NCBI RefSeq assembly: GCF_003856975.1
Contig: NZ_CP033107.1
Span: 2,976,001 to 3,040,000 of the forward strand
DNA: 64,000 nt
Origin: Plantibacter sp. PA-3-X8
Lineage (GTDB): Bacteria; Actinomycetota; Actinomycetes; Actinomycetales; Microbacteriaceae
Reading direction: 5' to 3'
Position 1 is the stretch's first letter. Every line of letters begins with the position of its first letter. Below are positions 1 to 64,000 of the stretch, piece after piece. Position numbers and translations under genes: made by a program. The notes under the pieces were generated by a model that worked only from the letters and a program-made list of their open reading frames with translations, did no database searches and had not been told where the DNA came from.

Positions 1-1
1 C

Positions 2-988
2 GTCCGCGACCTCACGCCGTACCTCGGCCAGGAGATCGAGGCGAAGATCCTCGAGCTCGACAAGAACCGCAACAACGTGGTCCTGTCGCGCCGTGCGCTC
101 CTCGAGCAGACGCAGTCCGAGAGCCGCACCACCTTCCTCAACAACCTCCAGAAGGGACAGGTCCGCAAGGGCGTCGTCTCCTCGATCGTCAACTTCGGCG
201 CGTTCGTCGACCTCGGCGGCGTCGACGGTCTCGTCCACGTCTCCGAGCTCAGCTGGAAGCACATCGAGCACGCCAGCGAGGTCGTCGAGGTCGGTCAGGA
301 AGTCACCGTCGAGATCCTCGAGGTCGACCTGGACCGCGAGCGCGTCTCGCTGTCGCTCAAGGCGACCCAGGAGGACCCGTGGCAGGTCTTCGCCCGCACC
401 CACGCCATCGGCCAGGTTGCACCGGGTAAGGTCACCAAGCTCGTCCCGTTCGGTGCGTTCGTCCGCGTCGCAGACGGCATCGAGGGACTCGTGCACATCT
501 CGGAGCTCTCCGGCAAGCACGTCGAGCTCGCCGAGCAGGTCGTTTCGGTCGGCGAAGAGGTCTTCGTCAAGGTCATCGACATCGACCTCGAGCGTCGCCG
601 CATCTCGCTGAGCCTCAAGCAGGCCAACGAGGGTGTCGACCCCGAGGGCACCGAGTTCGACCCGGCCCTCTACGGCATGCTCACGGAGTACGACGAGCTC
701 GGGAACTACAAGTACCCCGAGGGCTTCGACGCCGAGACGCAGGAGTGGAAGGAAGGCTTCGACGCCGAGCGCGAGAAGTGGGAGCAGGACTACGCTGCCG
801 CCCAGGCTCGTTGGGAAGCGCACAAGAAGCAGGTCGCTGCCGCAGCCGTCGAAGAGGCCAACCAGGCTTCCTCGTCGACCGCGTCCTCGTCGGCCGGCTC
901 CTCGTTCTCGAGCGACTCCGCCGGCGGCGGCACGCTCGCTGACGACGAGTCCCTCGCGGCCCTCCGCGAGAAGCTCTCGAGCAACTAG
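2..988 (+). CDS. rpsA: 30S ribosomal protein S1 (5' truncated by window edge)
   Basis: The C-terminal 328 residues of ribosomal protein S1, which binds mRNA on the 30S subunit during initiation. The reading frame is open from base 2, so the gene begins outside the window. Visible are the tail of one S1 OB-fold repeat (ending near the RRALLEQ segment) and two complete S1 repeats. Each complete repeat has the FGAFV core followed by GLVH(V/I)SELS and ends in RISLSLK or VSLSLK. A Ser-rich, acidic low-complexity tail follows and ends DDESLAALREKLSSN, as in actinobacterial S1. A hairpin follows the stop codon. Identity is near certain; the number of upstream S1 repeats cannot be seen. Confidence 0.97.
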   Translation, partial: VRDLTPYLGQEIEAKILELDKNRNNVVLSRRALLEQTQSESRTTFLNNLQKGQVRKGVVSSIVNFGAFVDLGGVDGLVHVSELSWKHIEHASEVVEVGQEVTVEILEVDLDRERVSLSLKATQEDPWQVFARTHAIGQVAPGKVTKLVPFGAFVRVADGIEGLVHISELSGKHVELAEQVVSVGEEVFVKVIDIDLERRRISLSLKQANEGVDPEGTEFDPALYGMLTEYDELGNYKYPEGFDAETQEWKEGFDAEREKWEQDYAAAQARWEAHKKQVAAAAVEEANQASSSTASSSAGSSFSSDSAGGGTLADDESLAALREKLSSN

Positions 989-1017
989 TCCCACCAGCGC
1001 CGACCAGCGTCGGTGTC

Positions 1018-1051
1018 CAGCAGGGGGTCGCCTTCGGGCGGCCCCCTGCTG
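1018..1051 (+). terminator. Intrinsic-type hairpin after rpsA
   Basis: A 10-bp perfect stem (1018-1027 with 1042-1051) extends into an inner GCC-TTCG-GGC tetraloop hairpin. It starts 30 nt after the rpsA stop codon. There is no clear U-tract, which is common for terminators in high-GC actinobacteria. Confidence 0.7.
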
Positions 1052-1096
1052 CGTTGTGCGAGGGGCGCTCGTCGAAGGCGCTGCACGCTCCGCGGG

Positions 1097-1102
1097 TACG
1101 CT
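1097..1102 (+). promoter_or_regulatory. -10 element (TACGCT) of coaE
   Basis: TACGCT lies 7 nt before the coaE ATG. No Shine-Dalgarno sequence lies between, so a leaderless transcript is likely. Confidence 0.45.
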
Positions 1103-1109
1103 GGCTGAC

Positions 1110-1739
1110 ATGTACCTCATCGGCCTCACCGGCGGGATCGCCTCCGGCAAATCGACCATCGCTGCCCGGCTCGCTGAACACGGCGCCGTCGTCATCGACG
1201 CGGACGTCCTCTCACGAGAGGCCGTCGAGCCGGGGACCCCGGGACTGGCCGCCATCGCGGAGCGCTTCGGCGCCGACGTGATCGGGCCCGACGGAGCACT
1301 CGACCGAGCTGCGCTCGGCTCCATCGTCTTCGCCGACGACCAGGCGCGGGCCGACCTCAACGCCATCGTGCACCCGGAGGTCAAGCGGTGTTCACAGGCC
1401 CGGATCGCCGAAGCCTCGAGCGACCCCGGCGCCGTCGTCGTCTACGACGTCCCGCTGCTCGTCGAGACCGGCCGCGCCGACGAGTTCGACCTCGTGGTCG
1501 TCGCCGCAGCTCCGGAGGGGGAGCGCGCCCGTCGGCTCGTCGACCTCCGCGGGCTCGACCGGGGCGAGGCGGAACGACGGATCGCGGCCCAGGCGACCGA
1601 GGAGCAGCGCGCCGCCGTCGCCGACGTGGTGATCGACACCGCCGGCTCGCTCGAGCACACCCTCAGCCAGGTCGACGCGGTCTGGCACCGCGCCGCCGCG
1701 GCCGCTGTACGGGCGCCCGACCGTCAGGACGGCGTCTGA
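1110..1739 (+). CDS. coaE: Dephospho-CoA kinase
   Basis: Catalyses the last step of coenzyme A synthesis, ATP-dependent phosphorylation of dephospho-CoA. The 209-aa length is normal for the family. The N-terminus MYLIGLTGG runs straight into the P-loop GGIASGKST (residues 8-16). The DADVLSREAVEPGTPG stretch and the VHPEVK and VVYDVPLLVETG segments are typical of CoaE. I place the start at the ATG at 1110 because the P-loop must lie at the extreme N-terminus; the frame is open further upstream, but that stretch overlaps rpsA and is not coding. The gene lies between rpsA and uvrB, as in mycobacteria. Confidence 0.95.
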   Translation: MYLIGLTGGIASGKSTIAARLAEHGAVVIDADVLSREAVEPGTPGLAAIAERFGADVIGPDGALDRAALGSIVFADDQARADLNAIVHPEVKRCSQARIAEASSDPGAVVVYDVPLLVETGRADEFDLVVVAAAPEGERARRLVDLRGLDRGEAERRIAAQATEEQRAAVADVVIDTAGSLEHTLSQVDAVWHRAAAAAVRAPDRQDGV

Positions 1740-1779
1740 GCGCTTCGCGCGCTCCGCTGTGGGCGAAGCGGGGCAGTGG

Positions 1780-1801
1780 TGTCGGTGGCCCTCCGTAGAC
1801 T
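1780..1801 (+). promoter_or_regulatory. PafBC-type damage promoter of uvrB
   Basis: TGTCGGTG (1780-1787), an 8-nt spacer, then the -10 hexamer TAGACT (1796-1801). This matches the mycobacterial RecA-independent DNA-damage promoter consensus TGTCRGTG-N8-TANNNT. The uvrB ATG follows the -10 by 6 nt, so the mRNA is probably leaderless. The uvrA promoter at 3926-3947 has the same elements and spacing. Confidence 0.7.
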
Positions 1802-1807
1802 CGGAGC

Positions 1808-3874
1808 ATGGAACCAACACGCGCCGTCCGCCCCTTCGAGGTGATCAGCGAGTACGAGCCGAGCGGCGATCAGCCCGCCGCCATCGAGCAGCTGTCCGGG
1901 CGCATCAACGCCGGCGAGACCGACGTCGTCCTGTTGGGCGCCACAGGTACCGGCAAGTCCGCGACGACCGCCTGGCTCATCGAAGCCGTCCAGCGCCCGA
2001 CGCTCGTCCTCGCGCACAACAAGACGCTCGCGGCCCAGCTGGCGAACGAGTTCCGCGAGCTCATGCCGAACAACGCGGTCGAGTACTTCGTCTCCTACTA
2101 CGACTACTACCAGCCCGAGGCCTACGTCCCACAGACCGACACCTTCATCGAGAAGGACTCGTCGATCAACGCCGAGGTCGAGCGGCTGCGGCACTCGACC
2201 ACCAACTCGCTGCTGAGCCGTCGCGACGTCATCGTCGTGTCGACCGTGTCGTGCATCTACGGCCTCGGTGCGGCGGAGGAGTACCTGGAGGCGATGGCGG
2301 CGCTGCAGGTCGGGCAGAGCATCGGGCGCGACCGACTCATCCGCAAGTTCGTCGGTATGCAGTACAACCGCAACGACGTCGACTTCTCGCGCGGCAACTT
2401 CCGTGTGCGCGGCGACACCATCGAGATCATCCCGGTCTACGAGGAGCTCGCGATCCGCATCGAGTTCTTCGGCGACGAGATCGAGGCCCTCTACGCCCTG
2501 CACCCGCTCACCGGCGACGTCGTGAAGAAGCTCGACGCGGTGTCGGTGTTCCCGGCCTCCCACTACGCCGCCAGCCCGCAGACGATCCAGCGCGCCATCG
2601 GCACCATCCAGGAGGAGCTGGCGGAGCGGCTCCAGTCGCTCGAACGCGAGGGCAAGCTCCTCGAGGCCCAGCGGCTCCGCATGCGCACCACCTTCGACCT
2701 CGAGATGATGCAGCAGATCGGCTTCTGCTCCGGCATCGAGAACTACTCGCGCCACATCGACGGCCGCTCGGCCGGCGAGGCACCGAACTGCCTCCTCGAC
2801 TACTTCCCCGACGACTTCCTCACCGTCATCGACGAGTCGCATGTCACCGTCCCGCAGATCGGCGCGATGTTCGAGGGCGACGCCTCCCGCAAGCGCACCC
2901 TCGTCGAGCACGGGTTCCGACTCCCGAGTGCGATGGACAACCGCCCGCTCCGGTGGGACGAGTTCAAGAACCGCGTCGGCCAGACGGTGTACCTCTCGGC
3001 GACGCCGGGCAAGTACGAGATGGGCATCGCGGACGGCATCGTCGAGCAGATCATCCGCCCGACCGGCCTCGTCGACCCGGCGATCATCGTGAAGCCCTCC
3101 AACGGCCAGATCGACGACCTCCTCGAGGAGATCCGGGTCCGCGCCGAGCGCGACGAACGCGTCCTCGTCACCACCCTCACCAAGAAGATGGCGGAGGAGC
3201 TCACCGACTTCCTGACCGAGGCCGGCGTGCGCGTCCGCTACCTGCACTCCGACGTCGACACCCTGCGGCGGGTCGAGCTGTTGAGCGAACTCCGGCAGGG
3301 CGTCTACGACGTCCTCATCGGCATCAACCTGCTGCGAGAGGGCCTCGACCTCCCGGAGGTCTCGCTCGTCGCGATCCTCGACGCCGACAAGGAGGGCTTC
3401 CTGCGCTCGTCCACGTCGCTCATCCAGACGATCGGTCGCGCCGCCCGCAACGTGTCCGGCGAGGTCCACATGTACGCCGACGTCCTGACCGACTCGATGA
3501 AGCGCGCGATCGAGGAGACGGACCGTCGCCGCGAGAAGCAGGTCGCCTACAACGAGGAGCGCGGGATCGATCCGCAGCCGCTGCGCAAGCGGATCGCAGA
3601 CATCACCGAGGCGCTCGCCCGGGAAGGCGCGGACACCGCGGCACTGCTCGCCGGACGCGACAACGGCAAGAAGAAGAGCCCGACGCCGAACCTGCGGCGG
3701 GAGGGCATCGCCGCCGAGGGCGCGAACGACCTCGAGTCGATCATCGCGGACCTCAACGCGCAGATGCTGGCCGCCGCGGCGGAGCTCAAGTTCGAACTCG
3801 CCGGCCGTCTCCGCGACGAGGTCTCCGAACTCAAGCAGGAACTTCGACAAATGGCCAAGGCCGGGCACATCTAG
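1808..3874 (+). CDS. uvrB: Excinuclease ABC subunit UvrB
   Basis: The damage-verification helicase of nucleotide excision repair. It receives DNA from UvrA and recruits UvrC for the incisions. At 688 aa it is full length. The P-loop GATGTGKS is at residues 44-51. The Tyr-rich beta-hairpin ([18 protein letters not shown]) that inserts between DNA strands is intact. Helicase motifs include DESHVT, the [10 protein letters not shown] segment and [11 protein letters not shown]-terminal UVR motif ([24 protein letters not shown]) binds UvrC. The ATG at 1808 follows a TAGACT -10 by 6 nt without a ribosome-binding site. Its promoter carries the PafBC-type motif, so induction by DNA damage is likely. 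Confidence 0.98.
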
Positions 3875-3925
3875 TCCGCCGCTTCGCTGAGAGCGCAGTA
3901 CCACAGACACCGCTCGGGAGTCCGG

Positions 3926-3947
3926 TGTCGGTGGTGCTGCGTAGACT
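3926..3947 (+). promoter_or_regulatory. PafBC-type damage promoter of uvrA
   Basis: TGTCGGTG (3926-3933), 8 nt, TAGACT (3942-3947), then 6 nt to the GTG start. The 10-base block GTGTCGGTGG, the spacing and CGTAGACTCG are identical to the uvrB promoter, although the flanking sequence differs. Confidence 0.7.
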
Positions 3948-3953
3948 CGAAGG

Positions 3954-6845
3954 GTGTCAATTGCCAAGGTAGATCACCACTCCACGCTCAGCGTCCGCGG
4001 TGCCCGCGTCCACAATCTTCAGAACGTCGACCTCGAGATCCCTCGCGACTCGCTCGTCGTCTTCACTGGTCTCTCGGGCTCGGGGAAGTCCTCACTCGCC
4101 TTCGACACGATCTTCGCCGAGGGCCAGCGACGCTACGTCGAGTCGCTCTCGGCGTACGCCCGCCAGTTCCTCGGTCAGGTGGACCGCCCGGACGTCGACT
4201 TCATCGAGGGCCTGAGCCCCGCGGTCTCGATCGACCAGAAGTCCACGAACCGCAACCCCCGGTCGACCGTCGGGACGATCACCGAGGTCTACGACTACAT
4301 GCGGTTGCTCTGGGCGCGCATCGGCGTCCCGCACTGCCCGGTCTGCGGCGAGGTCATCCAGCGTCAGACGGTGCAGCAGATCGCCGACCAGCTGATGGAG
4401 CTCGAGGAGCGACGCCGCTACCAGATCGTCGCCCCCGTCGTGAGCCAGAAGAAGGGCGAGTTCGTCGACCTCTTCAAGGAGCTCTCGGCCAAGGGCTTCG
4501 CGCGCGCCATCGTCGACGGCGAGGCGATCCAGCTCGCGGAACCGCCGACCCTCAAGAAGCAGGTCAAGCACGACATCGCGGTCGTCGTCGACCGCCTCGT
4601 CGCCGGGCCCGAGATCCTCGGTCGCCTGACCGACTCCCTCGAGACGGCACTGCAGCTCACCGACGGCCTCGTGACGATCAACTTCGTCGACGAGGAGGGC
4701 GACGACGCCTGGCGCACCTTCTCCGAGAAGCTCTCCTGTCCGAACAACCACCCGTTGCAGCTGACGGAGATCGAGCCGCGGACGTTCTCGTTCAACGCCC
4801 CGTTCGGCGCCTGCCCGGAGTGCTCGGGCCTCGGCACGCGCATGTCGGTCGACGCGGAGCTGCTCCTCGGCGACGAGGAGCTCAGCATCAACGAGGGCGT
4901 CATCGTCCCGTGGACCACCCAGGGCAAGGGGCTCTACCAGTACTACGAGAAGCTGCTCGGCGGGCTGGCCCGCGACCTCGACTTCTCGCTCGACACCCCC
5001 TGGCGCGACCTGCCGGCGTCGGTCCAGGAGGCGGTGCTCCGCGGCGACAACTTCAAGGTCAAGGTCAAGTGGAAGAACCGCTTCGGCCGCGAGATGAGCT
5101 ACTCCTCGGGCTTCGAGGGCGTCATCCCGTACATCGAGCGTCAGTACCTCCAGGCCGACACCGACAGCCAGCGCGTGCGCTGGTCCGAGTACCTGCGCGA
5201 AGTCCCGTGCCAGGTCTGCGGCGGTCGTCGCCTCAAGCCCGAGGTCCTCTCCGTCCTGATCCACGAGCACAACATCGCCGAGGTCGCCGAACTGAGCCTC
5301 TCCGACGCCCGCGCGTTCATGGACCGCCTCGAGCTGAGCGACCGCGAGGCCCACATCGCCGCGCAGGTGTTGCGCGAGATCAAGGTCCGACTCGACTTCC
5401 TGATCCAGGTCGGACTCAACTACCTCGACCTGGCCCGGACCGCCGGCTCCCTCTCGGGCGGAGAGGCGCAGCGCATCCGCCTCGCGACGCAGATCGGCTC
5501 GGGACTCACCGGCGTGCTCTACGTCCTCGACGAACCGAGCATCGGCCTGCACCAGCGCGACAACCGCCGTCTCATCGAGACCCTCGTGGCCCTGCGCGAC
5601 CTCGGCAACACGCTGATCGTCGTCGAACACGACGAGGACACCATCCGCACCGCCGACTGGATCGTCGACATCGGTCCCGGCGCGGGCGTCAACGGCGGCC
5701 GTGTCGTGCACTCCGGGTCGTACGAGGCGCTCGAGGCCAACACCGAGTCCCTCACCGGTGACTACCTCTCCGGCCGCAAGGCCATCGAGATCCCGGCGAA
5801 GCGTCGTCCGATCGACACGAAGCGTCAGATCCAGGTGATCGGAGCGCAGGCCAACAACCTGAAGAAAGTCAGCGCGGACTTCCCGCTCGGGGTCCTCACC
5901 GCCGTCACCGGCGTGAGCGGCTCCGGGAAGTCCTCGCTCGTCAACGACGTCCTGTACCGGGTCCTGGCGAACAAGCTGAACGGCGCGCGCAAGCTGCCCG
6001 GCAAGCACACCAGGGTCACGGGTCTGGAGCACCTCGACAAGGTCGTCCACGTCGACCAGGCGCCCATCGGCCGCACCCCGCGCTCGAACCCCGCCACGTA
6101 CACGGGCGTCTTCGACAAGATCCGCAACCTCTTCGCGGAGACGCAGGAGGCCAAGGTCCGCGGCTACCTCGCCGGCAGGTTCAGCTTCAACGTCAAGGGC
6201 GGCCGCTGTGAGGCCTGCTCGGGCGACGGCACGATCAAGATCGAGATGAACTTCCTGCCCGACGTCTACGTTGCCTGCGAGGTGTGCGGGGGAGCGCGGT
6301 ACAACCGCGACACCCTGACCATCCACTACAAGGGCAAGAACATCGCCGAGGTCCTCGACATGCCGATCGCCGAGGCTGCCGACTTCTTCGAGCCGATCTC
6401 CTCGATCCACCGGTTCCTGAAGACGCTCGTCGAGGTCGGCCTGGGCTACGTCCGTCTCGGCCAGAGCGCCACGACGCTGTCCGGTGGCGAGGCCCAGCGC
6501 GTGAAGCTCGCGACGGAGCTGCAGCGGCGGAGCAACGGACGCAGTGTCTACGTCCTCGACGAGCCGACCACGGGTCTGCACTTCGAAGACGTCCGGAAAC
6601 TGCTGCTCGTCCTCGGCGGGCTCGTCGACAAGGGCAACACGGTCATCGTGATCGAGCACAACCTCGACGTCATCAAGTCCGCAGACTGGCTCATCGACAT
6701 GGGCCCCGAGGGTGGAGCCGGTGGTGGGACGGTCCTCGCCACCGGGACACCGGAGCACCTCGCGACGGTCCCCGGCAGCCACACGGGCTTCTTCCTGAAC
6801 GAACTGTTCGAGGCAGAGGCCGGCGGCAGCCGCAAGGCGGGCTGA
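3954..6845 (+). CDS. uvrA: Excinuclease ABC subunit UvrA
   Basis: The damage-recognition ATPase of nucleotide excision repair, acting as a dimer that loads UvrB. It has 963 aa with two ABC ATPase modules. The first Walker A is GLSGSGKSS (residues 39-47). Zinc-binding cysteines are visible at CPVC, at CPECSGLG and, in the second half, at CEACSGDG and CEVCGG. Both ABC signatures ([12 protein letters not shown] and [12 protein letters not shown]) and both DEP Walker B motifs are intact. The GTG at 3954 lies 6 nt after a TAGACT -10, so the transcript is probably leaderless. uvrC starts 1 nt after the stop codon, so the two genes are cotranscribed and share the damage-type promoter. Confidence 0.98.
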
Positions 6846-6846
6846 C

Positions 6847-8772
6847 GTGGCGGCCGTCCGCGGCGGAAGTGGTCTGGCGTACCGGCCGAAGGCGGGGGAG
6901 ATCCCCACCATGCCCGGCGTGTACCGCTTCAGCGACGACTCGGGCCGGGTGCTCTACGTCGGCAAGGCGATGAACCTCCGGGCGAGGCTCAGCAACTACT
7001 TCGCGCCCCTGCACACCCTCCACGAGCGCACGCGCCGCATGGTGACGACCGCGACCGGGGTCACCTGGACGACGGTCGGCAGCGACGTCGAGGCGCTGCA
7101 GCTCGAGTACACGTGGATCAAGGAGTACGACCCGCCGTTCAACGTCAAGTTCCGCGACGACAAGTCGTACCCGTACCTCGCGGTCACCCTCGGTGACGAG
7201 GCGCCGCGCGTCATGGTCACCCGGAACACCCGGATCCCGGGGGCCAAGTACTTCGGTCCGTACCCGAAGATCTGGGCCGTCCACGACACGGTCGACCTCA
7301 TGATCAAGGTCTTCCCGATCCGCACCTGCTCCGATTCGGCGTACAAGCGCGCCATGGCCTCGGGGAAGCCCTGTTTCCCCGGGCAGATCGGGCGGTGCGG
7401 CGGCCCGTGCTCCGGCAAGGTCACCATCGAGGAGCATCGCGCGATCGTCGACGACTTCGTCTCGTTCATGGTCGGCAACGACCGCCGGTTCACGACGCGC
7501 ATCACCGCCGACATGAAGGCCGCAGCGGCCCGCCAGGACTACGAGTCCGCGGCCGTCTACCGGGATCAGCTCCAGGCACTCGACCAGGTGCTCGCGAAGA
7601 GCGCGGTCGTCCTGCGCGACGCCGTGGACGCCGACCTGTTCGGCATCGACCACGACGAGCTCGCCGCGTCGGTGCAGCAGTTCATCGTCCGTGGCGGCCG
7701 CATCCGCGGTGTGCGGTCGTGGACCGTCGACAAGGAGCTCGACATGTCCACCGCCGAGCTCGTCGACAGCGTCGTCCAACGGGTGTACGCCGCCGCGAAC
7801 GGGACCGAGGTCCCGCGAGAGGTGCTCGTCCCGGAACTGCCGGACGACGCCGAGAGCCTCGAGGACTGGCTGGCCGAACGCCGCGGCTCGAAGGTCGCCC
7901 TCCGCGTCGCCCAGCGCGGCGAGAAGGCGACGCTCATGGAGACCGCGGTCGTCAACGCCAAGCAGGCACTCATGCTCTACAAGACCCGACGCAGCTCCGA
8001 CTTCGTCGCCCGGACACAGGCGCTCGAGGACATCCGCGACGCGCTCGGGATGCCCGAGGCGCCGCTCCGGATCGAGTGCTTCGACGTCTCGCACCTGAGC
8101 GGTACCAACATCGTGGCGTCGATGGTGGTCTTCGAGGACGGGCTGTCCCGCAAGGACGAGTACCGCCGCTTCGGCGTCGCCGAGTCCACCGACGACACCG
8201 ACTCGATCTACCAGGTCGTCTCCCGGCGACTCGCGCACCTGACGTCGTCCGAGCCCGTCGAGACGGTCGACGAGACCACGGGGGAGCGCAAGCGCCGGAA
8301 GTTCACCTACCCGCCGCAGCTCCTCATCGTCGACGGCGGGCAACCACAGGTCGCCGCCGCCGCACGTGCGCTGGGGGAGTCCGGCCTGACCGGGATCACC
8401 CTGTGCGGACTGGCGAAGCGACTGGAGGAGATCTGGTTGCCCGACGACCCGTATCCGGTGATCCTGCCGCGGGGGAGCGAAGCCCTGTTCCTCCTCCAGC
8501 GGGTCCGCGATGAGGCGCACCGGTTCGCCATCAGTTTCCAGCGACAGAAGCGGAAGCGCGACATCTCGACCGTCCTCGGCGAGATCCCGGGGCTCGGTCC
8601 GGCGAAGGTCCGTGAGCTGCTCAAGCACTTCGGATCCGTCGCCCGCCTGAAGACCGCGACGCCGGCCGAGATCACCGAGGTCAAGGGCATCGGCGACAAA
8701 CTGGCGGCCACGGTGCACGAGGCGTTGACCTCCGGCTCCGCACAGCCCTCGCAGGCCTCGCGGAATGGGTAG
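6847..8772 (+). CDS. uvrC: Excinuclease ABC subunit UvrC
   Basis: The nuclease of nucleotide excision repair; it makes the 3' and 5' incisions around a UvrB-marked lesion. It has 641 aa. An N-terminal GIY-YIG domain ([25 protein letters not shown]) is followed by the Cys-rich GRCGGPCSG segment, a UVR motif ([15 protein letters not shown]), the RNase H-like UvrC domain ([22 protein letters not shown]) and a C-terminal helix-hairpin-helix pair ([27 protein letters not shown]). The GTG at 6847 lies one base after the uvrA stop codon, and no separate promoter is visible. The stop codon overlaps the TAGGCT -10 of rapZ. Confidence 0.97.
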
Positions 8773-8775
8773 GCT
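8770..8775 (+). promoter_or_regulatory. -10 element (TAGGCT) of rapZ
   Basis: TAGGCT overlaps the TAG stop codon of uvrC. A start site about 7 nt downstream would leave a leader of roughly 25 nt that carries the rapZ ribosome-binding site (AGGAAAG, 8793-8799). Confidence 0.45.
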
Positions 8776-8806
8776 GGGACTTCAGACCTTCGAGGAAAGC
8801 GTGTCG

Positions 8807-9688
8807 ATGACCCCGGGCCAGCCGCAGCACCAGCAGGAAGTCCTCATCGTCACGGGGATGTCCGGCGCCGGACGCTCCACCGTCGCGAACGCGCTCGAGG
8901 ATCTCGGCTGGTACGTCGTCGACAACCTGCCCCCGCAGATGCTCCGTCCCCTCGTCGACCTCGCCGAGCGCGCCGGATCACGTCTGCCGCGGATCGCCGC
9001 GGTGGTCGACGTCCGCGGCCGCGACTTCTTCAGCGAGCTGCAGGAGATCGTGCCGGCGCTCCGGGGCGGGACGCACCTCCGCATGATCTTCCTGGAGGCG
9101 ACCGACGCGGCGCTAGTCCGCCGGTTCGAAGCCGTCCGCAGGCCGCACCCGCTGCAGGGCGAAGGCACGATCCTCGACGGCATCGTGGCGGAGCGTCACC
9201 GACTGAGCGAGATCCGTGAGTCGAGCGACGTCATCATCGACACGAGCGACCTCAACATCCACCAGCTCGCCACGACCACCCGTGAGCTCTTCGCCGGCGC
9301 GGAGACACCGGGTGTCCAGGTCACCGTGCTGAGCTTCGGGTTCAAGTACGGCCTGCCGCCTGATGCGGACCTCGTCGCCGACATGCGGTTCCTCCCGAAC
9401 CCGTTCTGGGTTCCGGAGCTGCGTGCGCTGAGCGGTCAGGACCCCGAGGTCAGTGAGTACGTGCTCTCGCAGACCGGAGCCGCCGAGTTCCTCGAGAGCT
9501 ACGCCCACGCCCTCGAACCCGTCCTCGCCGGGTACCAGCGCGAGAACAAGCGTCACGTCACCATCGCCGTCGGCTGCACGGGGGGCAAGCACCGCTCGGT
9601 CGCGGTCGCCCTCGAACTCGCCGACCGGCTGCGGAACCAGTCCGGCGTCGCCGTGCACGTCCGGCACCGAGACCTCGGGCGCGAATGA
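8807..9688 (+). CDS. rapZ: RNase adapter RapZ / YvcJ-type nucleotide-binding protein
   Basis: A P-loop protein of the RapZ/YvcJ family. In E. coli RapZ delivers the GlmZ sRNA to RNase E; the actinobacterial role is not settled, and the family is linked genetically to cell-wall precursor control. At 293 aa it is complete. The P-loop is GMSGAGRS (residues 17-24), with Arg in the usual Lys position. Family segments [21 protein letters not shown] and the C-terminal [15 protein letters not shown] motif (here [13 protein letters not shown] near the end) are present. I chose the ATG at 8807 over the GTG at 8801 because AGGAAAG ends 7 nt before it. yvcK, which usually separates rapZ from whiA, is missing. 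Confidence 0.92.
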
Positions 9689-9812
9689 CGCCCACGGGCC
9701 CGACGCAGCCGCGGCGGAGCCCGAACGGTCCGAGGCACCACGCCTCCGGATCGCGAACATGCAGGATCGACGCCGCACTCCGACGGCGCGATCACGACAG
9801 ATAGGAACCACC

Positions 9813-10790
9813 GTGGCCCTCACCGCCGACGTCAAGAACGAACTGGCGCTCGTCCGCGAGACCCGCAACTCGGTCCGAGCGGCCGAACTCGCGTCCCTGC
9901 TCCGCTTCTCCGGCGGACTCCACACGATCTCCGGGCGCGTGGCGATCGAAGCCGAACTCGACAGTCCGACCCTCGCGCAGCGGGTGCGTCGTGACATCGG
10001 CGAGCTCTACGGGATCCGCAGCGAGATCCTCGTGCAGAACCCCGGCAGCTCGGGCAAACCGAGCCTGTTCGTGGTGCGCGTCATCGAGGGCGGCGAGACC
10101 CTCGCCCGGCAGACCGGACTCCTGGACGCCCGACGGCGTGCGGTCCGCGGGCTGCCGAACCGGCTGACCACCGGGTCGCGCGACGAACTCGCCGCCGTCT
10201 GGCGGGGGGCGTTCCTCGCCACCGGGTCCCTCACCGACCCCGGCCGATCGGCGTCGCTCGACGTCGTGTGCCCCGGCAACGAGTCCGCGATGGCGCTCGT
10301 CGGTGCCGCGGGCCGCATCGGTGTCTCCGCGAAGGCGCGGGAGGTCCGCGGCATCCACCGCGTCGTCATCCGCGAGGGCGACGCGATCAGCGGCATGCTG
10401 TCGCTCATGGGGGCCACCGGCACCGTCACCTCCTGGGAGGAGATGCGGCAGCGCAAGGAGGTCCGGGCGACCGCGAACCGCCTCGTCAACTTCGACGACG
10501 CCAACCTGCGCCGCTCCGCCCAGGCGGCCGTGGCGGCCTGCGCGCGCGTCGAGCGCGCCCTCGAGATCCTGGGCGACGAGGTCCCCGACCACCTGCAGTA
10601 CGCCGGTGCCCTGCGCCTCGACCACCGTGAGGCCAGCCTCGACGAACTGGGCCACTTCGCCGACCCTCCGATGACGAAGGACGCCATCGCCGGCCGCATC
10701 CGGCGCCTGCTCGCCATGGCGGACAAGCACGCGAGCGATCTCGGCATCCCGGGCACCGACGCCAACCTCCCGGCGGATTACGAGGACTGA
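9813..10790 (+). CDS. whiA: Sporulation/cell-division transcription regulator WhiA
   Basis: A DNA-binding regulator with an N-terminal LAGLIDADG-like fold and a C-terminal helix-turn-helix. In Streptomyces it works with WhiB to switch on division genes, and it is widely retained in non-sporulating Gram-positives. The protein has 325 aa, the usual length. The N-terminus [13 protein letters not shown], the [16 protein letters not shown] segment and the C-terminal [24 protein letters not shown] helix-turn-helix are characteristic. The GTG at 9813 is preceded by AGGAACC. A 124-nt gap separates it from rapZ with no gene between. No other assignment is plausible. Confidence 0.95.
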
Positions 10791-10876
10791 AACAGCTCGT
10801 GAATCCTCGCCGACCCGCCATCGTCGCGGTTCGTCATGCTGGGAACAAGCCCCGACTCCCGACGGTTGCCGCTCAC

Positions 10877-10882
10877 TAGACT
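10877..10882 (+). promoter_or_regulatory. -10 element (TAGACT) of sodA
   Basis: TAGACT lies 63 nt before the sodA ATG, giving a leader of about 57 nt with AGGAGA just upstream of the start. No clear -35 element is visible. Confidence 0.45.
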
Positions 10883-10945
10883 GGGTGATGACGCTCAGAG
10901 CCGTGTGCAGACAGCGCACGGGACAACACGAGGAGATCACGAAGA

Positions 10946-11572
10946 ATGGCTGTTTACTCACTGCCCGAATTGCCGTACGACTACAGTGCGCTCGAGCCGC
11001 ACATCAGTGCGACCATCACCGAGCTCCACCACGACAAGCACCACGCCACCTACGTGGCTGGCGCGAACACGGCCCTCGAGAAGCTCGCTGAGGCCCGCGA
11101 CGCCAACGACTTCACGAACGTCAACAAGCTCGAGAAGGACCTCGCGTTCAACCTCGGCGGTCACGTCAACCACACCATCTGGTGGAACAACCTCTCCCCG
11201 GACGGCGGCGACAAGCCGACCGGCGAGCTCGAGTCGGCCGTCGACGAGTACTTCGGCAGCTTCGACAAGTTCCAGGCGCACTTCACCGCCGCTGCGCTCG
11301 GCGTGCAGGGTTCCGGATGGGCCGCGCTCACCTGGGACACCCTCGGACAGCGCATCAACATCCAGCAGTTCTTCGACCAGCAGGGCAACTTCCCGGCCGG
11401 CACCGTCCCGCTGCTGCTGCTCGACGTCTGGGAGCACGCCTACTACCTCGACTACAAGAACGTCCGCGCCGACTACGTCAAGGCGTTCTGGAACATCGTC
11501 AACTGGGCCGACGTCCAGGCACGCTTCGAGGTCGCGCGCAAGCAGACCAACGGCCTGCTGGTACTGTCGTAG
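10946..11572 (+). CDS. sodA: Superoxide dismutase (Fe/Mn family)
   Basis: Converts superoxide to hydrogen peroxide and oxygen in the cytoplasm. The 208-aa protein has all four metal ligands: His28 (in LHHDKHH), His76 ([10 protein letters not shown]), Asp160 and His164 ([11 protein letters not shown]). The sequence pattern around the ligands looks like the Mn-dependent branch, but metal use cannot be fixed by eye. A good ribosome-binding site (AGGAGATC) precedes the ATG. It lies between whiA and gap, a position not occupied by sod in mycobacteria, so it is probably a lineage-specific insertion. It has its own promoter and a terminator hairpin, so it is monocistronic. Confidence 0.96.
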
Positions 11573-11576
11573 TTGA

Positions 11577-12704
<1,128 letters not shown>

Positions 12705-12756
12705 CCAACCGGCTGTCTGCCGCACTCCTCACCCGAGCAGCCAGACACCGCATGGT

Positions 12757-12797
12757 CCGAACGGGCGTCCTGAATCATCTTCGGGGCGCCCGTTCGG
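12757..12797 (+). terminator. Long hairpin between gap and pgk
   Basis: An 11-bp perfect stem (12757-12767 with 12787-12797) with a 19-nt loop lies in the 136-nt gap-pgk spacer. There is no U-tract. It could be a partial terminator, an RNase processing site or a 3' stabiliser of gap mRNA; the sequence alone does not decide. Confidence 0.5.
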
Positions 12798-12840
12798 CTT
12801 CGTCGGTGGTCGTGGCTCAGCGCAGAGAAAGACCCTCCTC

Positions 12841-14058
12841 ATGACCCTCCGCACCCTCGACTCGCTGGGCGACCTCAGCGGTCGCCGAGCCGTCGTCCGC
12901 CTCGACCTCAACGTTCCGCTCAAGGACGGCGTCATCACCGACGACGGCCGCATCCGCGCGGCACTCCCCACCCTCAACGCGCTCATCAACCAGGGTGCGC
13001 GTGTCGTCGTCGTCTCGCACCTCGGCCGCCCCGACGGCACACCCGACGCGAAGTACAGCCTTGCGCCCGTCGCGCAGCGACTGTCCGAACTCCTCGGCAA
13101 GCCCGTGACCTTCGCCGCCGACACCGTCGGCAGTGCCGCGACCGACGCCGTCGCAGCACAGACCGACGGCGACGTCGTCCTGCTCGAGAACCTGCGCTTC
13201 AACTCCGCCGAGACCAGCAAGGACGCCGGAGAGCGCGAGGCGTTCGCCGCCAAGCTCGCCGCCTTCGGCGACGTCGTCGTCTCCGACGGCTTCGGTGTCG
13301 TCCACCGGAAGCAGGCGAGCGTGTACGAGCTCGCGAAGCTGCTCCCGAGCGCTGCCGGGCTGCTCATCGCCGCCGAGCTCGAGGTCCTCGACCGTCTCAC
13401 CGAGACCCCGGAGCGCCCCTACACGGTCGTCCTCGGCGGCTCGAAGGTGTCCGACAAGCTGGGCGTCATCGGCCATCTGCTGCCGCGCGTCGACTCGCTG
13501 CTCATCGGCGGTGGCATGCTGTTCACCTTCCTCGCCGCCCAGGGGCACGCCGTCGGCTCGAGCCTGCTCGAAGCGGACCAGATCGAGACCGTCCGCGGGT
13601 ACCTCGCGAAGGCCGACGAGCTCGGCGTGACGATCGTCCTGCCGACCGACGTCGTCGTCGCCTCGGCGTTCGGTGCCGACGCCGAGCACGTCGTGCGCCC
13701 GGCCGACGCCATCGAGGACACCCCGTTCGGTGCCTCAGGACTCGGACTCGACATCGGACCGGACACGGCTGCAGCCTTCGCCGAGATCGTCGCCGCGTCC
13801 AAGACGGTGTTCTGGAACGGCCCGATGGGCGTGTTCGAACTCGCGCCCTTCGCCGCCGGTACGCGCGCGGTCGCTGAAGCACTCACCCGCACGGACGGCC
13901 TGAGCGTCGTCGGTGGCGGTGACTCGGCCGCAGCGGTACGTGCGCTCGGCTTCGATGATGACCAGTTCGGTCACATCTCAACTGGTGGCGGCGCCAGCCT
14001 CGAGTTCCTCGAGGGCAAGCGTCTGCCTGGACTGGAGGTCCTCGGATGGCAGCAGTAA
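12841..14058 (+). CDS. pgk: Phosphoglycerate kinase
   Basis: Transfers the acyl phosphate of 1,3-bisphosphoglycerate to ADP in glycolysis. It has 405 aa with the two-domain kinase pattern: RRAVVRLDLNVPLKDG near the N-terminus, VVVSHLGRPDG, LLENLRFNSAE, the VVLGGSKVSDKLGV hinge region and the C-terminal nucleotide loop VVGGGDSAAAVRALG with STGGGASLEFLEGK. AGAAAG lies rather far upstream of the ATG. The last 13 nt overlap the start of tpiA, so the two genes are translationally coupled. Confidence 0.98.
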   Translation: MTLRTLDSLGDLSGRRAVVRLDLNVPLKDGVITDDGRIRAALPTLNALINQGARVVVVSHLGRPDGTPDAKYSLAPVAQRLSELLGKPVTFAADTVGSAATDAVAAQTDGDVVLLENLRFNSAETSKDAGEREAFAAKLAAFGDVVVSDGFGVVHRKQASVYELAKLLPSAAGLLIAAELEVLDRLTETPERPYTVVLGGSKVSDKLGVIGHLLPRVDSLLIGGGMLFTFLAAQGHAVGSSLLEADQIETVRGYLAKADELGVTIVLPTDVVVASAFGADAEHVVRPADAIEDTPFGASGLGLDIGPDTAAAFAEIVAASKTVFWNGPMGVFELAPFAAGTRAVAEALTRTDGLSVVGGGDSAAAVRALGFDDDQFGHISTGGGASLEFLEGKRLPGLEVLGWQQ

Positions 14059-14849
14059 CCCCCGGGCGCACGCGTGTGCCCCTGATCGCCGGCAACTGGA
14101 AGCTCAACCTGGACCACCTCCAGGCGATCGCCCTCGTCCAGAAGCTCGATTGGACGCTCAAGGACGGCAAGCACGACTATGCCGACGCCGAGGTGGCGAT
14201 CTTCCCACCGTTCACGGACCTCCGCTCGGTCCAGACGATCGTCGCCGCCGACAAGCTCAAGCTGGCCTACGGCGCGCAGGACCTGTCGCAGCACGACTCT
14301 GGCGCTTACACAGGTGAGATCTCCGGAGCGTTCCTCGCGAAGCTCGACTGCCGCTACGTGCTCGTCGGACACTCCGAGCGCCGCACCCTGCACAACGAGA
14401 CCGACGAGGTCATCCAGGCGAAGACGGCCGCAGCCGTGCGACACGGCCTCGTCCCCGTCATCTGCATCGGCGAGACCGCCGAAGACCTCGAGGAACACGG
14501 CCCGTCGGCCGTCCCCGTGGCACAGCTCAAGGCGGCCATCGACGGACTCGCACCAGACGCGGACATCGTCGTGGCCTATGAGCCGGTGTGGGCCATCGGT
14601 TCCGGTCAGGCGGCGACGCCCGACCAGGCGCAGCAGGTCGCAGCCGCTCTCCGCAGCACGCTCGCCGAGGTCCTCGGCGACGAGGCGGCGCAGCGCACGC
14701 GGATCCTCTACGGCGGTTCGGTGAAGGCTTCGAACATCGCCGGTTTCATGCGCGAACCCGACGTCGACGGTGCCCTCGTCGGTGGCGCGAGCCTGCTCGC
14801 CGAGGAGTTCGCCGGGATCGCCCGCTTCTCGCAGCACGTCGGGCTCTGA
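14046..14849 (+). CDS. tpiA: Triosephosphate isomerase
   Basis: Interconverts dihydroxyacetone phosphate and glyceraldehyde 3-phosphate. The 267-aa TIM barrel has the substrate lysine in AGNWKLN, the catalytic His in LVGHSERR and the catalytic Glu in AYEPVWAIGSG. The phosphate-binding end is YGGSVKASN followed by DGALVGGASL. The ATG lies inside the 3' end of pgk (13-nt overlap), so it depends on translation of pgk. A strong hairpin closes the operon downstream. Confidence 0.98.
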   Translation: MAAVTPGRTRVPLIAGNWKLNLDHLQAIALVQKLDWTLKDGKHDYADAEVAIFPPFTDLRSVQTIVAADKLKLAYGAQDLSQHDSGAYTGEISGAFLAKLDCRYVLVGHSERRTLHNETDEVIQAKTAAAVRHGLVPVICIGETAEDLEEHGPSAVPVAQLKAAIDGLAPDADIVVAYEPVWAIGSGQAATPDQAQQVAAALRSTLAEVLGDEAAQRTRILYGGSVKASNIAGFMREPDVDGALVGGASLLAEEFAGIARFSQHVGL

Positions 14850-14874
14850 CCGACCTGCTGCACCAGCAGCACCG

Positions 14875-14916
14875 ACACGGCTCGGCCCGCGGCACCAGCC
14901 GCGGGCCGAGCCGTGT
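14875..14916 (+). terminator. Strong terminator after tpiA
   Basis: A 19-bp perfect stem (14875-14893 with 14898-14916) and a 4-nt loop ACCA. It is the most stable hairpin I found in the window. It closes gap-pgk-tpiA and precedes the secG promoter by 17 nt. Confidence 0.85.
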
Positions 14917-14933
14917 CCGCTGAACCGTCGAGG

Positions 14934-14939
14934 TATACT
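14934..14939 (+). promoter_or_regulatory. -10 element (TATACT) of secG
   Basis: TATACT is close to the SigA consensus TATAAT and lies 45 nt upstream of the secG GTG. It sits just after the tpiA terminator, so secG is separately transcribed. Confidence 0.55.
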
Positions 14940-14984
14940 GGACGGCGGTTCAGCCCCTCTGAACGCGAATGCGAAAGGTCTCAC

Positions 14985-15233
14985 GTGGAGATTCTCCAGG
15001 TCATCCTGCAGGTGCTGCTCGGCATCACCAGCCTCCTGCTCACCTTCCTGATCCTGCTGCACAAGGGCCGCGGCGGCGGTCTGTCCGACATGTTCGGCGG
15101 CGGCTCCTCCAGCAACCTCGGTTCGTCAGGGGTCGCCGAGCGCAACCTCAACCGCTTCACCGTCATCCTCGGCCTGACCTGGGGTGCCTGCATCGTCGTG
15201 ATCGGGCTCCTGACGAAGTTCGCCGCCGCCTAG
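14985..15233 (+). CDS. secG: Preprotein translocase subunit SecG
   Basis: A small membrane subunit of the SecYEG export channel. The protein has 82 aa. Two transmembrane helices (EILQVILQVLLGITSLLLTFLILL and FTVILGLTWGACIVVIGLL) flank the conserved HKGRGGGLSDMFGGG loop. The GTG at 14985 is preceded by AAAGG at 6 nt; an in-frame start further upstream would add an implausible charged extension. Its place after tpiA is conserved in actinobacteria. Confidence 0.95.
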   Translation: MEILQVILQVLLGITSLLLTFLILLHKGRGGGLSDMFGGGSSSNLGSSGVAERNLNRFTVILGLTWGACIVVIGLLTKFAAA

Positions 15234-15319
15234 ACCGGCCGCGAAGCCCCGATCCCGGGGACGCAACTCGACGCACCACACCCGAACCACTCTCGACAGT
15301 ACGAGAAAGAGGAAACACC

Positions 15320-15682
15320 ATGGCATCAGGCGGAAGCGCTATCAGGGGATCACGCGTCGGCGCCGGTCCCATGGGCGAGCAGGACCACGGCTACCACGCG
15401 GACCGCATCGCCATCTCCTACTGGGACGCCCTCGGCAACGAGACGGTCCGCCACTTCGCGGCAAACGTCCCCGACGAGGAGATCCCGGAGACGATCGACT
15501 GCCCGACGTCCGGTCTGCCGGCCGGTCGCGACAAGGCGAACCCGCCGGAGGTCGCGAAGCTCGAGCCGTACAAGACCCACCTCGCCTACGTGAAGGAACG
15601 ACGCACGGAGGAAGAGGCGGAGCAGCTGCTCGAAGAGGCACTCCAGCAGCTCCGTGCACGCCGCGGTACGGCAGCGAAGTAG
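15320..15682 (+). CDS. rbpA: RNA polymerase-binding protein RbpA
   Basis: An actinobacteria-specific factor that binds RNA polymerase and the principal sigma factor and stabilises open promoter complexes. The 120-aa protein starts with the basic RGSRVGAGPMGE segment and has the C-terminal sigma-interaction helix ERRTEEEAEQLLEEALQQLRARR. The central region holds only one cysteine (Cys61), while Streptomyces RbpA uses a cluster of Cys/His residues for zinc, so zinc binding is doubtful here. GAGGAAACACC precedes the ATG. It forms a short unit of its own with a terminator behind it. Confidence 0.93.
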   Translation: MASGGSAIRGSRVGAGPMGEQDHGYHADRIAISYWDALGNETVRHFAANVPDEEIPETIDCPTSGLPAGRDKANPPEVAKLEPYKTHLAYVKERRTEEEAEQLLEEALQQLRARRGTAAK

Positions 15683-15706
15683 CCGGACACAGCACTACAT
15701 ACGCGG

Positions 15707-15736
15707 AAAGGCCGTTCCCCTCGGGGAACGGCCTTT
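15707..15736. terminator. Bidirectional terminator between rbpA and pgl
   Basis: A 14-nt inverted repeat (15707-15720 with 15723-15736). One strand reads AAAGGCCGTTCCCC and the complement ends in CCTTT-type runs both ways. It lies between the convergent rbpA and pgl stops and can serve both. Confidence 0.8.
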
Positions 15737-15772
15737 CTGCATAGCGGCACCGGCTCGCCGACCGGCCTTCCG

Positions 15773-16561
15773 CTAGTACTCCGGGAGGATCAGTGAATCC
15801 GGGACCTCTGCGGCCGCATCCTGGTCGACGAAGAACACCGTCCGTTTGCGTCCCTTGGCCCCGGCGGCGGGGACCTCGTTGTAGCTGGCACCCGCGAGGG
15901 CGAGGCCGAGTGCCGACGCCTTGTCGGTGCCGGCGAGCACGAGCCAGACCCGCACGGAGGAGTTGATGGCCGGCCGCGTCAGGCTGAGTCGTTCCGACGG
16001 CGGCTTGGGGGAGTTCCGCACCGGGACCACCGAGGTGTCGGTGACCGAGACCTCGGCCCGCTCGGGGAAGAGCGATGCGACGTGACCGTCGGGACCGACA
16101 CCAAGGAACGTGATGTCGAACCGCGGGTGGTCCTCGCCGGGCCGCGCGAACCGACGGAGCTCGTCCGCGTAGCGCACCGCAGCGGCGTCGAGGTCGATGC
16201 CGTCCTCCGGCGCCGGGTATCCGTGCACGTGTTCGGCGACGAGGCCACGCTCCGGAAGCGCCAGCAGGGTCTCCAGCAAGGCCTCGCGTGCCTGCAATTC
16301 GTTCCGATCGGCGTCGTCCCGAGCGACCCAGCGCTCGTCCCCCCACCAGAGGTGCACCCGGGACCAGTCCACCCGGTCGCGGTCCTTCGACGCGGCCACG
16401 GCGGCGAGCGTCCCCGTGCCGACCGTACCGCCGGTCAGGACGACGTGGACCGTCTCCTGCGACTCGAGCAGTTCACGGGTTCGGGAGAGGAACCGCTTGG
16501 CGACCGAGGTCGTCAGCTGGTCGCGGTCCTGGTAGACGAGGACGCGTCGCTCGGTCGGCAT
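15773..16561 (-). CDS. pgl: 6-phosphogluconolactonase
   Basis: Hydrolyses 6-phosphogluconolactone, the second step of the oxidative pentose phosphate pathway. The 262-aa length matches DevB/Pgl. Family segments are VVLTGGTVG, VHLWWGDERWV, the FLGVGPDGHVASLFP core and a C-terminal LSLTRPAINSS region. The ATG at 16561 shares one base with the opcA stop codon (TGATG), so the gene is translationally coupled. It is last in the tkt-tal-pgi-zwf-opcA-pgl operon. The upstream extension of the frame overlaps opcA and is not coding. Confidence 0.95.
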   Translation of the reverse strand: MPTERRVLVYQDRDQLTTSVAKRFLSRTRELLESQETVHVVLTGGTVGTGTLAAVAASKDRDRVDWSRVHLWWGDERWVARDDADRNELQAREALLETLLALPERGLVAEHVHGYPAPEDGIDLDAAAVRYADELRRFARPGEDHPRFDITFLGVGPDGHVASLFPERAEVSVTDTSVVPVRNSPKPPSERLSLTRPAINSSVRVWLVLAGTDKASALGLALAGASYNEVPAAGAKGRKRTVFFVDQDAAAEVPDSLILPEY

Positions 16562-17523
16562 CAGCTGGTCCGAGCGCGGAGCGTGACCGGCTCGCCGAGG
16601 CCGGGGAGGCCCACGGTGATGACCTGTCCGTACAGGACGTCCGGGTCGAGCGTGCGCAGCTCCTCGGCGAGGCAGTCGCGCAGACTGCGACGGGGGAGCG
16701 AGAGGTCGTGCGTCGGCTGTCCGGGCTGGATCAGCGTCGCGATGTCGGGAACGGGTCGCTCGAGGACGACGTTGCCGGACGCCCGCGTGAGGCGGACACC
16801 GTGGATGCCGCTCGACCCGTGCGCCATGCTGAGTTCGTGGGTCACGTCGACCTGCAACTGCAGCTGGAGCCAGGCGGCGAGCAGCTCGGTCGACGGGGAG
16901 TCCGATGCTCCGGACACCTCGATCGCCGTGACGGGCTCGTACGGCGGCTGGTCGAGCACCGCCGCGAGCTGTGCACGCCAGAGCGTGAGCCTGGTCCACG
17001 CGAAGTCCGTGTCTCCGGGGGCGTAGTTCGCCGCGCGACCGCGGAGGGCGGCGTGGGTGTCCGCCGCCGCGGACGCGTCGGTGATGCGACGCTGGGCGAT
17101 GCGGCCGATCGGTGACGTCGAGACGCGTTCCGGTGCCTCTCCCGGCCACCAGGCGACCACGGGCGCGTCGGGCAGGAGCAGACCGGTCACGAGGCTCTCT
17201 TCGTTCTCGGCGACCGCACCGTAGGCGCGCAGGATGACCACCTCGCTCGCTCCGGCGTCGCCGCCGACGCGGATCTGGGCATCGAGCCGGTCTCCGATGG
17301 AGGAGTGCTGGTCGTCGTGCTCCGTGGAGAGGACGATGACCCGCATGGGGTGCTCGCGGGAGGCCTCGTTGGCGGCCTCGATGGCCTCCTCCTCGGCTCC
17401 GAGCCGCGTCGAGATCACCAGGGTGAGCACGCGCCCCAGGGCGACGGCGCCGCCGTCCTCGCGGATGGTCACGAGCGCCTTCGAGAGCTTGCTCGTGGTC
17501 GTGTCTGGCAGGTCTACGATCAT
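16561..17523 (-). CDS. opcA: Glucose-6-phosphate dehydrogenase assembly protein OpcA
   Basis: A partner of Zwf, found in cyanobacteria and actinobacteria, that promotes assembly or activation of glucose-6-phosphate dehydrogenase. The 320-aa protein begins MIVDLPDTTTSKLSKAL and contains LVISTRLGAEEEAIEAANEASREHPMRVIVL and LLLPDAPVVAWWPGEAP, both typical of OpcA. Its ATG overlaps the zwf stop codon by 4 nt (ATGA), and its stop touches the pgl start codon. It has no enzymatic motifs of its own. Confidence 0.95.
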   Translation of the reverse strand: MIVDLPDTTTSKLSKALVTIREDGGAVALGRVLTLVISTRLGAEEEAIEAANEASREHPMRVIVLSTEHDDQHSSIGDRLDAQIRVGGDAGASEVVILRAYGAVAENEESLVTGLLLPDAPVVAWWPGEAPERVSTSPIGRIAQRRITDASAAADTHAALRGRAANYAPGDTDFAWTRLTLWRAQLAAVLDQPPYEPVTAIEVSGASDSPSTELLAAWLQLQLQVDVTHELSMAHGSSGIHGVRLTRASGNVVLERPVPDIATLIQPGQPTHDLSLPRRSLRDCLAEELRTLDPDVLYGQVITVGLPGLGEPVTLRARTS

Positions 17524-19064
17524 GGTCGTCTCCAGGTGCGTCCGTCGCGGTTCATGAGGTCGTCGGCCGAGGACGGGCCCCAGGTGCCGGGAGCGTACTG
17601 CTCGAGCGGCGTGTCCTGAGCGGCCCAGTACTCCTCGATCGGGTCGAGGATCTTCCAGGAGAGCTCGACCTCCTCGTGACGGGGGAAGAGGGGCGGGTCG
17701 CCCAGCAGGACGTCGAGGATGAGACGTTCGTACGCCTCGGGGCTCGCCTCGGTGAAGGCGTGGCCGTAGCCGAAGTCCATCGTGACGTCGCGGACCTGGG
17801 TGCCGGCACCCGGGACCTTCGAACCGAAGCGGATGGTGACACCCTCGTCGGGCTGGACCCGGATGACCAAGGCGTTCTGGCCGAGCGCCGAGGTCTGGCT
17901 CTCCGCGAACAGGTACTGCGGAGCACGCTTGAAGACGACCGCGATCTCGGTGACGCGGCGTCCGAGGCGCTTCCCGGCACGCAGGTAGAACGGCACGCCG
18001 GCCCACCGACGCGTGTTGATGTCGAGCCGCATGGCCGCGTAGGTCTCGGTCGTCGACTCCGGGTTCATCCCGTCCTCGTCGAGGAAGCCCAGCACGTGCT
18101 CGCCGCCCTGCCAACCACCGGCGTACTGCCCACGGGCCGTCGCGGCCCCGAGGTCGTCGGGGAGGCGGACGGCCGCGAGGACCTTCTCCTTCTCCGCGCG
18201 CAGGTCTGCGGCGTTGAAGGAGATCGGCTCCTCCATCGCCGTGAGGGCGAGGAGCTGCAGCAAGTGGTTCTGGATGACGTCGCGCGCTGCTCCGATGCCG
18301 TCGTAGTACCCGGCGCGACCGCCGACGCCGATGTCCTCGGCCATGGTGATCTGCACGTGGTCGACGTAATTGGCGTTCCAGATGGGCTCGTACAGCTGGT
18401 TCGCGAACCGGAGCGCCAGGATGTTCTGGACGGTCTCCTTGCCGAGGTAGTGGTCGATCCGGAAGATCGAGTCCGACGGGAAGACCGACTGCACGATGTC
18501 GTTCAGCTCGCGAGCCGTCTTGAGGTCGCTGCCGAACGGCTTCTCGATGACCACCCGGCGCCACTGACCGTCAGCGGGTTCCGCGAGTCCCGAGCGACGG
18601 AGCTGCTCGGTGACCTGCGGGAACGCCTTCGGTGGGATCGAGAGGTAGAACGCGTGGTTGCCCATCGTCCCGCGATCCGCATCGAGTTCCTCGATGGTCT
18701 CTTTCAGCTTCTCGAACGCCGCGTCGTCACCGAATTCACCGGGGACGAACCGGATGCCCTGGGCGAGCTGGTTCCAGACGTCCTCGCGGAACTCGGTCCG
18801 GGCGTACTGCTTGACGGATTCGTGGACGACCTCCATGAAGTCCTGGTCCTCCCAGTCCCGTCGGGCGAACCCGACGAGTGAGAAGCCAGGGGGCAGGAGG
18901 CCCCGGTTCGCCAGGTCGTACACGGCCGGCATCAGCTTCTTGCGGGACAGGTCGCCTGTCACGCCGAAGATGATGAGGCCGCTCGGACCGGCGATCCGAT
19001 TGAGGCGTCGGTCGGTGTCCACCCGCAGCGGGTTGGACTCCGGGGTGATTTCCACCGGGGACAT
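17520..19064 (-). CDS. zwf: Glucose-6-phosphate 1-dehydrogenase
   Basis: Oxidises glucose 6-phosphate to 6-phosphogluconolactone and supplies NADPH. The 514-aa protein has the N-terminal cofactor loop FGVTGDLSRKKLMPA and the substrate and catalytic signature FRIDHYLGKETVQN, followed by LRFANQLYEPIWN. AAGGAG stands 7 nt before the ATG at 19064. It overlaps opcA by 4 nt. Only a 23-nt gap separates it from pgi upstream, so it is part of the same transcript. Confidence 0.97.
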   Translation of the reverse strand: MSPVEITPESNPLRVDTDRRLNRIAGPSGLIIFGVTGDLSRKKLMPAVYDLANRGLLPPGFSLVGFARRDWEDQDFMEVVHESVKQYARTEFREDVWNQLAQGIRFVPGEFGDDAAFEKLKETIEELDADRGTMGNHAFYLSIPPKAFPQVTEQLRRSGLAEPADGQWRRVVIEKPFGSDLKTARELNDIVQSVFPSDSIFRIDHYLGKETVQNILALRFANQLYEPIWNANYVDHVQITMAEDIGVGGRAGYYDGIGAARDVIQNHLLQLLALTAMEEPISFNAADLRAEKEKVLAAVRLPDDLGAATARGQYAGGWQGGEHVLGFLDEDGMNPESTTETYAAMRLDINTRRWAGVPFYLRAGKRLGRRVTEIAVVFKRAPQYLFAESQTSALGQNALVIRVQPDEGVTIRFGSKVPGAGTQVRDVTMDFGYGHAFTEASPEAYERLILDVLLGDPPLFPRHEEVELSWKILDPIEEYWAAQDTPLEQYAPGTWGPSSADDLMNRDGRTWRRP

Positions 19065-19087
19065 GAAGCTCCTTGTGCAGTGACGCG

Positions 19088-20701
19088 CTAGTCGTTGACG
19101 GCGTCGAAGAGGGTGACGATGTTCTGGTCCGGCGACGTGAGGGTCAGCGTGAGGACCGGACGACCGTGCTCGGCGAGGACGCGGGCGTCGCCGCCAGCCT
19201 GGGCCTCGATGAGCTGGCCGAAGGTGAACGGGCGCTCGGGGATCTCGAGGTCGACGGGGGCCGTCTCGGTGATCTGCAGGAACACGCCGTTCGCGGGGCC
19301 GCCCTTGTGGTACTGACCCGTCGAGTGCAGGAAGCGCGGGCCCCACCCGAAGGTCGTGGGTCGTGCCGCCTTCGCCGCGACGAGGTCGCGGATGCTCTCG
19401 AGCTGCGGGGAGGCAAGGCGGTCGACGTAGCCCTGGATCGCGACGTAGCCGTCGGAGGGGAGCTGCGCGAGCAGTGCCTCGACGGCGCCGGACAGGGTGG
19501 TCACGCCGTCGAGCAGACCGGCCGAGCCGCGGACCTCGACACCGTCGGCGACGAAGGCGGGTGCCTCAGGCTCCGGACGGTTGTCGAGCAGACCACGGGT
19601 GGCGACCTTCGCGGACTCGACGTCCGGCTGGTCGAACGGGTCGATGCCGATGAGGCGCCCGGCGACGACGGTCGCGTACTCCCACACCAGCATCATCGCG
19701 CCGAGGCTGCCGCTGACGAGGATCTCGCCCTCGTGGCGGTCGTGGCGCAGCAGGTGGAACTCGTGGGCGTCGTCGACGATGCGGACGATCTGGAGGTCGG
19801 CCGGCTTCGACTCGAGCTCGGGAGCGAGCGGGTTGAGCACGACGGGCAGCAGGCCGCGACCGGACTTACCGGTCGATTCGGCGATGAGCTGTTCGGCCCA
19901 GTCCGGGAATCCGACGATGTGCGTCCCGTCGGTGATGAGACCGACCTTGTCGCGCAGCGGAACGGTGCCGCCGATCGCCGCACCCAGGATGAGTCCCGGG
20001 TTCGACGCGTCGTCGATCGCGAGTTCGCCGAGCACCGCGTCGGCCTCGTCGAGCAATGCGCCGATGTCGACACCGGCGAGACCGGACGGCACGAGACCGA
20101 AGGCGGTGAGCGCGCTGTAGCGACCGCCGACGTTGGGGTCGGCGTTGAAGACCCGGTAGCCGGCCTCGTTCGCCGCCGCCTCGAGCGGGGAGCCCGGGTC
20201 GGTGACGATCACGATGCGGCCCGCGGGGTCGATCCCCGCAGCAGTGAACGCGGCCTCGTAGGCACGGCGCTGGCTGTCGGTCTCGACGGTGGAGCCGGAC
20301 TTCGAGGAGACGACGAGAACCGAGGTCTCGAGGCGGTCCGCCAGGGCCGCGAGGACCTGACCGGGAGCGGTCGAGTCGAGGACGGTGAGGTTGCCACCCA
20401 ACGTGTTGGTGATGACCTCGGGTGCGAGCGAGGAACCGCCCATGCCCGCGAGCACGATGTGGTCGATGCCCTCGTCGTTGAACTGCTCACGGAGCGCGAG
20501 GATCGGCTCGACCAGCGGGCGGGAGATGGAGACCGCCTGGACCCAGCCGAGGCGCTTGGACGCCTCGGCCTCGGCCGCAGGACCCCACAGCGTGGGGTCC
20601 TGGTCCGTGATGCGCGACGCGACGAGGTCGCTGACGAGCGTCGGGACCACCGATGCGACAGCGGCTTCCGCCGCGCCGCTCACGCGGATCTTGAAGCTCA
20701 C
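19088..20701 (-). CDS. pgi: Glucose-6-phosphate isomerase
   Basis: Interconverts glucose 6-phosphate and fructose 6-phosphate and so closes the pentose phosphate cycle inside the operon. The protein has 537 aa. [26 protein letters not shown] and the C-terminal [15 protein letters not shown] segment identify it as the shorter bacterial branch of Pgi. The GTG start overlaps the tal stop codon by 4 nt (GTGA). In M. tuberculosis pgi is elsewhere on the chromosome, so its inclusion between tal and zwf is lineage-specific. Confidence 0.95.
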
Positions 20702-21807
20702 TTGGAGGCCTCCAGAGCCGTCTTCACGGTCTCGAGCAGCTCGTCCCAGGACACGATGAACTTCTCGACGCCCTCACGCTCGAGCAGCGCCGTCACCTCG
20801 TCGTAGGACACGCCGAGTGCGGCGATGGCGTCGAGGACCTCGTTCGCAGCCGCGTAGGAGCCGGTGACGGTGTCGCCGGTGATGACGCCGTGGTCGAAGG
20901 TCGCCTCGAGGGTCTTCTCCGGCATGGTGTTGACGACGCCGTCGGCGACGAGCTCGGTCACGTAGAGCGTGTCGGGGAGGTCGGCGGACTTGACGCCCGT
21001 CGAGGCCCAGAGCGGACGCTGCTTGTTGGCGCCGGCCTCGAGGAGCGCGGTGGCACGCTCGCTCGCGAACTCCTGCTCGAAGACCTGGTAGGCGAGCTGG
21101 GCGTTCGCGACGCCGGCCTTGCTCTTCAGCGCGGTCGCCTCGGGGCTGCCGATCGCGTCGAGACGCTTGTCGATCTCGGTGTCGACCCGCGACACGAAGA
21201 ACGAGGCGACCGAGTGGATCGTCGAGAGGTCGTGGCCCGCGGCCTTGGCCTGCTCGAGACCGGTGAGGAACGCGTTGATGACCTCGCGGTAGCGGGTGAG
21301 GCTGAAGATCAACGTGACGTTGACGCTGATACCGGCGCCGATGACCGCGGTGATGGCCTCGAGGCCCTCGACCGTCGCGGGGATCTTGATCATCGCGTTG
21401 GGCTGGTCGACCTTGGCCCAGAGCTGCTTGGCCTGGTCGATCGTCGAGGCTGCGTCGTGCGCGAAGCCCGGCTCGACCTCGATCGACACGCGGCCGTCGT
21501 ACCCGTTGGAGGAGTCGTAGACCCCACGGAAGATCTTCGATGCCGCGGCCACGTCGTCGGTGGTGATCTCGAAGACCGCCTCGGTGACGTCCTTGCCGTC
21601 GGCGGCGAGCTGGGCGACCTGCTCGGCGTAGACGTCGCCGTTGCTGAGCGCGGACGCGAAGATCGTCGGGTTCGTCGTGACACCGACGACGTTGCGGTCG
21701 GCGATGAGCTGCTCCAGCCCACCGGACTGGATGCGTCCGCGGGAGAGGTCGTCGAGCCAGATGCTGACGCCGGCGGCGGACAGCTGGGCGGTTGGGGTTT
21801 CAGTCAT
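20698..21807 (-). CDS. tal: Transaldolase
   Basis: Transfers dihydroxyacetone units in the non-oxidative pentose phosphate pathway. At 369 aa it is the long actinobacterial type. The Schiff-base lysine is Lys141 in NAMIKIPAT, and the catalytic Asp lies in [16 protein letters not shown] and the [14 protein letters not shown] region are also typical. AAGGAGA precedes the ATG. It starts 24 nt after tkt and overlaps pgi by 4 nt. Confidence 0.97.
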
Positions 21808-21831
21808 GTTCTTCTGTCTCCTTCGCCCGGG

Positions 21832-23922
21832 CTACTTGCCGAGCGTCTCGTGTGCTGCGGAGACGACTGCCTCCGTGGTGATGCCGAACTCACGGAACAG
21901 CGTCTTGTAGTCGGCGGACGCACCGAAGTGCTCGATCGACACGGTCCGGCCGGCGTCGCCGACGATGCTCTTCCAGGTCAGGCCGAGACCCGCCTCGACG
22001 GAGACGCGTGCGGTGACGGCCTTCGGGAGGACGGACTCGCGGTACTCGGCGGACTGCTCCTCGAACCACTCGAGTGCGGGCACCGAGACGACGCGGGCGT
22101 TGACGCCCTCGCCGCGCAGGACCTCGCGGGCCTCGACGGCGAGCTGGAGCTCGGAGCCCGTCGCGATGAGGATGACGTCCGGCGTGCCGCCGGGCGCCTC
22201 GGCGAGGATGTACGCACCCTTGGCGACGTTCGACGCTGCAGCGAAGGTCTCGCCGGTGGCGTCGCCCGTGCCGCGCTCGAACACCGGGATGTTCTGACGG
22301 GTCAGCGCGATGCCGGTCGGGCCGCCGCGACGCTTGAGGATCTCGAGCCAGGCGTAGGCCACCTCGTTCGCGTCACCCGGTCGCACGACGGCGAGGTTCG
22401 GGATGGCACGGAGCGAGGCGAGCTGCTCGATCGGCTGGTGCGTGGGGCCGTCCTCACCGAGGGCGACGGAGTCGTGGGTCCACACGAAGATGGACGGCAC
22501 GTTCATGAGCGCGGCGAGACGGACGGCCGGACGCATGTAGTCGCTGAAGATGAGGAAGGTGCCACCGAACGCGCGGGTCGGGCCGTGCAGGACGATGCCG
22601 TTGAGGATCGCGGCCATGGCGTGCTCGCGGATGCCGAAGTGCAGGACGCGACCGTAGGGGTTACCGGTCCACTCGTGGGTGGAGTGCTCGCTCGGGATGA
22701 ACGACGCACCGCCCTCGATCGTCGTGTTGTTCGACTCGGCGAGGTCGGCCGAACCGCCCCAGAGCTCCGGGATGACCGGGCCGAGGGCGTTGAGCACCTT
22801 GCCGGATGCGGCGCGGGTCGAGACGTCCTTGCCGGCCTCGAACACGGGCAGCGCCGACTCGACACCCTCGGGGAGTTCGCCGGCCTCGAGACGCTCGAGC
22901 AGCGCAGCGCGCTCCGGGTTGGCCGCGGCCCAGGCATCGAACGTCTGCTGCCACTCGGCGCGTGCCTCGGCACCGCGGTCGATCGCCTTGCGGGTGTGCT
23001 CGATGACCTCGTCGGCGACGAAGAAGTTCTGCTCGGGGTCGAAGCCGAGCACCTCCTTGACGGCCGCGAGCTCCTCGGCGCCCAGCGCCGAACCGTGGAT
23101 CTTGCCGGAGTTCTGCTTCTTGGGAGCCGGCCAACCGATGATGGTCTTGAGGATGATGAGCGACGGCTTGTCGGTCTCGGCCTTCGCGGCCTCGATCGCG
23201 TCGTTGAGCGCGTGGACGTCCTCGACGTACTCGCCCGTCTTCTTCCAGTCGACGACCTGGACGTGCCAGTGGTAGGCCTCGTAGCGGGCCTTGACGTCCT
23301 CGGTGAAGGCGATGTTGGTGTCGTCCTCGATCGAGATCTGGTTGGAGTCGTAGATCGCGATGAGGTTGCCGAGCTGCTGGTGACCGGCGAGCGAGGAGGC
23401 CTCGCTCGTGACGCCTTCCTGCAGGTCGCCGTCGCCGGCGATGACGTAGACGAAGTGGTCGAACGGGCTCGTGCCGGCCTCGGCCTCGGGGTCGAACAGG
23501 CCACGCTCGAAGCGGGACGCGTACGCGAAGCCCACGGCGGAGGCGAGCCCCTGGCCGAGGGGACCGGTGGTGATCTCGACGCCGTCGGTGTGGCCGTACT
23601 CCGGGTGACCCGGCGTGAGCGAGCCCCAGGTGCGGAGCGCCTCGAGGTCGGAGAGTTCCAGACCGTAGCCGCCCAGGTAGAGCTGGACGTACTGGGTCAG
23701 CGAGCTGTGCCCGACCGACAGGACGAAGCGGTCGCGTCCGAGCCAGTCCTGGTCCTTCGGATCGCGTCGCATGACCTTCTGGAACAGCAGGTAGGCGGCG
23801 GGGGCGAGACTCATCGCCGTTCCCGGGTGGCCGTTGCCGACCTTCTCCACCGCGTCGGCGGCGAGGATGCGCGCCGTGTCGACTGCTTTGCTGTCAATGC
23901 TTTCCCACTGCAGATCTGCCAC
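21832..23922 (-). CDS. tkt: Transketolase
   Basis: The thiamine-diphosphate enzyme that moves two-carbon units between sugar phosphates. It has 696 aa with N-terminal ADAVEKVGNGHPGTAMSLAP, the thiamine-diphosphate motif VIAGDGDLQEG followed by IYDSNQISIEDDT, and the central pyrimidine-binding region GIREHAMAAILNGI. The start is the GTG at 23922, preceded by GAGAAGGG; the longer open frame upstream lacks homology. It is the first gene of the six-gene operon, with a leader of roughly 150 nt. Confidence 0.97.
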   Translation of the reverse strand: MADLQWESIDSKAVDTARILAADAVEKVGNGHPGTAMSLAPAAYLLFQKVMRRDPKDQDWLGRDRFVLSVGHSSLTQYVQLYLGGYGLELSDLEALRTWGSLTPGHPEYGHTDGVEITTGPLGQGLASAVGFAYASRFERGLFDPEAEAGTSPFDHFVYVIAGDGDLQEGVTSEASSLAGHQQLGNLIAIYDSNQISIEDDTNIAFTEDVKARYEAYHWHVQVVDWKKTGEYVEDVHALNDAIEAAKAETDKPSLIILKTIIGWPAPKKQNSGKIHGSALGAEELAAVKEVLGFDPEQNFFVADEVIEHTRKAIDRGAEARAEWQQTFDAWAAANPERAALLERLEAGELPEGVESALPVFEAGKDVSTRAASGKVLNALGPVIPELWGGSADLAESNNTTIEGGASFIPSEHSTHEWTGNPYGRVLHFGIREHAMAAILNGIVLHGPTRAFGGTFLIFSDYMRPAVRLAALMNVPSIFVWTHDSVALGEDGPTHQPIEQLASLRAIPNLAVVRPGDANEVAYAWLEILKRRGGPTGIALTRQNIPVFERGTGDATGETFAAASNVAKGAYILAEAPGGTPDVILIATGSELQLAVEAREVLRGEGVNARVVSVPALEWFEEQSAEYRESVLPKAVTARVSVEAGLGLTWKSIVGDAGRTVSIEHFGASADYKTLFREFGITTEAVVSAAHETLGK

Positions 23923-24085
23923 TGAATACTGACCCTTCTCATCGGAACAGGAGGCCGACGAGCGGTCGAGCCTTCTTCTGTGCGTTCGCGGCCCACGTCG
24001 TCTTCGGCGTCCGAGCACACGACACCGCTCTTCGAACTGGGTGAAGGGGGGCGCACGCGTGCACAGTGGCTGGCGAGCACTTCCC

Positions 24086-24091
24086 AGCATA
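24086..24091 (-). promoter_or_regulatory. Possible -10 element (TATGCT) for the tkt operon
   Basis: On the minus strand TATGCT lies about 164 nt upstream of the tkt GTG, implying a leader of about 157 nt. No convincing -35 is visible. The rest of the 377-nt tkt-ctaB gap (23923-24299) holds only the two promoters and no coding sequence that I can support. Confidence 0.35.
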
Positions 24092-24235
24092 GCGAACCCC
24101 TGCAGCCGAGGGTCGATGTTCGACGAGCGCGAACACGCGACGTCACGGATCGTCGCAGAGCTTGCAGGACAGGCGTGACCCGGTGAGGGACCGCGCGTCT
24201 GCGCACCGTGAGTAGGGAGCCGTCCGCGCGTGTCG

Positions 24236-24241
24236 TAGAAT
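24236..24241 (+). promoter_or_regulatory. -10 element (TAGAAT) of ctaB
   Basis: TAGAAT lies 58 nt before the chosen ctaB start codon. AGAGGAG follows close to the start. Confidence 0.4.
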
Positions 24242-24299
24242 CGTCTGCGGACCGCGCACCGGGCGAGCAGTGCGTGGTGAACCGAACGTTAGAGGAGCA

Positions 24300-25220
24300 A
24301 TGGACGTCGCTGTAGCAGAACGTGTGTCGAGCCCCAAGCTCGGTTTCCGACGCAAGGCGAAGGCGTACATCGCCCTCACCAAGCCGCGGGTCATGGAACT
24401 GCTGCTCGTGACGACGATCCCCGTCATGATCCTCGCGAAGGGCGGTCTGCCCGACTGGTGGCTCGTGATCGCGACCGTCATCGGCGGGTCGTTGAGCGCC
24501 GGCTCCGCGGCGGCGTTCAACTGCTACATCGACCGCGACATCGACGCGGTCATGGACCGCACGAAGAAGCGCCCCCTCGTGACCGGCGAGCTCACGCCCC
24601 GTGAGGCACTCGTGTTCGCGTGGACGCTCGGCGTCGTCTCGACGGTCTGGCTCCTCGCCACCACCAACTGGCTGGCGGCCGCACTGTCCGTCGGCGCGAT
24701 CCTCTTCTACGTCTTCGTGTACACGCTGTGGCTGAAGCGACGCACCCAGCAGAACATCATCTGGGGTGGCATCGCGGGCTGCTTCCCCGTCGTCATCGGC
24801 TGGGCCGCCGTCACCGGTTCGCTCTCGTGGGCACCGATCATCCTCTTCGCGGTCGTGTTCCTCTGGACGCCGCCCCACTACTGGCCGCTGTCCATGAAGT
24901 ACCGCAGTGATTACCAGGCCGTCGGCGTGCCGATGCTCGCCGTCGTCCGCGGTCGCGCGCAGGTCGGCCTCCAGGTCATCCTGTACGCGTGGGCGACGGT
25001 CGTCTGCTCGCTCCTGCTCATCCCGGTGGCCGACATGGGGCTGCTGTACAGCGCCGTCGCCCTCCTGTCCGGCGGCTGGTTCGTCTACGAGACCCACCGC
25101 CTCTACAACCTCGCGATCCGCCACGAGCACGTCTCGCCGATGCGTGTCTTCCACGGTTCGATCACCTACCTGACCCTCCTGTTCCTCGCCGTCGGCATCG
25201 ACCCGCTGCTCCCGTTCTGA
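24300..25220 (+). CDS. ctaB: Protohaem IX farnesyltransferase (haem O synthase)
   Basis: A membrane prenyltransferase that converts haem B to haem O on the way to haem A for the aa3 oxidase. The 306-aa protein is of the UbiA superfamily. The prenyl-diphosphate/Mg site is [23 protein letters not shown] (NxxxDxxxD), and a second Asp-containing motif is [14 protein letters not shown]. About eight or nine transmembrane segments are evident. The ATG at 24300 follows AGAGGAG unusually closely (2 nt); a GTG at 24270 is in frame but lacks a ribosome-binding site. The gene lies divergent from tkt, as in other actinobacteria. ctaA, the next enzyme, is beyond the adjacent helicase and on the other strand. 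Confidence 0.93.
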
Positions 25221-25224
25221 CCCG

Positions 25225-27774
25225 GTGGCTGACGCAGCGGAACGCGGCCGGCTGATCGCTGCGACGGGGGAGAGCCCCGACATCGTCTTCGACCGGTTCG
25301 TGTCCTGGGCCGAGGCCGGCGGACTCAGCCTGTACCCGGCGCAGGAGGAGGCGCTCATCGGCATCGTCGACGGCGCCAACGTCATCCTCTCCACCCCGAC
25401 GGGCACCGGCAAGAGCCTCGTCGCCGCCGGCGCACACTTCGCGGCGCTGAGCTCCGGTCGCCGCAGCTACTACACGGCCCCGATCAAGGCGCTCGTCAGC
25501 GAGAAGTTCTTCGCACTCGTCGAGATGTTCGGCGCGGAGAACGTCGGGATGGTCACCGGGGACTCCTCGGTGAACGCCGACGCGCCGATCGTCTGCTGCA
25601 CCGCGGAGATCGTCGCCAACCTGGCGCTCCGGCACGGCGAGGACGCCGGCACCGACCAGGTCGTGATGGACGAGTTCCACTTCTACGCCGACCCCGACCG
25701 CGGGTGGGCGTGGCAGGTGCCGCTGCTCACCCTCCCGGACACGCAGTTCATCCTCATGTCCGCGACCCTCGGCGACGTCGGCGACCTCGCGCACGACCTC
25801 GAGCGCCGGACCGGCCGTGAGACCGCCATCGTGACCGGCGTCGAACGACCGGTGCCGCTCCACTTCTCCTACGCGACCACACCGATCCACGAGACCGTGG
25901 AAGACCTCCTCCACACGGGACAGGCTCCGATCTACATCGTCCACTTCGCGCAGGCGGCGGCGCTCGAGCGGGCCCAGGCGTTGACCAGCCTCAAGGTCGT
26001 CACCCGCGAGCAACGCGACGAGATCGCCGACGCCATCGGCGACTTCCGGTTCAGCACCGCGTTCGGCACGACGCTGTCCCGGCTCGTCCGCAGCGGGATC
26101 GGCGTGCACCACGCCGGCATGCTGCCGAAGTACCGACGCCTCGTGGAGCAGCTGGCCCAACGTGGTCTCCTCCGCGTCATCTGCGGGACGGACACCCTCG
26201 GCGTCGGGATCAACGTCCCGATCCGCACCGTCCTGTTCACGGCGCTCACGAAATACGACGGCACGAAGATGCGGCAGGTGAACGCCCGGGAGTTCCACCA
26301 GATCGCCGGTCGTGCGGGTCGGGCCGGTTACGACACCGCGGGCACCGTCGTCGTCCAGGCCCCCGAGCACGAGACCGAGAACCTCAAGCTCATCGAGAAG
26401 GCCGGCGACGACCCCAAGAAGCGCCGGAAGATCATCCGGAAGAAGGCGCCGGAGGGGTTCGTGTCCTGGGGGGAGCCGAGCTTCCAGCGTCTCGTCGCGG
26501 CCGAGCCTGAGACACTGACCAGCCACATGCAGCTCACCCACGCGATGATGCTCAGCGTCATCGCACGCGGCGGTGACAGCTTCGGCACCATCCGCTCCCT
26601 CGTCTTCGACAACCACGAGCCTCGGGCGAGACGCTTCGCCCTGGCCAGGCGGGCGCTCGAGATCTACCGCACCCTCCGAACGGCAGGGGTGATTACTCAG
26701 ACGATCGACCCCGAGACGGGCGAGGTCGTCATCGGCCTCACGGTCGAGTTGCAGCCGAACTTCGCGCTCAACGCTCCGCTGTCGCCGTTCGCCCTCGCCG
26801 CGTTCGAGCTGTTGGACCCCGCGGAGCCCGGCTTCGCCCTCGACGTCATCTCGGTGGTCGAGTCGACGCTCGACGATCCGCGCCAGATCGTCATGGCCCA
26901 GCAGCACCTCGCCAGGGGCGAGGCCGTGCAGGCGATGAAGGCCGAGGGGATCGAATACGACCAGCGCATGGAGCTCCTCGAGGCGGTCACCCATCCGAGA
27001 CCGCTGGCGGAACTCCTCGAGGCGGCGTTCACGAGCTACACCGCCGCGCAGCCGTGGGCACTCGACCTCGAGCTCCGCCCGAAGGCGGTCGTGCGCGACT
27101 TCATCGAGCGTGCACTGAACTTCAGCGAGTTCGTCTCGTTCTACAGTCTCTCGAGGTCCGAGGGACTCGTCCTGCGGTACCTCTCCGACGCCTTCCGGGC
27201 GATCCGGCAGAGCGTGCCGGACGAGTTCAAGGACGAGGAGCTCCAGGACCTCATCGAGTGGCTCGGAGAACTCGTCCGACAGGTCGACTCGAGTCTGCTC
27301 GACGAGTGGGAGGAACTGTCCCACCCGGACCCCGAACGCCATGCGGAGGCGAGTCGGTCACTCCCGCCCACGCCACGGAGCGTCCTCGCCAACCGCCGGG
27401 CGTTCACCGTCCTCGTCCGGAACGAACTCTTCCGCCGGGTCCAGCTCGCGTCGCTTGAGCACTACGACGCGCTCGGCGAGCTCGACGCGTCGGCTGGATT
27501 CGACGCCGACACCTGGGCGGACGCCATGGATCCGTACTTCGAGGAGCACGGTGAACTCCCGACTGGCGCCGCAGCACGGAGCCCGGCGCTGCTGGTCGTC
27601 GACGACGAGGACGAGCGCCCCGTCGGCGACACGGGCGGTGTCTGGCGGGTGCGTCAGGTGTTCGCCGATCCGGCCGGCGACCATGACTGGGGGATCAGCG
27701 CGGTCATCGATCTCGACGCCTCCGACGAGACCGGGACCGCGGTCGTCCGCGTGACCGCGGTCGGGATGCTCTGA
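25225..27774 (+). CDS. SF2 DEAD/DEAH-type helicase with DUF3516 C-terminal region
   Basis: An 849-aa superfamily 2 helicase of the Ski2-like group. The P-loop is STPTGTGKS (Lys63), motif II is DEFH (Asp149-His152), SATLGD forms motif III, and motif VI is QIAGRAGRAGYD. A long C-terminal half (from about residue 400, KAPEGFVSWGEPSFQRL onward) is the actinobacterial DUF3516 type. The substrate, RNA or DNA, is unknown for this subfamily. The GTG at 25225 lies 4 nt after the ctaB stop codon, so the gene is cotranscribed with ctaB. Its stop codon falls in a 20-bp tandem repeat. helY at the end of the window is a relative with a different C-terminus. Confidence 0.88.
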   Translation: MADAAERGRLIAATGESPDIVFDRFVSWAEAGGLSLYPAQEEALIGIVDGANVILSTPTGTGKSLVAAGAHFAALSSGRRSYYTAPIKALVSEKFFALVEMFGAENVGMVTGDSSVNADAPIVCCTAEIVANLALRHGEDAGTDQVVMDEFHFYADPDRGWAWQVPLLTLPDTQFILMSATLGDVGDLAHDLERRTGRETAIVTGVERPVPLHFSYATTPIHETVEDLLHTGQAPIYIVHFAQAAALERAQALTSLKVVTREQRDEIADAIGDFRFSTAFGTTLSRLVRSGIGVHHAGMLPKYRRLVEQLAQRGLLRVICGTDTLGVGINVPIRTVLFTALTKYDGTKMRQVNAREFHQIAGRAGRAGYDTAGTVVVQAPEHETENLKLIEKAGDDPKKRRKIIRKKAPEGFVSWGEPSFQRLVAAEPETLTSHMQLTHAMMLSVIARGGDSFGTIRSLVFDNHEPRARRFALARRALEIYRTLRTAGVITQTIDPETGEVVIGLTVELQPNFALNAPLSPFALAAFELLDPAEPGFALDVISVVESTLDDPRQIVMAQQHLARGEAVQAMKAEGIEYDQRMELLEAVTHPRPLAELLEAAFTSYTAAQPWALDLELRPKAVVRDFIERALNFSEFVSFYSLSRSEGLVLRYLSDAFRAIRQSVPDEFKDEELQDLIEWLGELVRQVDSSLLDEWEELSHPDPERHAEASRSLPPTPRSVLANRRAFTVLVRNELFRRVQLASLEHYDALGELDASAGFDADTWADAMDPYFEEHGELPTGAAARSPALLVVDDEDERPVGDTGGVWRVRQVFADPAGDHDWGISAVIDLDASDETGTAVVRVTAVGML

Positions 27775-27873
27775 GCCGTCAGCAGGCGCAGTGAGCCGTC
27801 AGCAGGCGCGCTGAGCCGTCAGCAGGCCCCCTGAACCGTCGGCGGGAGAGCGTCTGAGTCGTCAGCGGGAGAC
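27771..27873. repeat. 20-bp tandem repeat between convergent helicase and ctaA
   Basis: Five imperfect copies of a 20-nt unit: 27771-27790, 27791-27810, 27811-27830, 27831-27850 and, after 3 extra bases, 27854-27873. The first unit reads CTGAGCCGTCAGCAGGCGCA. The array starts at the helicase stop codon and ends inside the last codons of ctaA. Copies 1-3 are nearly identical, and copies 4-5 diverge toward the ctaA coding sequence. Confidence 0.9.
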
Positions 27874-28893
27874 GCTGAGGAATGCCGACTCGTCGACGCG
27901 TGACGCGGTCCGGACCGGGATCCGCTGCTGCAGCACGACCCAGGTCATCGCGGCGACAAGCAGTCCGGCGAGCACCATGTGCAGCCCGACGAGCACCTCG
28001 GGGAGTCCGAGGCGGGCCTGGGTGAGCCCCACGATGATCTGCACCACTTCGACCGCGAGCAGTGTGGAGACCGCGGTGCGCACCCCACGCGACCCGCGGC
28101 GGGCGCCGAGCGCGATCGCACCGACGAGCAGCACGATGGTGCCGGCGAGCGTCGCGTAGGCGGGCCAGCTGTGGAGGTGCTGGAGGAACTCGGGGTCGAA
28201 CCCGTTGCGCGGCGCCGGCACCTCCTTCGAGTTGTCGCCGGCGTGCGGGCCCGAGCCCGTCGTCAGGATGCCGAACACGACGGTGACGGCGACGAAGAGG
28301 CTCGTCAGGTGGACGACGCCGAGGTACCAGCCGGGCATGACTTTCACCGCACCGCGGGGGCCGCGGTAGACCCGATGGACGAGCATCGTCGCGAGGGCGA
28401 CGAGGACGATCGAGATGACGAAGTGCAGCCCGACCACGTACGGGTTCAGCCCGGTGAGGACGGTGATGCCGCCGAGGACCGCCTGCGCGGGGATCGACAG
28501 GCCCTGGAGCAGGGTCAGTCGGAAGAGGTCGGGGCGCTGCCGACGCATGCGGATCACCGCGAGGAACGCGGCGATGACGATGGCCGCGAGGACGAAGGTC
28601 AGGAGTCGGTTGCCGAACTCGATGAACCCGTGGATGCCCATCTCCGGCGTGTTGACGAAGGAGTCGTCCGTGCAGCGCGGCCATGTCGGGCACCCGAGCC
28701 CGGAGGCCGTCAGACGCACGGCGCCCCCGGTCCCGATGAGGACGAGCTGGAAGGCAAAGGAGAGCCAGGCGACGACCCGCACGCGCTTGTCGATCGTCGT
28801 CGGCAACCACTGCCAGAACCGGGTGGCCCGCACCCGGTCGGGAAGGGACGGTGCCGGCGTCGGTCGACCGGCGGTCTTGGAGTGGTGTGACAC
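27862..28893 (-). CDS. ctaA: Haem A synthase
   Basis: A membrane enzyme that oxidises haem O to haem A for cytochrome c oxidase. The 343-aa protein has about eight transmembrane helices, and its haem-ligand histidines are visible in IHGFIEFGNRLL, VGLHFVISI, LQHLHSW and VGLHMVLAGL. The Cys pair GLGCPTWPRC, typical of CtaA, is present. The start is the GTG at 28893, preceded by AAGGA at 8 nt; the long upstream frame has no similarity to the family. The last codons lie inside the 20-bp tandem repeat. Confidence 0.93.
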   Translation of the reverse strand: MSHHSKTAGRPTPAPSLPDRVRATRFWQWLPTTIDKRVRVVAWLSFAFQLVLIGTGGAVRLTASGLGCPTWPRCTDDSFVNTPEMGIHGFIEFGNRLLTFVLAAIVIAAFLAVIRMRRQRPDLFRLTLLQGLSIPAQAVLGGITVLTGLNPYVVGLHFVISIVLVALATMLVHRVYRGPRGAVKVMPGWYLGVVHLTSLFVAVTVVFGILTTGSGPHAGDNSKEVPAPRNGFDPEFLQHLHSWPAYATLAGTIVLLVGAIALGARRGSRGVRTAVSTLLAVEVVQIIVGLTQARLGLPEVLVGLHMVLAGLLVAAMTWVVLQQRIPVRTASRVDESAFLSVSR

Positions 28894-28967
28894 GGGGTCG
28901 ATCCTTCGGTTCGCGGTGGCCACGGCTGCCGTATCCACCGTCCTCACCCACAACCCACAGGAAGCTG

Positions 28968-28977
28968 TAGGATTATG
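28968..28977. promoter_or_regulatory. Overlapping divergent -10 candidates between ctaA and sufB
   Basis: Plus strand TAGGAT (28968-28973) and minus strand CATAAT (28977-28972) overlap in the 248-nt ctaA-sufB gap. They could serve sufB and ctaA respectively. An alternative suf -10, TAGGTT, lies at 29022-29027. None has a clear -35. Confidence 0.35.
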
Positions 28978-29007
28978 AGGTTCACGGTGCGCGCGAGAAG
29001 CGCCATG

Positions 29008-29017
29008 GTTCATGAAC
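29008..29017. promoter_or_regulatory. Perfect 10-bp palindrome GTTCATGAAC upstream of sufB
   Basis: GTTCATGAAC lies 125 nt before the sufB ATG, between the two candidate -10 elements. It could be an operator for a dimeric repressor. No sufR gene is present next to the operon here, so any regulator would be encoded elsewhere. Confidence 0.35.
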
Positions 29018-29141
29018 ATTGTAGGTTCGCGAAGAAGCCGCCCGCACATCCCCTCCCCAATCCGCTCCGATCAGGCGCGTGCCATGGGAGGGAATGACGA
29101 CCTCCAGCCGGTGGTTGTCTCCAGGGAGGAAAGAGGGACAC

Positions 29142-30560
29142 ATGTCAGACATCCTGATCGATCGCCCGGAGCTCGCCGGACTCGGCCAATACGAGTTCGG
29201 ATGGCACGACGGCGACGTCGCCGGCGCTTCAGCGCGCCGCGGCATCTCCACCGAGGTCGTGGCCGACATCTCCGCACTGAAGAACGAACCGGACTGGATG
29301 CTGCAGCGCCGCCTCAAGGCCCTGCAGCTGTTCGAGCGCAAGCCCATGCCGACATGGGGTGCCGACCTCTCCGAGATCGACTTCGAGAACATCAAGTACT
29401 TCGTCCGGTCCACCGAGAAGCAGGCTCAGACCTGGGAGGACCTGCCGGACGACATCAAGAACACCTACGAGAAGCTCGGCATCCCCGAGGCGGAGCGCCA
29501 GCGCCTCGTCTCCGGCGTCGCCGCGCAGTACGAGTCCGAGGTGGTCTACCACCAGATCAACGAGGAGCTCGAGGCGCAGGGTGTCATCTTCATGGACACC
29601 GACACGGCGTTGCGCGAGCACCCCGAGTTCTTCGAGGAGTACTTCGGCACGGTCATCCCGTCCGGCGACAACAAGTTCGCCGCGCTGAACACCGCCGTGT
29701 GGTCGGGTGGCTCCTTCGTCTACGTGCCGCCCGGCGTGCACGTCGAGATCCCGCTGCAGGCCTACTTCCGGATCAACACCGAGAACATGGGCCAGTTCGA
29801 GCGCACGCTGATCATCGCCGACGAGGGCAGCTACGTGCACTACATCGAGGGTTGCACCGCGCCGATCTACAAGTCGGACTCGCTGCACTCCGCGGTCGTC
29901 GAGATCATCGTCAAGAAGAACGCCCGCGTCCGCTACACGACGATCCAGAACTGGTCGAACAACGTCTACAACCTGGTCACGAAGCGCGCTACGGCCGCCG
30001 AAGGCGCGACCATGGAGTGGATCGACGGCAACATCGGATCCAAGGTCACGATGAAGTACCCGTCCATCTACCTCATGGGCGAGCACGCCAAGGGCGAGAC
30101 CCTGTCCGTCGCGTTCGCCGGTCCCGGCCAGCACCAGGACGCCGGCGCGAAGATGATCCACATGGCTCCGTACACGCAGTCGTCCATCGTCTCCAAGTCG
30201 ATCGCCCGAGGCGGCGGACGCGCGGGATACCGCGGCGAGGTCCGGGTGGACGCCAACGCCCATCACTCGGCCAACACCGTGCGCTGCGACGCGCTCCTGG
30301 TCGACACCATCTCCCGCAGTGACACGTACCCGGCGATCGACATCCGGGTGGACGACGTCCAGCTCGGACACGAGGCGACGGTGTCCAAGGTCAGCGAGGA
30401 GCAGCTCTTCTACCTCATGAGCCGCGGCATGCCGGAAGACGAGGCCATGGCGATGATCGTCCGCGGCTTCATCGAGCCGATCGCCCGCGAACTGCCCATG
30501 GAGTACGCACTCGAACTCAACAAGCTCATCGAGATGGGCATGGAAGGATCCGTCGGTTAA
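29142..30560 (+). CDS. sufB: Fe-S cluster assembly protein SufB
   Basis: The scaffold subunit of the SufBC2D complex that builds [4Fe-4S] clusters. The 472-aa length is typical. The core has [41 protein letters not shown] beta-helix repeats (positions about 185-235), the EGCTAP segment with a conserved Cys, and the C-terminal [17 protein letters not shown] motif shared with SufD. The start is the ATG at 29142 behind AGAGGGA; the open frame upstream is not conserved. The stop codon overlaps the sufD start codon by one base. Confidence 0.97.
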
Positions 30561-31768
30561 TGACGACTGCAGCACCGACTCAGACCGAAGGACAGCACGG
30601 CATCACGGCACACAGCGACGGCGCAGGACGCGTCATCCCGGTGCAGACCCGATCGGAGCGCTTCAGCTCCTATGATGTCGCCGACTTCCCAGCGGTGACG
30701 GGACGCGAGGCGGTCTGGAAGCTCAGCCCGGTCGCGCAGTTCACCGACCTCACCGCGGGGGAGCTCGACGGCTCGCCCACCCCGATCACGCACGACGACG
30801 TCGACGGTTTCAGCGTCGAGTGGGTCAGTCGCGACGACGCGCGCGTCGGCTCCGCCGGCGTGCCGGAGGAGCGCGCCTCCGCGAACGCCTGGTCGAGCTT
30901 CGACCAGGCACTGGCGATCTCGGTCACGGGCGAGGAGCCCAAGACCCTGCGCCTCGAGCGGAGCGGGCTCGGCGACGGCGCCCGCGCTGCGCACACCGTC
31001 ATCACCGCCGCGCCGTTCAGCCGTGGCCTCATCATCATCGAGAACGCGGGCGACGCCCGCCTCACCGAGAACGTCGAGATCGTCGTCGGCGAACAGGCCG
31101 ACGTGACCGTCGTGACCGTGCAGTGGTGGGACGACGCCGCCGTGCACCTCGCCAGCCACTTCGCGTCCATCGGTCGCGACGCCCACCTCAAGCACGTCGT
31201 GGTGTCGCTCGGCGGCAAGGTCGTCCGGGTGAACCCGACCCTGCACCTCGCCGGTCAGGGCTCGGACCTCGACTCGCTCGGCGTGTACTTCTCCGACGCG
31301 GGTCAGCACCTCGAGCAGCAGGTCTACATGCACCACGACGCACCGAACACCCGCGGGCGCGTGACCTACAAGGGCGCACTGCAGGGCGAGGGTGCGCGGT
31401 CCGTGTGGATCGGCGACGTCCTCATCAGCAACCGTGCCGTCGGCACCGACAGCTACGAGCAGAACCGCAACCTGGTCCTCTCCGACGGCACCCGTGCCGA
31501 CTCGGTGCCGAACCTCGAGATCGAGACCGGCGACATCGCCGGTGCCGGTCACGCGAGCGCGACCGGACGATTCGACGACGAGCAGCTCTTCTACCTGCAG
31601 GCTCGAGGCATCCCTGAAGACGAGGCACGACGACTCGTCGTCCGCGGCTTCCTCGTGGAGATCATCCAGCAGATCGGTGACACCGAGCTGCAGGAGCGCC
31701 TCTCGGCGGCCATCGAGGCCGAACTGCTCGGCGCCGACGGACAGGGCACCGGCGGAGCGCAGCACTGA
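30560..31768 (+). CDS. sufD: Fe-S cluster assembly protein SufD
   Basis: The partner of SufB in the SufBC2D scaffold. It has 402 aa. The divergent N-terminus is followed by the same right-handed beta-helix fold and the C-terminal signature EEQLFYLQARGIPEDEARRLVVRGF. The ATG overlaps the sufB stop codon by one base (TAATG), and the stop codon overlaps the next start in the same way, so the operon is tightly coupled. Confidence 0.95.
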   Translation: MTTAAPTQTEGQHGITAHSDGAGRVIPVQTRSERFSSYDVADFPAVTGREAVWKLSPVAQFTDLTAGELDGSPTPITHDDVDGFSVEWVSRDDARVGSAGVPEERASANAWSSFDQALAISVTGEEPKTLRLERSGLGDGARAAHTVITAAPFSRGLIIIENAGDARLTENVEIVVGEQADVTVVTVQWWDDAAVHLASHFASIGRDAHLKHVVVSLGGKVVRVNPTLHLAGQGSDLDSLGVYFSDAGQHLEQQVYMHHDAPNTRGRVTYKGALQGEGARSVWIGDVLISNRAVGTDSYEQNRNLVLSDGTRADSVPNLEIETGDIAGAGHASATGRFDDEQLFYLQARGIPEDEARRLVVRGFLVEIIQQIGDTELQERLSAAIEAELLGADGQGTGGAQH

Positions 31769-32091
31769 TGGCGACGAAGGTGTGCTCGTTCGACGAGCTC
31801 GCCGTCAACCAGGCCAAGCGGGTCGTGGTGGACGGCGTGCCGATCGCCCTCGTGCGCGACGCGTCGGACGAACTGTTCGCGATCGGCGACGTCTGCACCC
31901 ACGGCGACATCTCGCTGTCCGAAGGCTTCGTCGAGGACGGCAACCTCGAATGCTGGGCACACGGCTCGCAGTTCTCGCTCACGACGGGCAAGCCGCTCAC
32001 CCTTCCGGCCTACGAGCCGGTCCCCGTCTACACCGTCGAGCTCATCGACGGCGACATCTACATCGACCCGACCGCAACGAAAGAGATCTAG
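31768..32091 (+). CDS. Rieske-type [2Fe-2S] ferredoxin of the suf operon
   Basis: A 107-aa soluble Rieske protein. The cluster ligands are Cys43 and His45 (CTHG) and Cys62 and His65 (CWAHG). It resembles the ferredoxin subunits of aromatic-ring dioxygenases and is often annotated that way. No oxygenase gene is nearby, and the location between sufD and sufC with a 1-nt overlap to sufD shows it belongs to Fe-S assembly. A role as electron donor to the scaffold is an inference. The same insertion is known in other actinobacterial suf operons. Confidence 0.9.
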   Translation: MATKVCSFDELAVNQAKRVVVDGVPIALVRDASDELFAIGDVCTHGDISLSEGFVEDGNLECWAHGSQFSLTTGKPLTLPAYEPVPVYTVELIDGDIYIDPTATKEI

Positions 32092-32095
32092 CACC

Positions 32096-32872
32096 ATGTC
32101 AGTCCTCGAAATCCGCGACCTGCACGTCAGCGTCGAAACCGAGCAGGGCACCAAGCCGATCCTGCGTGGCGTCGACCTCACCATCCGCACGGGCGAAACG
32201 CACGCGATCATGGGTCCGAACGGTTCGGGCAAGTCCACGCTCGCGTACACGATCGCCGGCCACCCGAAGTACACCGTCGACAGCGGATCCATCACGCTGG
32301 ATGGCGAGGACGTCCTCGCGATGAGCGTGGACGAGCGCGCCCGTGCCGGACTCTTCCTCGCGATGCAGTACCCCGTCGAGATCCCCGGCGTCACGGTCAC
32401 GAACTTCCTCCGCACGGCGAAGACCGCCGTCGACGGCGAGGCGCCCGCGATCCGCGGCTGGATCAAGGACGTCCGCGAGTCGATGAAGAACCTGCGCATG
32501 GAGCCTGCCTTCGCCGAGCGCAACGTCAACGAGGGCTTCTCCGGTGGCGAGAAGAAGCGTCACGAGATCCTCCAGCTCGAGCTGCTGAAGCCGCAGTTCG
32601 CAGTCCTCGACGAGACCGACTCCGGCCTCGACGTCGACGCCCTCAAGATCGTGTCCGAGGGCGTCAACCGCGCCAAGGAGAACACGGGCCTCGGCGTCCT
32701 GCTGATCACGCACTACACGCGGATCCTCCGCTACATCAAGCCGGACTTCGTGCACGTCTTCGTCGCCGGCAAGATCGCCGAGCAGGGCGGTCCCGAGCTC
32801 GCCGACCGACTCGAGAACGAAGGCTACGACCGTTTCCTCGTCGATGCCGTCGTCGCCCCGGAAGGTGCCTGA
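32096..32872 (+). CDS. sufC: Fe-S cluster assembly ATPase SufC
   Basis: The ABC-type ATPase that drives the SufBD scaffold. The 258-aa protein has Walker A GPNGSGKSTL, a signature FSGGEKKRHEIL, and Walker B with LDETDSGLDVDAL, the SufC-specific form. The ATG at 32096 lies 4 nt after the Rieske gene. It ends the sufB-sufD-Rieske-sufC operon. sufS and sufU, which usually follow, are absent. Confidence 0.97.
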   Translation: MSVLEIRDLHVSVETEQGTKPILRGVDLTIRTGETHAIMGPNGSGKSTLAYTIAGHPKYTVDSGSITLDGEDVLAMSVDERARAGLFLAMQYPVEIPGVTVTNFLRTAKTAVDGEAPAIRGWIKDVRESMKNLRMEPAFAERNVNEGFSGGEKKRHEILQLELLKPQFAVLDETDSGLDVDALKIVSEGVNRAKENTGLGVLLITHYTRILRYIKPDFVHVFVAGKIAEQGGPELADRLENEGYDRFLVDAVVAPEGA

Positions 32873-32888
32873 AGCCGCGCGAGCGGTC

Positions 32889-32894
32889 TAAGAT
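32889..32894 (+). promoter_or_regulatory. Leaderless -10 element (TAAGAT) of sufT
   Basis: TAAGAT ends 6 nt before the ATG at 32901, with no ribosome-binding site between. sufT may therefore have its own leaderless transcript besides read-through from sufC. Confidence 0.5.
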
Positions 32895-32900
32895 AACGAC

Positions 32901-33230
32901 ATGGTAACAACGCTCAGTCCGCAACGATTCGACGAGGTCGAAGAGGCGCTCAAGGACGTCATGGACCCCGAGCTCGGGGTGAACGTGGTCGACCTCGGTC
33001 TCATCTACGACCTGGGTTGGGATGACGAGAACGACGCGCTCATCATCCACATGACCCTGACCTCCGCCGGATGTCCGCTCACGGACGTCCTCGAGGAGCA
33101 GACTGGTCAAGCGCTCGACGGCATCGTCGACGCCTTCCGCATCAACTGGGTGTGGATGCCGCCGTGGGGCCCGGAGCGCATCACGGACGACGGGCGCGAC
33201 ATGATGCGTGCCCTCGGCTTCTCGATCTGA
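32901..33230 (+). CDS. sufT: SufT-type MIP18/DUF59 Fe-S maturation protein
   Basis: A 109-aa stand-alone DUF59 (MIP18) protein. Members help mature Fe-S proteins. The family core is LKDVMDPELGVNVVDLGLIYDL followed by TLTSAGCPLTDVLEEQ, with its conserved Cys. The C-terminus WMPPWGPERITDDGRDMMRALGF is typical of the suf-linked subgroup. The gene lies 28 nt after sufC with a leaderless-type promoter and is closed by a strong hairpin. Confidence 0.92.
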   Translation: MVTTLSPQRFDEVEEALKDVMDPELGVNVVDLGLIYDLGWDDENDALIIHMTLTSAGCPLTDVLEEQTGQALDGIVDAFRINWVWMPPWGPERITDDGRDMMRALGFSI

Positions 33231-33242
33231 TCGAACCTCCCC

Positions 33243-33277
33243 GACGACGGACGGCTGCATTGCAGCCGTCCGTCGTC
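33243..33277 (+). terminator. Terminator of the suf operon
   Basis: A 17-nt perfect inverted repeat (33243-33259 with 33261-33277) starts 12 nt after the sufT stop codon. The following bases CTGTTCC are only weakly T-rich. Confidence 0.8.
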
Positions 33278-33311
33278 CTGTTCCCGGCAGCGTCGTCCGG
33301 CTGATCCCGGA

Positions 33312-33317
33312 TAGGGT
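33312..33317 (+). promoter_or_regulatory. Leaderless -10 element (TAGGGT) of the PatB-type lyase
   Basis: TAGGGT lies exactly 6 nt before the ATG at 33324. There is no Shine-Dalgarno sequence. Confidence 0.55.
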
Positions 33318-33323
33318 CGAGGC

Positions 33324-34490
33324 ATGACCGAGATCGTGTCCGCAGACCCCCTCGACGTCCTGCGCAGCCGGACGAGCGAGAAGTGGTCCGAGTACTCCGA
33401 CGACGTCCTGCCCATGTTCGTCGCCGAGATGGACGTCCCCCTGGCACCCGTGGTCCGCGATGCCCTGCACGCGGCGATCGACCGCGGTGACGCCGGGTAT
33501 GTCGCGAGCCGCACACGGCTCCCACAGGCGTTCGCCGACTTCGCAGCGCGACGCTGGGGATGGGACGTGGATCCCGGCTCCGTGTTCACCACCGCCGACG
33601 TCAGCATGGGCATCGTCGAGATCCTGCGGCGCGTCATCTCGCCCGGCGAGGGCGTCGTGATCACCTCGCCGGTCTACCCGCCGTTCTTCGACCTCGTCAC
33701 CGAGGCCGGGGGAGTCGTGGTGGATGCCCCCTTGCTCGGGTCCAGCCGCGCCGACGATCCCGCCGGGGGCTGGCGGCTCGACCTGGACGGTCTCGAAGCC
33801 GCCTTCCGCAACGGCGCGAAGGCGTTCCTCCTCTGCAACCCGCACAACCCGGTCGGTCGGCCGCACACGGTCGACGAACTCCGCTCGGTCGCCGCGCTGG
33901 CCGCGCGGTACGGGGTCACGGTCGTGAGCGATGAGATCCACGCTCCGCTCACCCAGCCGGGCGAGCGGTTCGTCCCCTATCTCAGCGTGTCCGACGAGGC
34001 CGCCGAACACGGGTACGCCGTCCTGTCGGCGAGCAAGGCCTGGAACCTCGCCGGCCTGAAGTGCGCGGTGATGGTCACCGCCGGCCCCGGGCCGCGGAGC
34101 GTGGTCGCCGGGATGCCGGTCGAGGTGTTCTGGCGGACGGGCCAGTTCGGTGTACTGGCTTCGGTCGCCGCCTTCGAGGCCGGAGAGCCCTGGCTGGACG
34201 GGCTCCTCGGGTTGCTCGACGGCAACCGGCGGCTGCTCGGTGAGCTGCTGGGCACCGAGTTGCCCGAGGTCGGCTACTGTCCGCCTGCCGCCGGGTACCT
34301 CGCCTGGCTGGACTGCACCACGCTCGGTTGGACCGAGCCCCCGGCGCGGCGCATCCTGCGCGAGGCGCGCGTGGCCCTGCAGGAGGGAGCCCCGTTCGGG
34401 CCCGGCGGCGTCGGCCATGCACGACTCAACCTGGCCTGCTCACCCGAGCTCCTCACCGAGGCGGTCGGACGGATCTCCGCCCTGCGTTGA
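33324..34490 (+). CDS. PLP-dependent C-S lyase, MalY/PatB family
   Basis: A 388-aa fold-type I aminotransferase-like enzyme. The family usually cleaves cystathionine or cysteine conjugates to a thiol, pyruvate and ammonia. The PLP lysine is Lys238 in SASKAWNLAGLK. Other PLP contacts are LCNPHNPVGR, VVSDEIHAPL and the C-terminal HARLNLACS with its carboxylate-binding Arg. It starts 93 nt after sufT behind the suf terminator and has its own leaderless promoter. sufS is missing from the suf locus, but I see no direct evidence that this protein replaces it. Substrate is unproven. Confidence 0.88.
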   Translation: MTEIVSADPLDVLRSRTSEKWSEYSDDVLPMFVAEMDVPLAPVVRDALHAAIDRGDAGYVASRTRLPQAFADFAARRWGWDVDPGSVFTTADVSMGIVEILRRVISPGEGVVITSPVYPPFFDLVTEAGGVVVDAPLLGSSRADDPAGGWRLDLDGLEAAFRNGAKAFLLCNPHNPVGRPHTVDELRSVAALAARYGVTVVSDEIHAPLTQPGERFVPYLSVSDEAAEHGYAVLSASKAWNLAGLKCAVMVTAGPGPRSVVAGMPVEVFWRTGQFGVLASVAAFEAGEPWLDGLLGLLDGNRRLLGELLGTELPEVGYCPPAAGYLAWLDCTTLGWTEPPARRILREARVALQEGAPFGPGGVGHARLNLACSPELLTEAVGRISALR

Positions 34491-34544
34491 CGGCCGTCCG
34501 GCCGCACCGGAACGGCCGCGGTGCTGAGCATCGGATTCACGATT

Positions 34545-34550
34545 TATACT
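34545..34550 (+). promoter_or_regulatory. -10 element (TATACT) of the ABC-F gene
   Basis: TATACT is close to the SigA consensus, 54 nt upstream of the ATG at 34605, and implies a leader of about 48 nt. Confidence 0.5.
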
Positions 34551-34604
34551 GGGAGGCTGACCCCCACCCTCCGCGTTGTCGAAACGCACCCGAAGAAATG
34601 GACT

Positions 34605-36209
34605 ATGCCTGTGCTGAGTGTGCACGACCTCGAGATCCGCGTGGGGGCACGCGTGCTCATGGAGCACGTGAACTTCCGCGTGTCCGCCGGCGACAAGATC
34701 GGCCTCGTCGGCCGCAACGGTGCCGGGAAGACGACCCTGACCAAGACGCTCGCGGGGGAGACCCTCCCGACGAACGGCAAGATCGATCGCGGTGGCGAGA
34801 TCGGGTACCTGCCGCAGGACCCGCGCTCCGGCAACCCGGAGGACCTCGCCCGCACCCGCATCCTCGATGCGCGCGGTCTCGGCCAGCTCGCGCTCGGCAT
34901 GCACGAGTCGAGCATGGCCATGGCGAGCGACGACCCGAAGGTGGCGGAAGCCGCCATGAAGAAGTACGGCAACCTCACCGACCGGTTCAACGCGCTCGGC
35001 GGGTACGCCGCAGAGGCCGAGGCGGCCTCGATCGCGTCGAACCTGAACCTGCCCGACCGCATCCTCGATCAGCAGCTGAAGACGCTCTCGGGTGGACAGC
35101 GCCGCCGCATCGAACTCGCGCGCATCCTGTTCTCCGACGCCGAGACGCTCATCCTCGACGAGCCGACCAACCACCTCGACGCCGACTCCGTCGTCTGGCT
35201 GCGTGAGTTCCTCAAGCAGTACAAGGGCGGGTTCATCGTGATCTCGCACGACATCGAGCTCGTCGGCGAGACCGTCAACCGGGTCTTCTACCTCGATGCG
35301 AACCGCACCGTCATCGACATCTACAACATGAACTGGAAGAACTACCAGCGTCAGCGCGAGGCCGACGAGGAGCGCCGGAAGAAGGAGCGCACCAACGTCG
35401 AGAAGAAGGCGACGGCGCTCCAGCTCCAGGCGGCCAAGTTCGGTGCGAAGGCCAGCAAGGCGGCCGCAGCCCACCAGATGGTGGCTCGCGCCGAACGGAT
35501 GCTCTCCGGGCTCGAAGAGGTCCGCGCGCAAGACCGCGTGGCCAAGCTGCGGTTCCCGACCCCGGCGCCCTGTGGCCGGACGCCGCTCATGGCGAGCAAC
35601 CTGTCGAAGAGCTACGGCTCGCTCGAGATCTTCACGGCCGTCGACCTCGCGATCGACCGTGGCTCGAAGGTCGTCATCCTCGGATTCAACGGCGCGGGCA
35701 AGACGACCCTGCTGCGGATCCTCGCCGGAGTGGACCAGCCCGACACCGGGCAGCTCGAGCCCGGGCACGGCCTGCGGATCGGCTACTACGCGCAGGAGCA
35801 CGAGACGATCGACGTGAAGCGCAGCGTGCTCGAGAACATGGTCTCCTCGTCGCCGAACATCACCGAGATGGAAGCGCGCAAGGTCCTCGGCTCGTTCCTG
35901 TTCACCGGCGACGACTCCAACAAGCTCGCGGGCGTGCTGTCCGGTGGCGAGAAGACGAGACTCGCTCTCGCGATGATCGTCGTCTCGGGCGCGAACATGC
36001 TCCTCCTCGACGAACCGACCAACAACCTCGACCCGGCCAGCCGTCTGGAGATCCTCGACGCGCTCGCCCACTACGAGGGTGCCGTTGTGCTCGTGAGTCA
36101 CGATGAGGGCGCCGTCGAGGCGCTCAACCCCGAGCGGGTGCTCATCCTGCCCGACGGCGTCGAGGACCACTGGAACAAGGACTACCAGGACCTCGTCAGC
36201 CTGGCCTAG
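34605..36209 (+). CDS. ABC-F family ATPase
   Basis: A 534-aa soluble protein with two ABC domains and no membrane segment, the hallmark of ABC-F proteins, which act on the ribosome. Walker A motifs are [10 protein letters not shown] and [11 protein letters not shown]. Signatures are LSGGQRRRIELA and LSGGEKTRLALA. A charged linker of about 80 residues (QRQREADEERRKKERTNVEKKA onward) separates the domains. It looks like the orthologue of M. tuberculosis Rv1473, and its position after the suf genes agrees. Whether it affects antibiotic susceptibility or general translation cannot be told from sequence. The frame runs further upstream, but MPVLSVHDLEIRVG is the conserved start. Confidence 0.9.
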   Translation: MPVLSVHDLEIRVGARVLMEHVNFRVSAGDKIGLVGRNGAGKTTLTKTLAGETLPTNGKIDRGGEIGYLPQDPRSGNPEDLARTRILDARGLGQLALGMHESSMAMASDDPKVAEAAMKKYGNLTDRFNALGGYAAEAEAASIASNLNLPDRILDQQLKTLSGGQRRRIELARILFSDAETLILDEPTNHLDADSVVWLREFLKQYKGGFIVISHDIELVGETVNRVFYLDANRTVIDIYNMNWKNYQRQREADEERRKKERTNVEKKATALQLQAAKFGAKASKAAAAHQMVARAERMLSGLEEVRAQDRVAKLRFPTPAPCGRTPLMASNLSKSYGSLEIFTAVDLAIDRGSKVVILGFNGAGKTTLLRILAGVDQPDTGQLEPGHGLRIGYYAQEHETIDVKRSVLENMVSSSPNITEMEARKVLGSFLFTGDDSNKLAGVLSGGEKTRLALAMIVVSGANMLLLDEPTNNLDPASRLEILDALAHYEGAVVLVSHDEGAVEALNPERVLILPDGVEDHWNKDYQDLVSLA

Positions 36210-36228
36210 CGCGCCAGCGGGCCAGCGC

Positions 36229-36253
36229 GCCCCGTCCGTCGACGGCTCGGGGC
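36229..36253. terminator. Bidirectional terminator between ABC-F and SURF1 genes
   Basis: GCCCCG (36229-36234) pairs with CGGGGC (36248-36253) around an inner palindrome CCGTCGACGG. It lies between convergent stops. A second hairpin made from two GCGCGC arms (36209-36214 with 36225-36230) precedes it. Confidence 0.6.
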
Positions 36254-36260
36254 GGTCGGG

Positions 36261-37109
36261 TCAGCGACTCGCTTCGAGGATCTCATCCTCGATGTCGGCG
36301 TCGGACCGTGCCTTCGCGGCGAGCCGTTCGGCGCGCGCAGCCGCACGCCGCTGCTCCTTCGGGTCGTCGGAGTTCAGGATGCGGTACTCCTGACGGATGG
36401 CATAGGCGAGGAAGATGAAGCCCATCAGCGCGAAGACCACCCATTGCAGCGCGTACGAGAGGTGCATCCCCTCGTTCGGCTCGGGCTTGATCGGACCGAG
36501 CGGTGCCGCCTCGGCAGGCGCCGGGCTCTCCGAGAGGAGCATGCCGTACGCACCGGAGTAGAGCGTCTCGCCGCGGAGTTCGGCGATCTGCGGGAGGTTG
36601 ATCGTGGCCACCTGGCCGTCGGCGGCCCCGCGGCCCGGGAGCGTCGGTTCGCCGGGTCGGATGCGGACGACGACCGAGACCTCACCGCTCGGAGGGGCCG
36701 GGACCGACTCGGGTGCTTCGAGTGAATCGTTCGCAGCGACCCAGCCACGGTCGACGATGAACACGTCTCCGTTGGCAAGTCGGAGCGGCGTGAGGACGTT
36801 GAAGCCCGCCTGGTTGTTCCGGGGACGGTTCCGGACCAGCAGCTGTTCGTCAGGCAGGTAGGTGCCACTCATCGACACCGGGTGCCATTCGTCGGCCACG
36901 CTGAAGGAGTCCAGCGACGGCAGCGCTTCGTCGAGCGGGATCGGGGTCGCGTCCCAATTGGTCTCGATGCGCTGGACCTCCTCCTCCTTCTCGCTCGCGC
37001 GGGCGAGCTGCCAGTTGGAGAGGAGGACGCACACGATCGCGAACACGATCGCGACGCCGAGGTAGCCGAGCCAACGGCGGCTGAAGGCGAACCGCCAGCC
37101 CGCGCTCAT
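36261..37109 (-). CDS. SURF1-family cytochrome oxidase biogenesis protein
   Basis: The 282-aa protein has an N-terminal transmembrane helix (WLGYLGVAIVFAIVCVLLSNWQLAR), an extracytoplasmic domain with VDRGWV, and a second helix near the C-terminus (ALQWVVFALMGFIFLAYAI). This is the SURF1 layout. SURF1 helps insert haem A into the aa3 oxidase, which fits with ctaA and ctaB about 10 kb away. A charged tail rich in Arg, Glu and Ala follows. Its ATG overlaps the stop codon of the 74-aa gene by 4 nt, so it is the last gene of a coupled trio. Confidence 0.9.
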   Translation of the reverse strand: MSAGWRFAFSRRWLGYLGVAIVFAIVCVLLSNWQLARASEKEEEVQRIETNWDATPIPLDEALPSLDSFSVADEWHPVSMSGTYLPDEQLLVRNRPRNNQAGFNVLTPLRLANGDVFIVDRGWVAANDSLEAPESVPAPPSGEVSVVVRIRPGEPTLPGRGAADGQVATINLPQIAELRGETLYSGAYGMLLSESPAPAEAAPLGPIKPEPNEGMHLSYALQWVVFALMGFIFLAYAIRQEYRILNSDDPKEQRRAAARAERLAAKARSDADIEDEILEASR

Positions 37110-37330
37110 GAGCCGACCGCCGACGCCAGCGGACGCCGCTCGAGCGGGAAGGAGCGGGCCTCGAGGAAGGCTTCCAAGAAGTCGACGTGTTCGTCGCAGG
37201 CGGTCCAGACCTTCACGCGGTCCTCCGCGTGGATCTTCGGATTGCGCCACTCGATCCGCCAGCTCGCCGCCGCGCGGCAGCCGGCCCGGGAGCAGATCAC
37301 GCCGTCGGGCTCAGCACCGAACCCGATCAT
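37106..37330 (-). CDS. Conserved small protein with possible CCCH zinc site
   Basis: A 74-aa protein of unknown function. It has Cys13 and Cys18 (CSRAGC), then SWRIEWRNPKIHAEDRVKVW, then Cys45 and His48 (CDEH), and ends in a helix FLEAFLEARSFPL. The spacing C-x4-C...C-x2-H would suit one zinc ion. The start overlaps the stop of the DUF3099 gene by 4 nt, and its stop overlaps the SURF1 start by 4 nt. Translational coupling suggests a role linked to those membrane proteins. I do not recognise a named family. Confidence 0.8.
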   Translation of the reverse strand: MIGFGAEPDGVICSRAGCRAAASWRIEWRNPKIHAEDRVKVWTACDEHVDFLEAFLEARSFPLERRPLASAVGS

Positions 37331-37635
37331 GCCTGGTCGGCCGGACGAGGCGGAACCGAGTCGTCGACGATGATCGGCCGCTGGGACACGACGACACCGG
37401 TGGGGCGCTCGATGGCCCCCTGCGACGGCAGCGACCCGGCGTTCGCGATGATGACGGCGACGTACGGCAGGAAGATGGCACCGGCTGCGACCGCGAACAT
37501 CCAACCGCCCTGGACGAACGGGAGCGCAGCGAGGCAAAGCAACCGGACACCCATGGTGATCGAGTACTTGATGAGCCGCTGCCGGCGCTCTTGTTCGGGA
37601 GCCGGTGGGAGGGAGGTGATGCTCTGCTGCTTCAT
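37327..37635 (-). CDS. DUF3099 membrane protein
   Basis: A 102-aa protein with two adjacent transmembrane helices (MGVRLLCLAALPFVQGGWMFAVAAGAIFLPYVAVIIANA) and short soluble ends. It fits the DUF3099 family of actinobacteria, whose function is unknown. The ATG follows a TAGGCT -10 by 9 nt, so the leader is nearly absent. It is the first gene of the DUF3099 / 74-aa / SURF1 unit and overlaps the next gene by 4 nt. Confidence 0.82.
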   Translation of the reverse strand: MKQQSITSLPPAPEQERRQRLIKYSITMGVRLLCLAALPFVQGGWMFAVAAGAIFLPYVAVIIANAGSLPSQGAIERPTGVVVSQRPIIVDDSVPPRPADQA

Positions 37636-37644
37636 GCCATGACC

Positions 37645-37650
37645 AGCCTA
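37645..37650 (-). promoter_or_regulatory. -10 element (TAGGCT) of the DUF3099-SURF1 unit
   Basis: TAGGCT on the minus strand lies 9 nt before the DUF3099 ATG, which suggests a transcript with only 2-3 leader bases. Confidence 0.45.
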
Positions 37651-37706
37651 CGCGCTCGGCGGGTGGGCGAAGCCCCCAAATCACCGGGAGAAAGGGAGTA
37701 CCCCCA

Positions 37707-37712
37707 TATGCT
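37707..37712 (+). promoter_or_regulatory. -10 element (TATGCT) of fabG
   Basis: TATGCT lies 84 nt upstream of the fabG ATG. A ribosome-binding site AGGAGAGG precedes the start codon. Confidence 0.45.
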
Positions 37713-37796
37713 GGTACGGGCCCGCGGCCGGAACGTCGCGCGCCCCGACGGCCGCCGCACGAGTCGGCCGGTATCGCCGCAGGAGAGGAATCGACC

Positions 37797-38507
37797 ATGA
37801 CCGCACCACGCACCGTACTCGTCACCGGAGGCAACCGGGGGATCGGCTTCGCCATCGCCGAGGAGTTCGTCGCGCAGGGTCACCGCGTCGCCGTCACCGC
37901 ACGATCCGGCGAGGGCCCCGCTGGCACGTTGACCGTCCGCGCGGACGTCACCGACGCCGCCTCCGTCGACGCGGCGTTCAACGAGATCGAGTCGGAGCTC
38001 GGGCCGGTCGAGGTGCTCGTCGCGAATGCGGGCATCACGAAGGACACCTTGCTCATGCGGATGAGCGAAGACGACTTCGACCAGGTGGTCGACACGAACC
38101 TCGGCGGCTCCTTCCGCGTCGTCAAGCGCGCGTCCAAGGGCATGCTCAAGGCACGCTTTGGACGCATCGTGCTCATCTCCAGCGTCGTGGGTCTCTACGG
38201 GTCCGCCGGCCAGGTCAACTACGCGGCCTCGAAGAGCGGCCTCATCGGCATGGCGCGATCCATCACCCGCGAGCTCGGTGCACGTGGGATCACGGCGAAC
38301 GTGATCGCCCCGGGGTTCATCGAGACCGACATGACCGCCGAACTGCCCGCCGAGACCCAGGCCGAGTACAAGAAGAGCATCCCGGCAGCGCGTTTCGCGA
38401 GTGCGAACGAGGTCGCGAAGGTCGTCACGTGGATCGCCGGTGACGACGCGGGCTACATCTCCGGCGCCGTCATCCCGGTCGACGGCGGCCTCGGCATGGG
38501 TCACTGA
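37797..38507 (+). CDS. fabG: Short-chain dehydrogenase, FabG-type 3-oxoacyl-ACP reductase
   Basis: A 236-aa NADPH-dependent reductase of the SDR family. The cofactor motif TGGNRGIG is at residues 10-17, NAG follows, and the catalytic residues are Ser129, Tyr142 and Lys146 (YAASK). It ends with the VIPVDGGLGMGH tail typical of FabG1/MabA. Reduction of 3-oxoacyl-ACP in fatty acid elongation is the likely role. inhA, next to fabG1 in mycobacteria, is absent. Other SDR substrates cannot be excluded, but the close MabA resemblance supports the call. AGGAGAGG precedes the ATG. Confidence 0.87.
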   Translation: MTAPRTVLVTGGNRGIGFAIAEEFVAQGHRVAVTARSGEGPAGTLTVRADVTDAASVDAAFNEIESELGPVEVLVANAGITKDTLLMRMSEDDFDQVVDTNLGGSFRVVKRASKGMLKARFGRIVLISSVVGLYGSAGQVNYAASKSGLIGMARSITRELGARGITANVIAPGFIETDMTAELPAETQAEYKKSIPAARFASANEVAKVVTWIAGDDAGYISGAVIPVDGGLGMGH

Positions 38508-38565
38508 CCCGGGCAGCACCGCACCGAGCAGAACCCGACCTCGGGCGCTGACCCCGACGCGCGGA

Positions 38566-39261
38566 TCAGAGCCCGAGGAGCGGGAGGACGCCGGCGAGGT
38601 CGACCCGCCCGGCGACGACGTCGGCATGGCGGCGGACGATCGGCTTCGCGTTGAACGCGACCGAGAGCCCGGCGACGGCCATCATCTCGAGGTCGTTGGC
38701 TCCGTCGCCGATCGCGATCGTCCGTCCCAACGGCACGCCGTCCTCGTCGGCCCACTCCTGCAGTGCGGCCGCCTTCGCCGCCGCGTCGATGATGGGACCG
38801 CTGAGGCCTCCCGTCAACCGACCGTCGGCGGTCTCGAGGCGGTTCGCCCGCACATGGTCGAGGCCGAGTACCTCCGCGAGCGGGTCGAGCAGTTCATGGA
38901 ACCCGCCGGACACGACACCGATCCGTGACCCGTGCGCATGCAGCCGGCCGATCAGCGTCTCCAGGCCGGCCGTCGTCCGGATCCGTTCGGCGATCACCGG
39001 GATCCGGTCGACGGGCAGGCCCGCGAGCGTCGCGACCCGGGCCCGGAGGCTGTCGGCGAAGTCGAGGTCACCGCGCATGGCGCGCTCGGTGATGGCGGCG
39101 ACCTCAGGAAGGCTGCCGACCTCCTCGGCGAGCAGCTCGATCACCTCGTTCTGGATGAGCGTCGAGTCGGCGTCGAGGACCGCGAGGAACCGGACGCCTC
39201 GTCCGGCCTGTGGGGGGAGTGCTGCCTCGGGATCCGCCACTGCCGAACGCTCGGTACTCAT
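38566..39261 (-). CDS. serB: Phosphoserine phosphatase
   Basis: Hydrolyses phosphoserine in the last step of serine synthesis. The 231-aa HAD enzyme has the nucleophile Asp30 and general acid Asp32 in VLDADSTL, the [14 protein letters not shown] motif, and the metal-binding [14 protein letters not shown]. It lacks the N-terminal ACT domains found in some SerB proteins and carries a 20-residue extension instead. Its ATG overlaps the glgC stop codon by 4 nt, so it is coupled to glgC even though the pathways are unrelated. Confidence 0.92.
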
Positions 39262-40502
39262 GGAACGACGCGTACTCCCTTGCCAACCACGGTGAGACCG
39301 GATTCGGTGACGGTGAAACCGCGAGCGCGGTCACGGTCGTGGTCGACACCGACGCTCGCGCCGGAGGTGACCACCACATCCTTGTCCAGGATAGCCCGCT
39401 TGACGACGGCGTCCGGTTCGATGTGGACCTTGTCGAACACGACCGAGTCGGAGACGTGGGCGCCGGATTCCACGAGCGCCCATGGCCCGAGGACACTGCG
39501 CTCGATGTGGGCACCGGACAGCAGCGAACCGAGGGAGACGATCGAGTCGATGGTCTGGCCGAGGTTGCCCTTCGCGTCCCGCACGAACTTCGCCGGCGGC
39601 GAGTTCAGCTGCGAACTGAAGATCGGCCAGTCGCGGTTGTACAGGTTGAAGATCGGCAGCGTCGAGATGAGGTCCTGGTGGGCCTCGTAGAACGACTCGA
39701 TCGTCCCCACGTCGCGCCAGTAGTAGCGATCGCGATCCGTTGAGCCGGGCACGTCGTTCCGCTGGAGGTCGTAGACGCCGGCCTCACCGCGGTCGACGAA
39801 GTACGGGACGATGTCGCCACCCATGTCGTGGTTCGAGCTCGTCACCTCACCGTCGTCGATGACCGCCTGCATGAGTGCGTCGGCGTCGAAGACGTAGTTG
39901 CCCATCGAGGCGAGCACCTCGCCGGGGGAGTCGGGCAGGCCCGGCGCGTCGAGCGGCTTCTCGAGGAAGCGGGCGATGGTCGTCGGGTCGTCCGCGTCGA
40001 CGTCGATGACGCCGAACTGGTCGGCGAGGGAGATGGGCTGACGGATCGCGGCGACCGTCGCCTTCTTGCCCGAGGCGATGTGCGCCTCGATCATCTGCGC
40101 AAAGTCCATGCGGTAGACGTGGTCGGCGCCGACGACCACGACGATGTCGGGCTTCTCGTCGCGGATCAGGTTGAGGCTCTGCAGGATCGCGTCGGCGGAT
40201 CCGCTGAACCAGCGCTTCCCGAGACGCTGCTGCGCCGGCACGGACGCGACATAGGAGTCGAGCAGGCCGGACAACCGCCAGGTCTGCGAGACGTGGCGGT
40301 CGAGGCTGTGGGACTTGTACTGGGTGAGGACGACGATCTGGGTGAGTCCGGAGTTGATGAGGTTCGACAGCGCGAAATCGATCAGGCGGTACTGCCCGCC
40401 GAACGGTACGGCCGGTTTCGCGCGGTCTGCGGTCAGCGGCATCAACCGCTTCCCTTCCCCACCAGCGAGGACGATTCCGAAGATCTTCTTTGAGGCGGCC
40501 AT
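39258..40502 (-). CDS. glgC: Glucose-1-phosphate adenylyltransferase
   Basis: Makes ADP-glucose for glycogen and maltose-1-phosphate synthesis. The 414-aa protein has the N-terminal nucleotidyl-transfer motif [38 protein letters not shown] and a C-terminal left-handed beta-helix ([19 protein letters not shown]). The leaderless ATG at 40502 is 6 nt after TATTGT. It faces glgA/glgM across only 45 nt and is coupled to serB downstream. Confidence 0.97.
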
Positions 40503-40508
40503 GGCTTC

Positions 40509-40514
40509 ACAATA
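40509..40514 (-). promoter_or_regulatory. Leaderless -10 element (TATTGT) of glgC
   Basis: On the minus strand TATTGT ends exactly 6 nt before the glgC ATG. It shares the 45-bp divergent spacer with the glgA -10 at 40536-40541. Confidence 0.55.
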
Positions 40515-40535
40515 GATGCCGGACGAGACCTGTAC

Positions 40536-40541
40536 TAGCGT
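40536..40541 (+). promoter_or_regulatory. Leaderless -10 element (TAGCGT) of glgA/glgM
   Basis: TAGCGT ends exactly 6 nt before the ATG at 40548. The -35 regions of this promoter and the glgC promoter must overlap each other and the opposite -10. Confidence 0.55.
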
Positions 40542-40547
40542 CTAGAC

Positions 40548-41729
40548 ATGCGAGTTGATCTTGTGACAAAGGAGTACCCGCCGGAGATCTATGGCGGCGC
40601 AGGCGTCCACGTGTCGGAGCTGGTGAAATCCCTCCGTAGCGACATCGACGTGACCGTGCGCTGCTTCGGCGCTCCGCGCGACGAGGCCGACACCGTCGCG
40701 TACGGTGTCCCGGCCGAGCTCCAGGGGGCGAACGGCGCCCTAACGACCCTCGGGACGGACCTCCTGATCGCCCAGGACGTCGCCGGGGCCGACCTCGTGC
40801 ACTCGCACACCTGGTACGCGAACGGCGCCGGTCACCTCGCGTCACTGCTGCACGGCATCCCGCACGTCGTGACCGCGCACAGTCTGGAGCCGCTCCGCCC
40901 GTGGAAGGCCGAGCAGCTCGGCGGCGGGTACCGCGTGTCCAGCTGGATCGAGCAGTCCGCCTACGAAGGCGCCGCGGCCGTCGTCGCGGTCAGCGACGGC
41001 ATGCGTCGCGACATCCTGCGGTCGTACCCGAGCCTCGACCCGGCCAAGGTGCAGGTCATCTACAACGGCATCGACCTGACCGACTGGCAGCCACGCGTGG
41101 ACGACGAGCTGCTGCGGTCCCTCGGCATCGACCCGTCCCGTCCCTCCGTCGTCTTCGTCGGTCGGATCACCCGTCAGAAGGGGCTGCCGTACCTGCTCCG
41201 CGCGGCCCGACTGCTGCCGCCCGACGTGCAGCTCATCCTGTGTGCCGGCGCTCCCGACACCCCGGAGATCCTCGCCGAGGTCAAGGGGCTCGTCGAGGAG
41301 CTGCAGCGCGAGCGCACCGGGGTGGTGTGGATCGAACGACTGCTCCCGCGTCACGAGTTGTGCACCGTCCTCACCGCCGCCACGACCTTCGTGTGCCCGT
41401 CGATCTACGAGCCACTCGGCATCGTCAACCTCGAGGCGATGGCCTGCGGTGCCGCCGTGGTCGGGACGGGGACCGGCGGCATCCCGGAGGTCGTGCAGGA
41501 CGGTGTGACCGGCAGGATCGTCCCGCTCGCGCAGGCCTCCGACGGCACCGGCACCCCGCTCGACCCGGAACGCTTCGTCGCCGACCTCGCCGCCACCCTC
41601 ACCGAGGTCGTCCAGGATCCCGCCCAGGCGAGGGCGTACGGGGCCGCTGGTCGCCGACGCGCGGAGTCCGACTTCAGCTGGTCGCGCATCGCCACCCAGA
41701 CGGCGGAGCTGTACCGCAGCCTGGTCTGA
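40548..41729 (+). CDS. glgM: Actinobacterial GT4 glycosyltransferase, GlgA/GlgM type
   Basis: A 393-aa GT4-type retaining glycosyltransferase. The N-terminus has VTKEYPPEIYGGAGVHV, where the Tyr-Gly-Gly-Ala-Gly loop contacts the acceptor. The C-terminal half has FVGRITRQKGLPYL, and the donor site is PSIYEPLGIVNLEAMACG with its catalytic Glu. It resembles M. tuberculosis Rv1212c, first called GlgA but shown to make maltose 1-phosphate from ADP-glucose and glucose 1-phosphate (GlgM). Whether this enzyme elongates glycogen or makes maltose 1-phosphate is not proven. It is divergent from glgC, as in mycobacteria. Confidence 0.88.
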   Translation: MRVDLVTKEYPPEIYGGAGVHVSELVKSLRSDIDVTVRCFGAPRDEADTVAYGVPAELQGANGALTTLGTDLLIAQDVAGADLVHSHTWYANGAGHLASLLHGIPHVVTAHSLEPLRPWKAEQLGGGYRVSSWIEQSAYEGAAAVVAVSDGMRRDILRSYPSLDPAKVQVIYNGIDLTDWQPRVDDELLRSLGIDPSRPSVVFVGRITRQKGLPYLLRAARLLPPDVQLILCAGAPDTPEILAEVKGLVEELQRERTGVVWIERLLPRHELCTVLTAATTFVCPSIYEPLGIVNLEAMACGAAVVGTGTGGIPEVVQDGVTGRIVPLAQASDGTGTPLDPERFVADLAATLTEVVQDPAQARAYGAAGRRRAESDFSWSRIATQTAELYRSLV

Positions 41730-41780
41730 ACCACTTGCGGACACCTCGGAGGACGGCGACGCGCGACGAGTCTTGGCGGA

Positions 41781-41786
41781 TAGGCT
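41781..41786 (+). promoter_or_regulatory. Leaderless -10 element (TAGGCT) of the ABC ATPase gene
   Basis: TAGGCT ends 6 nt before the ATG at 41793. Confidence 0.55.
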
Positions 41787-41792
41787 AGGACC

Positions 41793-42605
41793 ATGCCGAG
41801 CGTGTTGCAGTTCTCCGATGTGTCCGTCGTCCGTAACCTCAACCCCATCCTCGATGGCGTCGACTGGACGGTGACGGGCGACCAGCGATGGATCGTCCTC
41901 GGCCCGAACGGCGCCGGCAAGACGACGCTCCTGCAGCTCGCGGCGACGCTCATCCACCCCTCGAAGGGCACGGTCTCCGTGCTCGACGAGACGCTCGGCC
42001 GGGTCGACGTCTTCGAACTGCGCCCGCGCATCGGCTTCGCGTCCTCCGCCCTCGCGAAGCGGGTGCCGCCGGAGGAGACCGTCCTGGACGTCGTGCTCAC
42101 GGCGGCCTACTCGGTCACCGGGCGCTGGGTCGAGCAGTACGAGGACATCGACGTGAAGCGCGCGTCGCGGGTCCTCGCGGAGTGGAAGCTCGACCACCTC
42201 GCCGACCGCCGCTTCGGCACGCTCAGCGACGGCGAGCAGAAGCGCGTGCAGATCGCGCGGGCCATCATGACCGACCCCGAACTCCTCCTGCTCGACGAGC
42301 CGGCAGCGAGCCTCGACCTCGGCACGCGCGAGGAGCTCGTCGAGCTGCTCGGCGGCTACGCGAGCGCCGACGACTCACCGGCGATCATCATGGTGACCCA
42401 CCACGTCGAAGAGATCCCCGTCGGGTTCACCCACGTCCTGCTCGTTCGCGACGGCGGCATCGTCGCCGCCGGTCCGATCGCCGAGACACTCACGGCCGAG
42501 CACCTCAGCGAGACCTTCGACCTCCCGATCGAGCTGAGCGAGGAGGACGGCCGGTTCCACGCCCGCTCCGTCCGCGCCGGACGCTCGGCCGTCGCCCCCT
42601 CCTGA
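41793..42605 (+). CDS. Stand-alone ABC transporter ATP-binding protein
   Basis: A 270-aa ABC ATPase. Walker A is [11 protein letters not shown], the signature is [12 protein letters not shown], Walker B is [12 protein letters not shown], and VTHHVEEI carries the switch His. No permease gene adjoins it, so its partner is unknown. It resembles ModF/YlmA-type ATPases often annotated in molybdate or iron uptake, but nothing here fixes the substrate. The gene has a leaderless promoter and stands alone between glgM and rpmE2. Confidence 0.85.
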
Positions 42606-42661
42606 CCGCCACGCCTCGGCGAGTCGTCCTCGGCTGGCGAGCAGATGCGCGCCGAGTCTGG

Positions 42662-42667
42662 TAAAGT
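42662..42667 (+). promoter_or_regulatory. -10 element (TAAAGT) of rpmE2
   Basis: TAAAGT lies 95 nt before the rpmE2 start codon and implies a leader of about 88 nt, which is long for this genome. Confidence 0.4.
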
Positions 42668-42673
42668 CGACCT

Positions 42674-42690
42674 TTGGCTCGCGGAGCCAA
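42674..42690 (+). promoter_or_regulatory. Hairpin in the rpmE2 leader
   Basis: TTGGCTC (42674-42680) pairs with GAGCCAA (42684-42690) around a GCG loop at the very 5' end of the predicted transcript. It may stabilise the mRNA or take part in autoregulation. Confidence 0.45.
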
Positions 42691-42762
42691 GAGCTTTCTG
42701 CCTCGTGCCTGGAGTTCCGAGCGCGGGTACTACCCACACCATCCACTCAACAAGGACTGCTG

Positions 42763-43011
42763 ATGAAATCTGACATCCACCCCACGTACGAAGCCGTCGT
42801 CTTCCGCGACCTCGCCTCCGGCGCGACGTTCCTCACGCGCTCGACGGTCTCGTCGGGCAAGACGATCGACCTCGACGGCGTCACCTACCCGGTGATCGAC
42901 GTGGAGATCTCGTCCGAGTCGCACCCGTTCTACACGGGTAAGCAGCGCATCATGGACTCCGCCGGTCGCGTCGAGAAGTTCAACCAGCGCTTCAAGGGCT
43001 TCGGCAAGTAG
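42763..43011 (+). CDS. rpmE2: 50S ribosomal protein L31, type B
   Basis: An 82-aa ribosomal protein bL31. It lacks the four zinc-binding cysteines of the type A form, so it is the zinc-independent paralogue. The sequence [20 protein letters not shown] and the terminal [11 protein letters not shown] are characteristic. In many bacteria the type B gene is repressed by Zur. I see no typical Zur palindrome upstream, so it may be the constitutive form here. AAGGA lies 6 nt before the ATG. Confidence 0.96.
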
Positions 43012-43028
43012 TCCTTCCGCTGGAATAC

Positions 43029-43062
43029 ACGAACGCCCCGATCCTCGGATCGGGGCGTTCGT
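43029..43062. terminator. Bidirectional terminator between rpmE2 and the exonuclease gene
   Basis: A 16-bp stem (43029-43044 with 43047-43062). The strand reads GAACGCCCCGATCC and then its complement. It lies between convergent stops. Confidence 0.85.
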
Positions 43063-43083
43063 CGTCGTGGCGAGCCGTACGGC

Positions 43084-43857
43084 TCAGATGCCGATGGGCA
43101 GCTGGTCCGCTGGGACGATGATCGGTGCCTCGGGTCGGGCGGCAGGGCGTCCGGTGCGGATGGGCCAGGCACCGTCGGCGATGAACTCGGGATCGCGCAC
43201 GCGGCGCATGTAGGACTGGAAGCTCTCCGCCTGCTCGAGCGACCAGGTCCGCTGGGCCTCGTGCAACTCGTCGACGCTCGTCGGCAGGGCGTCGGCATGA
43301 AGCCGACCGATGGCCTGAGCGACGCGTCCGGCGGCGACGGCGTCCACCCCCGCGTCGTGCGCACCCTCGAGCGGAACGCCGTGTAGGGCGGCGACGACCT
43401 CGAGCGTCCGCTTGCCGCGCCGGAAGGTGTCGAGCCGCCGGTCGAGGATCAGCGGGTCGACGACGGGGGACGGGTCGTCGATCGAGGTCACCCCGTGTCG
43501 CTCCGCCTCGAAGTGCAGGAGGGAGAAGTCGTAGGGCGCGTTGTAGGCGACCACCGGGGTCCGTGCGGCGAACAGCTCGGTGAGGACGGCGACGATCTCG
43601 CCGACGACGGCCGGTGCCGGACGCCCCTCCGCCCGGGCCCGCTCCGTCGTGACGCCGTGGATCTCGGCGGCGCGAGGGGGGATCTCGACCCCGGGGTCGG
43701 CCATCCACGACCACGAGCGTTCGACCGAACCGTCCGCGGTGATGACACCGACGAAGGCGGTCACGATGCGACTCGTCTCCACCTCGATGCCCGTCGTCTC
43801 GAGATCGAAGACCGCCAGGCGGTCCGTCCAGTGGGGATTCGCGTCGACCGTGTTCAC
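43084..43857 (-). CDS. DnaQ-type 3'-5' exonuclease (DEDDh)
   Basis: A 257-aa protein with an RNase H-like exonuclease fold. ExoI is VFDLETTGIEV (first Asp and Glu), ExoII is VAYNAPYDFSLL, and ExoIII is HDAGVDAVAA (catalytic His and Asp). It is shorter than replicative DnaQ and lacks BRCT or UvrC domains, so it is probably an accessory repair or RNA-processing exonuclease. The GTG at 43857 lies 6 nt after TAGGGT. A TGTCGGAG element 8 nt above that hexamer resembles the PafBC damage promoter, which points to DNA repair. Confidence 0.88.
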   Translation of the reverse strand: MNTVDANPHWTDRLAVFDLETTGIEVETSRIVTAFVGVITADGSVERSWSWMADPGVEIPPRAAEIHGVTTERARAEGRPAPAVVGEIVAVLTELFAARTPVVAYNAPYDFSLLHFEAERHGVTSIDDPSPVVDPLILDRRLDTFRRGKRTLEVVAALHGVPLEGAHDAGVDAVAAGRVAQAIGRLHADALPTSVDELHEAQRTWSLEQAESFQSYMRRVRDPEFIADGAWPIRTGRPAARPEAPIIVPADQLPIGI

Positions 43858-43863
43858 GCCTTC

Positions 43864-43885
43864 ACCCTATGACGCACCTCCGACA
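43864..43885 (-). promoter_or_regulatory. PafBC-like promoter of the DEDDh exonuclease
   Basis: On the minus strand TGTCGGAG (43885-43878), an 8-nt spacer, then TAGGGT (43869-43864), then 6 nt to the GTG. It differs from TGTCRGTG at one base. Confidence 0.55.
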
Positions 43886-43949
43886 GGGTCCTGTGCCACG
43901 CCGGGGCGGCACGGTCCGCGTCATCGGGTGAACGCAGAGCCGGACTGCC

Positions 43950-43955
43950 TAGACT
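43950..43955 (+). promoter_or_regulatory. Leaderless -10 element (TAGACT) of the alpha/beta hydrolase
   Basis: TAGACT ends 6 nt before the ATG at 43962. No PafBC-type element lies above it. Confidence 0.55.
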
Positions 43956-43961
43956 GAGTGG

Positions 43962-44864
43962 ATGCCCGTCGAATCACCGTACGCCGACCAGCTCGACCGC
44001 ATCCCCGTCCGGGAGCGCTCGCTCATCGTGGACGGAGCCGAGACGCGGTTCTGGGACTACGGCGACCACGAGGCGTCGACGACGATCGTCATGGTGCACG
44101 GGTTCCGGGGCGACCACCACGGCCTCGAACCGGTCGTCGCGCAGCTCTCCGGGTTCCGGATCATCGCTCCGGACCTCCCCGGCTTCGGCAGCTCGGCACC
44201 CTTCCCCGAGGCCACCCACTCCGTGGAGGGGTACGCCGCCTGGCTGGGACGGTTCATCGAGGAGCTGCACCTGACCGGCCGTGTCGTCCTGCTCGGGCAC
44301 TCGTTCGGCTCGATCGTGTCGAGCGCCGCCGTCGCCGGGGGACTCCGACCGGACGACCTCGTCCTCGTGAACCCGATCGCCGCCCCCGCGCTCCAGGGCC
44401 CTCGAGGTGTCCTGACGAGGCTCGCGGTCTTCTACTACTGGTCGTCCGCGAAGCTCCCGAAACGCCTGGGATTCGCCTTCCTCCGGAACAAGGGCGTCGT
44501 GCGCATCATGAGCGTCGCGATGTCGAAGACCAAGGACCCCACGCTCCGTCGGTGGATCCACGCCCAGCACGACCAGTACTTCAGCGCCTTCGCCGACCGG
44601 GAGGTCGTCCTCGAGTCGTTCACCGCCTCGGTCAGCCACGACGTCAGCGAGTACGCCGACCGCATCCCCAGCCGCACGCTGCTCATCGCAGCCGAGCGTG
44701 ACGACATCACGCCCGTGGCCGCGCAGTACGCGCTCGCGAAGCGGTTCGCCGACGCGCAGCTGCACGTCATCCCGGGCGTCGGACACCTCATCCACTACGA
44801 GGAGCCGCACGACGCGGCGCAGCGCCTCACCGCGTTCCTCGCGGACGACCGCACCGACGCCTGA
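43962..44864 (+). CDS. Alpha/beta-fold hydrolase
   Basis: A 300-aa serine hydrolase of the alpha/beta fold. The oxyanion segment is MVHGFRGDHHG, and the nucleophile elbow is GHSFGS (Ser). DITP is the likely region of the catalytic Asp, and GVGHLIHYEEP has the catalytic His. No signal peptide is seen, so it acts in the cytoplasm. The substrate cannot be predicted. It is convergent with the sirtuin gene, with 4 nt between stop codons. Confidence 0.85.
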   Translation: MPVESPYADQLDRIPVRERSLIVDGAETRFWDYGDHEASTTIVMVHGFRGDHHGLEPVVAQLSGFRIIAPDLPGFGSSAPFPEATHSVEGYAAWLGRFIEELHLTGRVVLLGHSFGSIVSSAAVAGGLRPDDLVLVNPIAAPALQGPRGVLTRLAVFYYWSSAKLPKRLGFAFLRNKGVVRIMSVAMSKTKDPTLRRWIHAQHDQYFSAFADREVVLESFTASVSHDVSEYADRIPSRTLLIAAERDDITPVAAQYALAKRFADAQLHVIPGVGHLIHYEEPHDAAQRLTAFLADDRTDA

Positions 44865-44868
44865 GGCG

Positions 44869-45771
44869 TCAGGCGTCGGTCGCCTCCTGCGAGACGACGC
44901 TCGTGAATGCGGACGGGACCAGGCGGGCGGCGATCCCGGTGAGCGTCTCACTGGCACCAGCGTCGAGCTTCACGTCCGCGCGGCCGTCCGCCTTCGTGAC
45001 GCCGCGGTTGATGACGACGATCGGCAACCGCTTCCGGCGGGCGAGTTCGAGGAGCCGGATCCCCGAGTTGACCACGAGCGACGACCCGGCGATCACGAGT
45101 GCGTCGGCGCCGCGCACGAGTGCTGCCGCCTCGGCGTACTTCTCCGTCGGAATGAATTCGCCGAAGAAGACCACGTCCGGCTTCAACATGCCGCCGCAGA
45201 CCGTGCACACGGGGACGACGATCTCGTCCACGCGCCCGACCTCGGCGTCACCGTCCGGGTTGATCGTCACGTCCGTCTCGGTGTCGAGCCAGGGGTTCAG
45301 GGCCGTCATGCGCTCCGCGATGCTCGACCTGGCGTAGCTCTGACCGCAGGAGAGACAGCTGACGCGGTCCATCGACCCGTGCAGGTCGACCACTCGGCGC
45401 GAGCCGGCCCTGACGTGGAGGCCGTCGACGTTCTGCGTGATGACGCCGTCGGCGATGCCGGCCTCCTCGAGGAGCGCGATCGCCCGGTGGCCGGCGTTCG
45501 GGCGAGCTCCGTCGAACCGCTTCCACCCGAGGTGGCTGCCGGCCCAGTAGCGTTTGCGCGCGGCGTCGTCATTGGACAGGAACTGGTCGACCGTCATGGG
45601 GGTCCGCACCGGAGCGCCCTGGCCCCGGTAGTCGGGGATGCCGGAGTCCGTGCTCACGCCGGCCCCGGTGAGGAAGGCGACACGGCGGTCCGTGAGCAGC
45701 TCGATCGCCCGTTCGAGCCCGGCCTCGGCCGTCTCGTCAGCGGGATCCCCTGCTGCGATCAGCGTGCTCAT
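44869..45771 (-). CDS. NAD-dependent protein deacylase, Sir2 family
   Basis: A 300-aa sirtuin that removes acyl groups from protein lysines using NAD+. It has GAGVSTDSGIPDYRG, the TQNVDGLH motif, the catalytic His in VDLHGSM, and four zinc cysteines in CLSC and CTVC. The C-terminal GSSLVVNSG and VINRG segments contact NAD. The ATG at 45771 is preceded by GGAG at about 6 nt; the frame runs further upstream without family similarity. Confidence 0.93.
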   Translation of the reverse strand: MSTLIAAGDPADETAEAGLERAIELLTDRRVAFLTGAGVSTDSGIPDYRGQGAPVRTPMTVDQFLSNDDAARKRYWAGSHLGWKRFDGARPNAGHRAIALLEEAGIADGVITQNVDGLHVRAGSRRVVDLHGSMDRVSCLSCGQSYARSSIAERMTALNPWLDTETDVTINPDGDAEVGRVDEIVVPVCTVCGGMLKPDVVFFGEFIPTEKYAEAAALVRGADALVIAGSSLVVNSGIRLLELARRKRLPIVVINRGVTKADGRADVKLDAGASETLTGIAARLVPSAFTSVVSQEATDA

Positions 45772-45909
45772 GCCTGCTCCGTCCATCCGTCCGCGATGAT
45801 CGGAGTGCTCCGGGCCATCGCTTCCCCTGAGTCTAAACGGCCTCGTTTTCGATCGTGTTCCCACTCTGGCAAGGTGGAGGTCGAACATCGCGTCGAGAGG
45901 ACGTCTCCC

Positions 45910-46713
45910 ATGCAGGTCATCCGGATCACCGATCTCGACGACGGACGACTCGACGACTACGCGCGACTGACGGACGTCGCCTTACGCCGGGTGTCCGAAC
46001 CCGCGGGTGGCCTGTACATCGCCGAGTCGACGAAGGTCATGGAACGTGCGCTGCGCGCCGGCCACCGACCACGATCCGTCCTGCTGCAGGAGAAGTGGCT
46101 CGAGGACGTCTCCCCTCTCCTCGAGGACCACGACGTCCCGGTCTTCGTCGGCGAGCCCGCACTCCTCGAGCAGCTGACGGGCTTCCACCTGCACCGGGGG
46201 GCGCTTGCGGCGATGCACCGCCCACCGCTCGCCGGCCCCGCCGAACTCCTCGCCGACGCCCGCCGGGTGGTCATCCTCGAGGACATCGTCGACCACACCA
46301 ATGTCGGTGCCATCTTCCGCTCCGTCGCCGGCCTCGGTGCCGACGCGGTCCTGATCACCCCGCGCTGCGCCGACCCGCTGTACCGTCGAAGCGTCCGCGT
46401 CAGCATGGGCACGGTCCTGCAGGTGCCGTGGACCCGCCTGCCGGAATGGGACGTCGCTTCCGGCGTCCTGCGGGATGCCGGCTTCGAGACGGCCGCCCTC
46501 GCCTTGGCCGACGACGCCGTGGACCTCGACACCTATGCTCGAACCGCGCCGGAACGGCTCGCCATCGTGCTCGGCGCCGAGGGCGACGGTCTGAGCGCCT
46601 CGGCCCTCGCCGCCGCCGACACGATCGTGACCATCCCGATGCTCCACGGCGTCGACTCGCTGAACGTCGCGTCGGCCAGTGCCGTCGCCCTCTGGGAGCT
46701 CCGGGTCCGCTGA
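45910..46713 (+). CDS. TrmH/SpoU-family RNA 2'-O-methyltransferase
   Basis: A 267-aa SPOUT enzyme that methylates the ribose of tRNA or rRNA with S-adenosylmethionine. SpoU motifs are EDIVDHTNVGAIFR, VLGAEGDGLS and IPMLHGVDSLNVASASAVALWE, which forms the knot. An N-terminal domain of about 100 residues resembles the L30e-like substrate domain. The target nucleotide cannot be told. GAGAGGA lies 8 nt before the ATG. Confidence 0.92.
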   Translation: MQVIRITDLDDGRLDDYARLTDVALRRVSEPAGGLYIAESTKVMERALRAGHRPRSVLLQEKWLEDVSPLLEDHDVPVFVGEPALLEQLTGFHLHRGALAAMHRPPLAGPAELLADARRVVILEDIVDHTNVGAIFRSVAGLGADAVLITPRCADPLYRRSVRVSMGTVLQVPWTRLPEWDVASGVLRDAGFETAALALADDAVDLDTYARTAPERLAIVLGAEGDGLSASALAAADTIVTIPMLHGVDSLNVASASAVALWELRVR

Positions 46714-46785
46714 CCACGGTCCCACGCTGCTCGAGGACGCCCGGTCGGCGGCACGTCGCGACAGGGTACGCGCAGGAGCGCCGGG

Positions 46786-46791
46786 TAGCAT
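46786..46791 (+). promoter_or_regulatory. Leaderless -10 element (TAGCAT) of the D,D-carboxypeptidase
   Basis: TAGCAT ends 6 nt before the GTG at 46798, with no Shine-Dalgarno sequence. Confidence 0.55.
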
Positions 46792-46797
46792 GACCGG

Positions 46798-48042
46798 GTG
46801 CCACTCACGAGACGACAGATCTACCGCCGCCGCCGTCTCGCCGTCTTCGGCGTCCTCGCCCTCCTCATCGGGCTGTTCGGCTACAGCGCTGGCGCGCTGC
46901 TCCGTCCGGTGCCGGCCGCGGCTGCGATGCTCGAATCCAGCGACGCCCTCACCACCTCGCTCGTCCAGCAGACCACACCGGTCGCCTGGCCAGGGTTCGG
47001 TCGGGGCGCCATCGGTGCCGTCGGGTTCGACGGCGTCCTGAGTTCGAGTGGCGAGCAGACGCCGTTCCCCATCGCGAGCATCACGAAGACGATCACCTCC
47101 CTCGTCGTGCTGGAGGCGAAGCCGCTCGCGGCGGGGGATCAGGGCCCGTCCATCACGCTGACCGACGCCGACGTCGGGTTCTACTACGACACCATCGCGG
47201 AGAACGGTTCAGCGGCACCCGTCGTCGCCGGGTCGGTGTTCACCCAGCGGCAGATGCTCGAAGCACTGCTCCTCCCGTCGGCGAACAACTACAGCATCTC
47301 CCTCGCCGTCTGGGCCTTCGGTTCGGTCGACGCGTACCTCGACGCGGCGCGCGCCTGGCTCGATGCACGTGGGCTGACGGGCACGACCGTCACGAACACG
47401 AGCGGGCTGGGCGAGACGAACGTCAGCACCCCGAGCGACCTCGTGACCATCGGCAAGCTCGTGCTCGCCGACCCGGTGCTCTCGTCGATCGTCAAGGAGC
47501 CCACCGCGGTGCTGCCCGCCATCGGCGAGGTCGAGAACACGAACGCCCTCCTCGGGCAGTACGGGGTGACCGGCATGAAGACGGGGACCGACGACGCCTC
47601 CGGCGCCTGCCTGCTGTTCTCCGCCGACCTCCAGGTGCAGGGGCGGACGGTGACCGTCGTCGGCGTCATCCTCGGTGCCGACGACCACACCGTGCTCAAC
47701 GAGGCCGTGGTCTCCCTGTTGCAGAGCGTGCCGGCCGGATTCCACCAGGTCCAGCTCGCCACCGCCGGGCAATCGGTAGGCTCGTACTCGACCGCATGGG
47801 ATCAGGCCGCGAAGGTCGTCGTGGCGTCCGACGCCTCCGTGCTCGTCTGGCAGGACACCCCGATCACGGTCGAGAGCCGCGCCAGAGCCATCGACGCCGG
47901 TGCCGCCGGTTCGACGGTCGGGAAGCTCAGCTACACCGTGGGAGCGGGCGCGGAGGGTGGTGCGGCGACGATCGACGTCCCGCTGGCCCTCGACGCGGAC
48001 GTCGCCCCGGTCACGCCCTGGTGGCGCCTGACCAACCCGTGA
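46798..48042 (+). CDS. D-alanyl-D-alanine carboxypeptidase (PBP5-like)
   Basis: A 414-aa cell-wall enzyme of the S11 family that trims the terminal D-Ala of peptidoglycan stem peptides. An Arg-rich N-terminus precedes one transmembrane or signal-anchor helix (LAVFGVLALLIGLFGYSAGALL). Active-site motifs are SITK (Ser94, Lys97), SAN (161-163) and KTG (261-263). The 120-residue C-terminal region is extracellular and without a second anchor. It is convergent with the SGNH hydrolase gene. Confidence 0.93.
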   Translation: MPLTRRQIYRRRRLAVFGVLALLIGLFGYSAGALLRPVPAAAAMLESSDALTTSLVQQTTPVAWPGFGRGAIGAVGFDGVLSSSGEQTPFPIASITKTITSLVVLEAKPLAAGDQGPSITLTDADVGFYYDTIAENGSAAPVVAGSVFTQRQMLEALLLPSANNYSISLAVWAFGSVDAYLDAARAWLDARGLTGTTVTNTSGLGETNVSTPSDLVTIGKLVLADPVLSSIVKEPTAVLPAIGEVENTNALLGQYGVTGMKTGTDDASGACLLFSADLQVQGRTVTVVGVILGADDHTVLNEAVVSLLQSVPAGFHQVQLATAGQSVGSYSTAWDQAAKVVVASDASVLVWQDTPITVESRARAIDAGAAGSTVGKLSYTVGAGAEGGAATIDVPLALDADVAPVTPWWRLTNP

Positions 48043-48081
48043 CCGCAGCAGACGCCGGAGCCCGGGTGATCGGCCGGACGG

Positions 48082-48891
48082 TCAGACGTCGAGTTCCTGG
48101 TCCTGCGCTGCGACCGTGAGGAACGGGCCGGCGAGCGGTCGCTTGGCGGTGATGTGGTCGCCGGACGACTGGTGCCGCACCCGACGGAGCACCCACGGCA
48201 CGAGGTACTCACGCGCCCAGGCGAAGTCCTCGGTCCGGGCCTGACGCCAACGCCTGACGGGGAGCGGCTCCGGCTGCAGCGGCTTGAGGTCGTTCTCCAC
48301 GTTCAGCGCGTGCAGGACGAGGCGGGCGACCTCATGGTGGCCGAGCGCGTTCAGGTGCAGGCGGTCCGGCGCCCACATCCGCGGATCCTGGATGGCCTGG
48401 AGTGCCCACTGGTCGGCGATGATGCAGTCGTGTCGGGCGGCGATGGCCCGCAGGTTCTCGTTGTAGATCGCGACCTTGCCGCGGATGCTGCGGAAGACGG
48501 GAGAGAAGCCGACGTCCACGCCGGTGAACAGCACGACCGTCGCTCCGTCGCTCCGGAGGCGGATGATCGCCTGCTCGAGTCGTCTGGCGATGTCGTCGGG
48601 GTCGGTGCCGGGCCGGATCACGTCGTTGCCGCCCGCCGAGATCGTGATGAGGTCCGGGTGCAGCTCCAGGGCGGGCTCCACCTGGTCGTCGAGGATCTGC
48701 TGCGCGAGCTTGCCGCGCACGGCGAGGTTGGCGTAGGCGAAGTCCGAGTTCTGCGCGGCCAGCACCTCGGCGACCCGATCGGCCCACCCACGGTGCCCGC
48801 CCGGCGCGCCCGGCTCGGGATCACCGATCCCCTCGGTGAACGAGTCGCCGATGGCGACGTACCGCGACCAGGGATGGTGCTGTTCGGTCAT
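48082..48891 (-). CDS. SGNH/GDSL hydrolase
   Basis: A 269-aa lipase/esterase-type protein. Block I is AIGDSFTEG with the nucleophile Ser, block III is ISAGGNDV, and block V is DRLHLNALGH with the catalytic His. There is no signal peptide. The C-terminal tail of about 60 residues is Arg-rich. AGGAGGAACC precedes the ATG at 48891, an unusually strong ribosome-binding site for this window. Substrate is unknown. Confidence 0.88.
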   Translation of the reverse strand: MTEQHHPWSRYVAIGDSFTEGIGDPEPGAPGGHRGWADRVAEVLAAQNSDFAYANLAVRGKLAQQILDDQVEPALELHPDLITISAGGNDVIRPGTDPDDIARRLEQAIIRLRSDGATVVLFTGVDVGFSPVFRSIRGKVAIYNENLRAIAARHDCIIADQWALQAIQDPRMWAPDRLHLNALGHHEVARLVLHALNVENDLKPLQPEPLPVRRWRQARTEDFAWAREYLVPWVLRRVRHQSSGDHITAKRPLAGPFLTVAAQDQELDV

Positions 48892-49009
48892 GGGTGGTTC
48901 CTCCTGCTGTGCATCCGGAACCTCCAGCGTACGCCCGCCCCTCGGCTGGCGGATCAGTCGCGAGTCGGACATCCGGATGGGTGTCGAGGCCGCACACGAT
49001 GGTCGGCGG

Positions 49010-49031
49010 TGTCGGCGCGGCCGGGTACAGT
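49010..49031 (+). promoter_or_regulatory. PafBC-like promoter of the SF2 helicase
   Basis: TGTCGGCG (49010-49017), 8 nt, then TACAGT (49026-49031). The GTG start follows after 8 nt. It differs from TGTCRGTG-N8-TANNNT at one base. Confidence 0.55.
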
Positions 49032-49039
49032 GGTCTCCA

Positions 49040-50857
49040 GTGAACGCGGAAATCTCTTCGACCCAGCACCTGGGCGGGTCCGCAGCCGAACACCTCTCAC
49101 CGGCCTTCCCGGAACGCGCAGCGTGGGGCACGGCGAGCAAGCTTCGAGCCTGGCAGGCCGAGGCGCTCGAGCAGTACTTCACGACCGAACCCCGTGACTT
49201 CCTCGCGGCGGCGACACCGGGCGCAGGCAAGACGACGTTCGCGCTACGGCTCGCGTCCGAACTCCTCCATCGCGGCACGATCGACCGCATCACGGTCGTC
49301 GCCCCGACCGATCATCTGAAGCGCCAGTGGGCCGAGGCCGCGAGCCGGGTCGGCATCCGCCTCGACCCGAACTTCGCGAACCGCGACCAGGTCTTCGGCC
49401 GCCACTACCACGGTGTCGCCGTCACCTACGCCCAGGTCGCGGCGAACCCGCCCGTGCATCAGCGCACGACCGACTCGGGTCGCACCCTCGTCATCCTCGA
49501 CGAGGTCCACCACGGCGGCGACGCCCTGAGCTGGGGCGACGGCATCCACGAGGCCTTCTCGCGGGCGACCCGTCGCCTGTCGCTGACCGGGACCCCGTTC
49601 CGGTCCGACACGGCACCGATCCCGTTCGTGGTCTACCAGCCGGACCACCAGGGCATCCGGACCTCCGTCACCGACTACAACTACGGGTACGGTCGCGCGC
49701 TCCAGGACGGGGTCGTCCGTCCGGTGCTCTTCATGGTCTACGCCGGTCACATGCGCTGGCGGACCAAGGCCGGCGACGAGATGGAGGCCCGTCTCGGCGA
49801 GGGCAACACCAAGGACATCACCTCCGCGGCCTGGCGCACCGCCCTCGACCCGCAGGGTGACTGGATCCCGGCGGTCCTGAAGTCCGCCGACCTCCGGCTG
49901 TCCGAGGTCCGTCAAGCGGTCCCGGACGCCGGCGGACTCGTGATCGCCACCGATCAGACGACCGCGCGAGCCTACGCGGCCATCTTGCACGAGCTGACGG
50001 GGGAGCAGCCCACGGTCGTCCTCTCCGATGAGAAGGAGGCCAGCGATCGGATCGCCGACTTCTCGGGGAACACCAAGCGCTGGATGGTCGCGGTCCGCAT
50101 GGTGTCGGAAGGCGTGGACGTCCCACGACTCGCCGTCGGCGTCTACGCGACGTCGTCCGCCACGCCGCTGTTCTTCGCGCAGGCGATCGGGCGATTCGTC
50201 CGGGCACGTCGACGCGGCGAGATCGCGAGCATCTTCCTCCCGAACGTGCCGAACCTGATGGCCCTCGCTGAGAAACTCGAGCTCGAACGCGACCACGCGC
50301 TCGACCGCCCGAGCGACCCGGACGCGGAGGGCGACCTCTTCAACCCGGAGGACGCGATGATGGCGGCCGCGGAGCGCGAGGACAAGGCTTCCGACTCACT
50401 CCTCGAGGAGTTCACCTGGCAGGCCGTCTCTTCGGACGCGCACTTCGACCGGGTGGTGTTCGACGGCGACGAGTTCGGCGAGCTCGCCCAGCCGGGCACC
50501 GAGGAGGAGTTCGACTTCATCGGGTTCCCCGGGCTCCTCGAGCCTGAACAGGTGCACGAACTGCTCGTGCAGCGCCAGAGCCGCCAGGCCAAGCGCGGGG
50601 CGTTCGTCGACAAGAACGCCGCCTCGCCGAGTCCGCAGGCGGACATCCCCGCTCCGCTCTACCGCACCCTCAAGGAGCAGCGCCAGGTGCTCAACACCCT
50701 GGTGGGCCTTTACGCCAAGCACACGAAGGAGCCGCACGGACTCGTGCACGCGGAACTGCGACGCGTCTGCGGCGGGCCCGCCGTGGCACAGGCGAGCGTG
50801 ACGCAGCTGCAGTCACGCATCGACCTGCTCCGGCGTCGCCTGGGTCACGGGCACTGA
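49040..50857 (+). CDS. DEAD/DEAH-box SF2 helicase, probable DNA repair role
   Basis: A 605-aa helicase of the RecG/UvsW/type III-like branch of superfamily 2. The P-loop is TPGAGKT (Lys64), motif II is DEVHH (Asp154-His157), motif III is SLTGTPFRSD, and motif VI is QAIGRFVRARR. The C-terminal third (from about residue 430) is acidic and has no recognised domain. The start is the GTG at 49040, 8 nt after TACAGT; the longer open frame upstream overlaps the SGNH gene and is not coding. A damage-type promoter suggests a function in DNA repair. Confidence 0.88.
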   Translation: MNAEISSTQHLGGSAAEHLSPAFPERAAWGTASKLRAWQAEALEQYFTTEPRDFLAAATPGAGKTTFALRLASELLHRGTIDRITVVAPTDHLKRQWAEAASRVGIRLDPNFANRDQVFGRHYHGVAVTYAQVAANPPVHQRTTDSGRTLVILDEVHHGGDALSWGDGIHEAFSRATRRLSLTGTPFRSDTAPIPFVVYQPDHQGIRTSVTDYNYGYGRALQDGVVRPVLFMVYAGHMRWRTKAGDEMEARLGEGNTKDITSAAWRTALDPQGDWIPAVLKSADLRLSEVRQAVPDAGGLVIATDQTTARAYAAILHELTGEQPTVVLSDEKEASDRIADFSGNTKRWMVAVRMVSEGVDVPRLAVGVYATSSATPLFFAQAIGRFVRARRRGEIASIFLPNVPNLMALAEKLELERDHALDRPSDPDAEGDLFNPEDAMMAAAEREDKASDSLLEEFTWQAVSSDAHFDRVVFDGDEFGELAQPGTEEEFDFIGFPGLLEPEQVHELLVQRQSRQAKRGAFVDKNAASPSPQADIPAPLYRTLKEQRQVLNTLVGLYAKHTKEPHGLVHAELRRVCGGPAVAQASVTQLQSRIDLLRRRLGHGH

Positions 50858-50912
50858 GGACAGCGCTTCTCCGCACGCGTGCTCCTGCTTCGCGGTCGGC
50901 CCGCCGGAGCTG

Positions 50913-50957
50913 CCCTTCGACAGGCTCAGGGACCGGCGGTGCAGGCTCAGGGACCGG
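50913..50957. repeat. Dispersed intergenic repeat, two tandem copies
   Basis: TTCGACAGGCTCAGGGACC (within 50913-50936) is followed by a shortened second copy CAGGCTCAGGGACCGG (50942-50957). The sequence is of the CCTGAGCCTGTCGAA type that is common between genes in many high-GC genomes. It lies in the 224-nt stretch between the helicase and tRNA-Leu, which otherwise holds only the tRNA terminator. Confidence 0.7.
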
Positions 50958-51034
50958 GGGAGGTGCGCCGGTTCTCGCTCTGGCGGAAGACGATCTCGGG
51001 TGTCGGCGTGTCGTGGAGTCCGGCGGGAAAACAA

Positions 51035-51064
51035 GAACGGCCGGAGCTTTCGCTCCGGCCGTTC
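51035..51064 (-). terminator. Terminator of tRNA-Leu
   Basis: A 13-bp perfect stem (51035-51047 with 51052-51064) and a TTTC loop. On the minus strand it is followed by TTGTTTTCCC, a genuine U-tract. It starts 17 nt past the tRNA 3' end. Confidence 0.9.
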
Positions 51065-51081
51065 GCCGTCTCAACACGGTG

Positions 51082-51165
51082 TGCGCGAAGGGGGACTTGA
51101 ACCCCCACGCCCGTAAGGGCACTAGCACCTCAAGCTAGCGCGTCTGCCATTTCCGCCACCCGCGC
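51082..51165 (-). tRNA. tRNA-Leu (GAG)
   Basis: An 84-nt class II tRNA with a long variable arm. The acceptor pairs GCGCGGG with TTCGCGC (two G-U pairs). The anticodon stem CTAGC/GCTAG encloses TTGAGGT, so the anticodon is GAG (complement of 51129-51131), reading CUC and CUU. The T-arm is GGGGG-TTCAAGT-CCCCC. The discriminator base is A. The 3' CCA is not encoded and must be added after transcription. Confidence 0.95.
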
Positions 51166-51329
51166 GTGTTGTGATCGTGTCCGGCTTTCGCTGGGCACGA
51201 GAAGAAACTCTAGCACGGATTTCGACAGCCGTTCACCACCTCGCACGGCCAGACGAAGTTCCCGACGCCCTCCGGCCGTGCGCCGACCGAGCAGAACAGG
51301 GGAGAGGTGCAGCGGTCAGGGCCGACGGG

Positions 51330-51335
51330 TAGCGT
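51330..51335 (+). promoter_or_regulatory. Leaderless -10 element (TAGCGT) of the M20 peptidase
   Basis: TAGCGT ends 6 nt before the ATG at 51342. Confidence 0.55.
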
Positions 51336-51341
51336 GGAACC

Positions 51342-52661
51342 ATGACCTCCGGCTCAGACGCATCCGACCTCACGCTCGACGAGACCACGCGGATCGCGCG
51401 GGACCTCATCCGAATGGACACGACGAATTACGGCGAGGGCCGCTCCAACGGCGAGACGGAGGCGGCCGAGTACGTCGAGGCGTACCTCCGCGACCTCGGA
51501 CTGGAGCCGGAGCTGATCGACGCCGCTCCGGGCCGGACCAGCGTAGTCGCACGGGTCACCGGCGCGAACCCCGAGAAGCCTGCGCTCGTCGTGCACGGGC
51601 ACCTCGACGTGGTGCCCGCCGACCCCGCGAACTGGTCGGTGGACCCCTTCGGCGGCGAGATCAAGGACGGCCTGCTGTGGGGACGCGGGGCCGTCGACAT
51701 GAAGAACATGGACGCGATGATCCTCGCGTCGCTCCGCGAGATCCTCGGCAGCGGCCGTCGCCCGGAACGCGACCTCGTGATCGCGATGTTCTCGGACGAG
51801 GAGAACGGCGGCGTGTTCGGCTCGCACCACCTCGTGACGGAACGACCGGAGCTCTTCGCCGGCGCGACCGAGGCGATCAGCGAGGTCGGCGGGTACTCGA
51901 TCACGTTCGGCGGACGCCGCTCCTACCTCCTCCAGACCTCGGAGAAGGCCCTCGTCTGGATCAAACTGGTCGCGACCGGACGAGCGGCCCACGGATCCCG
52001 CTACGTGCAGGACAACGCCGTCACCCGCCTCGCGGAAGCGGTGGCGGCCATCGGACGCACCGAGTGGCCCGTCCGACTCACCGACACCACCGAGCAGCTG
52101 CTCCGTGAGATCGCCACCATCCTCGGCACCACGCCCGAACGGCTCGGCCCGGACGAGCTCGCCCTCGCGACGGGTACGGCCTCCGGCTTCATCCAGGCCT
52201 CGCTCCGCACGACGAGCAACCCGACCCTGCTGCAGGCCGGGTACAAGCACAACGTGATCCCCGATCGCGCCGAGGCGCTCGTCGACATCCGCACCCTGCC
52301 CGGCGAGGAGGACGCCGTGCTCGCGCGCGTCGCGGAGATCGTCGGTGAGGACATCGAGATCGTCGTCATGCACCGCGACATCGGCCTCGAGACACCGTTC
52401 TCGGGTCCGCTCGTCGACGCGGTCGTCGAGACCCTCGGGCGCCATGACCCCGGCGCCCCGGTACTCCCGTACATGCTCTCCGGCGGTACCGACAACAAGG
52501 CGCTCTCGCTCCTCGGCATCACCGGGTACGGCTTCGCTCCGCTGCGCCTGCCGGAACACCTGGACTTCCCCGCGATGTTCCACGGAGTCGACGAGCGCGT
52601 GCCGCTCGACGCGCTAGGGTTTGGCAGGCAGGTCCTCACGGACCTCCTCCTCGACTACTGA
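51342..52661 (+). CDS. M20/M25/M40 family metallohydrolase
   Basis: A 439-aa zinc peptidase/deacylase of the M20 family. Metal ligands are visible at VVHGHLDVVP (His, Asp), GRGAVDMKN (Asp), SDEENGG (Glu-Glu) and the final SGGTDNKAL region, with a dimerisation domain between about residues 200 and 315 (RAAHGSRYVQ onward). Amino-acid acyl or dipeptide substrates are typical; the exact one is unknown. There is no signal peptide. Confidence 0.9.
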   Translation: MTSGSDASDLTLDETTRIARDLIRMDTTNYGEGRSNGETEAAEYVEAYLRDLGLEPELIDAAPGRTSVVARVTGANPEKPALVVHGHLDVVPADPANWSVDPFGGEIKDGLLWGRGAVDMKNMDAMILASLREILGSGRRPERDLVIAMFSDEENGGVFGSHHLVTERPELFAGATEAISEVGGYSITFGGRRSYLLQTSEKALVWIKLVATGRAAHGSRYVQDNAVTRLAEAVAAIGRTEWPVRLTDTTEQLLREIATILGTTPERLGPDELALATGTASGFIQASLRTTSNPTLLQAGYKHNVIPDRAEALVDIRTLPGEEDAVLARVAEIVGEDIEIVVMHRDIGLETPFSGPLVDAVVETLGRHDPGAPVLPYMLSGGTDNKALSLLGITGYGFAPLRLPEHLDFPAMFHGVDERVPLDALGFGRQVLTDLLLDY

Positions 52662-52775
52662 CTTCCCACGGTCCGTCTCCGCGCCCTCCGAGCCGCGAGA
52701 CGCTCCAGGAGCCGCCCCGCCGACGACTGCCGGATCCGGCCGAACACCAGCCATCCGGCTGCAGAAAGGTGCCCT

Positions 52776-53600
52776 GTGGACCTCATCAACGCCATCATCC
52801 TCGGACTCGTCCAGGGACTCACCGAGTTCCTGCCGATCTCGTCGAGCGCACACCTGCGCATCCTCGGCGAGTTCCTCCCGGGGGCGAAGGACCCTGGCGC
52901 GGCGTTCACCGCGATCACCCAGATCGGTACCGAGGCCGCCGTCGTGGTGTTCTTCTGGCGCGACATCGTCCGCATCATCTCCTCCTGGTGCAAGGCCCTC
53001 GTCGGCAAGATCCCGAGGGATGACGCCGACGCCCGCATGGGGTGGCTGATCATCATCGGCAGCCTCCCCATCGTCGTGCTCGGCCTGTTGTTCCAGGACG
53101 AGATCGAGACGACCTTCCGCTCACTGTGGATCGTCGCGATCATGCTCATCGTGTTCGGCATCCTGCTCGGTGTCGCCGACGCCGTCGGAGCGAAGAAGCG
53201 ACGACTGAAGAGCCTGACCTACCGCGACGGCGCGATCTTCGGAGGCGCCCAGGCCCTCGCCCTCATCCCCGGTGTCTCCCGCTCCGGTGGCACGATCACG
53301 GCGGGGCTGTTCATGGGCTACGAGCGCCGTGCTGCGGCGCGGTACGCCTTCCTGCTCGCGATCCCCGCGGTGTTCGGCAGCGGCTTCTACCAGGTCTTCA
53401 AGAGCATCGGCGAGCCGAGCCCGTACGGACCGGTCGAGACGCTCGTGGCCACGGTCATCGCGTTCGTCGTCGGCCTCGCGGTCATCGCCTTCTTCATGAG
53501 CTACATCTCGAAGCGCAGCTTCCTGCCCTTCGTCGTCTACCGCATCGTGCTCGGCGTCGTCCTGCTGGTGCTGCTCGGCACGGGCGTGATCAACGCGTGA
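52776..53600 (+). CDS. uppP: Undecaprenyl-diphosphatase
   Basis: An integral membrane enzyme that dephosphorylates undecaprenyl diphosphate to recycle the peptidoglycan carrier lipid; its loss confers bacitracin sensitivity. The 274-aa protein has about eight transmembrane helices. Family motifs are [14 protein letters not shown] near the N-terminus and [18 protein letters not shown] later. The GTG at 52776 is preceded by AAAGG. Its stop codon overlaps the mshC start codon (GTGA), so the two genes are coupled, as in other actinobacteria. Confidence 0.96.
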
Positions 53601-54835
53601 GGGCCTGGTCCGCCCCGGTCGTCCCGCAGCTGCCCGGCTCCGGCACGGCCCCGTGTCTCTGGGACACCCCGAGCGCCGGGCTCATCGAGGCCTCCGCCGA
53701 ACGCACGGCGCGGTTGTACGTCTGCGGCATCACGCCGTACGACGCGACCCACCTCGGCCACGCGTCGAGCTACCTCGCCTACGACACCCTGCAGCGCGTC
53801 TGGCTGGACGCCGGCTACGAGGTGCACTACGCCCAGAACGTCACCGATGTGGACGACCCGCTGCTCGAGCGGGCCACCGCGACCGGCGTCGACTGGGTCG
53901 AACTCGCAGCGAGCCAAGTCGAACTCTTCCGGAGCGACATGGAACGCCTCAGCATCCTTCCCCCCGAGGACTACGTCGCGGTCACCGAGGTCATCGGACC
54001 GATCGCCGACGCCGTCGCGCTGCTCATCGAGCGCGGTGTCGCCTACACGGTCGCCACCCCGGACAGTGCCGCCGGAGACGACGTCTACTTCGACGTGCGC
54101 GCCGCGGCCGACGACGTCTGGCACCTCGGTGCGGAGAGCGGGCTCGACGAGGCGACGATGGCCGCGTTCTTCGCCGAGCGCGGGGGAGACCCCGACCGCG
54201 CCGGGAAACGCGACGCCTTCGATCCACTGCTCTGGCGGGCGGCGCGCGACGGCGAGCCGAGCTGGGAGTCACCCGTCGGCCAAGGACGCCCCGGTTGGCA
54301 CATCGAGTGCTCGGTCATCGCCCTCCAGCACCTCGGATCCGACTTCACGGTCCAGGGTGGCGGCTCCGACCTCGTCTTCCCGCACCACGACCTGAGTGCC
54401 GGGCACGCCGCAGCGCTGTCCGGTCGCCCGCTCGCCAAGGTGTTCAGCCACGCCGGCATGGTCGCCTACGAGGGCACGAAGATGTCGAAGTCCCTCGGCA
54501 ACCTCGTCCTCGTCTCACGCTTGGCCGCCGACGGAGCAGACCCCTCGGCCATCCGACTCGCGATCCTCGCGAACCACTACCGCAGCGACTGGGAGTGGCA
54601 CGACGAGCACCTCGTCCTGGCCGATCGTCGGCTCGGGACCTGGCGTTCGGCCTTCGCGACGGACGCCGCGAGTGGAGCGTCCGCCGTCGAGCTGCTGCAG
54701 GCGATGCGGGTCCGACTGGCGGACGACCTCGACACCCCGGGTGCCATCGCACTCGTCGACGCCGCAGCGACGACCGGCGTCGACGACGCCGACCTCGCGC
54801 GGTCGGCCGTCGACGCGCTCCTCGGCGTTCGCTGA
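53597..54835 (+). CDS. mshC: Mycothiol ligase (cysteine:GlcN-Ins ligase)
   Basis: Joins cysteine to glucosaminyl-inositol in mycothiol synthesis. It is derived from cysteinyl-tRNA synthetase. The 412-aa length and the start [14 protein letters not shown] are those of MshC. The zinc and active-site Cys43 lies in [15 protein letters not shown], and the KMSKS loop is at 295-299. It lacks the tRNA anticodon-binding C-terminus of CysS. The GTG overlaps the uppP stop codon. This shows that the organism makes mycothiol as its main thiol. Confidence 0.96.
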
Positions 54836-54881
54836 GCAGGACGACGGCTCACCGGAGTCGCGCGACTGCGAAGGGACCGGG

Positions 54882-55808
54882 TTACTCGCGGTCCTTCCGC
54901 CAGGGCTCGTCGCCCTTGCCCTCGTCCCGACGGAGGTACCGCTCGAACTCCTTGGCGATGGCCTCGCCGCTCGCCTCGGGCGACTCGACGGTGTCGCGCG
55001 CCTGCTCCAGCTGCTGGATGTAGGCGGCCATGTCCTCGTCTTCGGCGGCGAGCGTGTCGATCCCGCTCTGCCACTCGCCGGACTCCTCGACGAGGGCTCC
55101 GCGGGGGATGACGACGTCGATGAGCTCCTCGAGCTTGTCGATCAGCGCCAGGACGGCTTTCGGGGAGGGCGCGCTGTGCACGTAGTGGGGGACCGAGGCC
55201 CAGACCGACAGACTCTGGACGCCCTGCCGCTCGGCGGCGTCGGCCAGCACACTGAGGATGCCGACCGGCCCTTCGTACGTGCTGCGCTCGAGCTGCAGGG
55301 CCTGCCGCAGCTCCGCGTTCTCGCTCGACGCGAAGACCGAGATGGGTCGCGTGTGCGGGACGTCGGCGAGCATCGCACCGAGCATCACCATGCCGGTGAT
55401 GCGCTGCTCGGTGATCACGGCGAGGATCTCGTCGACGAACGCCTTCCAGCCGCGCGAGGGCTCAGCGCCGAGCAACACGTAGACGTTGTCGCCGCCGCCC
55501 TCGCTGACCCGGAGCGCAGCGTCCTCCGCAAGAGGGGTCGCGGGCTTCGCCGCTTCGGGGTCGGGCCCCGAGATCGTGGTACCGGGCCAGGTCAGGGACC
55601 GTTTGCCGTCCTCGTCGACGCCGACCGTCGGCCGGTTGAACTGGTAGTCGTAGTAGGGCTCCGGGTCGATCTCGAGCAGCGGGCGGAGGGCGAGCGAGTC
55701 GCGAAGCACGCGCACCGCGCCGCTCGCCGCCTCGCCGGCATCGTTCCAACCCTCGAACGCCACGACGAGCAGGCGACCGCCCAGCGGCTCCTTGGTGTCT
55801 TCCGTCAC
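54882..55808 (-). CDS. PAC2 family protein
   Basis: A 308-aa member of the PAC2 (proteasome assembly chaperone 2-like) family. The N-terminus RLLVVAFEGWNDAGEAAS and the central LGAMLADVPHTRPISVFAS are characteristic. The family is common in actinobacteria and archaea, including species without proteasomes, so the name does not imply that function. Function is unknown. GAGGAG stands 7 nt before the GTG at 55808. A possible TATCCT -10 lies at 55853-55858. Confidence 0.9.
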   Translation of the reverse strand: MTEDTKEPLGGRLLVVAFEGWNDAGEAASGAVRVLRDSLALRPLLEIDPEPYYDYQFNRPTVGVDEDGKRSLTWPGTTISGPDPEAAKPATPLAEDAALRVSEGGGDNVYVLLGAEPSRGWKAFVDEILAVITEQRITGMVMLGAMLADVPHTRPISVFASSENAELRQALQLERSTYEGPVGILSVLADAAERQGVQSLSVWASVPHYVHSAPSPKAVLALIDKLEELIDVVIPRGALVEESGEWQSGIDTLAAEDEDMAAYIQQLEQARDTVESPEASGEAIAKEFERYLRRDEGKGDEPWRKDRE

Positions 55809-55875
55809 GTCTCACTCCTCGGTGCACGGGGACCTTCCGCGACCATCCATCCAGGATAGGCGCTTCACCACCCGG

Positions 55876-55881
55876 TAGCAT
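55876..55881 (+). promoter_or_regulatory. -10 element (TAGCAT) of the HAD-trmI pair
   Basis: TAGCAT ends 8 nt before the GTG at 55890; the transcript is probably leaderless or nearly so. Confidence 0.45.
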
Positions 55882-55889
55882 GGCACCCC

Positions 55890-56594
55890 GTGACCACTCT
55901 CCTCCCTGCCGCAGTCCTCTGGGACATGGACGGCACCGTCGTCGACACCGAGCCCTACTGGATGGAGGCCGAGACCGAGCTGGTCGCGGCCCACGGTGGC
56001 ACCTGGACCCATGAGGACGGCCTCCTGCTCGTCGGGAACGGGCTCTGGGACTCCGCCGCCGTCCTCCAGGGCCGCGGCGTCGCGCTGGACGCGGACACGA
56101 TCGTCGCCCACCTCACGGACCACGTCCGGCGCCTCATCCAGGAACGCGGCGTCCCGTTCCGTCCCGGCGCCCAGGAGCTGCTCCACGAGCTCCGGGAGGC
56201 CGGCGTGCCGACCGCACTCGTCACCATGTCGATCCGGTCCATGGCCGAGGACATCGCGAGCGGCATCCCGTTCGACGCGTTCGACCTCATCGTCGCCGGC
56301 GACGAGGTCGAGCAGCCCAAGCCCCACCCGGACCCCTACCTGAGGGCCGCCGAGGCACTCGGTGTCGACCCGCGCGAGTGCATCGCGATCGAGGACTCCG
56401 CCACCGGTCTCGCGTCCGCGCTCGCGGCTGGGACCATCGCCGTGTCGGTCCCGCACATCGTGCCGATCCCCGAGGGCCCGCACCACACCACCTGGGACAC
56501 CCTCGCCGGGCGCTCCGTCGCCGACCTCGCCGAGCTGCGCTCGACCGCGAGCGGCCCCACCCACCACCCCGAGACAGAGGCAGCACAGCGATGA
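55890..56594 (+). CDS. HAD-superfamily hydrolase (beta-phosphoglucomutase/phosphatase-like)
   Basis: A 234-aa HAD phosphatase. The catalytic pair is Asp12 and Asp14 (LWDMDGTVVDTEP). The VTMSIRSMAE motif has replaced the usual Thr/Ser-Asn form, the Lys lies in QPKPHPDPYL, and IEDSATGLASALAAG carries the metal Asp. A helical cap sits between residues 20 and 90. Substrate is unknown. Its stop codon overlaps the trmI start codon by 4 nt. The same pairing occurs in other actinobacteria. Confidence 0.87.
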   Translation: MTTLLPAAVLWDMDGTVVDTEPYWMEAETELVAAHGGTWTHEDGLLLVGNGLWDSAAVLQGRGVALDADTIVAHLTDHVRRLIQERGVPFRPGAQELLHELREAGVPTALVTMSIRSMAEDIASGIPFDAFDLIVAGDEVEQPKPHPDPYLRAAEALGVDPRECIAIEDSATGLASALAAGTIAVSVPHIVPIPEGPHHTTWDTLAGRSVADLAELRSTASGPTHHPETEAAQR

Positions 56595-57655
56595 GCGCGA
56601 ACCACCAGCCGGCGAACAGCGGGCCCTTCCGCGAAGGCGACCGCGTCCAGCTGACCGGACCGAAGGGGCGGAAGAACACCATCACGCTGGAGGCCGGCAA
56701 GGTCTTCCACACGCACCGCGGGATGATCGAGCACACCACGATCATCGGCCTGCCGGACGGCAGCGTCGTCGCCAACACCGAGGGCATCGAGCACCTCGCG
56801 CTCCGGCCGCTGTTGGTCGACTTCGTGATGTCGATGCCTCGCGGTGCCGCCATCATCTACCCGAAGGACGCGGCCGAGATCATCGGCCAGGCGGACATCT
56901 TCCCCGGCGCGACGGTCGTCGAGGCCGGTGTCGGTTCCGGCGCGCTCTCCCTCTGGCTCCTCCGGGCCATCGGACCGTCGGGCAGGTTGGCCTCCTTCGA
57001 GCGTCGGGACGAGTTCGCCGACGTCGCCCGCGGCAACGTCGCGACCTTCTTCGGCTACGACCCGCAGAACTGGTCGGTCACGGTCGGCGACCTCCAGGAG
57101 ACCCTGCCCGACACGATGCCCGCCGAATCCGTCGATCGCGTGGTGCTCGACATGCTCGCACCGTGGGAGTGCCTCGACGTCGCGTGGGAGGCGCTGAAGC
57201 CCGGTGGAGTGATCCTCTGCTACGTCGCCACCGTCACCCAGCTGTCCCGGGTCGCCGAGGCGATCCGCGGGACGGGCGGCTTCACGAACCCGCAGTCGAA
57301 CGAGACGATGATGCGCGGGTGGCACGTCGAGGGACTCGCCGTGCGACCGGACCACCGGATGATCGGACACACGGGCTTCCTCATCACCGCGCGGAAGCTC
57401 GCACCCGGCACGGTCCTGCCCGAGCTGAAGCGACGCGCCTCGAAGAGCGACTTCAGCGCCGAGGACGTCGAGCTGTGGACACCGGGCGCCCTCGGGGAAC
57501 GCTCCGCGAGCGCGAAGATCCTGCGGAAGCGTGCCAGGAGCGCCGGGGCGAGCGCCGAGCTCTCCCGGGCGCGGGGCCTCGACGACGAGAGTGCGGGGCC
57601 CGACGGGTCGATCGAACCGTCCGCCGCTGAGCCGCCGCTCGGCGACGAGCGTTGA
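56591..57655 (+). CDS. trmI: tRNA (adenine-58-N1)-methyltransferase TrmI
   Basis: Makes m1A58 in the tRNA T-loop. It has 354 aa; the N-terminal barrel (FREGDRVQLTGPKGRKNTITLEAG) is followed by a Rossmann domain with SAM site VVEAGVGSGALSLWL and DRVVLDMLAPWECL. Orthologues are about 280 aa; the extra C-terminal 70 residues are basic then acidic and probably disordered. The ATG overlaps the HAD stop codon by 4 nt. In M. tuberculosis the orthologue is followed by the proteasome cluster; here the FKBP gene follows directly. Confidence 0.93.
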   Translation: MSANHQPANSGPFREGDRVQLTGPKGRKNTITLEAGKVFHTHRGMIEHTTIIGLPDGSVVANTEGIEHLALRPLLVDFVMSMPRGAAIIYPKDAAEIIGQADIFPGATVVEAGVGSGALSLWLLRAIGPSGRLASFERRDEFADVARGNVATFFGYDPQNWSVTVGDLQETLPDTMPAESVDRVVLDMLAPWECLDVAWEALKPGGVILCYVATVTQLSRVAEAIRGTGGFTNPQSNETMMRGWHVEGLAVRPDHRMIGHTGFLITARKLAPGTVLPELKRRASKSDFSAEDVELWTPGALGERSASAKILRKRARSAGASAELSRARGLDDESAGPDGSIEPSAAEPPLGDER

Positions 57656-57672
57656 CCGAGGTTCACGTCGAC

Positions 57673-57678
57673 TAAACT
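57673..57678 (+). promoter_or_regulatory. -10 element (TAAACT) of the FKBP lipoprotein gene
   Basis: TAAACT lies 48 nt before the GTG at 57727. TTGACC (57652-57657) precedes it by 15 nt and could be a -35, though the spacing is short. Confidence 0.4.
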
Positions 57679-57726
57679 GTGCGACGGCGACCTGCCGTCC
57701 CACCCGTACCACCGAAACGAGGATCC

Positions 57727-58683
57727 GTGCGCACTGCACCAGCTCTCATCGCCGCAGCAGGCCTCCTGCTCGTCTCCCTCACCGGGTGCACCGCGCCGGG
57801 CTCGGCCTCGTGCGACACCGCGGCGTCCGCCGGCGACGCGACGAAGCTCATCAGCGTGTCGGGTGACTTCGGCGCCACCCCGAAGGTGGAGCTCCCGAAG
57901 CCGCTGTACACGAAGACGACGGAGCGCCAGGTCGTGATCCAGGGCGACGGTCAGCAGGTCTCGGCCGACGGCACCGTCAACCTCAACCTGATGCTCCTCA
58001 ACGGACGCACGGGCGACGTCCTGCAGCAGACGGACTTCAACGGGCCCGCGAGCACCCTCATCGCCCTGTCCGGAAGCCTCCCCGGCTTCGCGAAGGCGTT
58101 CGCCTGCACGACGGTCGGATCCCGTGTCGTCGCGGCGATCTCACCCGAGGACGCGTTCGGCCCGAGCGGTGGCAGCGAGGCGAACGGCATCAAGAAGGAC
58201 GACGCGATCATCCTCGTCGCCGACATCCAGGGTGCGGCGCTGCCCAAGGCCGACGGTGCCGAGCGCCCGATCCCGTCAGGGTTCCCCTCCGTCGTGACCG
58301 CTCCGAGTGGTCAGCCCGGCATCACCATCCCGGCGGCCCCAGCACCGACCGAGACGAAGCACACCCTGTCCCGCGTCGGCGACGGTGCCACGGTCAAGGC
58401 CGGCGACCAGGTCATCGTCAACTACACCGGCGTGCTGTGGGATCAGAAGAGCGTCTTCGACAGCAGCTGGGAGAAGGGCCAGCCCCTCGTCTTCCAGGCC
58501 GACGGCGGTCAGATGATCAAGGCCTTCAACGACGCGGTCGTCGGCCAGCAGGTCGGCTCGCAGATCATCCTCGTGGTGGCGCCGAAGGACGGCTACGGCG
58601 AGCAGGGTTCGGGCAGCGTCCCGGCCGGCGCCACGCTCGTGTTCGTCATCGACGTGCTCGGCACGCAGCGCGCGGCGCAGTAA
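57727..58683 (+). CDS. FKBP-type peptidyl-prolyl isomerase lipoprotein
   Basis: A 318-aa exported protein that folds proteins outside the membrane. The signal peptide ends in the lipobox LTGC with Cys21 as the lipid site. Residues about 60-170 form a degenerate FKBP-like domain (LMLLNGRTGDVLQQTDFNG, AISPEDAFG). Residues about 215-315 form a canonical FKBP domain (VIVNYTGVLWDQKSVFDSSW, VVAPKDGYGEQGSG). I chose the GTG at 57727 with GAGG upstream; the earlier GTG at 57679 lies directly after the -10. The gene follows trmI by 71 nt. Confidence 0.9.
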   Translation: MRTAPALIAAAGLLLVSLTGCTAPGSASCDTAASAGDATKLISVSGDFGATPKVELPKPLYTKTTERQVVIQGDGQQVSADGTVNLNLMLLNGRTGDVLQQTDFNGPASTLIALSGSLPGFAKAFACTTVGSRVVAAISPEDAFGPSGGSEANGIKKDDAIILVADIQGAALPKADGAERPIPSGFPSVVTAPSGQPGITIPAAPAPTETKHTLSRVGDGATVKAGDQVIVNYTGVLWDQKSVFDSSWEKGQPLVFQADGGQMIKAFNDAVVGQQVGSQIILVVAPKDGYGEQGSGSVPAGATLVFVIDVLGTQRAAQ

Positions 58684-58699
58684 CCGACACGCCTCGGAT

Positions 58700-58742
58700 A
58701 CGGCCCGTCCCACGCCCGCGTCGCGGGTGGGGGACGGGCCGT
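58700..58742 (+). terminator. Terminator after the FKBP gene
   Basis: A 12-bp stem (58700-58711 with 58731-58742) with an inner GC-rich hairpin, starting 17 nt after the stop codon. The pafB promoter begins 8 nt later. Confidence 0.75.
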
Positions 58743-58749
58743 CCGTCGG

Positions 58750-58755
58750 TAGACT
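58750..58755 (+). promoter_or_regulatory. Leaderless -10 element (TAGACT) of pafB
   Basis: TAGACT ends 6 nt before the GTG at 58762. The 8-nt position above it has no TGTCRGTG element, so pafBC is not obviously autoregulated. Confidence 0.55.
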
Positions 58756-58761
58756 GGACCG

Positions 58762-59802
58762 GTGTCCTCAGCCCGCGAGTCCCCGAAGCCGGTCCCGGTG
58801 GAGGAGCGACTTTTCAGCCTCGTGCTCGCGCTCCTCGCCACGCAGACCGGCCTGACGAAGAACGAGATCCTGTCGACCGTCCAGGGGTACCGCCAGCAGT
58901 ATTCGAGTGGCGGTGGCAACGCCAGCCTCGAGCGACAGTTCGAGCGCGACAAGGACAACATCCGCGAACTCGGCGTCCCGCTCGAGACGATCGAGCAGCC
59001 GGGTGAACCCGGCAACAACCAGTCGATGCGCTATCGGATCCCGAAGGGCGCCTACGAGCTCCCCACCGACGTCCGGTTCACCCCGGCGGAGCTGTCACTG
59101 CTGTCGCTCGCAGCCACCGTTTGGCGTGAGGGGTCGCTCTCCGGCCAGTCGCAGCGCGCGATGACGAAGTTGCGGTCGCTCGGCATCGAGCCCGACGAAC
59201 CGATCATCGGATACGCGCCGAGACTCCGCACCCGGGAGGCCTCGTTCGAACCGCTCGACGCGGCCCTCGAACGTCGGTCCGTGGTCGCCTTCCCCTACCT
59301 GAAGCCCGGCGAGGCGCGGCCACGCGTCCGCACCGTCGCACCGTTGGCGCTCGTCCAGCACGAGGGTCGCTGGCACCTCTACGCGACCGACCGGACGGTG
59401 GACGAGCCCCGGACGTTCCTCCTGTCGCGGATCGTCGGTCCGGTCAAGCCGACGGGGGAGTCGTTCCCCGCCGACGACCGCGACCACGCCGCCGACGCGA
59501 TCGACGGCCTGCGCCGCGTGTCCTCGTCGCAACGCGCCCTCGTCCGTGTCCGGCCCGGGACCGACGCCGCGGCCCGCCTCGGCAACCGCTACGGCGTCAG
59601 CGACACGGAGCGCACGGAACTCACCATCCCGTACCTCGACCACCACATCCTCGCCGACGAGCTCGCCGGGTTCGGCCCGGAGGTCGTCGTCCTCGACCCT
59701 CCGGCGCTCGTCGAGGCCGTGGCGTCCAGACTCGAGCTGGTCGTCGCCCGCCACCGCGCGACCGACGACGCACCCCACCCCGAGGAGACCGCCCGTGGCT
59801 AA
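58762..59802 (+). CDS. pafB: WYL-domain transcription activator PafB
   Basis: One half of the PafBC activator, which in mycobacteria switches on the RecA-independent DNA-damage response. The 346-aa protein has an N-terminal winged helix (RLFSLVLALLATQTGLTKNEIL) and a WYL domain with the variant motif GRWHLYATD. A C-terminal WCX-type extension follows (VRVRPGTDAAARLG). The GTG follows a TAGACT -10 by 6 nt. It overlaps pafC by 8 nt, so the two are coupled. No proteasome gene lies nearby, despite the historic name proteasome accessory factor. Confidence 0.95.
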   Translation: MSSARESPKPVPVEERLFSLVLALLATQTGLTKNEILSTVQGYRQQYSSGGGNASLERQFERDKDNIRELGVPLETIEQPGEPGNNQSMRYRIPKGAYELPTDVRFTPAELSLLSLAATVWREGSLSGQSQRAMTKLRSLGIEPDEPIIGYAPRLRTREASFEPLDAALERRSVVAFPYLKPGEARPRVRTVAPLALVQHEGRWHLYATDRTVDEPRTFLLSRIVGPVKPTGESFPADDRDHAADAIDGLRRVSSSQRALVRVRPGTDAAARLGNRYGVSDTERTELTIPYLDHHILADELAGFGPEVVVLDPPALVEAVASRLELVVARHRATDDAPHPEETARG

Positions 59803-60805
59803 GCGACCGGCGGCGCCCCGCGCCCAGGACAAGCTGATCTTCCTCCTCTCGCTCGTGCCGTACCTCATCGACCGCGAGCGGGTCACGGTCGACGAGGCCG
59901 CTCGGCACTTCGGTCTGTCCCCGCGCCAGATCCGAGAAGCGGTCGAGCTCTTGACGGTGTCCGGCGTGCCGGGCGACACCCGGCAGTACCTCGCCGGCGA
60001 CCTCTTCGACATCGACTGGGGCAGCTTCGAGGAGGACGACGAGATCGTCCTCACCCACCGGGTCGCCCTCGACGACAGTCCTCGCTTCTCAGCCCGCGAG
60101 GCCTCCGCCCTCATCGCCGGCCTGCAGTCGCTCCAGCGCCTTCCCGAGTTCGTCGACAGCGACGTCATCGGCGGCGTGATGGCGAAGCTCGCCCGCGGGG
60201 CGTCGTCCGCACCGGGCCAGCTCGCGGTCACCGAGTCCTACTCAGCACACGCGGTCGGTATCATCCGGTCGGCTCTGGCCGCCGGCCACAGCGTCGCGTT
60301 CGACTACGTCGACGCGAGTGGGGCGACCGAGGCGAGACTGGTGGACCCGCTGCGTCTCGAGTCCCAGGATCAGGACTGGTATCTCTACGGGTGGTGCCAC
60401 CTGCGCGAGGCGACGCGTCGCTTCCGTCTCGATCGGATGACCGAGCTGCGGGAGACCGACGCCGAGGTCGTGTTCCGCGAAGCGGACGTCGTCGTCCCGA
60501 CCGCGTTGTTCGAGCCGAGCGACTCCGACCGCAACGTCACCGTGCTCGTCCGACGCTCGGTCCTGCCGCTCATCGACGACTACGTGGTCGCCGTCGACAG
60601 CGCACCAGGCGGCTCCGCAGCCCGCGAGGACAGCGACGCCGAGGTGACCGCGACCCTACGCCTCGCGCACCATCACGGCCTCAAACGACTGGTCGCCGCA
60701 CACCCCGGGCTCATCACCGTGCTCGGCCCGGCGGACGCGCGCGACGCGGTCGCCGATTGGGCGGCCGCCGGTCTCGCGCAGTACCGCACGACATCCGCGA
60801 GCTGA
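59795..60805 (+). CDS. pafC: WYL-domain transcription activator PafC
   Basis: The partner of PafB; the pair acts as a heterodimer. The 336-aa protein has an N-terminal winged helix (FLLSLVPYLIDRERVTVDEAARHFGLSPRQIREAVELL), a full WYL motif in DQDWYLYGWC and a C-terminal extension. The GTG at 59795 lies within the last codons of pafB (8-nt overlap). The predicted targets in this window are uvrB, uvrA, the DEDDh exonuclease and the SF2 helicase. Confidence 0.95.
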   Translation: MAKRPAAPRAQDKLIFLLSLVPYLIDRERVTVDEAARHFGLSPRQIREAVELLTVSGVPGDTRQYLAGDLFDIDWGSFEEDDEIVLTHRVALDDSPRFSAREASALIAGLQSLQRLPEFVDSDVIGGVMAKLARGASSAPGQLAVTESYSAHAVGIIRSALAAGHSVAFDYVDASGATEARLVDPLRLESQDQDWYLYGWCHLREATRRFRLDRMTELRETDAEVVFREADVVVPTALFEPSDSDRNVTVLVRRSVLPLIDDYVVAVDSAPGGSAAREDSDAEVTATLRLAHHHGLKRLVAAHPGLITVLGPADARDAVADWAAAGLAQYRTTSAS

Positions 60806-60843
60806 CTCCCGAGACTCCCGGCAGCAGAGCGGGAGATGCAGGG

Positions 60844-60849
60844 TAGAGT
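60844..60849 (+). promoter_or_regulatory. -10 element (TAGAGT) of tatA
   Basis: TAGAGT lies 37 nt before the tatA ATG; AGGAA serves as ribosome-binding site. Confidence 0.4.
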
Positions 60850-60886
60850 GAGTGGACCTCGACCTCGAAGATCAGGAACGAAGACT

Positions 60887-61156
60887 ATGTTCGGCAACGC
60901 ATTCACCGGGTGGCACCTCGTCATCATCCTCCTCATCGTCCTGCTGCTGTTCGGAGCACCGAAGCTCCCGGGTCTCGCCCGCAGCGTCGGCCAGTCGATG
61001 CGGATCTTCAAGAGCGAGGTCAAGAGCATGCGCGACGACGAGCCCGCCTCGCCCGACGCGACGGGCACGGTTCCGCCCGCGAGTACGACGCCCGCCGACC
61101 CGACTCCGGCCACGACGGCCCCGCAGAAGCCGACCGACCCGCCGGTCAAGCCGTAA
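60887..61156 (+). CDS. tatA: Sec-independent protein translocase subunit TatA
   Basis: Forms the pore-like part of the twin-arginine export system for folded proteins. The 89-aa protein has one transmembrane helix ([15 protein letters not shown]), the FG hinge, an amphipathic helix ([22 protein letters not shown]) and a Pro/Thr-rich tail. The start is the ATG at 60887 behind AGGAA at 9 nt. tatC follows after 90 nt. Confidence 0.95.
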
Positions 61157-61246
61157 CCCTGAGGACCACCCGAGCCCGATGACGCCAGCACCTGGCCCCC
61201 GACGAGTGCGCCTCGAACACGCTGCTCAGGAACGGACGATGTCGCC

Positions 61247-62056
61247 GTGGCCCTGACCGAGAAGCGTCCCAAGAAACAGAACCGCGAAGGGCGTATGTCG
61301 CTCGGCGAGCACCTCGTCGAGTTGCGGAAGCGGCTGTTCTACTCCGCCATCGGCATCATCGTCGGCATGGTCGCGGGTTTCATCGCCTCCGAGTGGATCA
61401 TCGAGGCGATGAGCGCCCCCATCCTCGTCATCGCCGACGATCGCGGGCAGGCGTTCCTGAACTTCACCAACGTCACGAGCGCGTTCGACCTGCGGATGAA
61501 GATCGCCCTCACCGCCGGCGTCGTCCTGTCCAGCCCGGTGTGGCTCTACCAGATCTGGGCGTTCCTCGTGCCCGGCCTGACGCGCAAGGAGCTGAAGTAC
61601 GCGATCGGGTTCTTCGCGACCGCGGTGCCGTTGTTCCTGGCGGGCTGCTACGCGGGCTGGTTCGTGTTGCCGCACATCGTCGAGCTCATGCTCGGCTTCA
61701 CCCCGACGGCGGCGGCCAACTTCCTCGACGCCACCACCTATTACGACTTCGTCCTGAAGCTGGTGCTCGCGGTCGGTGTCGCCTTCGTCCTGCCCGTGTT
61801 CCTCGTCCTGTTGAACTTCGTCGGCGTGCTCTCCGCGGCGGCGATCATCAAGGCGTGGCGGGTCGCGATCCTCGTCATCGTGCTCTTCACGGCCATCGCC
61901 ACGCCCGCCGCCGACATCGTGTCGATGTTCGTCCTGGCGATCCCGATGGTCCTGTTGTACTTCGCGGCCTACGGCGTCGCCGTCCTCCACGACCGCAGTG
62001 CGGCCAAGCGGCAGCGACGCATAGACGCCGAACTCGGTAGCGCGGGGCTCGCATGA
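61247..62056 (+). CDS. tatC: Sec-independent protein translocase subunit TatC
   Basis: The signal-recognition subunit of the Tat translocase. The 269-aa protein has six transmembrane helices. MSLGEHLVELRKRL near the N-terminus carries the conserved Glu, and FLVPGLTRKELKY is the conserved loop. The GTG at 61247 has only a distant AGGAA; an internal ATG at 61295 (MSLGEHL) is possible. The stop codon overlaps the helY start codon by 3 nt (ATGA). Confidence 0.95.
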   Translation: MALTEKRPKKQNREGRMSLGEHLVELRKRLFYSAIGIIVGMVAGFIASEWIIEAMSAPILVIADDRGQAFLNFTNVTSAFDLRMKIALTAGVVLSSPVWLYQIWAFLVPGLTRKELKYAIGFFATAVPLFLAGCYAGWFVLPHIVELMLGFTPTAAANFLDATTYYDFVLKLVLAVGVAFVLPVFLVLLNFVGVLSAAAIIKAWRVAILVIVLFTAIATPAADIVSMFVLAIPMVLLYFAAYGVAVLHDRSAAKRQRRIDAELGSAGLA

Positions 62057-64000
62057 GCGACACCGCTTCCCCTGCCGAGCGGTATCGGGCAGCAGCGGTC
62101 CGGAACGCGACACCGAGGCTCCAGGAGTTCCGCGCGAGGCAGCGTTTCGACCTCGACGCGTTCCAACTCGAGGCGTGCGAGCGGATCGAGAACGGCAGCA
62201 GTGTCCTCGTGGCAGCACCGACGGGTGCCGGCAAGACCATCGTCGCCGAGTTCGCGATCGCGCTGGCCATGCACGGCGACCGCGGCAAGGTCTTCTACAC
62301 CACGCCGATGAAGGCGCTCAGCAACCAGAAGTTCCAGGAGCTCACCGCCGAGTACGGGTCCGAGCACGTCGGCCTGCTCACGGGCGACACGAACGTGAAC
62401 GGCAACGCCCGCATCGTCGTGATGACGACCGAGGTCCTCCGCAACATGCTGTACGCGGACTCCGACGCGCTGACCGACCTCGCCTTCGTCATCATGGACG
62501 AGGTGCACTACCTGGCGGACCGGTTCCGCGGAGCGGTGTGGGAGGAGGTCATCATCCACCTCCCGCAGGCCGTCCGGATGGTGTCGCTGAGCGCGACCGT
62601 GTCGAATGCCGAAGAGTTCGGTGACTGGCTGCAGGCCGTCCGCGGCGACACCGCCGTGATCGTGTCCGAGGAGCGACCGGTGCCCCTCACCCAGCACGTG
62701 CTGATGCGCAACAAACTCATCGACCTGTTCGCCGCGCCGAGCCTCGCCGACACCCATCAGGTCAACCCGGAGCTCGTCCGCATGGCGCAGTTCGGTGGCC
62801 GTGCGCCGAACAGCCGTCAATACAAGGACGTCAGCCGCTACAACCAGCGCCGAGCCCCGCATCGGGCCGAGAAGCTCGACCGTGGGCATTTCGTCCAGAT
62901 GCTCGACGACCACCACCTGCTCCCTGCGATCTTCTTCGTCTTCAGCCGTGTCGGGTGCGACCAGGCCGTCAAGCAGGTCCTCCGTTCCGGCATCAGGCTG
63001 ACCGAGGCGCACGAACGCGACGAGATCCGCCAGATCGTCGACGAGCACTGCCGGACCCTGCTCGACGAGGACCTCGCCGTCCTCGGCTACTGGGAGTGGC
63101 TCGACGGTCTGGAGCGGGGCGTCGCCGCCCACCACGCCGGTCTCCTCCCGGCGTTCAAGGAGGTCGTCGAGGAGCTCTTCCGGCGGAAGCTCGTGAAGGT
63201 CGTCTTCGCGACCGAGACCCTCGCGCTCGGCATCAACATGCCGGCCAGGACGGTCGTCCTCGAGAAGCTCGAGAAGTTCAACGGTGAGGCACGCGTCCCG
63301 ATCACCCCGGGGGAGTACACCCAGATCACCGGGCGTGCCGGACGCCGCGGCATCGACGTCGAGGGCCACGCCGTGATCCAGTGGACCGAGGGGCTGCACC
63401 CGCAATCCGTCGCCTCGCTGGCCTCCCGACGCACCTACCCGCTCAACTCCAGCTTCCGCCCGACCTACAACATGGCGGTCAACCTGATCGACCAGTTCGG
63501 CCGTCAACGCACCCGTCAGATCCTCGAGTCGTCCTTCGCACAGTTCCAGGCGGACCGAGCCGTCGTCGGGATCGCCCGGAAGGTGCGCGAGCAGGAGTCG
63601 TCGCTCGCCGGCTACGAGAAGTCCATGGCCTGCCACCTCGGGAACTTCGTCGAGTACGCGGGCATTCGCCGTGAGCTCACGGACCTCGAACGCAAGGGCG
63701 AACCGAACGGCTCGCGCGCGTCGAAGGACCGTCGCCAACGCAAGCTCGCCGAACTCCGCAAGCGGATGCGGGCTCATGCCTGCCACGTCTGCCCGCACCG
63801 CGAGGACCACGCTCGCTGGGCGGAACGATGGTTCAAGCTCAAGAAGCAGACCGACCAGCTGCGGCAGCAGATCCAGACGCGGACGGGCGCGGTCGCGCGC
63901 GTGTTCGACCGGGTCGTCGACGTCCTGCTCGAGTACGAGTACCTGGCACGCGACGAGCACGGCGCGGTCGTCGTCGCGGCTCCCGGACGCACCTTGAAGC
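62053..64000 (+). CDS. helY: Ski2/Mtr4-like DEVH helicase HelY (3' truncated by window edge)
   Basis: The first 649 residues of a large superfamily 2 helicase; the frame is open to the last base, so the gene continues beyond the window. The P-loop is APTGAGKT (residues 55-62), motif II is DEVH (Asp149), SLSATVSN forms motif III, FATETLALGINMPARTVV motif V, and QITGRAGRRGID motif VI. A cysteine cluster lies near ACHVCPHRE. It is the orthologue of M. tuberculosis Rv2092c, next to tatC. An RNA-related function is likely by similarity with Mtr4 but is unproven. Its ATG overlaps the tatC stop codon. Confidence 0.93.
   Translation, partial: MSDTASPAERYRAAAVRNATPRLQEFRARQRFDLDAFQLEACERIENGSSVLVAAPTGAGKTIVAEFAIALAMHGDRGKVFYTTPMKALSNQKFQELTAEYGSEHVGLLTGDTNVNGNARIVVMTTEVLRNMLYADSDALTDLAFVIMDEVHYLADRFRGAVWEEVIIHLPQAVRMVSLSATVSNAEEFGDWLQAVRGDTAVIVSEERPVPLTQHVLMRNKLIDLFAAPSLADTHQVNPELVRMAQFGGRAPNSRQYKDVSRYNQRRAPHRAEKLDRGHFVQMLDDHHLLPAIFFVFSRVGCDQAVKQVLRSGIRLTEAHERDEIRQIVDEHCRTLLDEDLAVLGYWEWLDGLERGVAAHHAGLLPAFKEVVEELFRRKLVKVVFATETLALGINMPARTVVLEKLEKFNGEARVPITPGEYTQITGRAGRRGIDVEGHAVIQWTEGLHPQSVASLASRRTYPLNSSFRPTYNMAVNLIDQFGRQRTRQILESSFAQFQADRAVVGIARKVREQESSLAGYEKSMACHLGNFVEYAGIRRELTDLERKGEPNGSRASKDRRQRKLAELRKRMRAHACHVCPHREDHARWAERWFKLKKQTDQLRQQIQTRTGAVARVFDRVVDVLLEYEYLARDEHGAVVVAAPGRTLK

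Follow-up and report, generated by a model that had tools for sequence, protein, structure and literature searches.

The RecA-NDp/PafBC promoters of mycobacteria, recA P1 among them, share with the promoters described here a -26 box, a spacer of eight nucleotides, and a -10 hexamer of the form TANNNT. The PafBC regulator of M. smegmatis is reported to be activated by single-stranded DNA, with PafB engaging the -26 motif and PafC contacting domain 4 of sigma-A, and changes in PafB at R181, Y196, R181/R204/R208, or R211/R214 are reported to abolish the binding of single-stranded DNA (PMC11804915). UvrABC and recA are named within the M. smegmatis PafBC regulon in a review (PMC8223512), and the promoter type is described as lying before many damage-response genes in the Actinomycetales, with examples from Streptomyces (PMC5087735). 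The motif, the regulator, and the control of UvrABC are, in other words, already published for mycobacteria, and the motif itself has been reported in Streptomyces and other Actinomycetales. The Microbacteriaceae were not found named in the available portions of the PafBC promoter literature, among the matches listed. The LexA/RecA SOS regulon covers the same class of target genes, but LexA is a repressor whereas PafBC is an activator.

The DNA analyzed here is a 64 kb stretch of the Plantibacter genome, referred to as the window. Near its start lie, on the plus strand, uvrB (1808..3874, 688 residues), uvrA (3954..6845, 963 residues), and uvrC (6847..8772, 641 residues), all named from their sequences, with uvrB employed as the tblastn query in the searches outlined below. 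The uvrC gene begins one base past the uvrA stop codon and is probably transcribed from the uvrA promoter. A sequence-only reading of the window had claimed that uvrB and uvrA are preceded by one and the same block, and the two regions agree with that description letter for letter. Upstream of uvrB (1780-1810) the order is TGTCGGTG gccctccg TAGACT cggagc ATG, such that the promoter occupies 1780..1801 on the plus strand with the -26 box at 1780-1787 and the -10 hexamer at 1796-1801. Upstream of uvrA (3926-3956) it is TGTCGGTG gtgctgcg TAGACT cgaagg GTG, with the promoter at 3926..3947, likewise on the plus strand, the -26 box at 3926-3933, and the -10 hexamer at 3942-3947. Both are exact instances of TGTCRGTG-N8-TANNNT, as had been proposed. 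Two copies of this pattern are found in the window; 100 dinucleotide shuffles averaged 0.02 copies, and not one of them reached two. No TTGACA-like -35 element was observed by hand at a spacing of 17 nucleotides in front of either gene, the corresponding letters being gcagtg for uvrB and agtccg for uvrA. A recent duplication of one promoter, which the sequence-only reading had discounted, is ruled out by flanks that differ by eye and by the presence of the same block before many unrelated genes.

The segments that follow the two -10 hexamers (1802..1810 for uvrB and 3948..3956 for uvrA, plus strand) consist of a six-nucleotide gap and the start codon. Given that the hexamer ends six nucleotides before the start codon, transcription is expected to begin on the start codon itself, a consequence that the sequence-only reading had left unstated. 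On the basis of this geometry, the predicted +1 positions are the A of the ATG at 1808 for uvrB and the G of the GTG at 3954 for uvrA, and the two messengers probably lack a leader. Leaderless messengers are known in mycobacteria, with lexA as a reported example (PMC2897130).

Across the whole genome of 4,082,089 bases, TGTCRGTG-N8-TANNNT is found eight times versus once for the reversed-pattern control. When the pattern is extended to TGTCRGTG-N8-TANNNT-N6-RTG, three perfect sites remain, positioned at uvrB, uvrA, and mfd, with none for the reversed control; mfd was identified from a scanned fragment of 501 residues (E 4.7e-28). The strict six-nucleotide gap at these three genes sets them apart from the mycobacterial RecA-NDp promoters. 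Two further exact matches lie at recA, 122 nucleotides 5' of the ATG, and at a gyrB/parE-like gene, seven nucleotides before its GTG. The other three look like chance occurrences rather than promoters: one (L001) is near a RecQ-like gene and oriented away from it, another (L002) is 108 nucleotides before an ABC transporter gene, and the third (L004) is oriented away from an ssb-like gene. The names of the gyrB/parE-like gene and of these three neighbors were read from sequence. With spacers of seven to nine and gaps of four to eight nucleotides allowed, there are five perfect sites, namely those of uvrB, uvrA, mfd, and the gyrB/parE-like gene together with one at G000:C1:465928 (L046), and the reversed control again yields none.

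The extended pattern with up to two mismatches gives 79 sites, which comprise the three perfect ones, 22 with one mismatch, and 54 with two. Thirteen of the one-mismatch sites precede DUF222 genes and nine precede others. Eight of these nine genes, assigned with NCBIfam and Pfam, encode repair, recombination, replication, or chromosome proteins: radA, xseA, recO, a DnaQ-type exonuclease, holB, dnaX, a SprT-like protease, and ftsK, the last a weak assignment from a fragment. The ninth shows a sub-threshold zinc-finger match alone. The site before the DnaQ-type exonuclease (TGTCGGAG-N8-TAGGGT-N6-GTG, 43855..43885, minus strand) is the third PafBC-like site in the window, and the coding region, at 43087-43857 on the minus strand, matches PRK07942 of NCBIfam with an E value of 9e-81. 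As controls at up to two mismatches, the reversed pattern produced 13 sites versus the 79 real ones, and a pattern that kept the -10 hexamer, spacing, and start codon but had its -26 box scrambled produced 0, 0, and 8 sites at 0, 1, and 2 mismatches. The reverse of that scrambled pattern gave 42 sites at up to two mismatches; by chance the -26 word is present in it, though not accompanied by a proper -10 hexamer. The two-mismatch class is largely chance background, and hence the case rests on the sites with zero or one mismatch. Of its 54 members, 35 were read, picked for a mostly intact start codon and -10 hexamer such that they provide no unbiased rate, and 11 of those 35 lie in front of genes for repair or replication. 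Ten of these are recF, recQ, rmuC, dinB, polA, dut, rarA, xth, a pyrimidine-dimer glycosylase, and a photolyase-related protein; the eleventh is presumably a YedK-like gene. Two other two-mismatch sites are L001 and L002, and one is located, by position, at a DUF222 gene. In the genome-wide check for enrichment that had been set beforehand, the motif favors repair genes at zero to one mismatch and its distribution is not random.

The same perfect pattern with N6-RTG was searched for in 60 related genomes, the Plantibacter genome included, and was found at 153 sites distributed over 43 of them versus one site for the reversed pattern. All seven genomes of the genus contain sites that match those of uvrA, uvrB, and mfd in sequence. 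Genes were assigned by BLAST to the 128 sites that were read. Fifty-three precede relatives of the Plantibacter repair and replication genes that bear the motif (18 uvrB, 10 uvrA, 10 radA, 3 mfd, and 12 others), and two match Plantibacter DUF222 genes. The remaining 73 were assigned to none of the motif-bearing genes of Plantibacter; many of them stand before genes that have no recognized connection with repair, and by eye some are nth-, sbcD-, ligA-, and helicase-like. A perfect site is present in 39 of 50 relatives with a PafC homologue (E 1e-15) versus 4 of 10 without one (Fisher p 0.024), a co-occurrence that is only moderate. In one relative, G015, two separate places show homology to PafC, in both cases split between neighboring frames, two per place, and a perfect site is absent.

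For uvrB, upstream regions were collected from 80 named loci, of which 78 were readable, with no preset gap to the start codon and with grouping by organism name. The promoter was observed at zero or one mismatch in 17 of the 78, all of them within the 25 named Actinomycetes loci, where 15 display a perfect box and -10 hexamer and two more a single mismatch. The bearers include Microbacterium, Curtobacterium, Arthrobacter, Mycolicibacterium, Nocardia, and Nocardioides. In all 17 an in-frame start codon follows the -10 hexamer after six (11 loci) or seven nucleotides (6 loci), and in three of the latter the first in-frame start codon called by script is a nearer one. Among the 25, the promoter was not found in the Corynebacterium, two Bifidobacterium, Mobiluncus, Saccharothrix, and Hamadaea loci, and the Rothia locus and one of Streptomyces show two mismatches. 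Six uncultured or unclassified actinobacterial loci gave no promoter in four cases and contained no upstream sequence in two. In the other 49 loci, which belong to other phyla or carry other or doubtful actinobacterial labels (two Actinomycetes bacterium and two Bifidobacterium breve), there was none at zero to one mismatch and seven at two mismatches.

In a sample of the phylum, in which 30 of 100 genomes were read, a perfect uvrB site was present in eight of the nine belonging to the class Actinomycetes, and a one-mismatch site in two of the 20 readable genomes outside it. At two loci of family f29, L328 and L341, which lie outside the class Actinomycetes, uvrB follows TGTCGGCG-N8-TANNNT-N6-GTG, which suggests that promoters of this type may not be confined to the class. 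The uvrA gene was placed in 36 loci, with a perfect promoter in three (that of Plantibacter included), one mismatch in one, two mismatches in one, and none in 31.

The putative regulator is encoded within the same window, ∼55 kb from uvrB and uvrA. Of the seven WYL matches in the genome, two correspond to pafB (58762..59802, plus strand; PDB 6sj9 with E 1.1e-34 and 7p5x with E 2.1e-33) and pafC (59795..60805, plus strand; 6sj9 with E 3.9e-36 and 7p5x with E 4e-23). The pafC start codon, which overlaps the end of pafB, is our choice. The two proteins are relatives in sequence, over nearly their full lengths, of the Arthrobacter aurescens and M. smegmatis PafBC models (6sj9, 7p5x, and 9fnd), and the closest PafB homologue in a protein search, from Plantibacter sp. 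CFBP 13570, is 99% identical. In comparison with these models, the arginines of the PafB recognition helix and two arginines in the WYL region of PafC are retained. Specifically, R44, F46, and R48 are kept relative to 6sj9 and F42 is replaced by leucine (the roles of these residues are described in PMC6789036). The helix word L-[ED]-RQFERDK is present in 119 of 120 PafB homologues. PafC retains R201 and R204, both of which are found in 119 of 120 PafC homologues.

The residues that M. smegmatis PafB requires for binding single-stranded DNA are a different matter. R181, R208, and R214 are kept, but the changes Y196H, R204V, and R211L leave Plantibacter PafB with W-H-L in place of W-Y-L and without the equivalents of R204 and R211. 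All 96 of the 120 nearest PafB homologues that could be read by pattern contain R181, H, R208, L, and R214. Of the remaining 24, six were inspected and also display W-H-L and F-L-L, four of them with a lysine at R208. The promoter code is kept and the presumed sensor is changed in PafB, and given that the alterations fall on residues needed in M. smegmatis, the sensing step may differ. Another departure from the mycobacterial PafBC system is that no match to the Pup ligase (PF03136) was found in the Plantibacter genome; of 14 control genomes, Corynebacterium glutamicum alone gave a match.

All 14 PF02720 (DUF222) genes found in the Plantibacter genome are preceded by a -26-like box, eight nucleotides, a hexamer, and six nucleotides to an ATG (sites L019-L022, L024-L026, L029, L033, L035-L037, L040, and G000:C1:1675236, paired with their genes by position). 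The box reads TGTCAGTG in 13 cases and TGTCAGCG in one. The hexamers are TGGACT, TGAACT, or TTGGAT, none of which has an A at -11. Pfam DUF222 was found in 12 of the 124 perfect-site genes of the relatives that were scanned, and DUF222 genes of other families do carry a perfect promoter. A search of the literature, as far as its accessible text extends, revealed no report linking DUF222 genes with a PafBC-type promoter.

An E. coli-like control of uvrA and uvrB by LexA, in which the motif would be incidental, seems exceedingly improbable. A lexA gene is present in the genome with GAACCTGTGTTC upstream, and recA (L008) has a LexA-like box, TCGAACATCCGTTCTA, followed by TAGTGT, a possible -10 hexamer, further upstream than its PafBC site. 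This arrangement resembles the reported P2 and P1 layout of mycobacterial recA (PMC5656591). The pattern CGAACNNNNGTTCG occurs in 19 places versus one in the reversed control; 16 of these were looked at without systematic sorting and many seem to be inside reading frames, so that 19 cannot be taken as the size of the LexA regulon. The full TCGAAC-N4-GTTCGA is present in at least four of them (L048, L052, L062, and L095). Arguing against such control is the situation at the two genes themselves, for which the sequence-only reading had noted no LexA-type box. Within 250 nucleotides upstream of either start there is nothing beyond two-mismatch matches in the upstream coding regions. The best match to CGAACNNNNGTTCG in the 310 nucleotides around either start has two mismatches and is inside the preceding coding region (coaE and uvrB, respectively), and no exact copy of it exists anywhere in the window. 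For mycobacteria, a review assigns recA, uvrA, and uvrC to both systems (PMC8223512), whereas uvrA and uvrB here have no LexA box. With lexA present and recA carrying both types of site, the PafBC and LexA systems are probably both at work in Plantibacter, and uvrA and uvrB display PafBC-type sites only.

It is also improbable that another activator, such as a ClgR-like protein, reads the box and that PafBC is secondary. ClgR was reported in 2011 (JBC) to recognize the motif in mycobacteria, as cited in PMC5656591, but the same paper reports that deletion of pafBC in M. smegmatis lowered P1-driven recA transcription and reduced the uvrB transcript by 37%. Moreover, in the structure solved for the complex it is PafB that is described as engaging the -26 motif (PMC11804915), and the Plantibacter genome encodes pafBC with the recognition helix retained. 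Highly improbable, in our judgment, is a set of ordinary leaderless housekeeping promoters in which the -26 box is constitutive rather than damage-responsive. In actinobacteria a -10 hexamer alone can be enough when the start is leaderless, but the -26 box recurs together with the -10 hexamer at uvrB across the Actinomycetes, the perfect and one-mismatch sites favor repair genes, and a -35 element was not seen at uvrB or uvrA.

Transcription of uvrB, of uvrA with uvrC behind it, and of mfd very probably proceeds from PafBC-dependent, leaderless promoters. In the model, DNA damage would give rise to single-stranded DNA that activates the PafB-PafC heterodimer encoded in the window. PafB would bind to the -26 box, TGTCRGTG, and PafC would touch the housekeeping sigma factor at its domain 4, thereby substituting for the missing -35 element, as in the sigma adaptation known from M. 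smegmatis. The transcript would then start at the start codon, six nucleotides after the TANNNT hexamer. Directly observed are the sites and their link to repair genes in Plantibacter and its relatives, along with the regulator genes and the missing LexA box at uvrA and uvrB; binding by PafBC, induction, the start of transcription, and leaderless translation are predicted from them. The earlier suggestion that excision repair may be driven by PafBC rather than by LexA is borne out as far as sequence goes by the enrichment at repair genes at zero to one mismatch, the recurrence at uvrB in the Actinomycetes, and the presence of pafBC in the same window.

Less expected on the basis of the mycobacterial work are the six-nucleotide gap, the missing Pup ligase, the altered PafB residues, and the -26-like box at the DUF222 genes. 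A scheme that would join them is offered tentatively and strikes us as rather doubtful: in the Microbacteriaceae, PafBC without a Pup system may act through leaderless promoters as the chief regulator of genome maintenance, with the sensing of single-stranded DNA having moved from PafB, where the tyrosine and two arginines are lost, to PafC, and it may also command, or be mimicked by, the DUF222 family, all Plantibacter copies of which have a -26-like box and a -10 hexamer without the A at -11.

Two questions are raised, namely why the predicted PafBC targets of Plantibacter would be leaderless, and how PafBC senses single-stranded DNA when PafB lacks residues that the mycobacterial protein needs. 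The analysis provides a sequence-based map of the likely PafBC regulon in the Microbacteriaceae, and for several repair genes it predicts the exact nucleotide at which the transcript starts. The shared set of repair genes makes a known mechanism testable in a new family.
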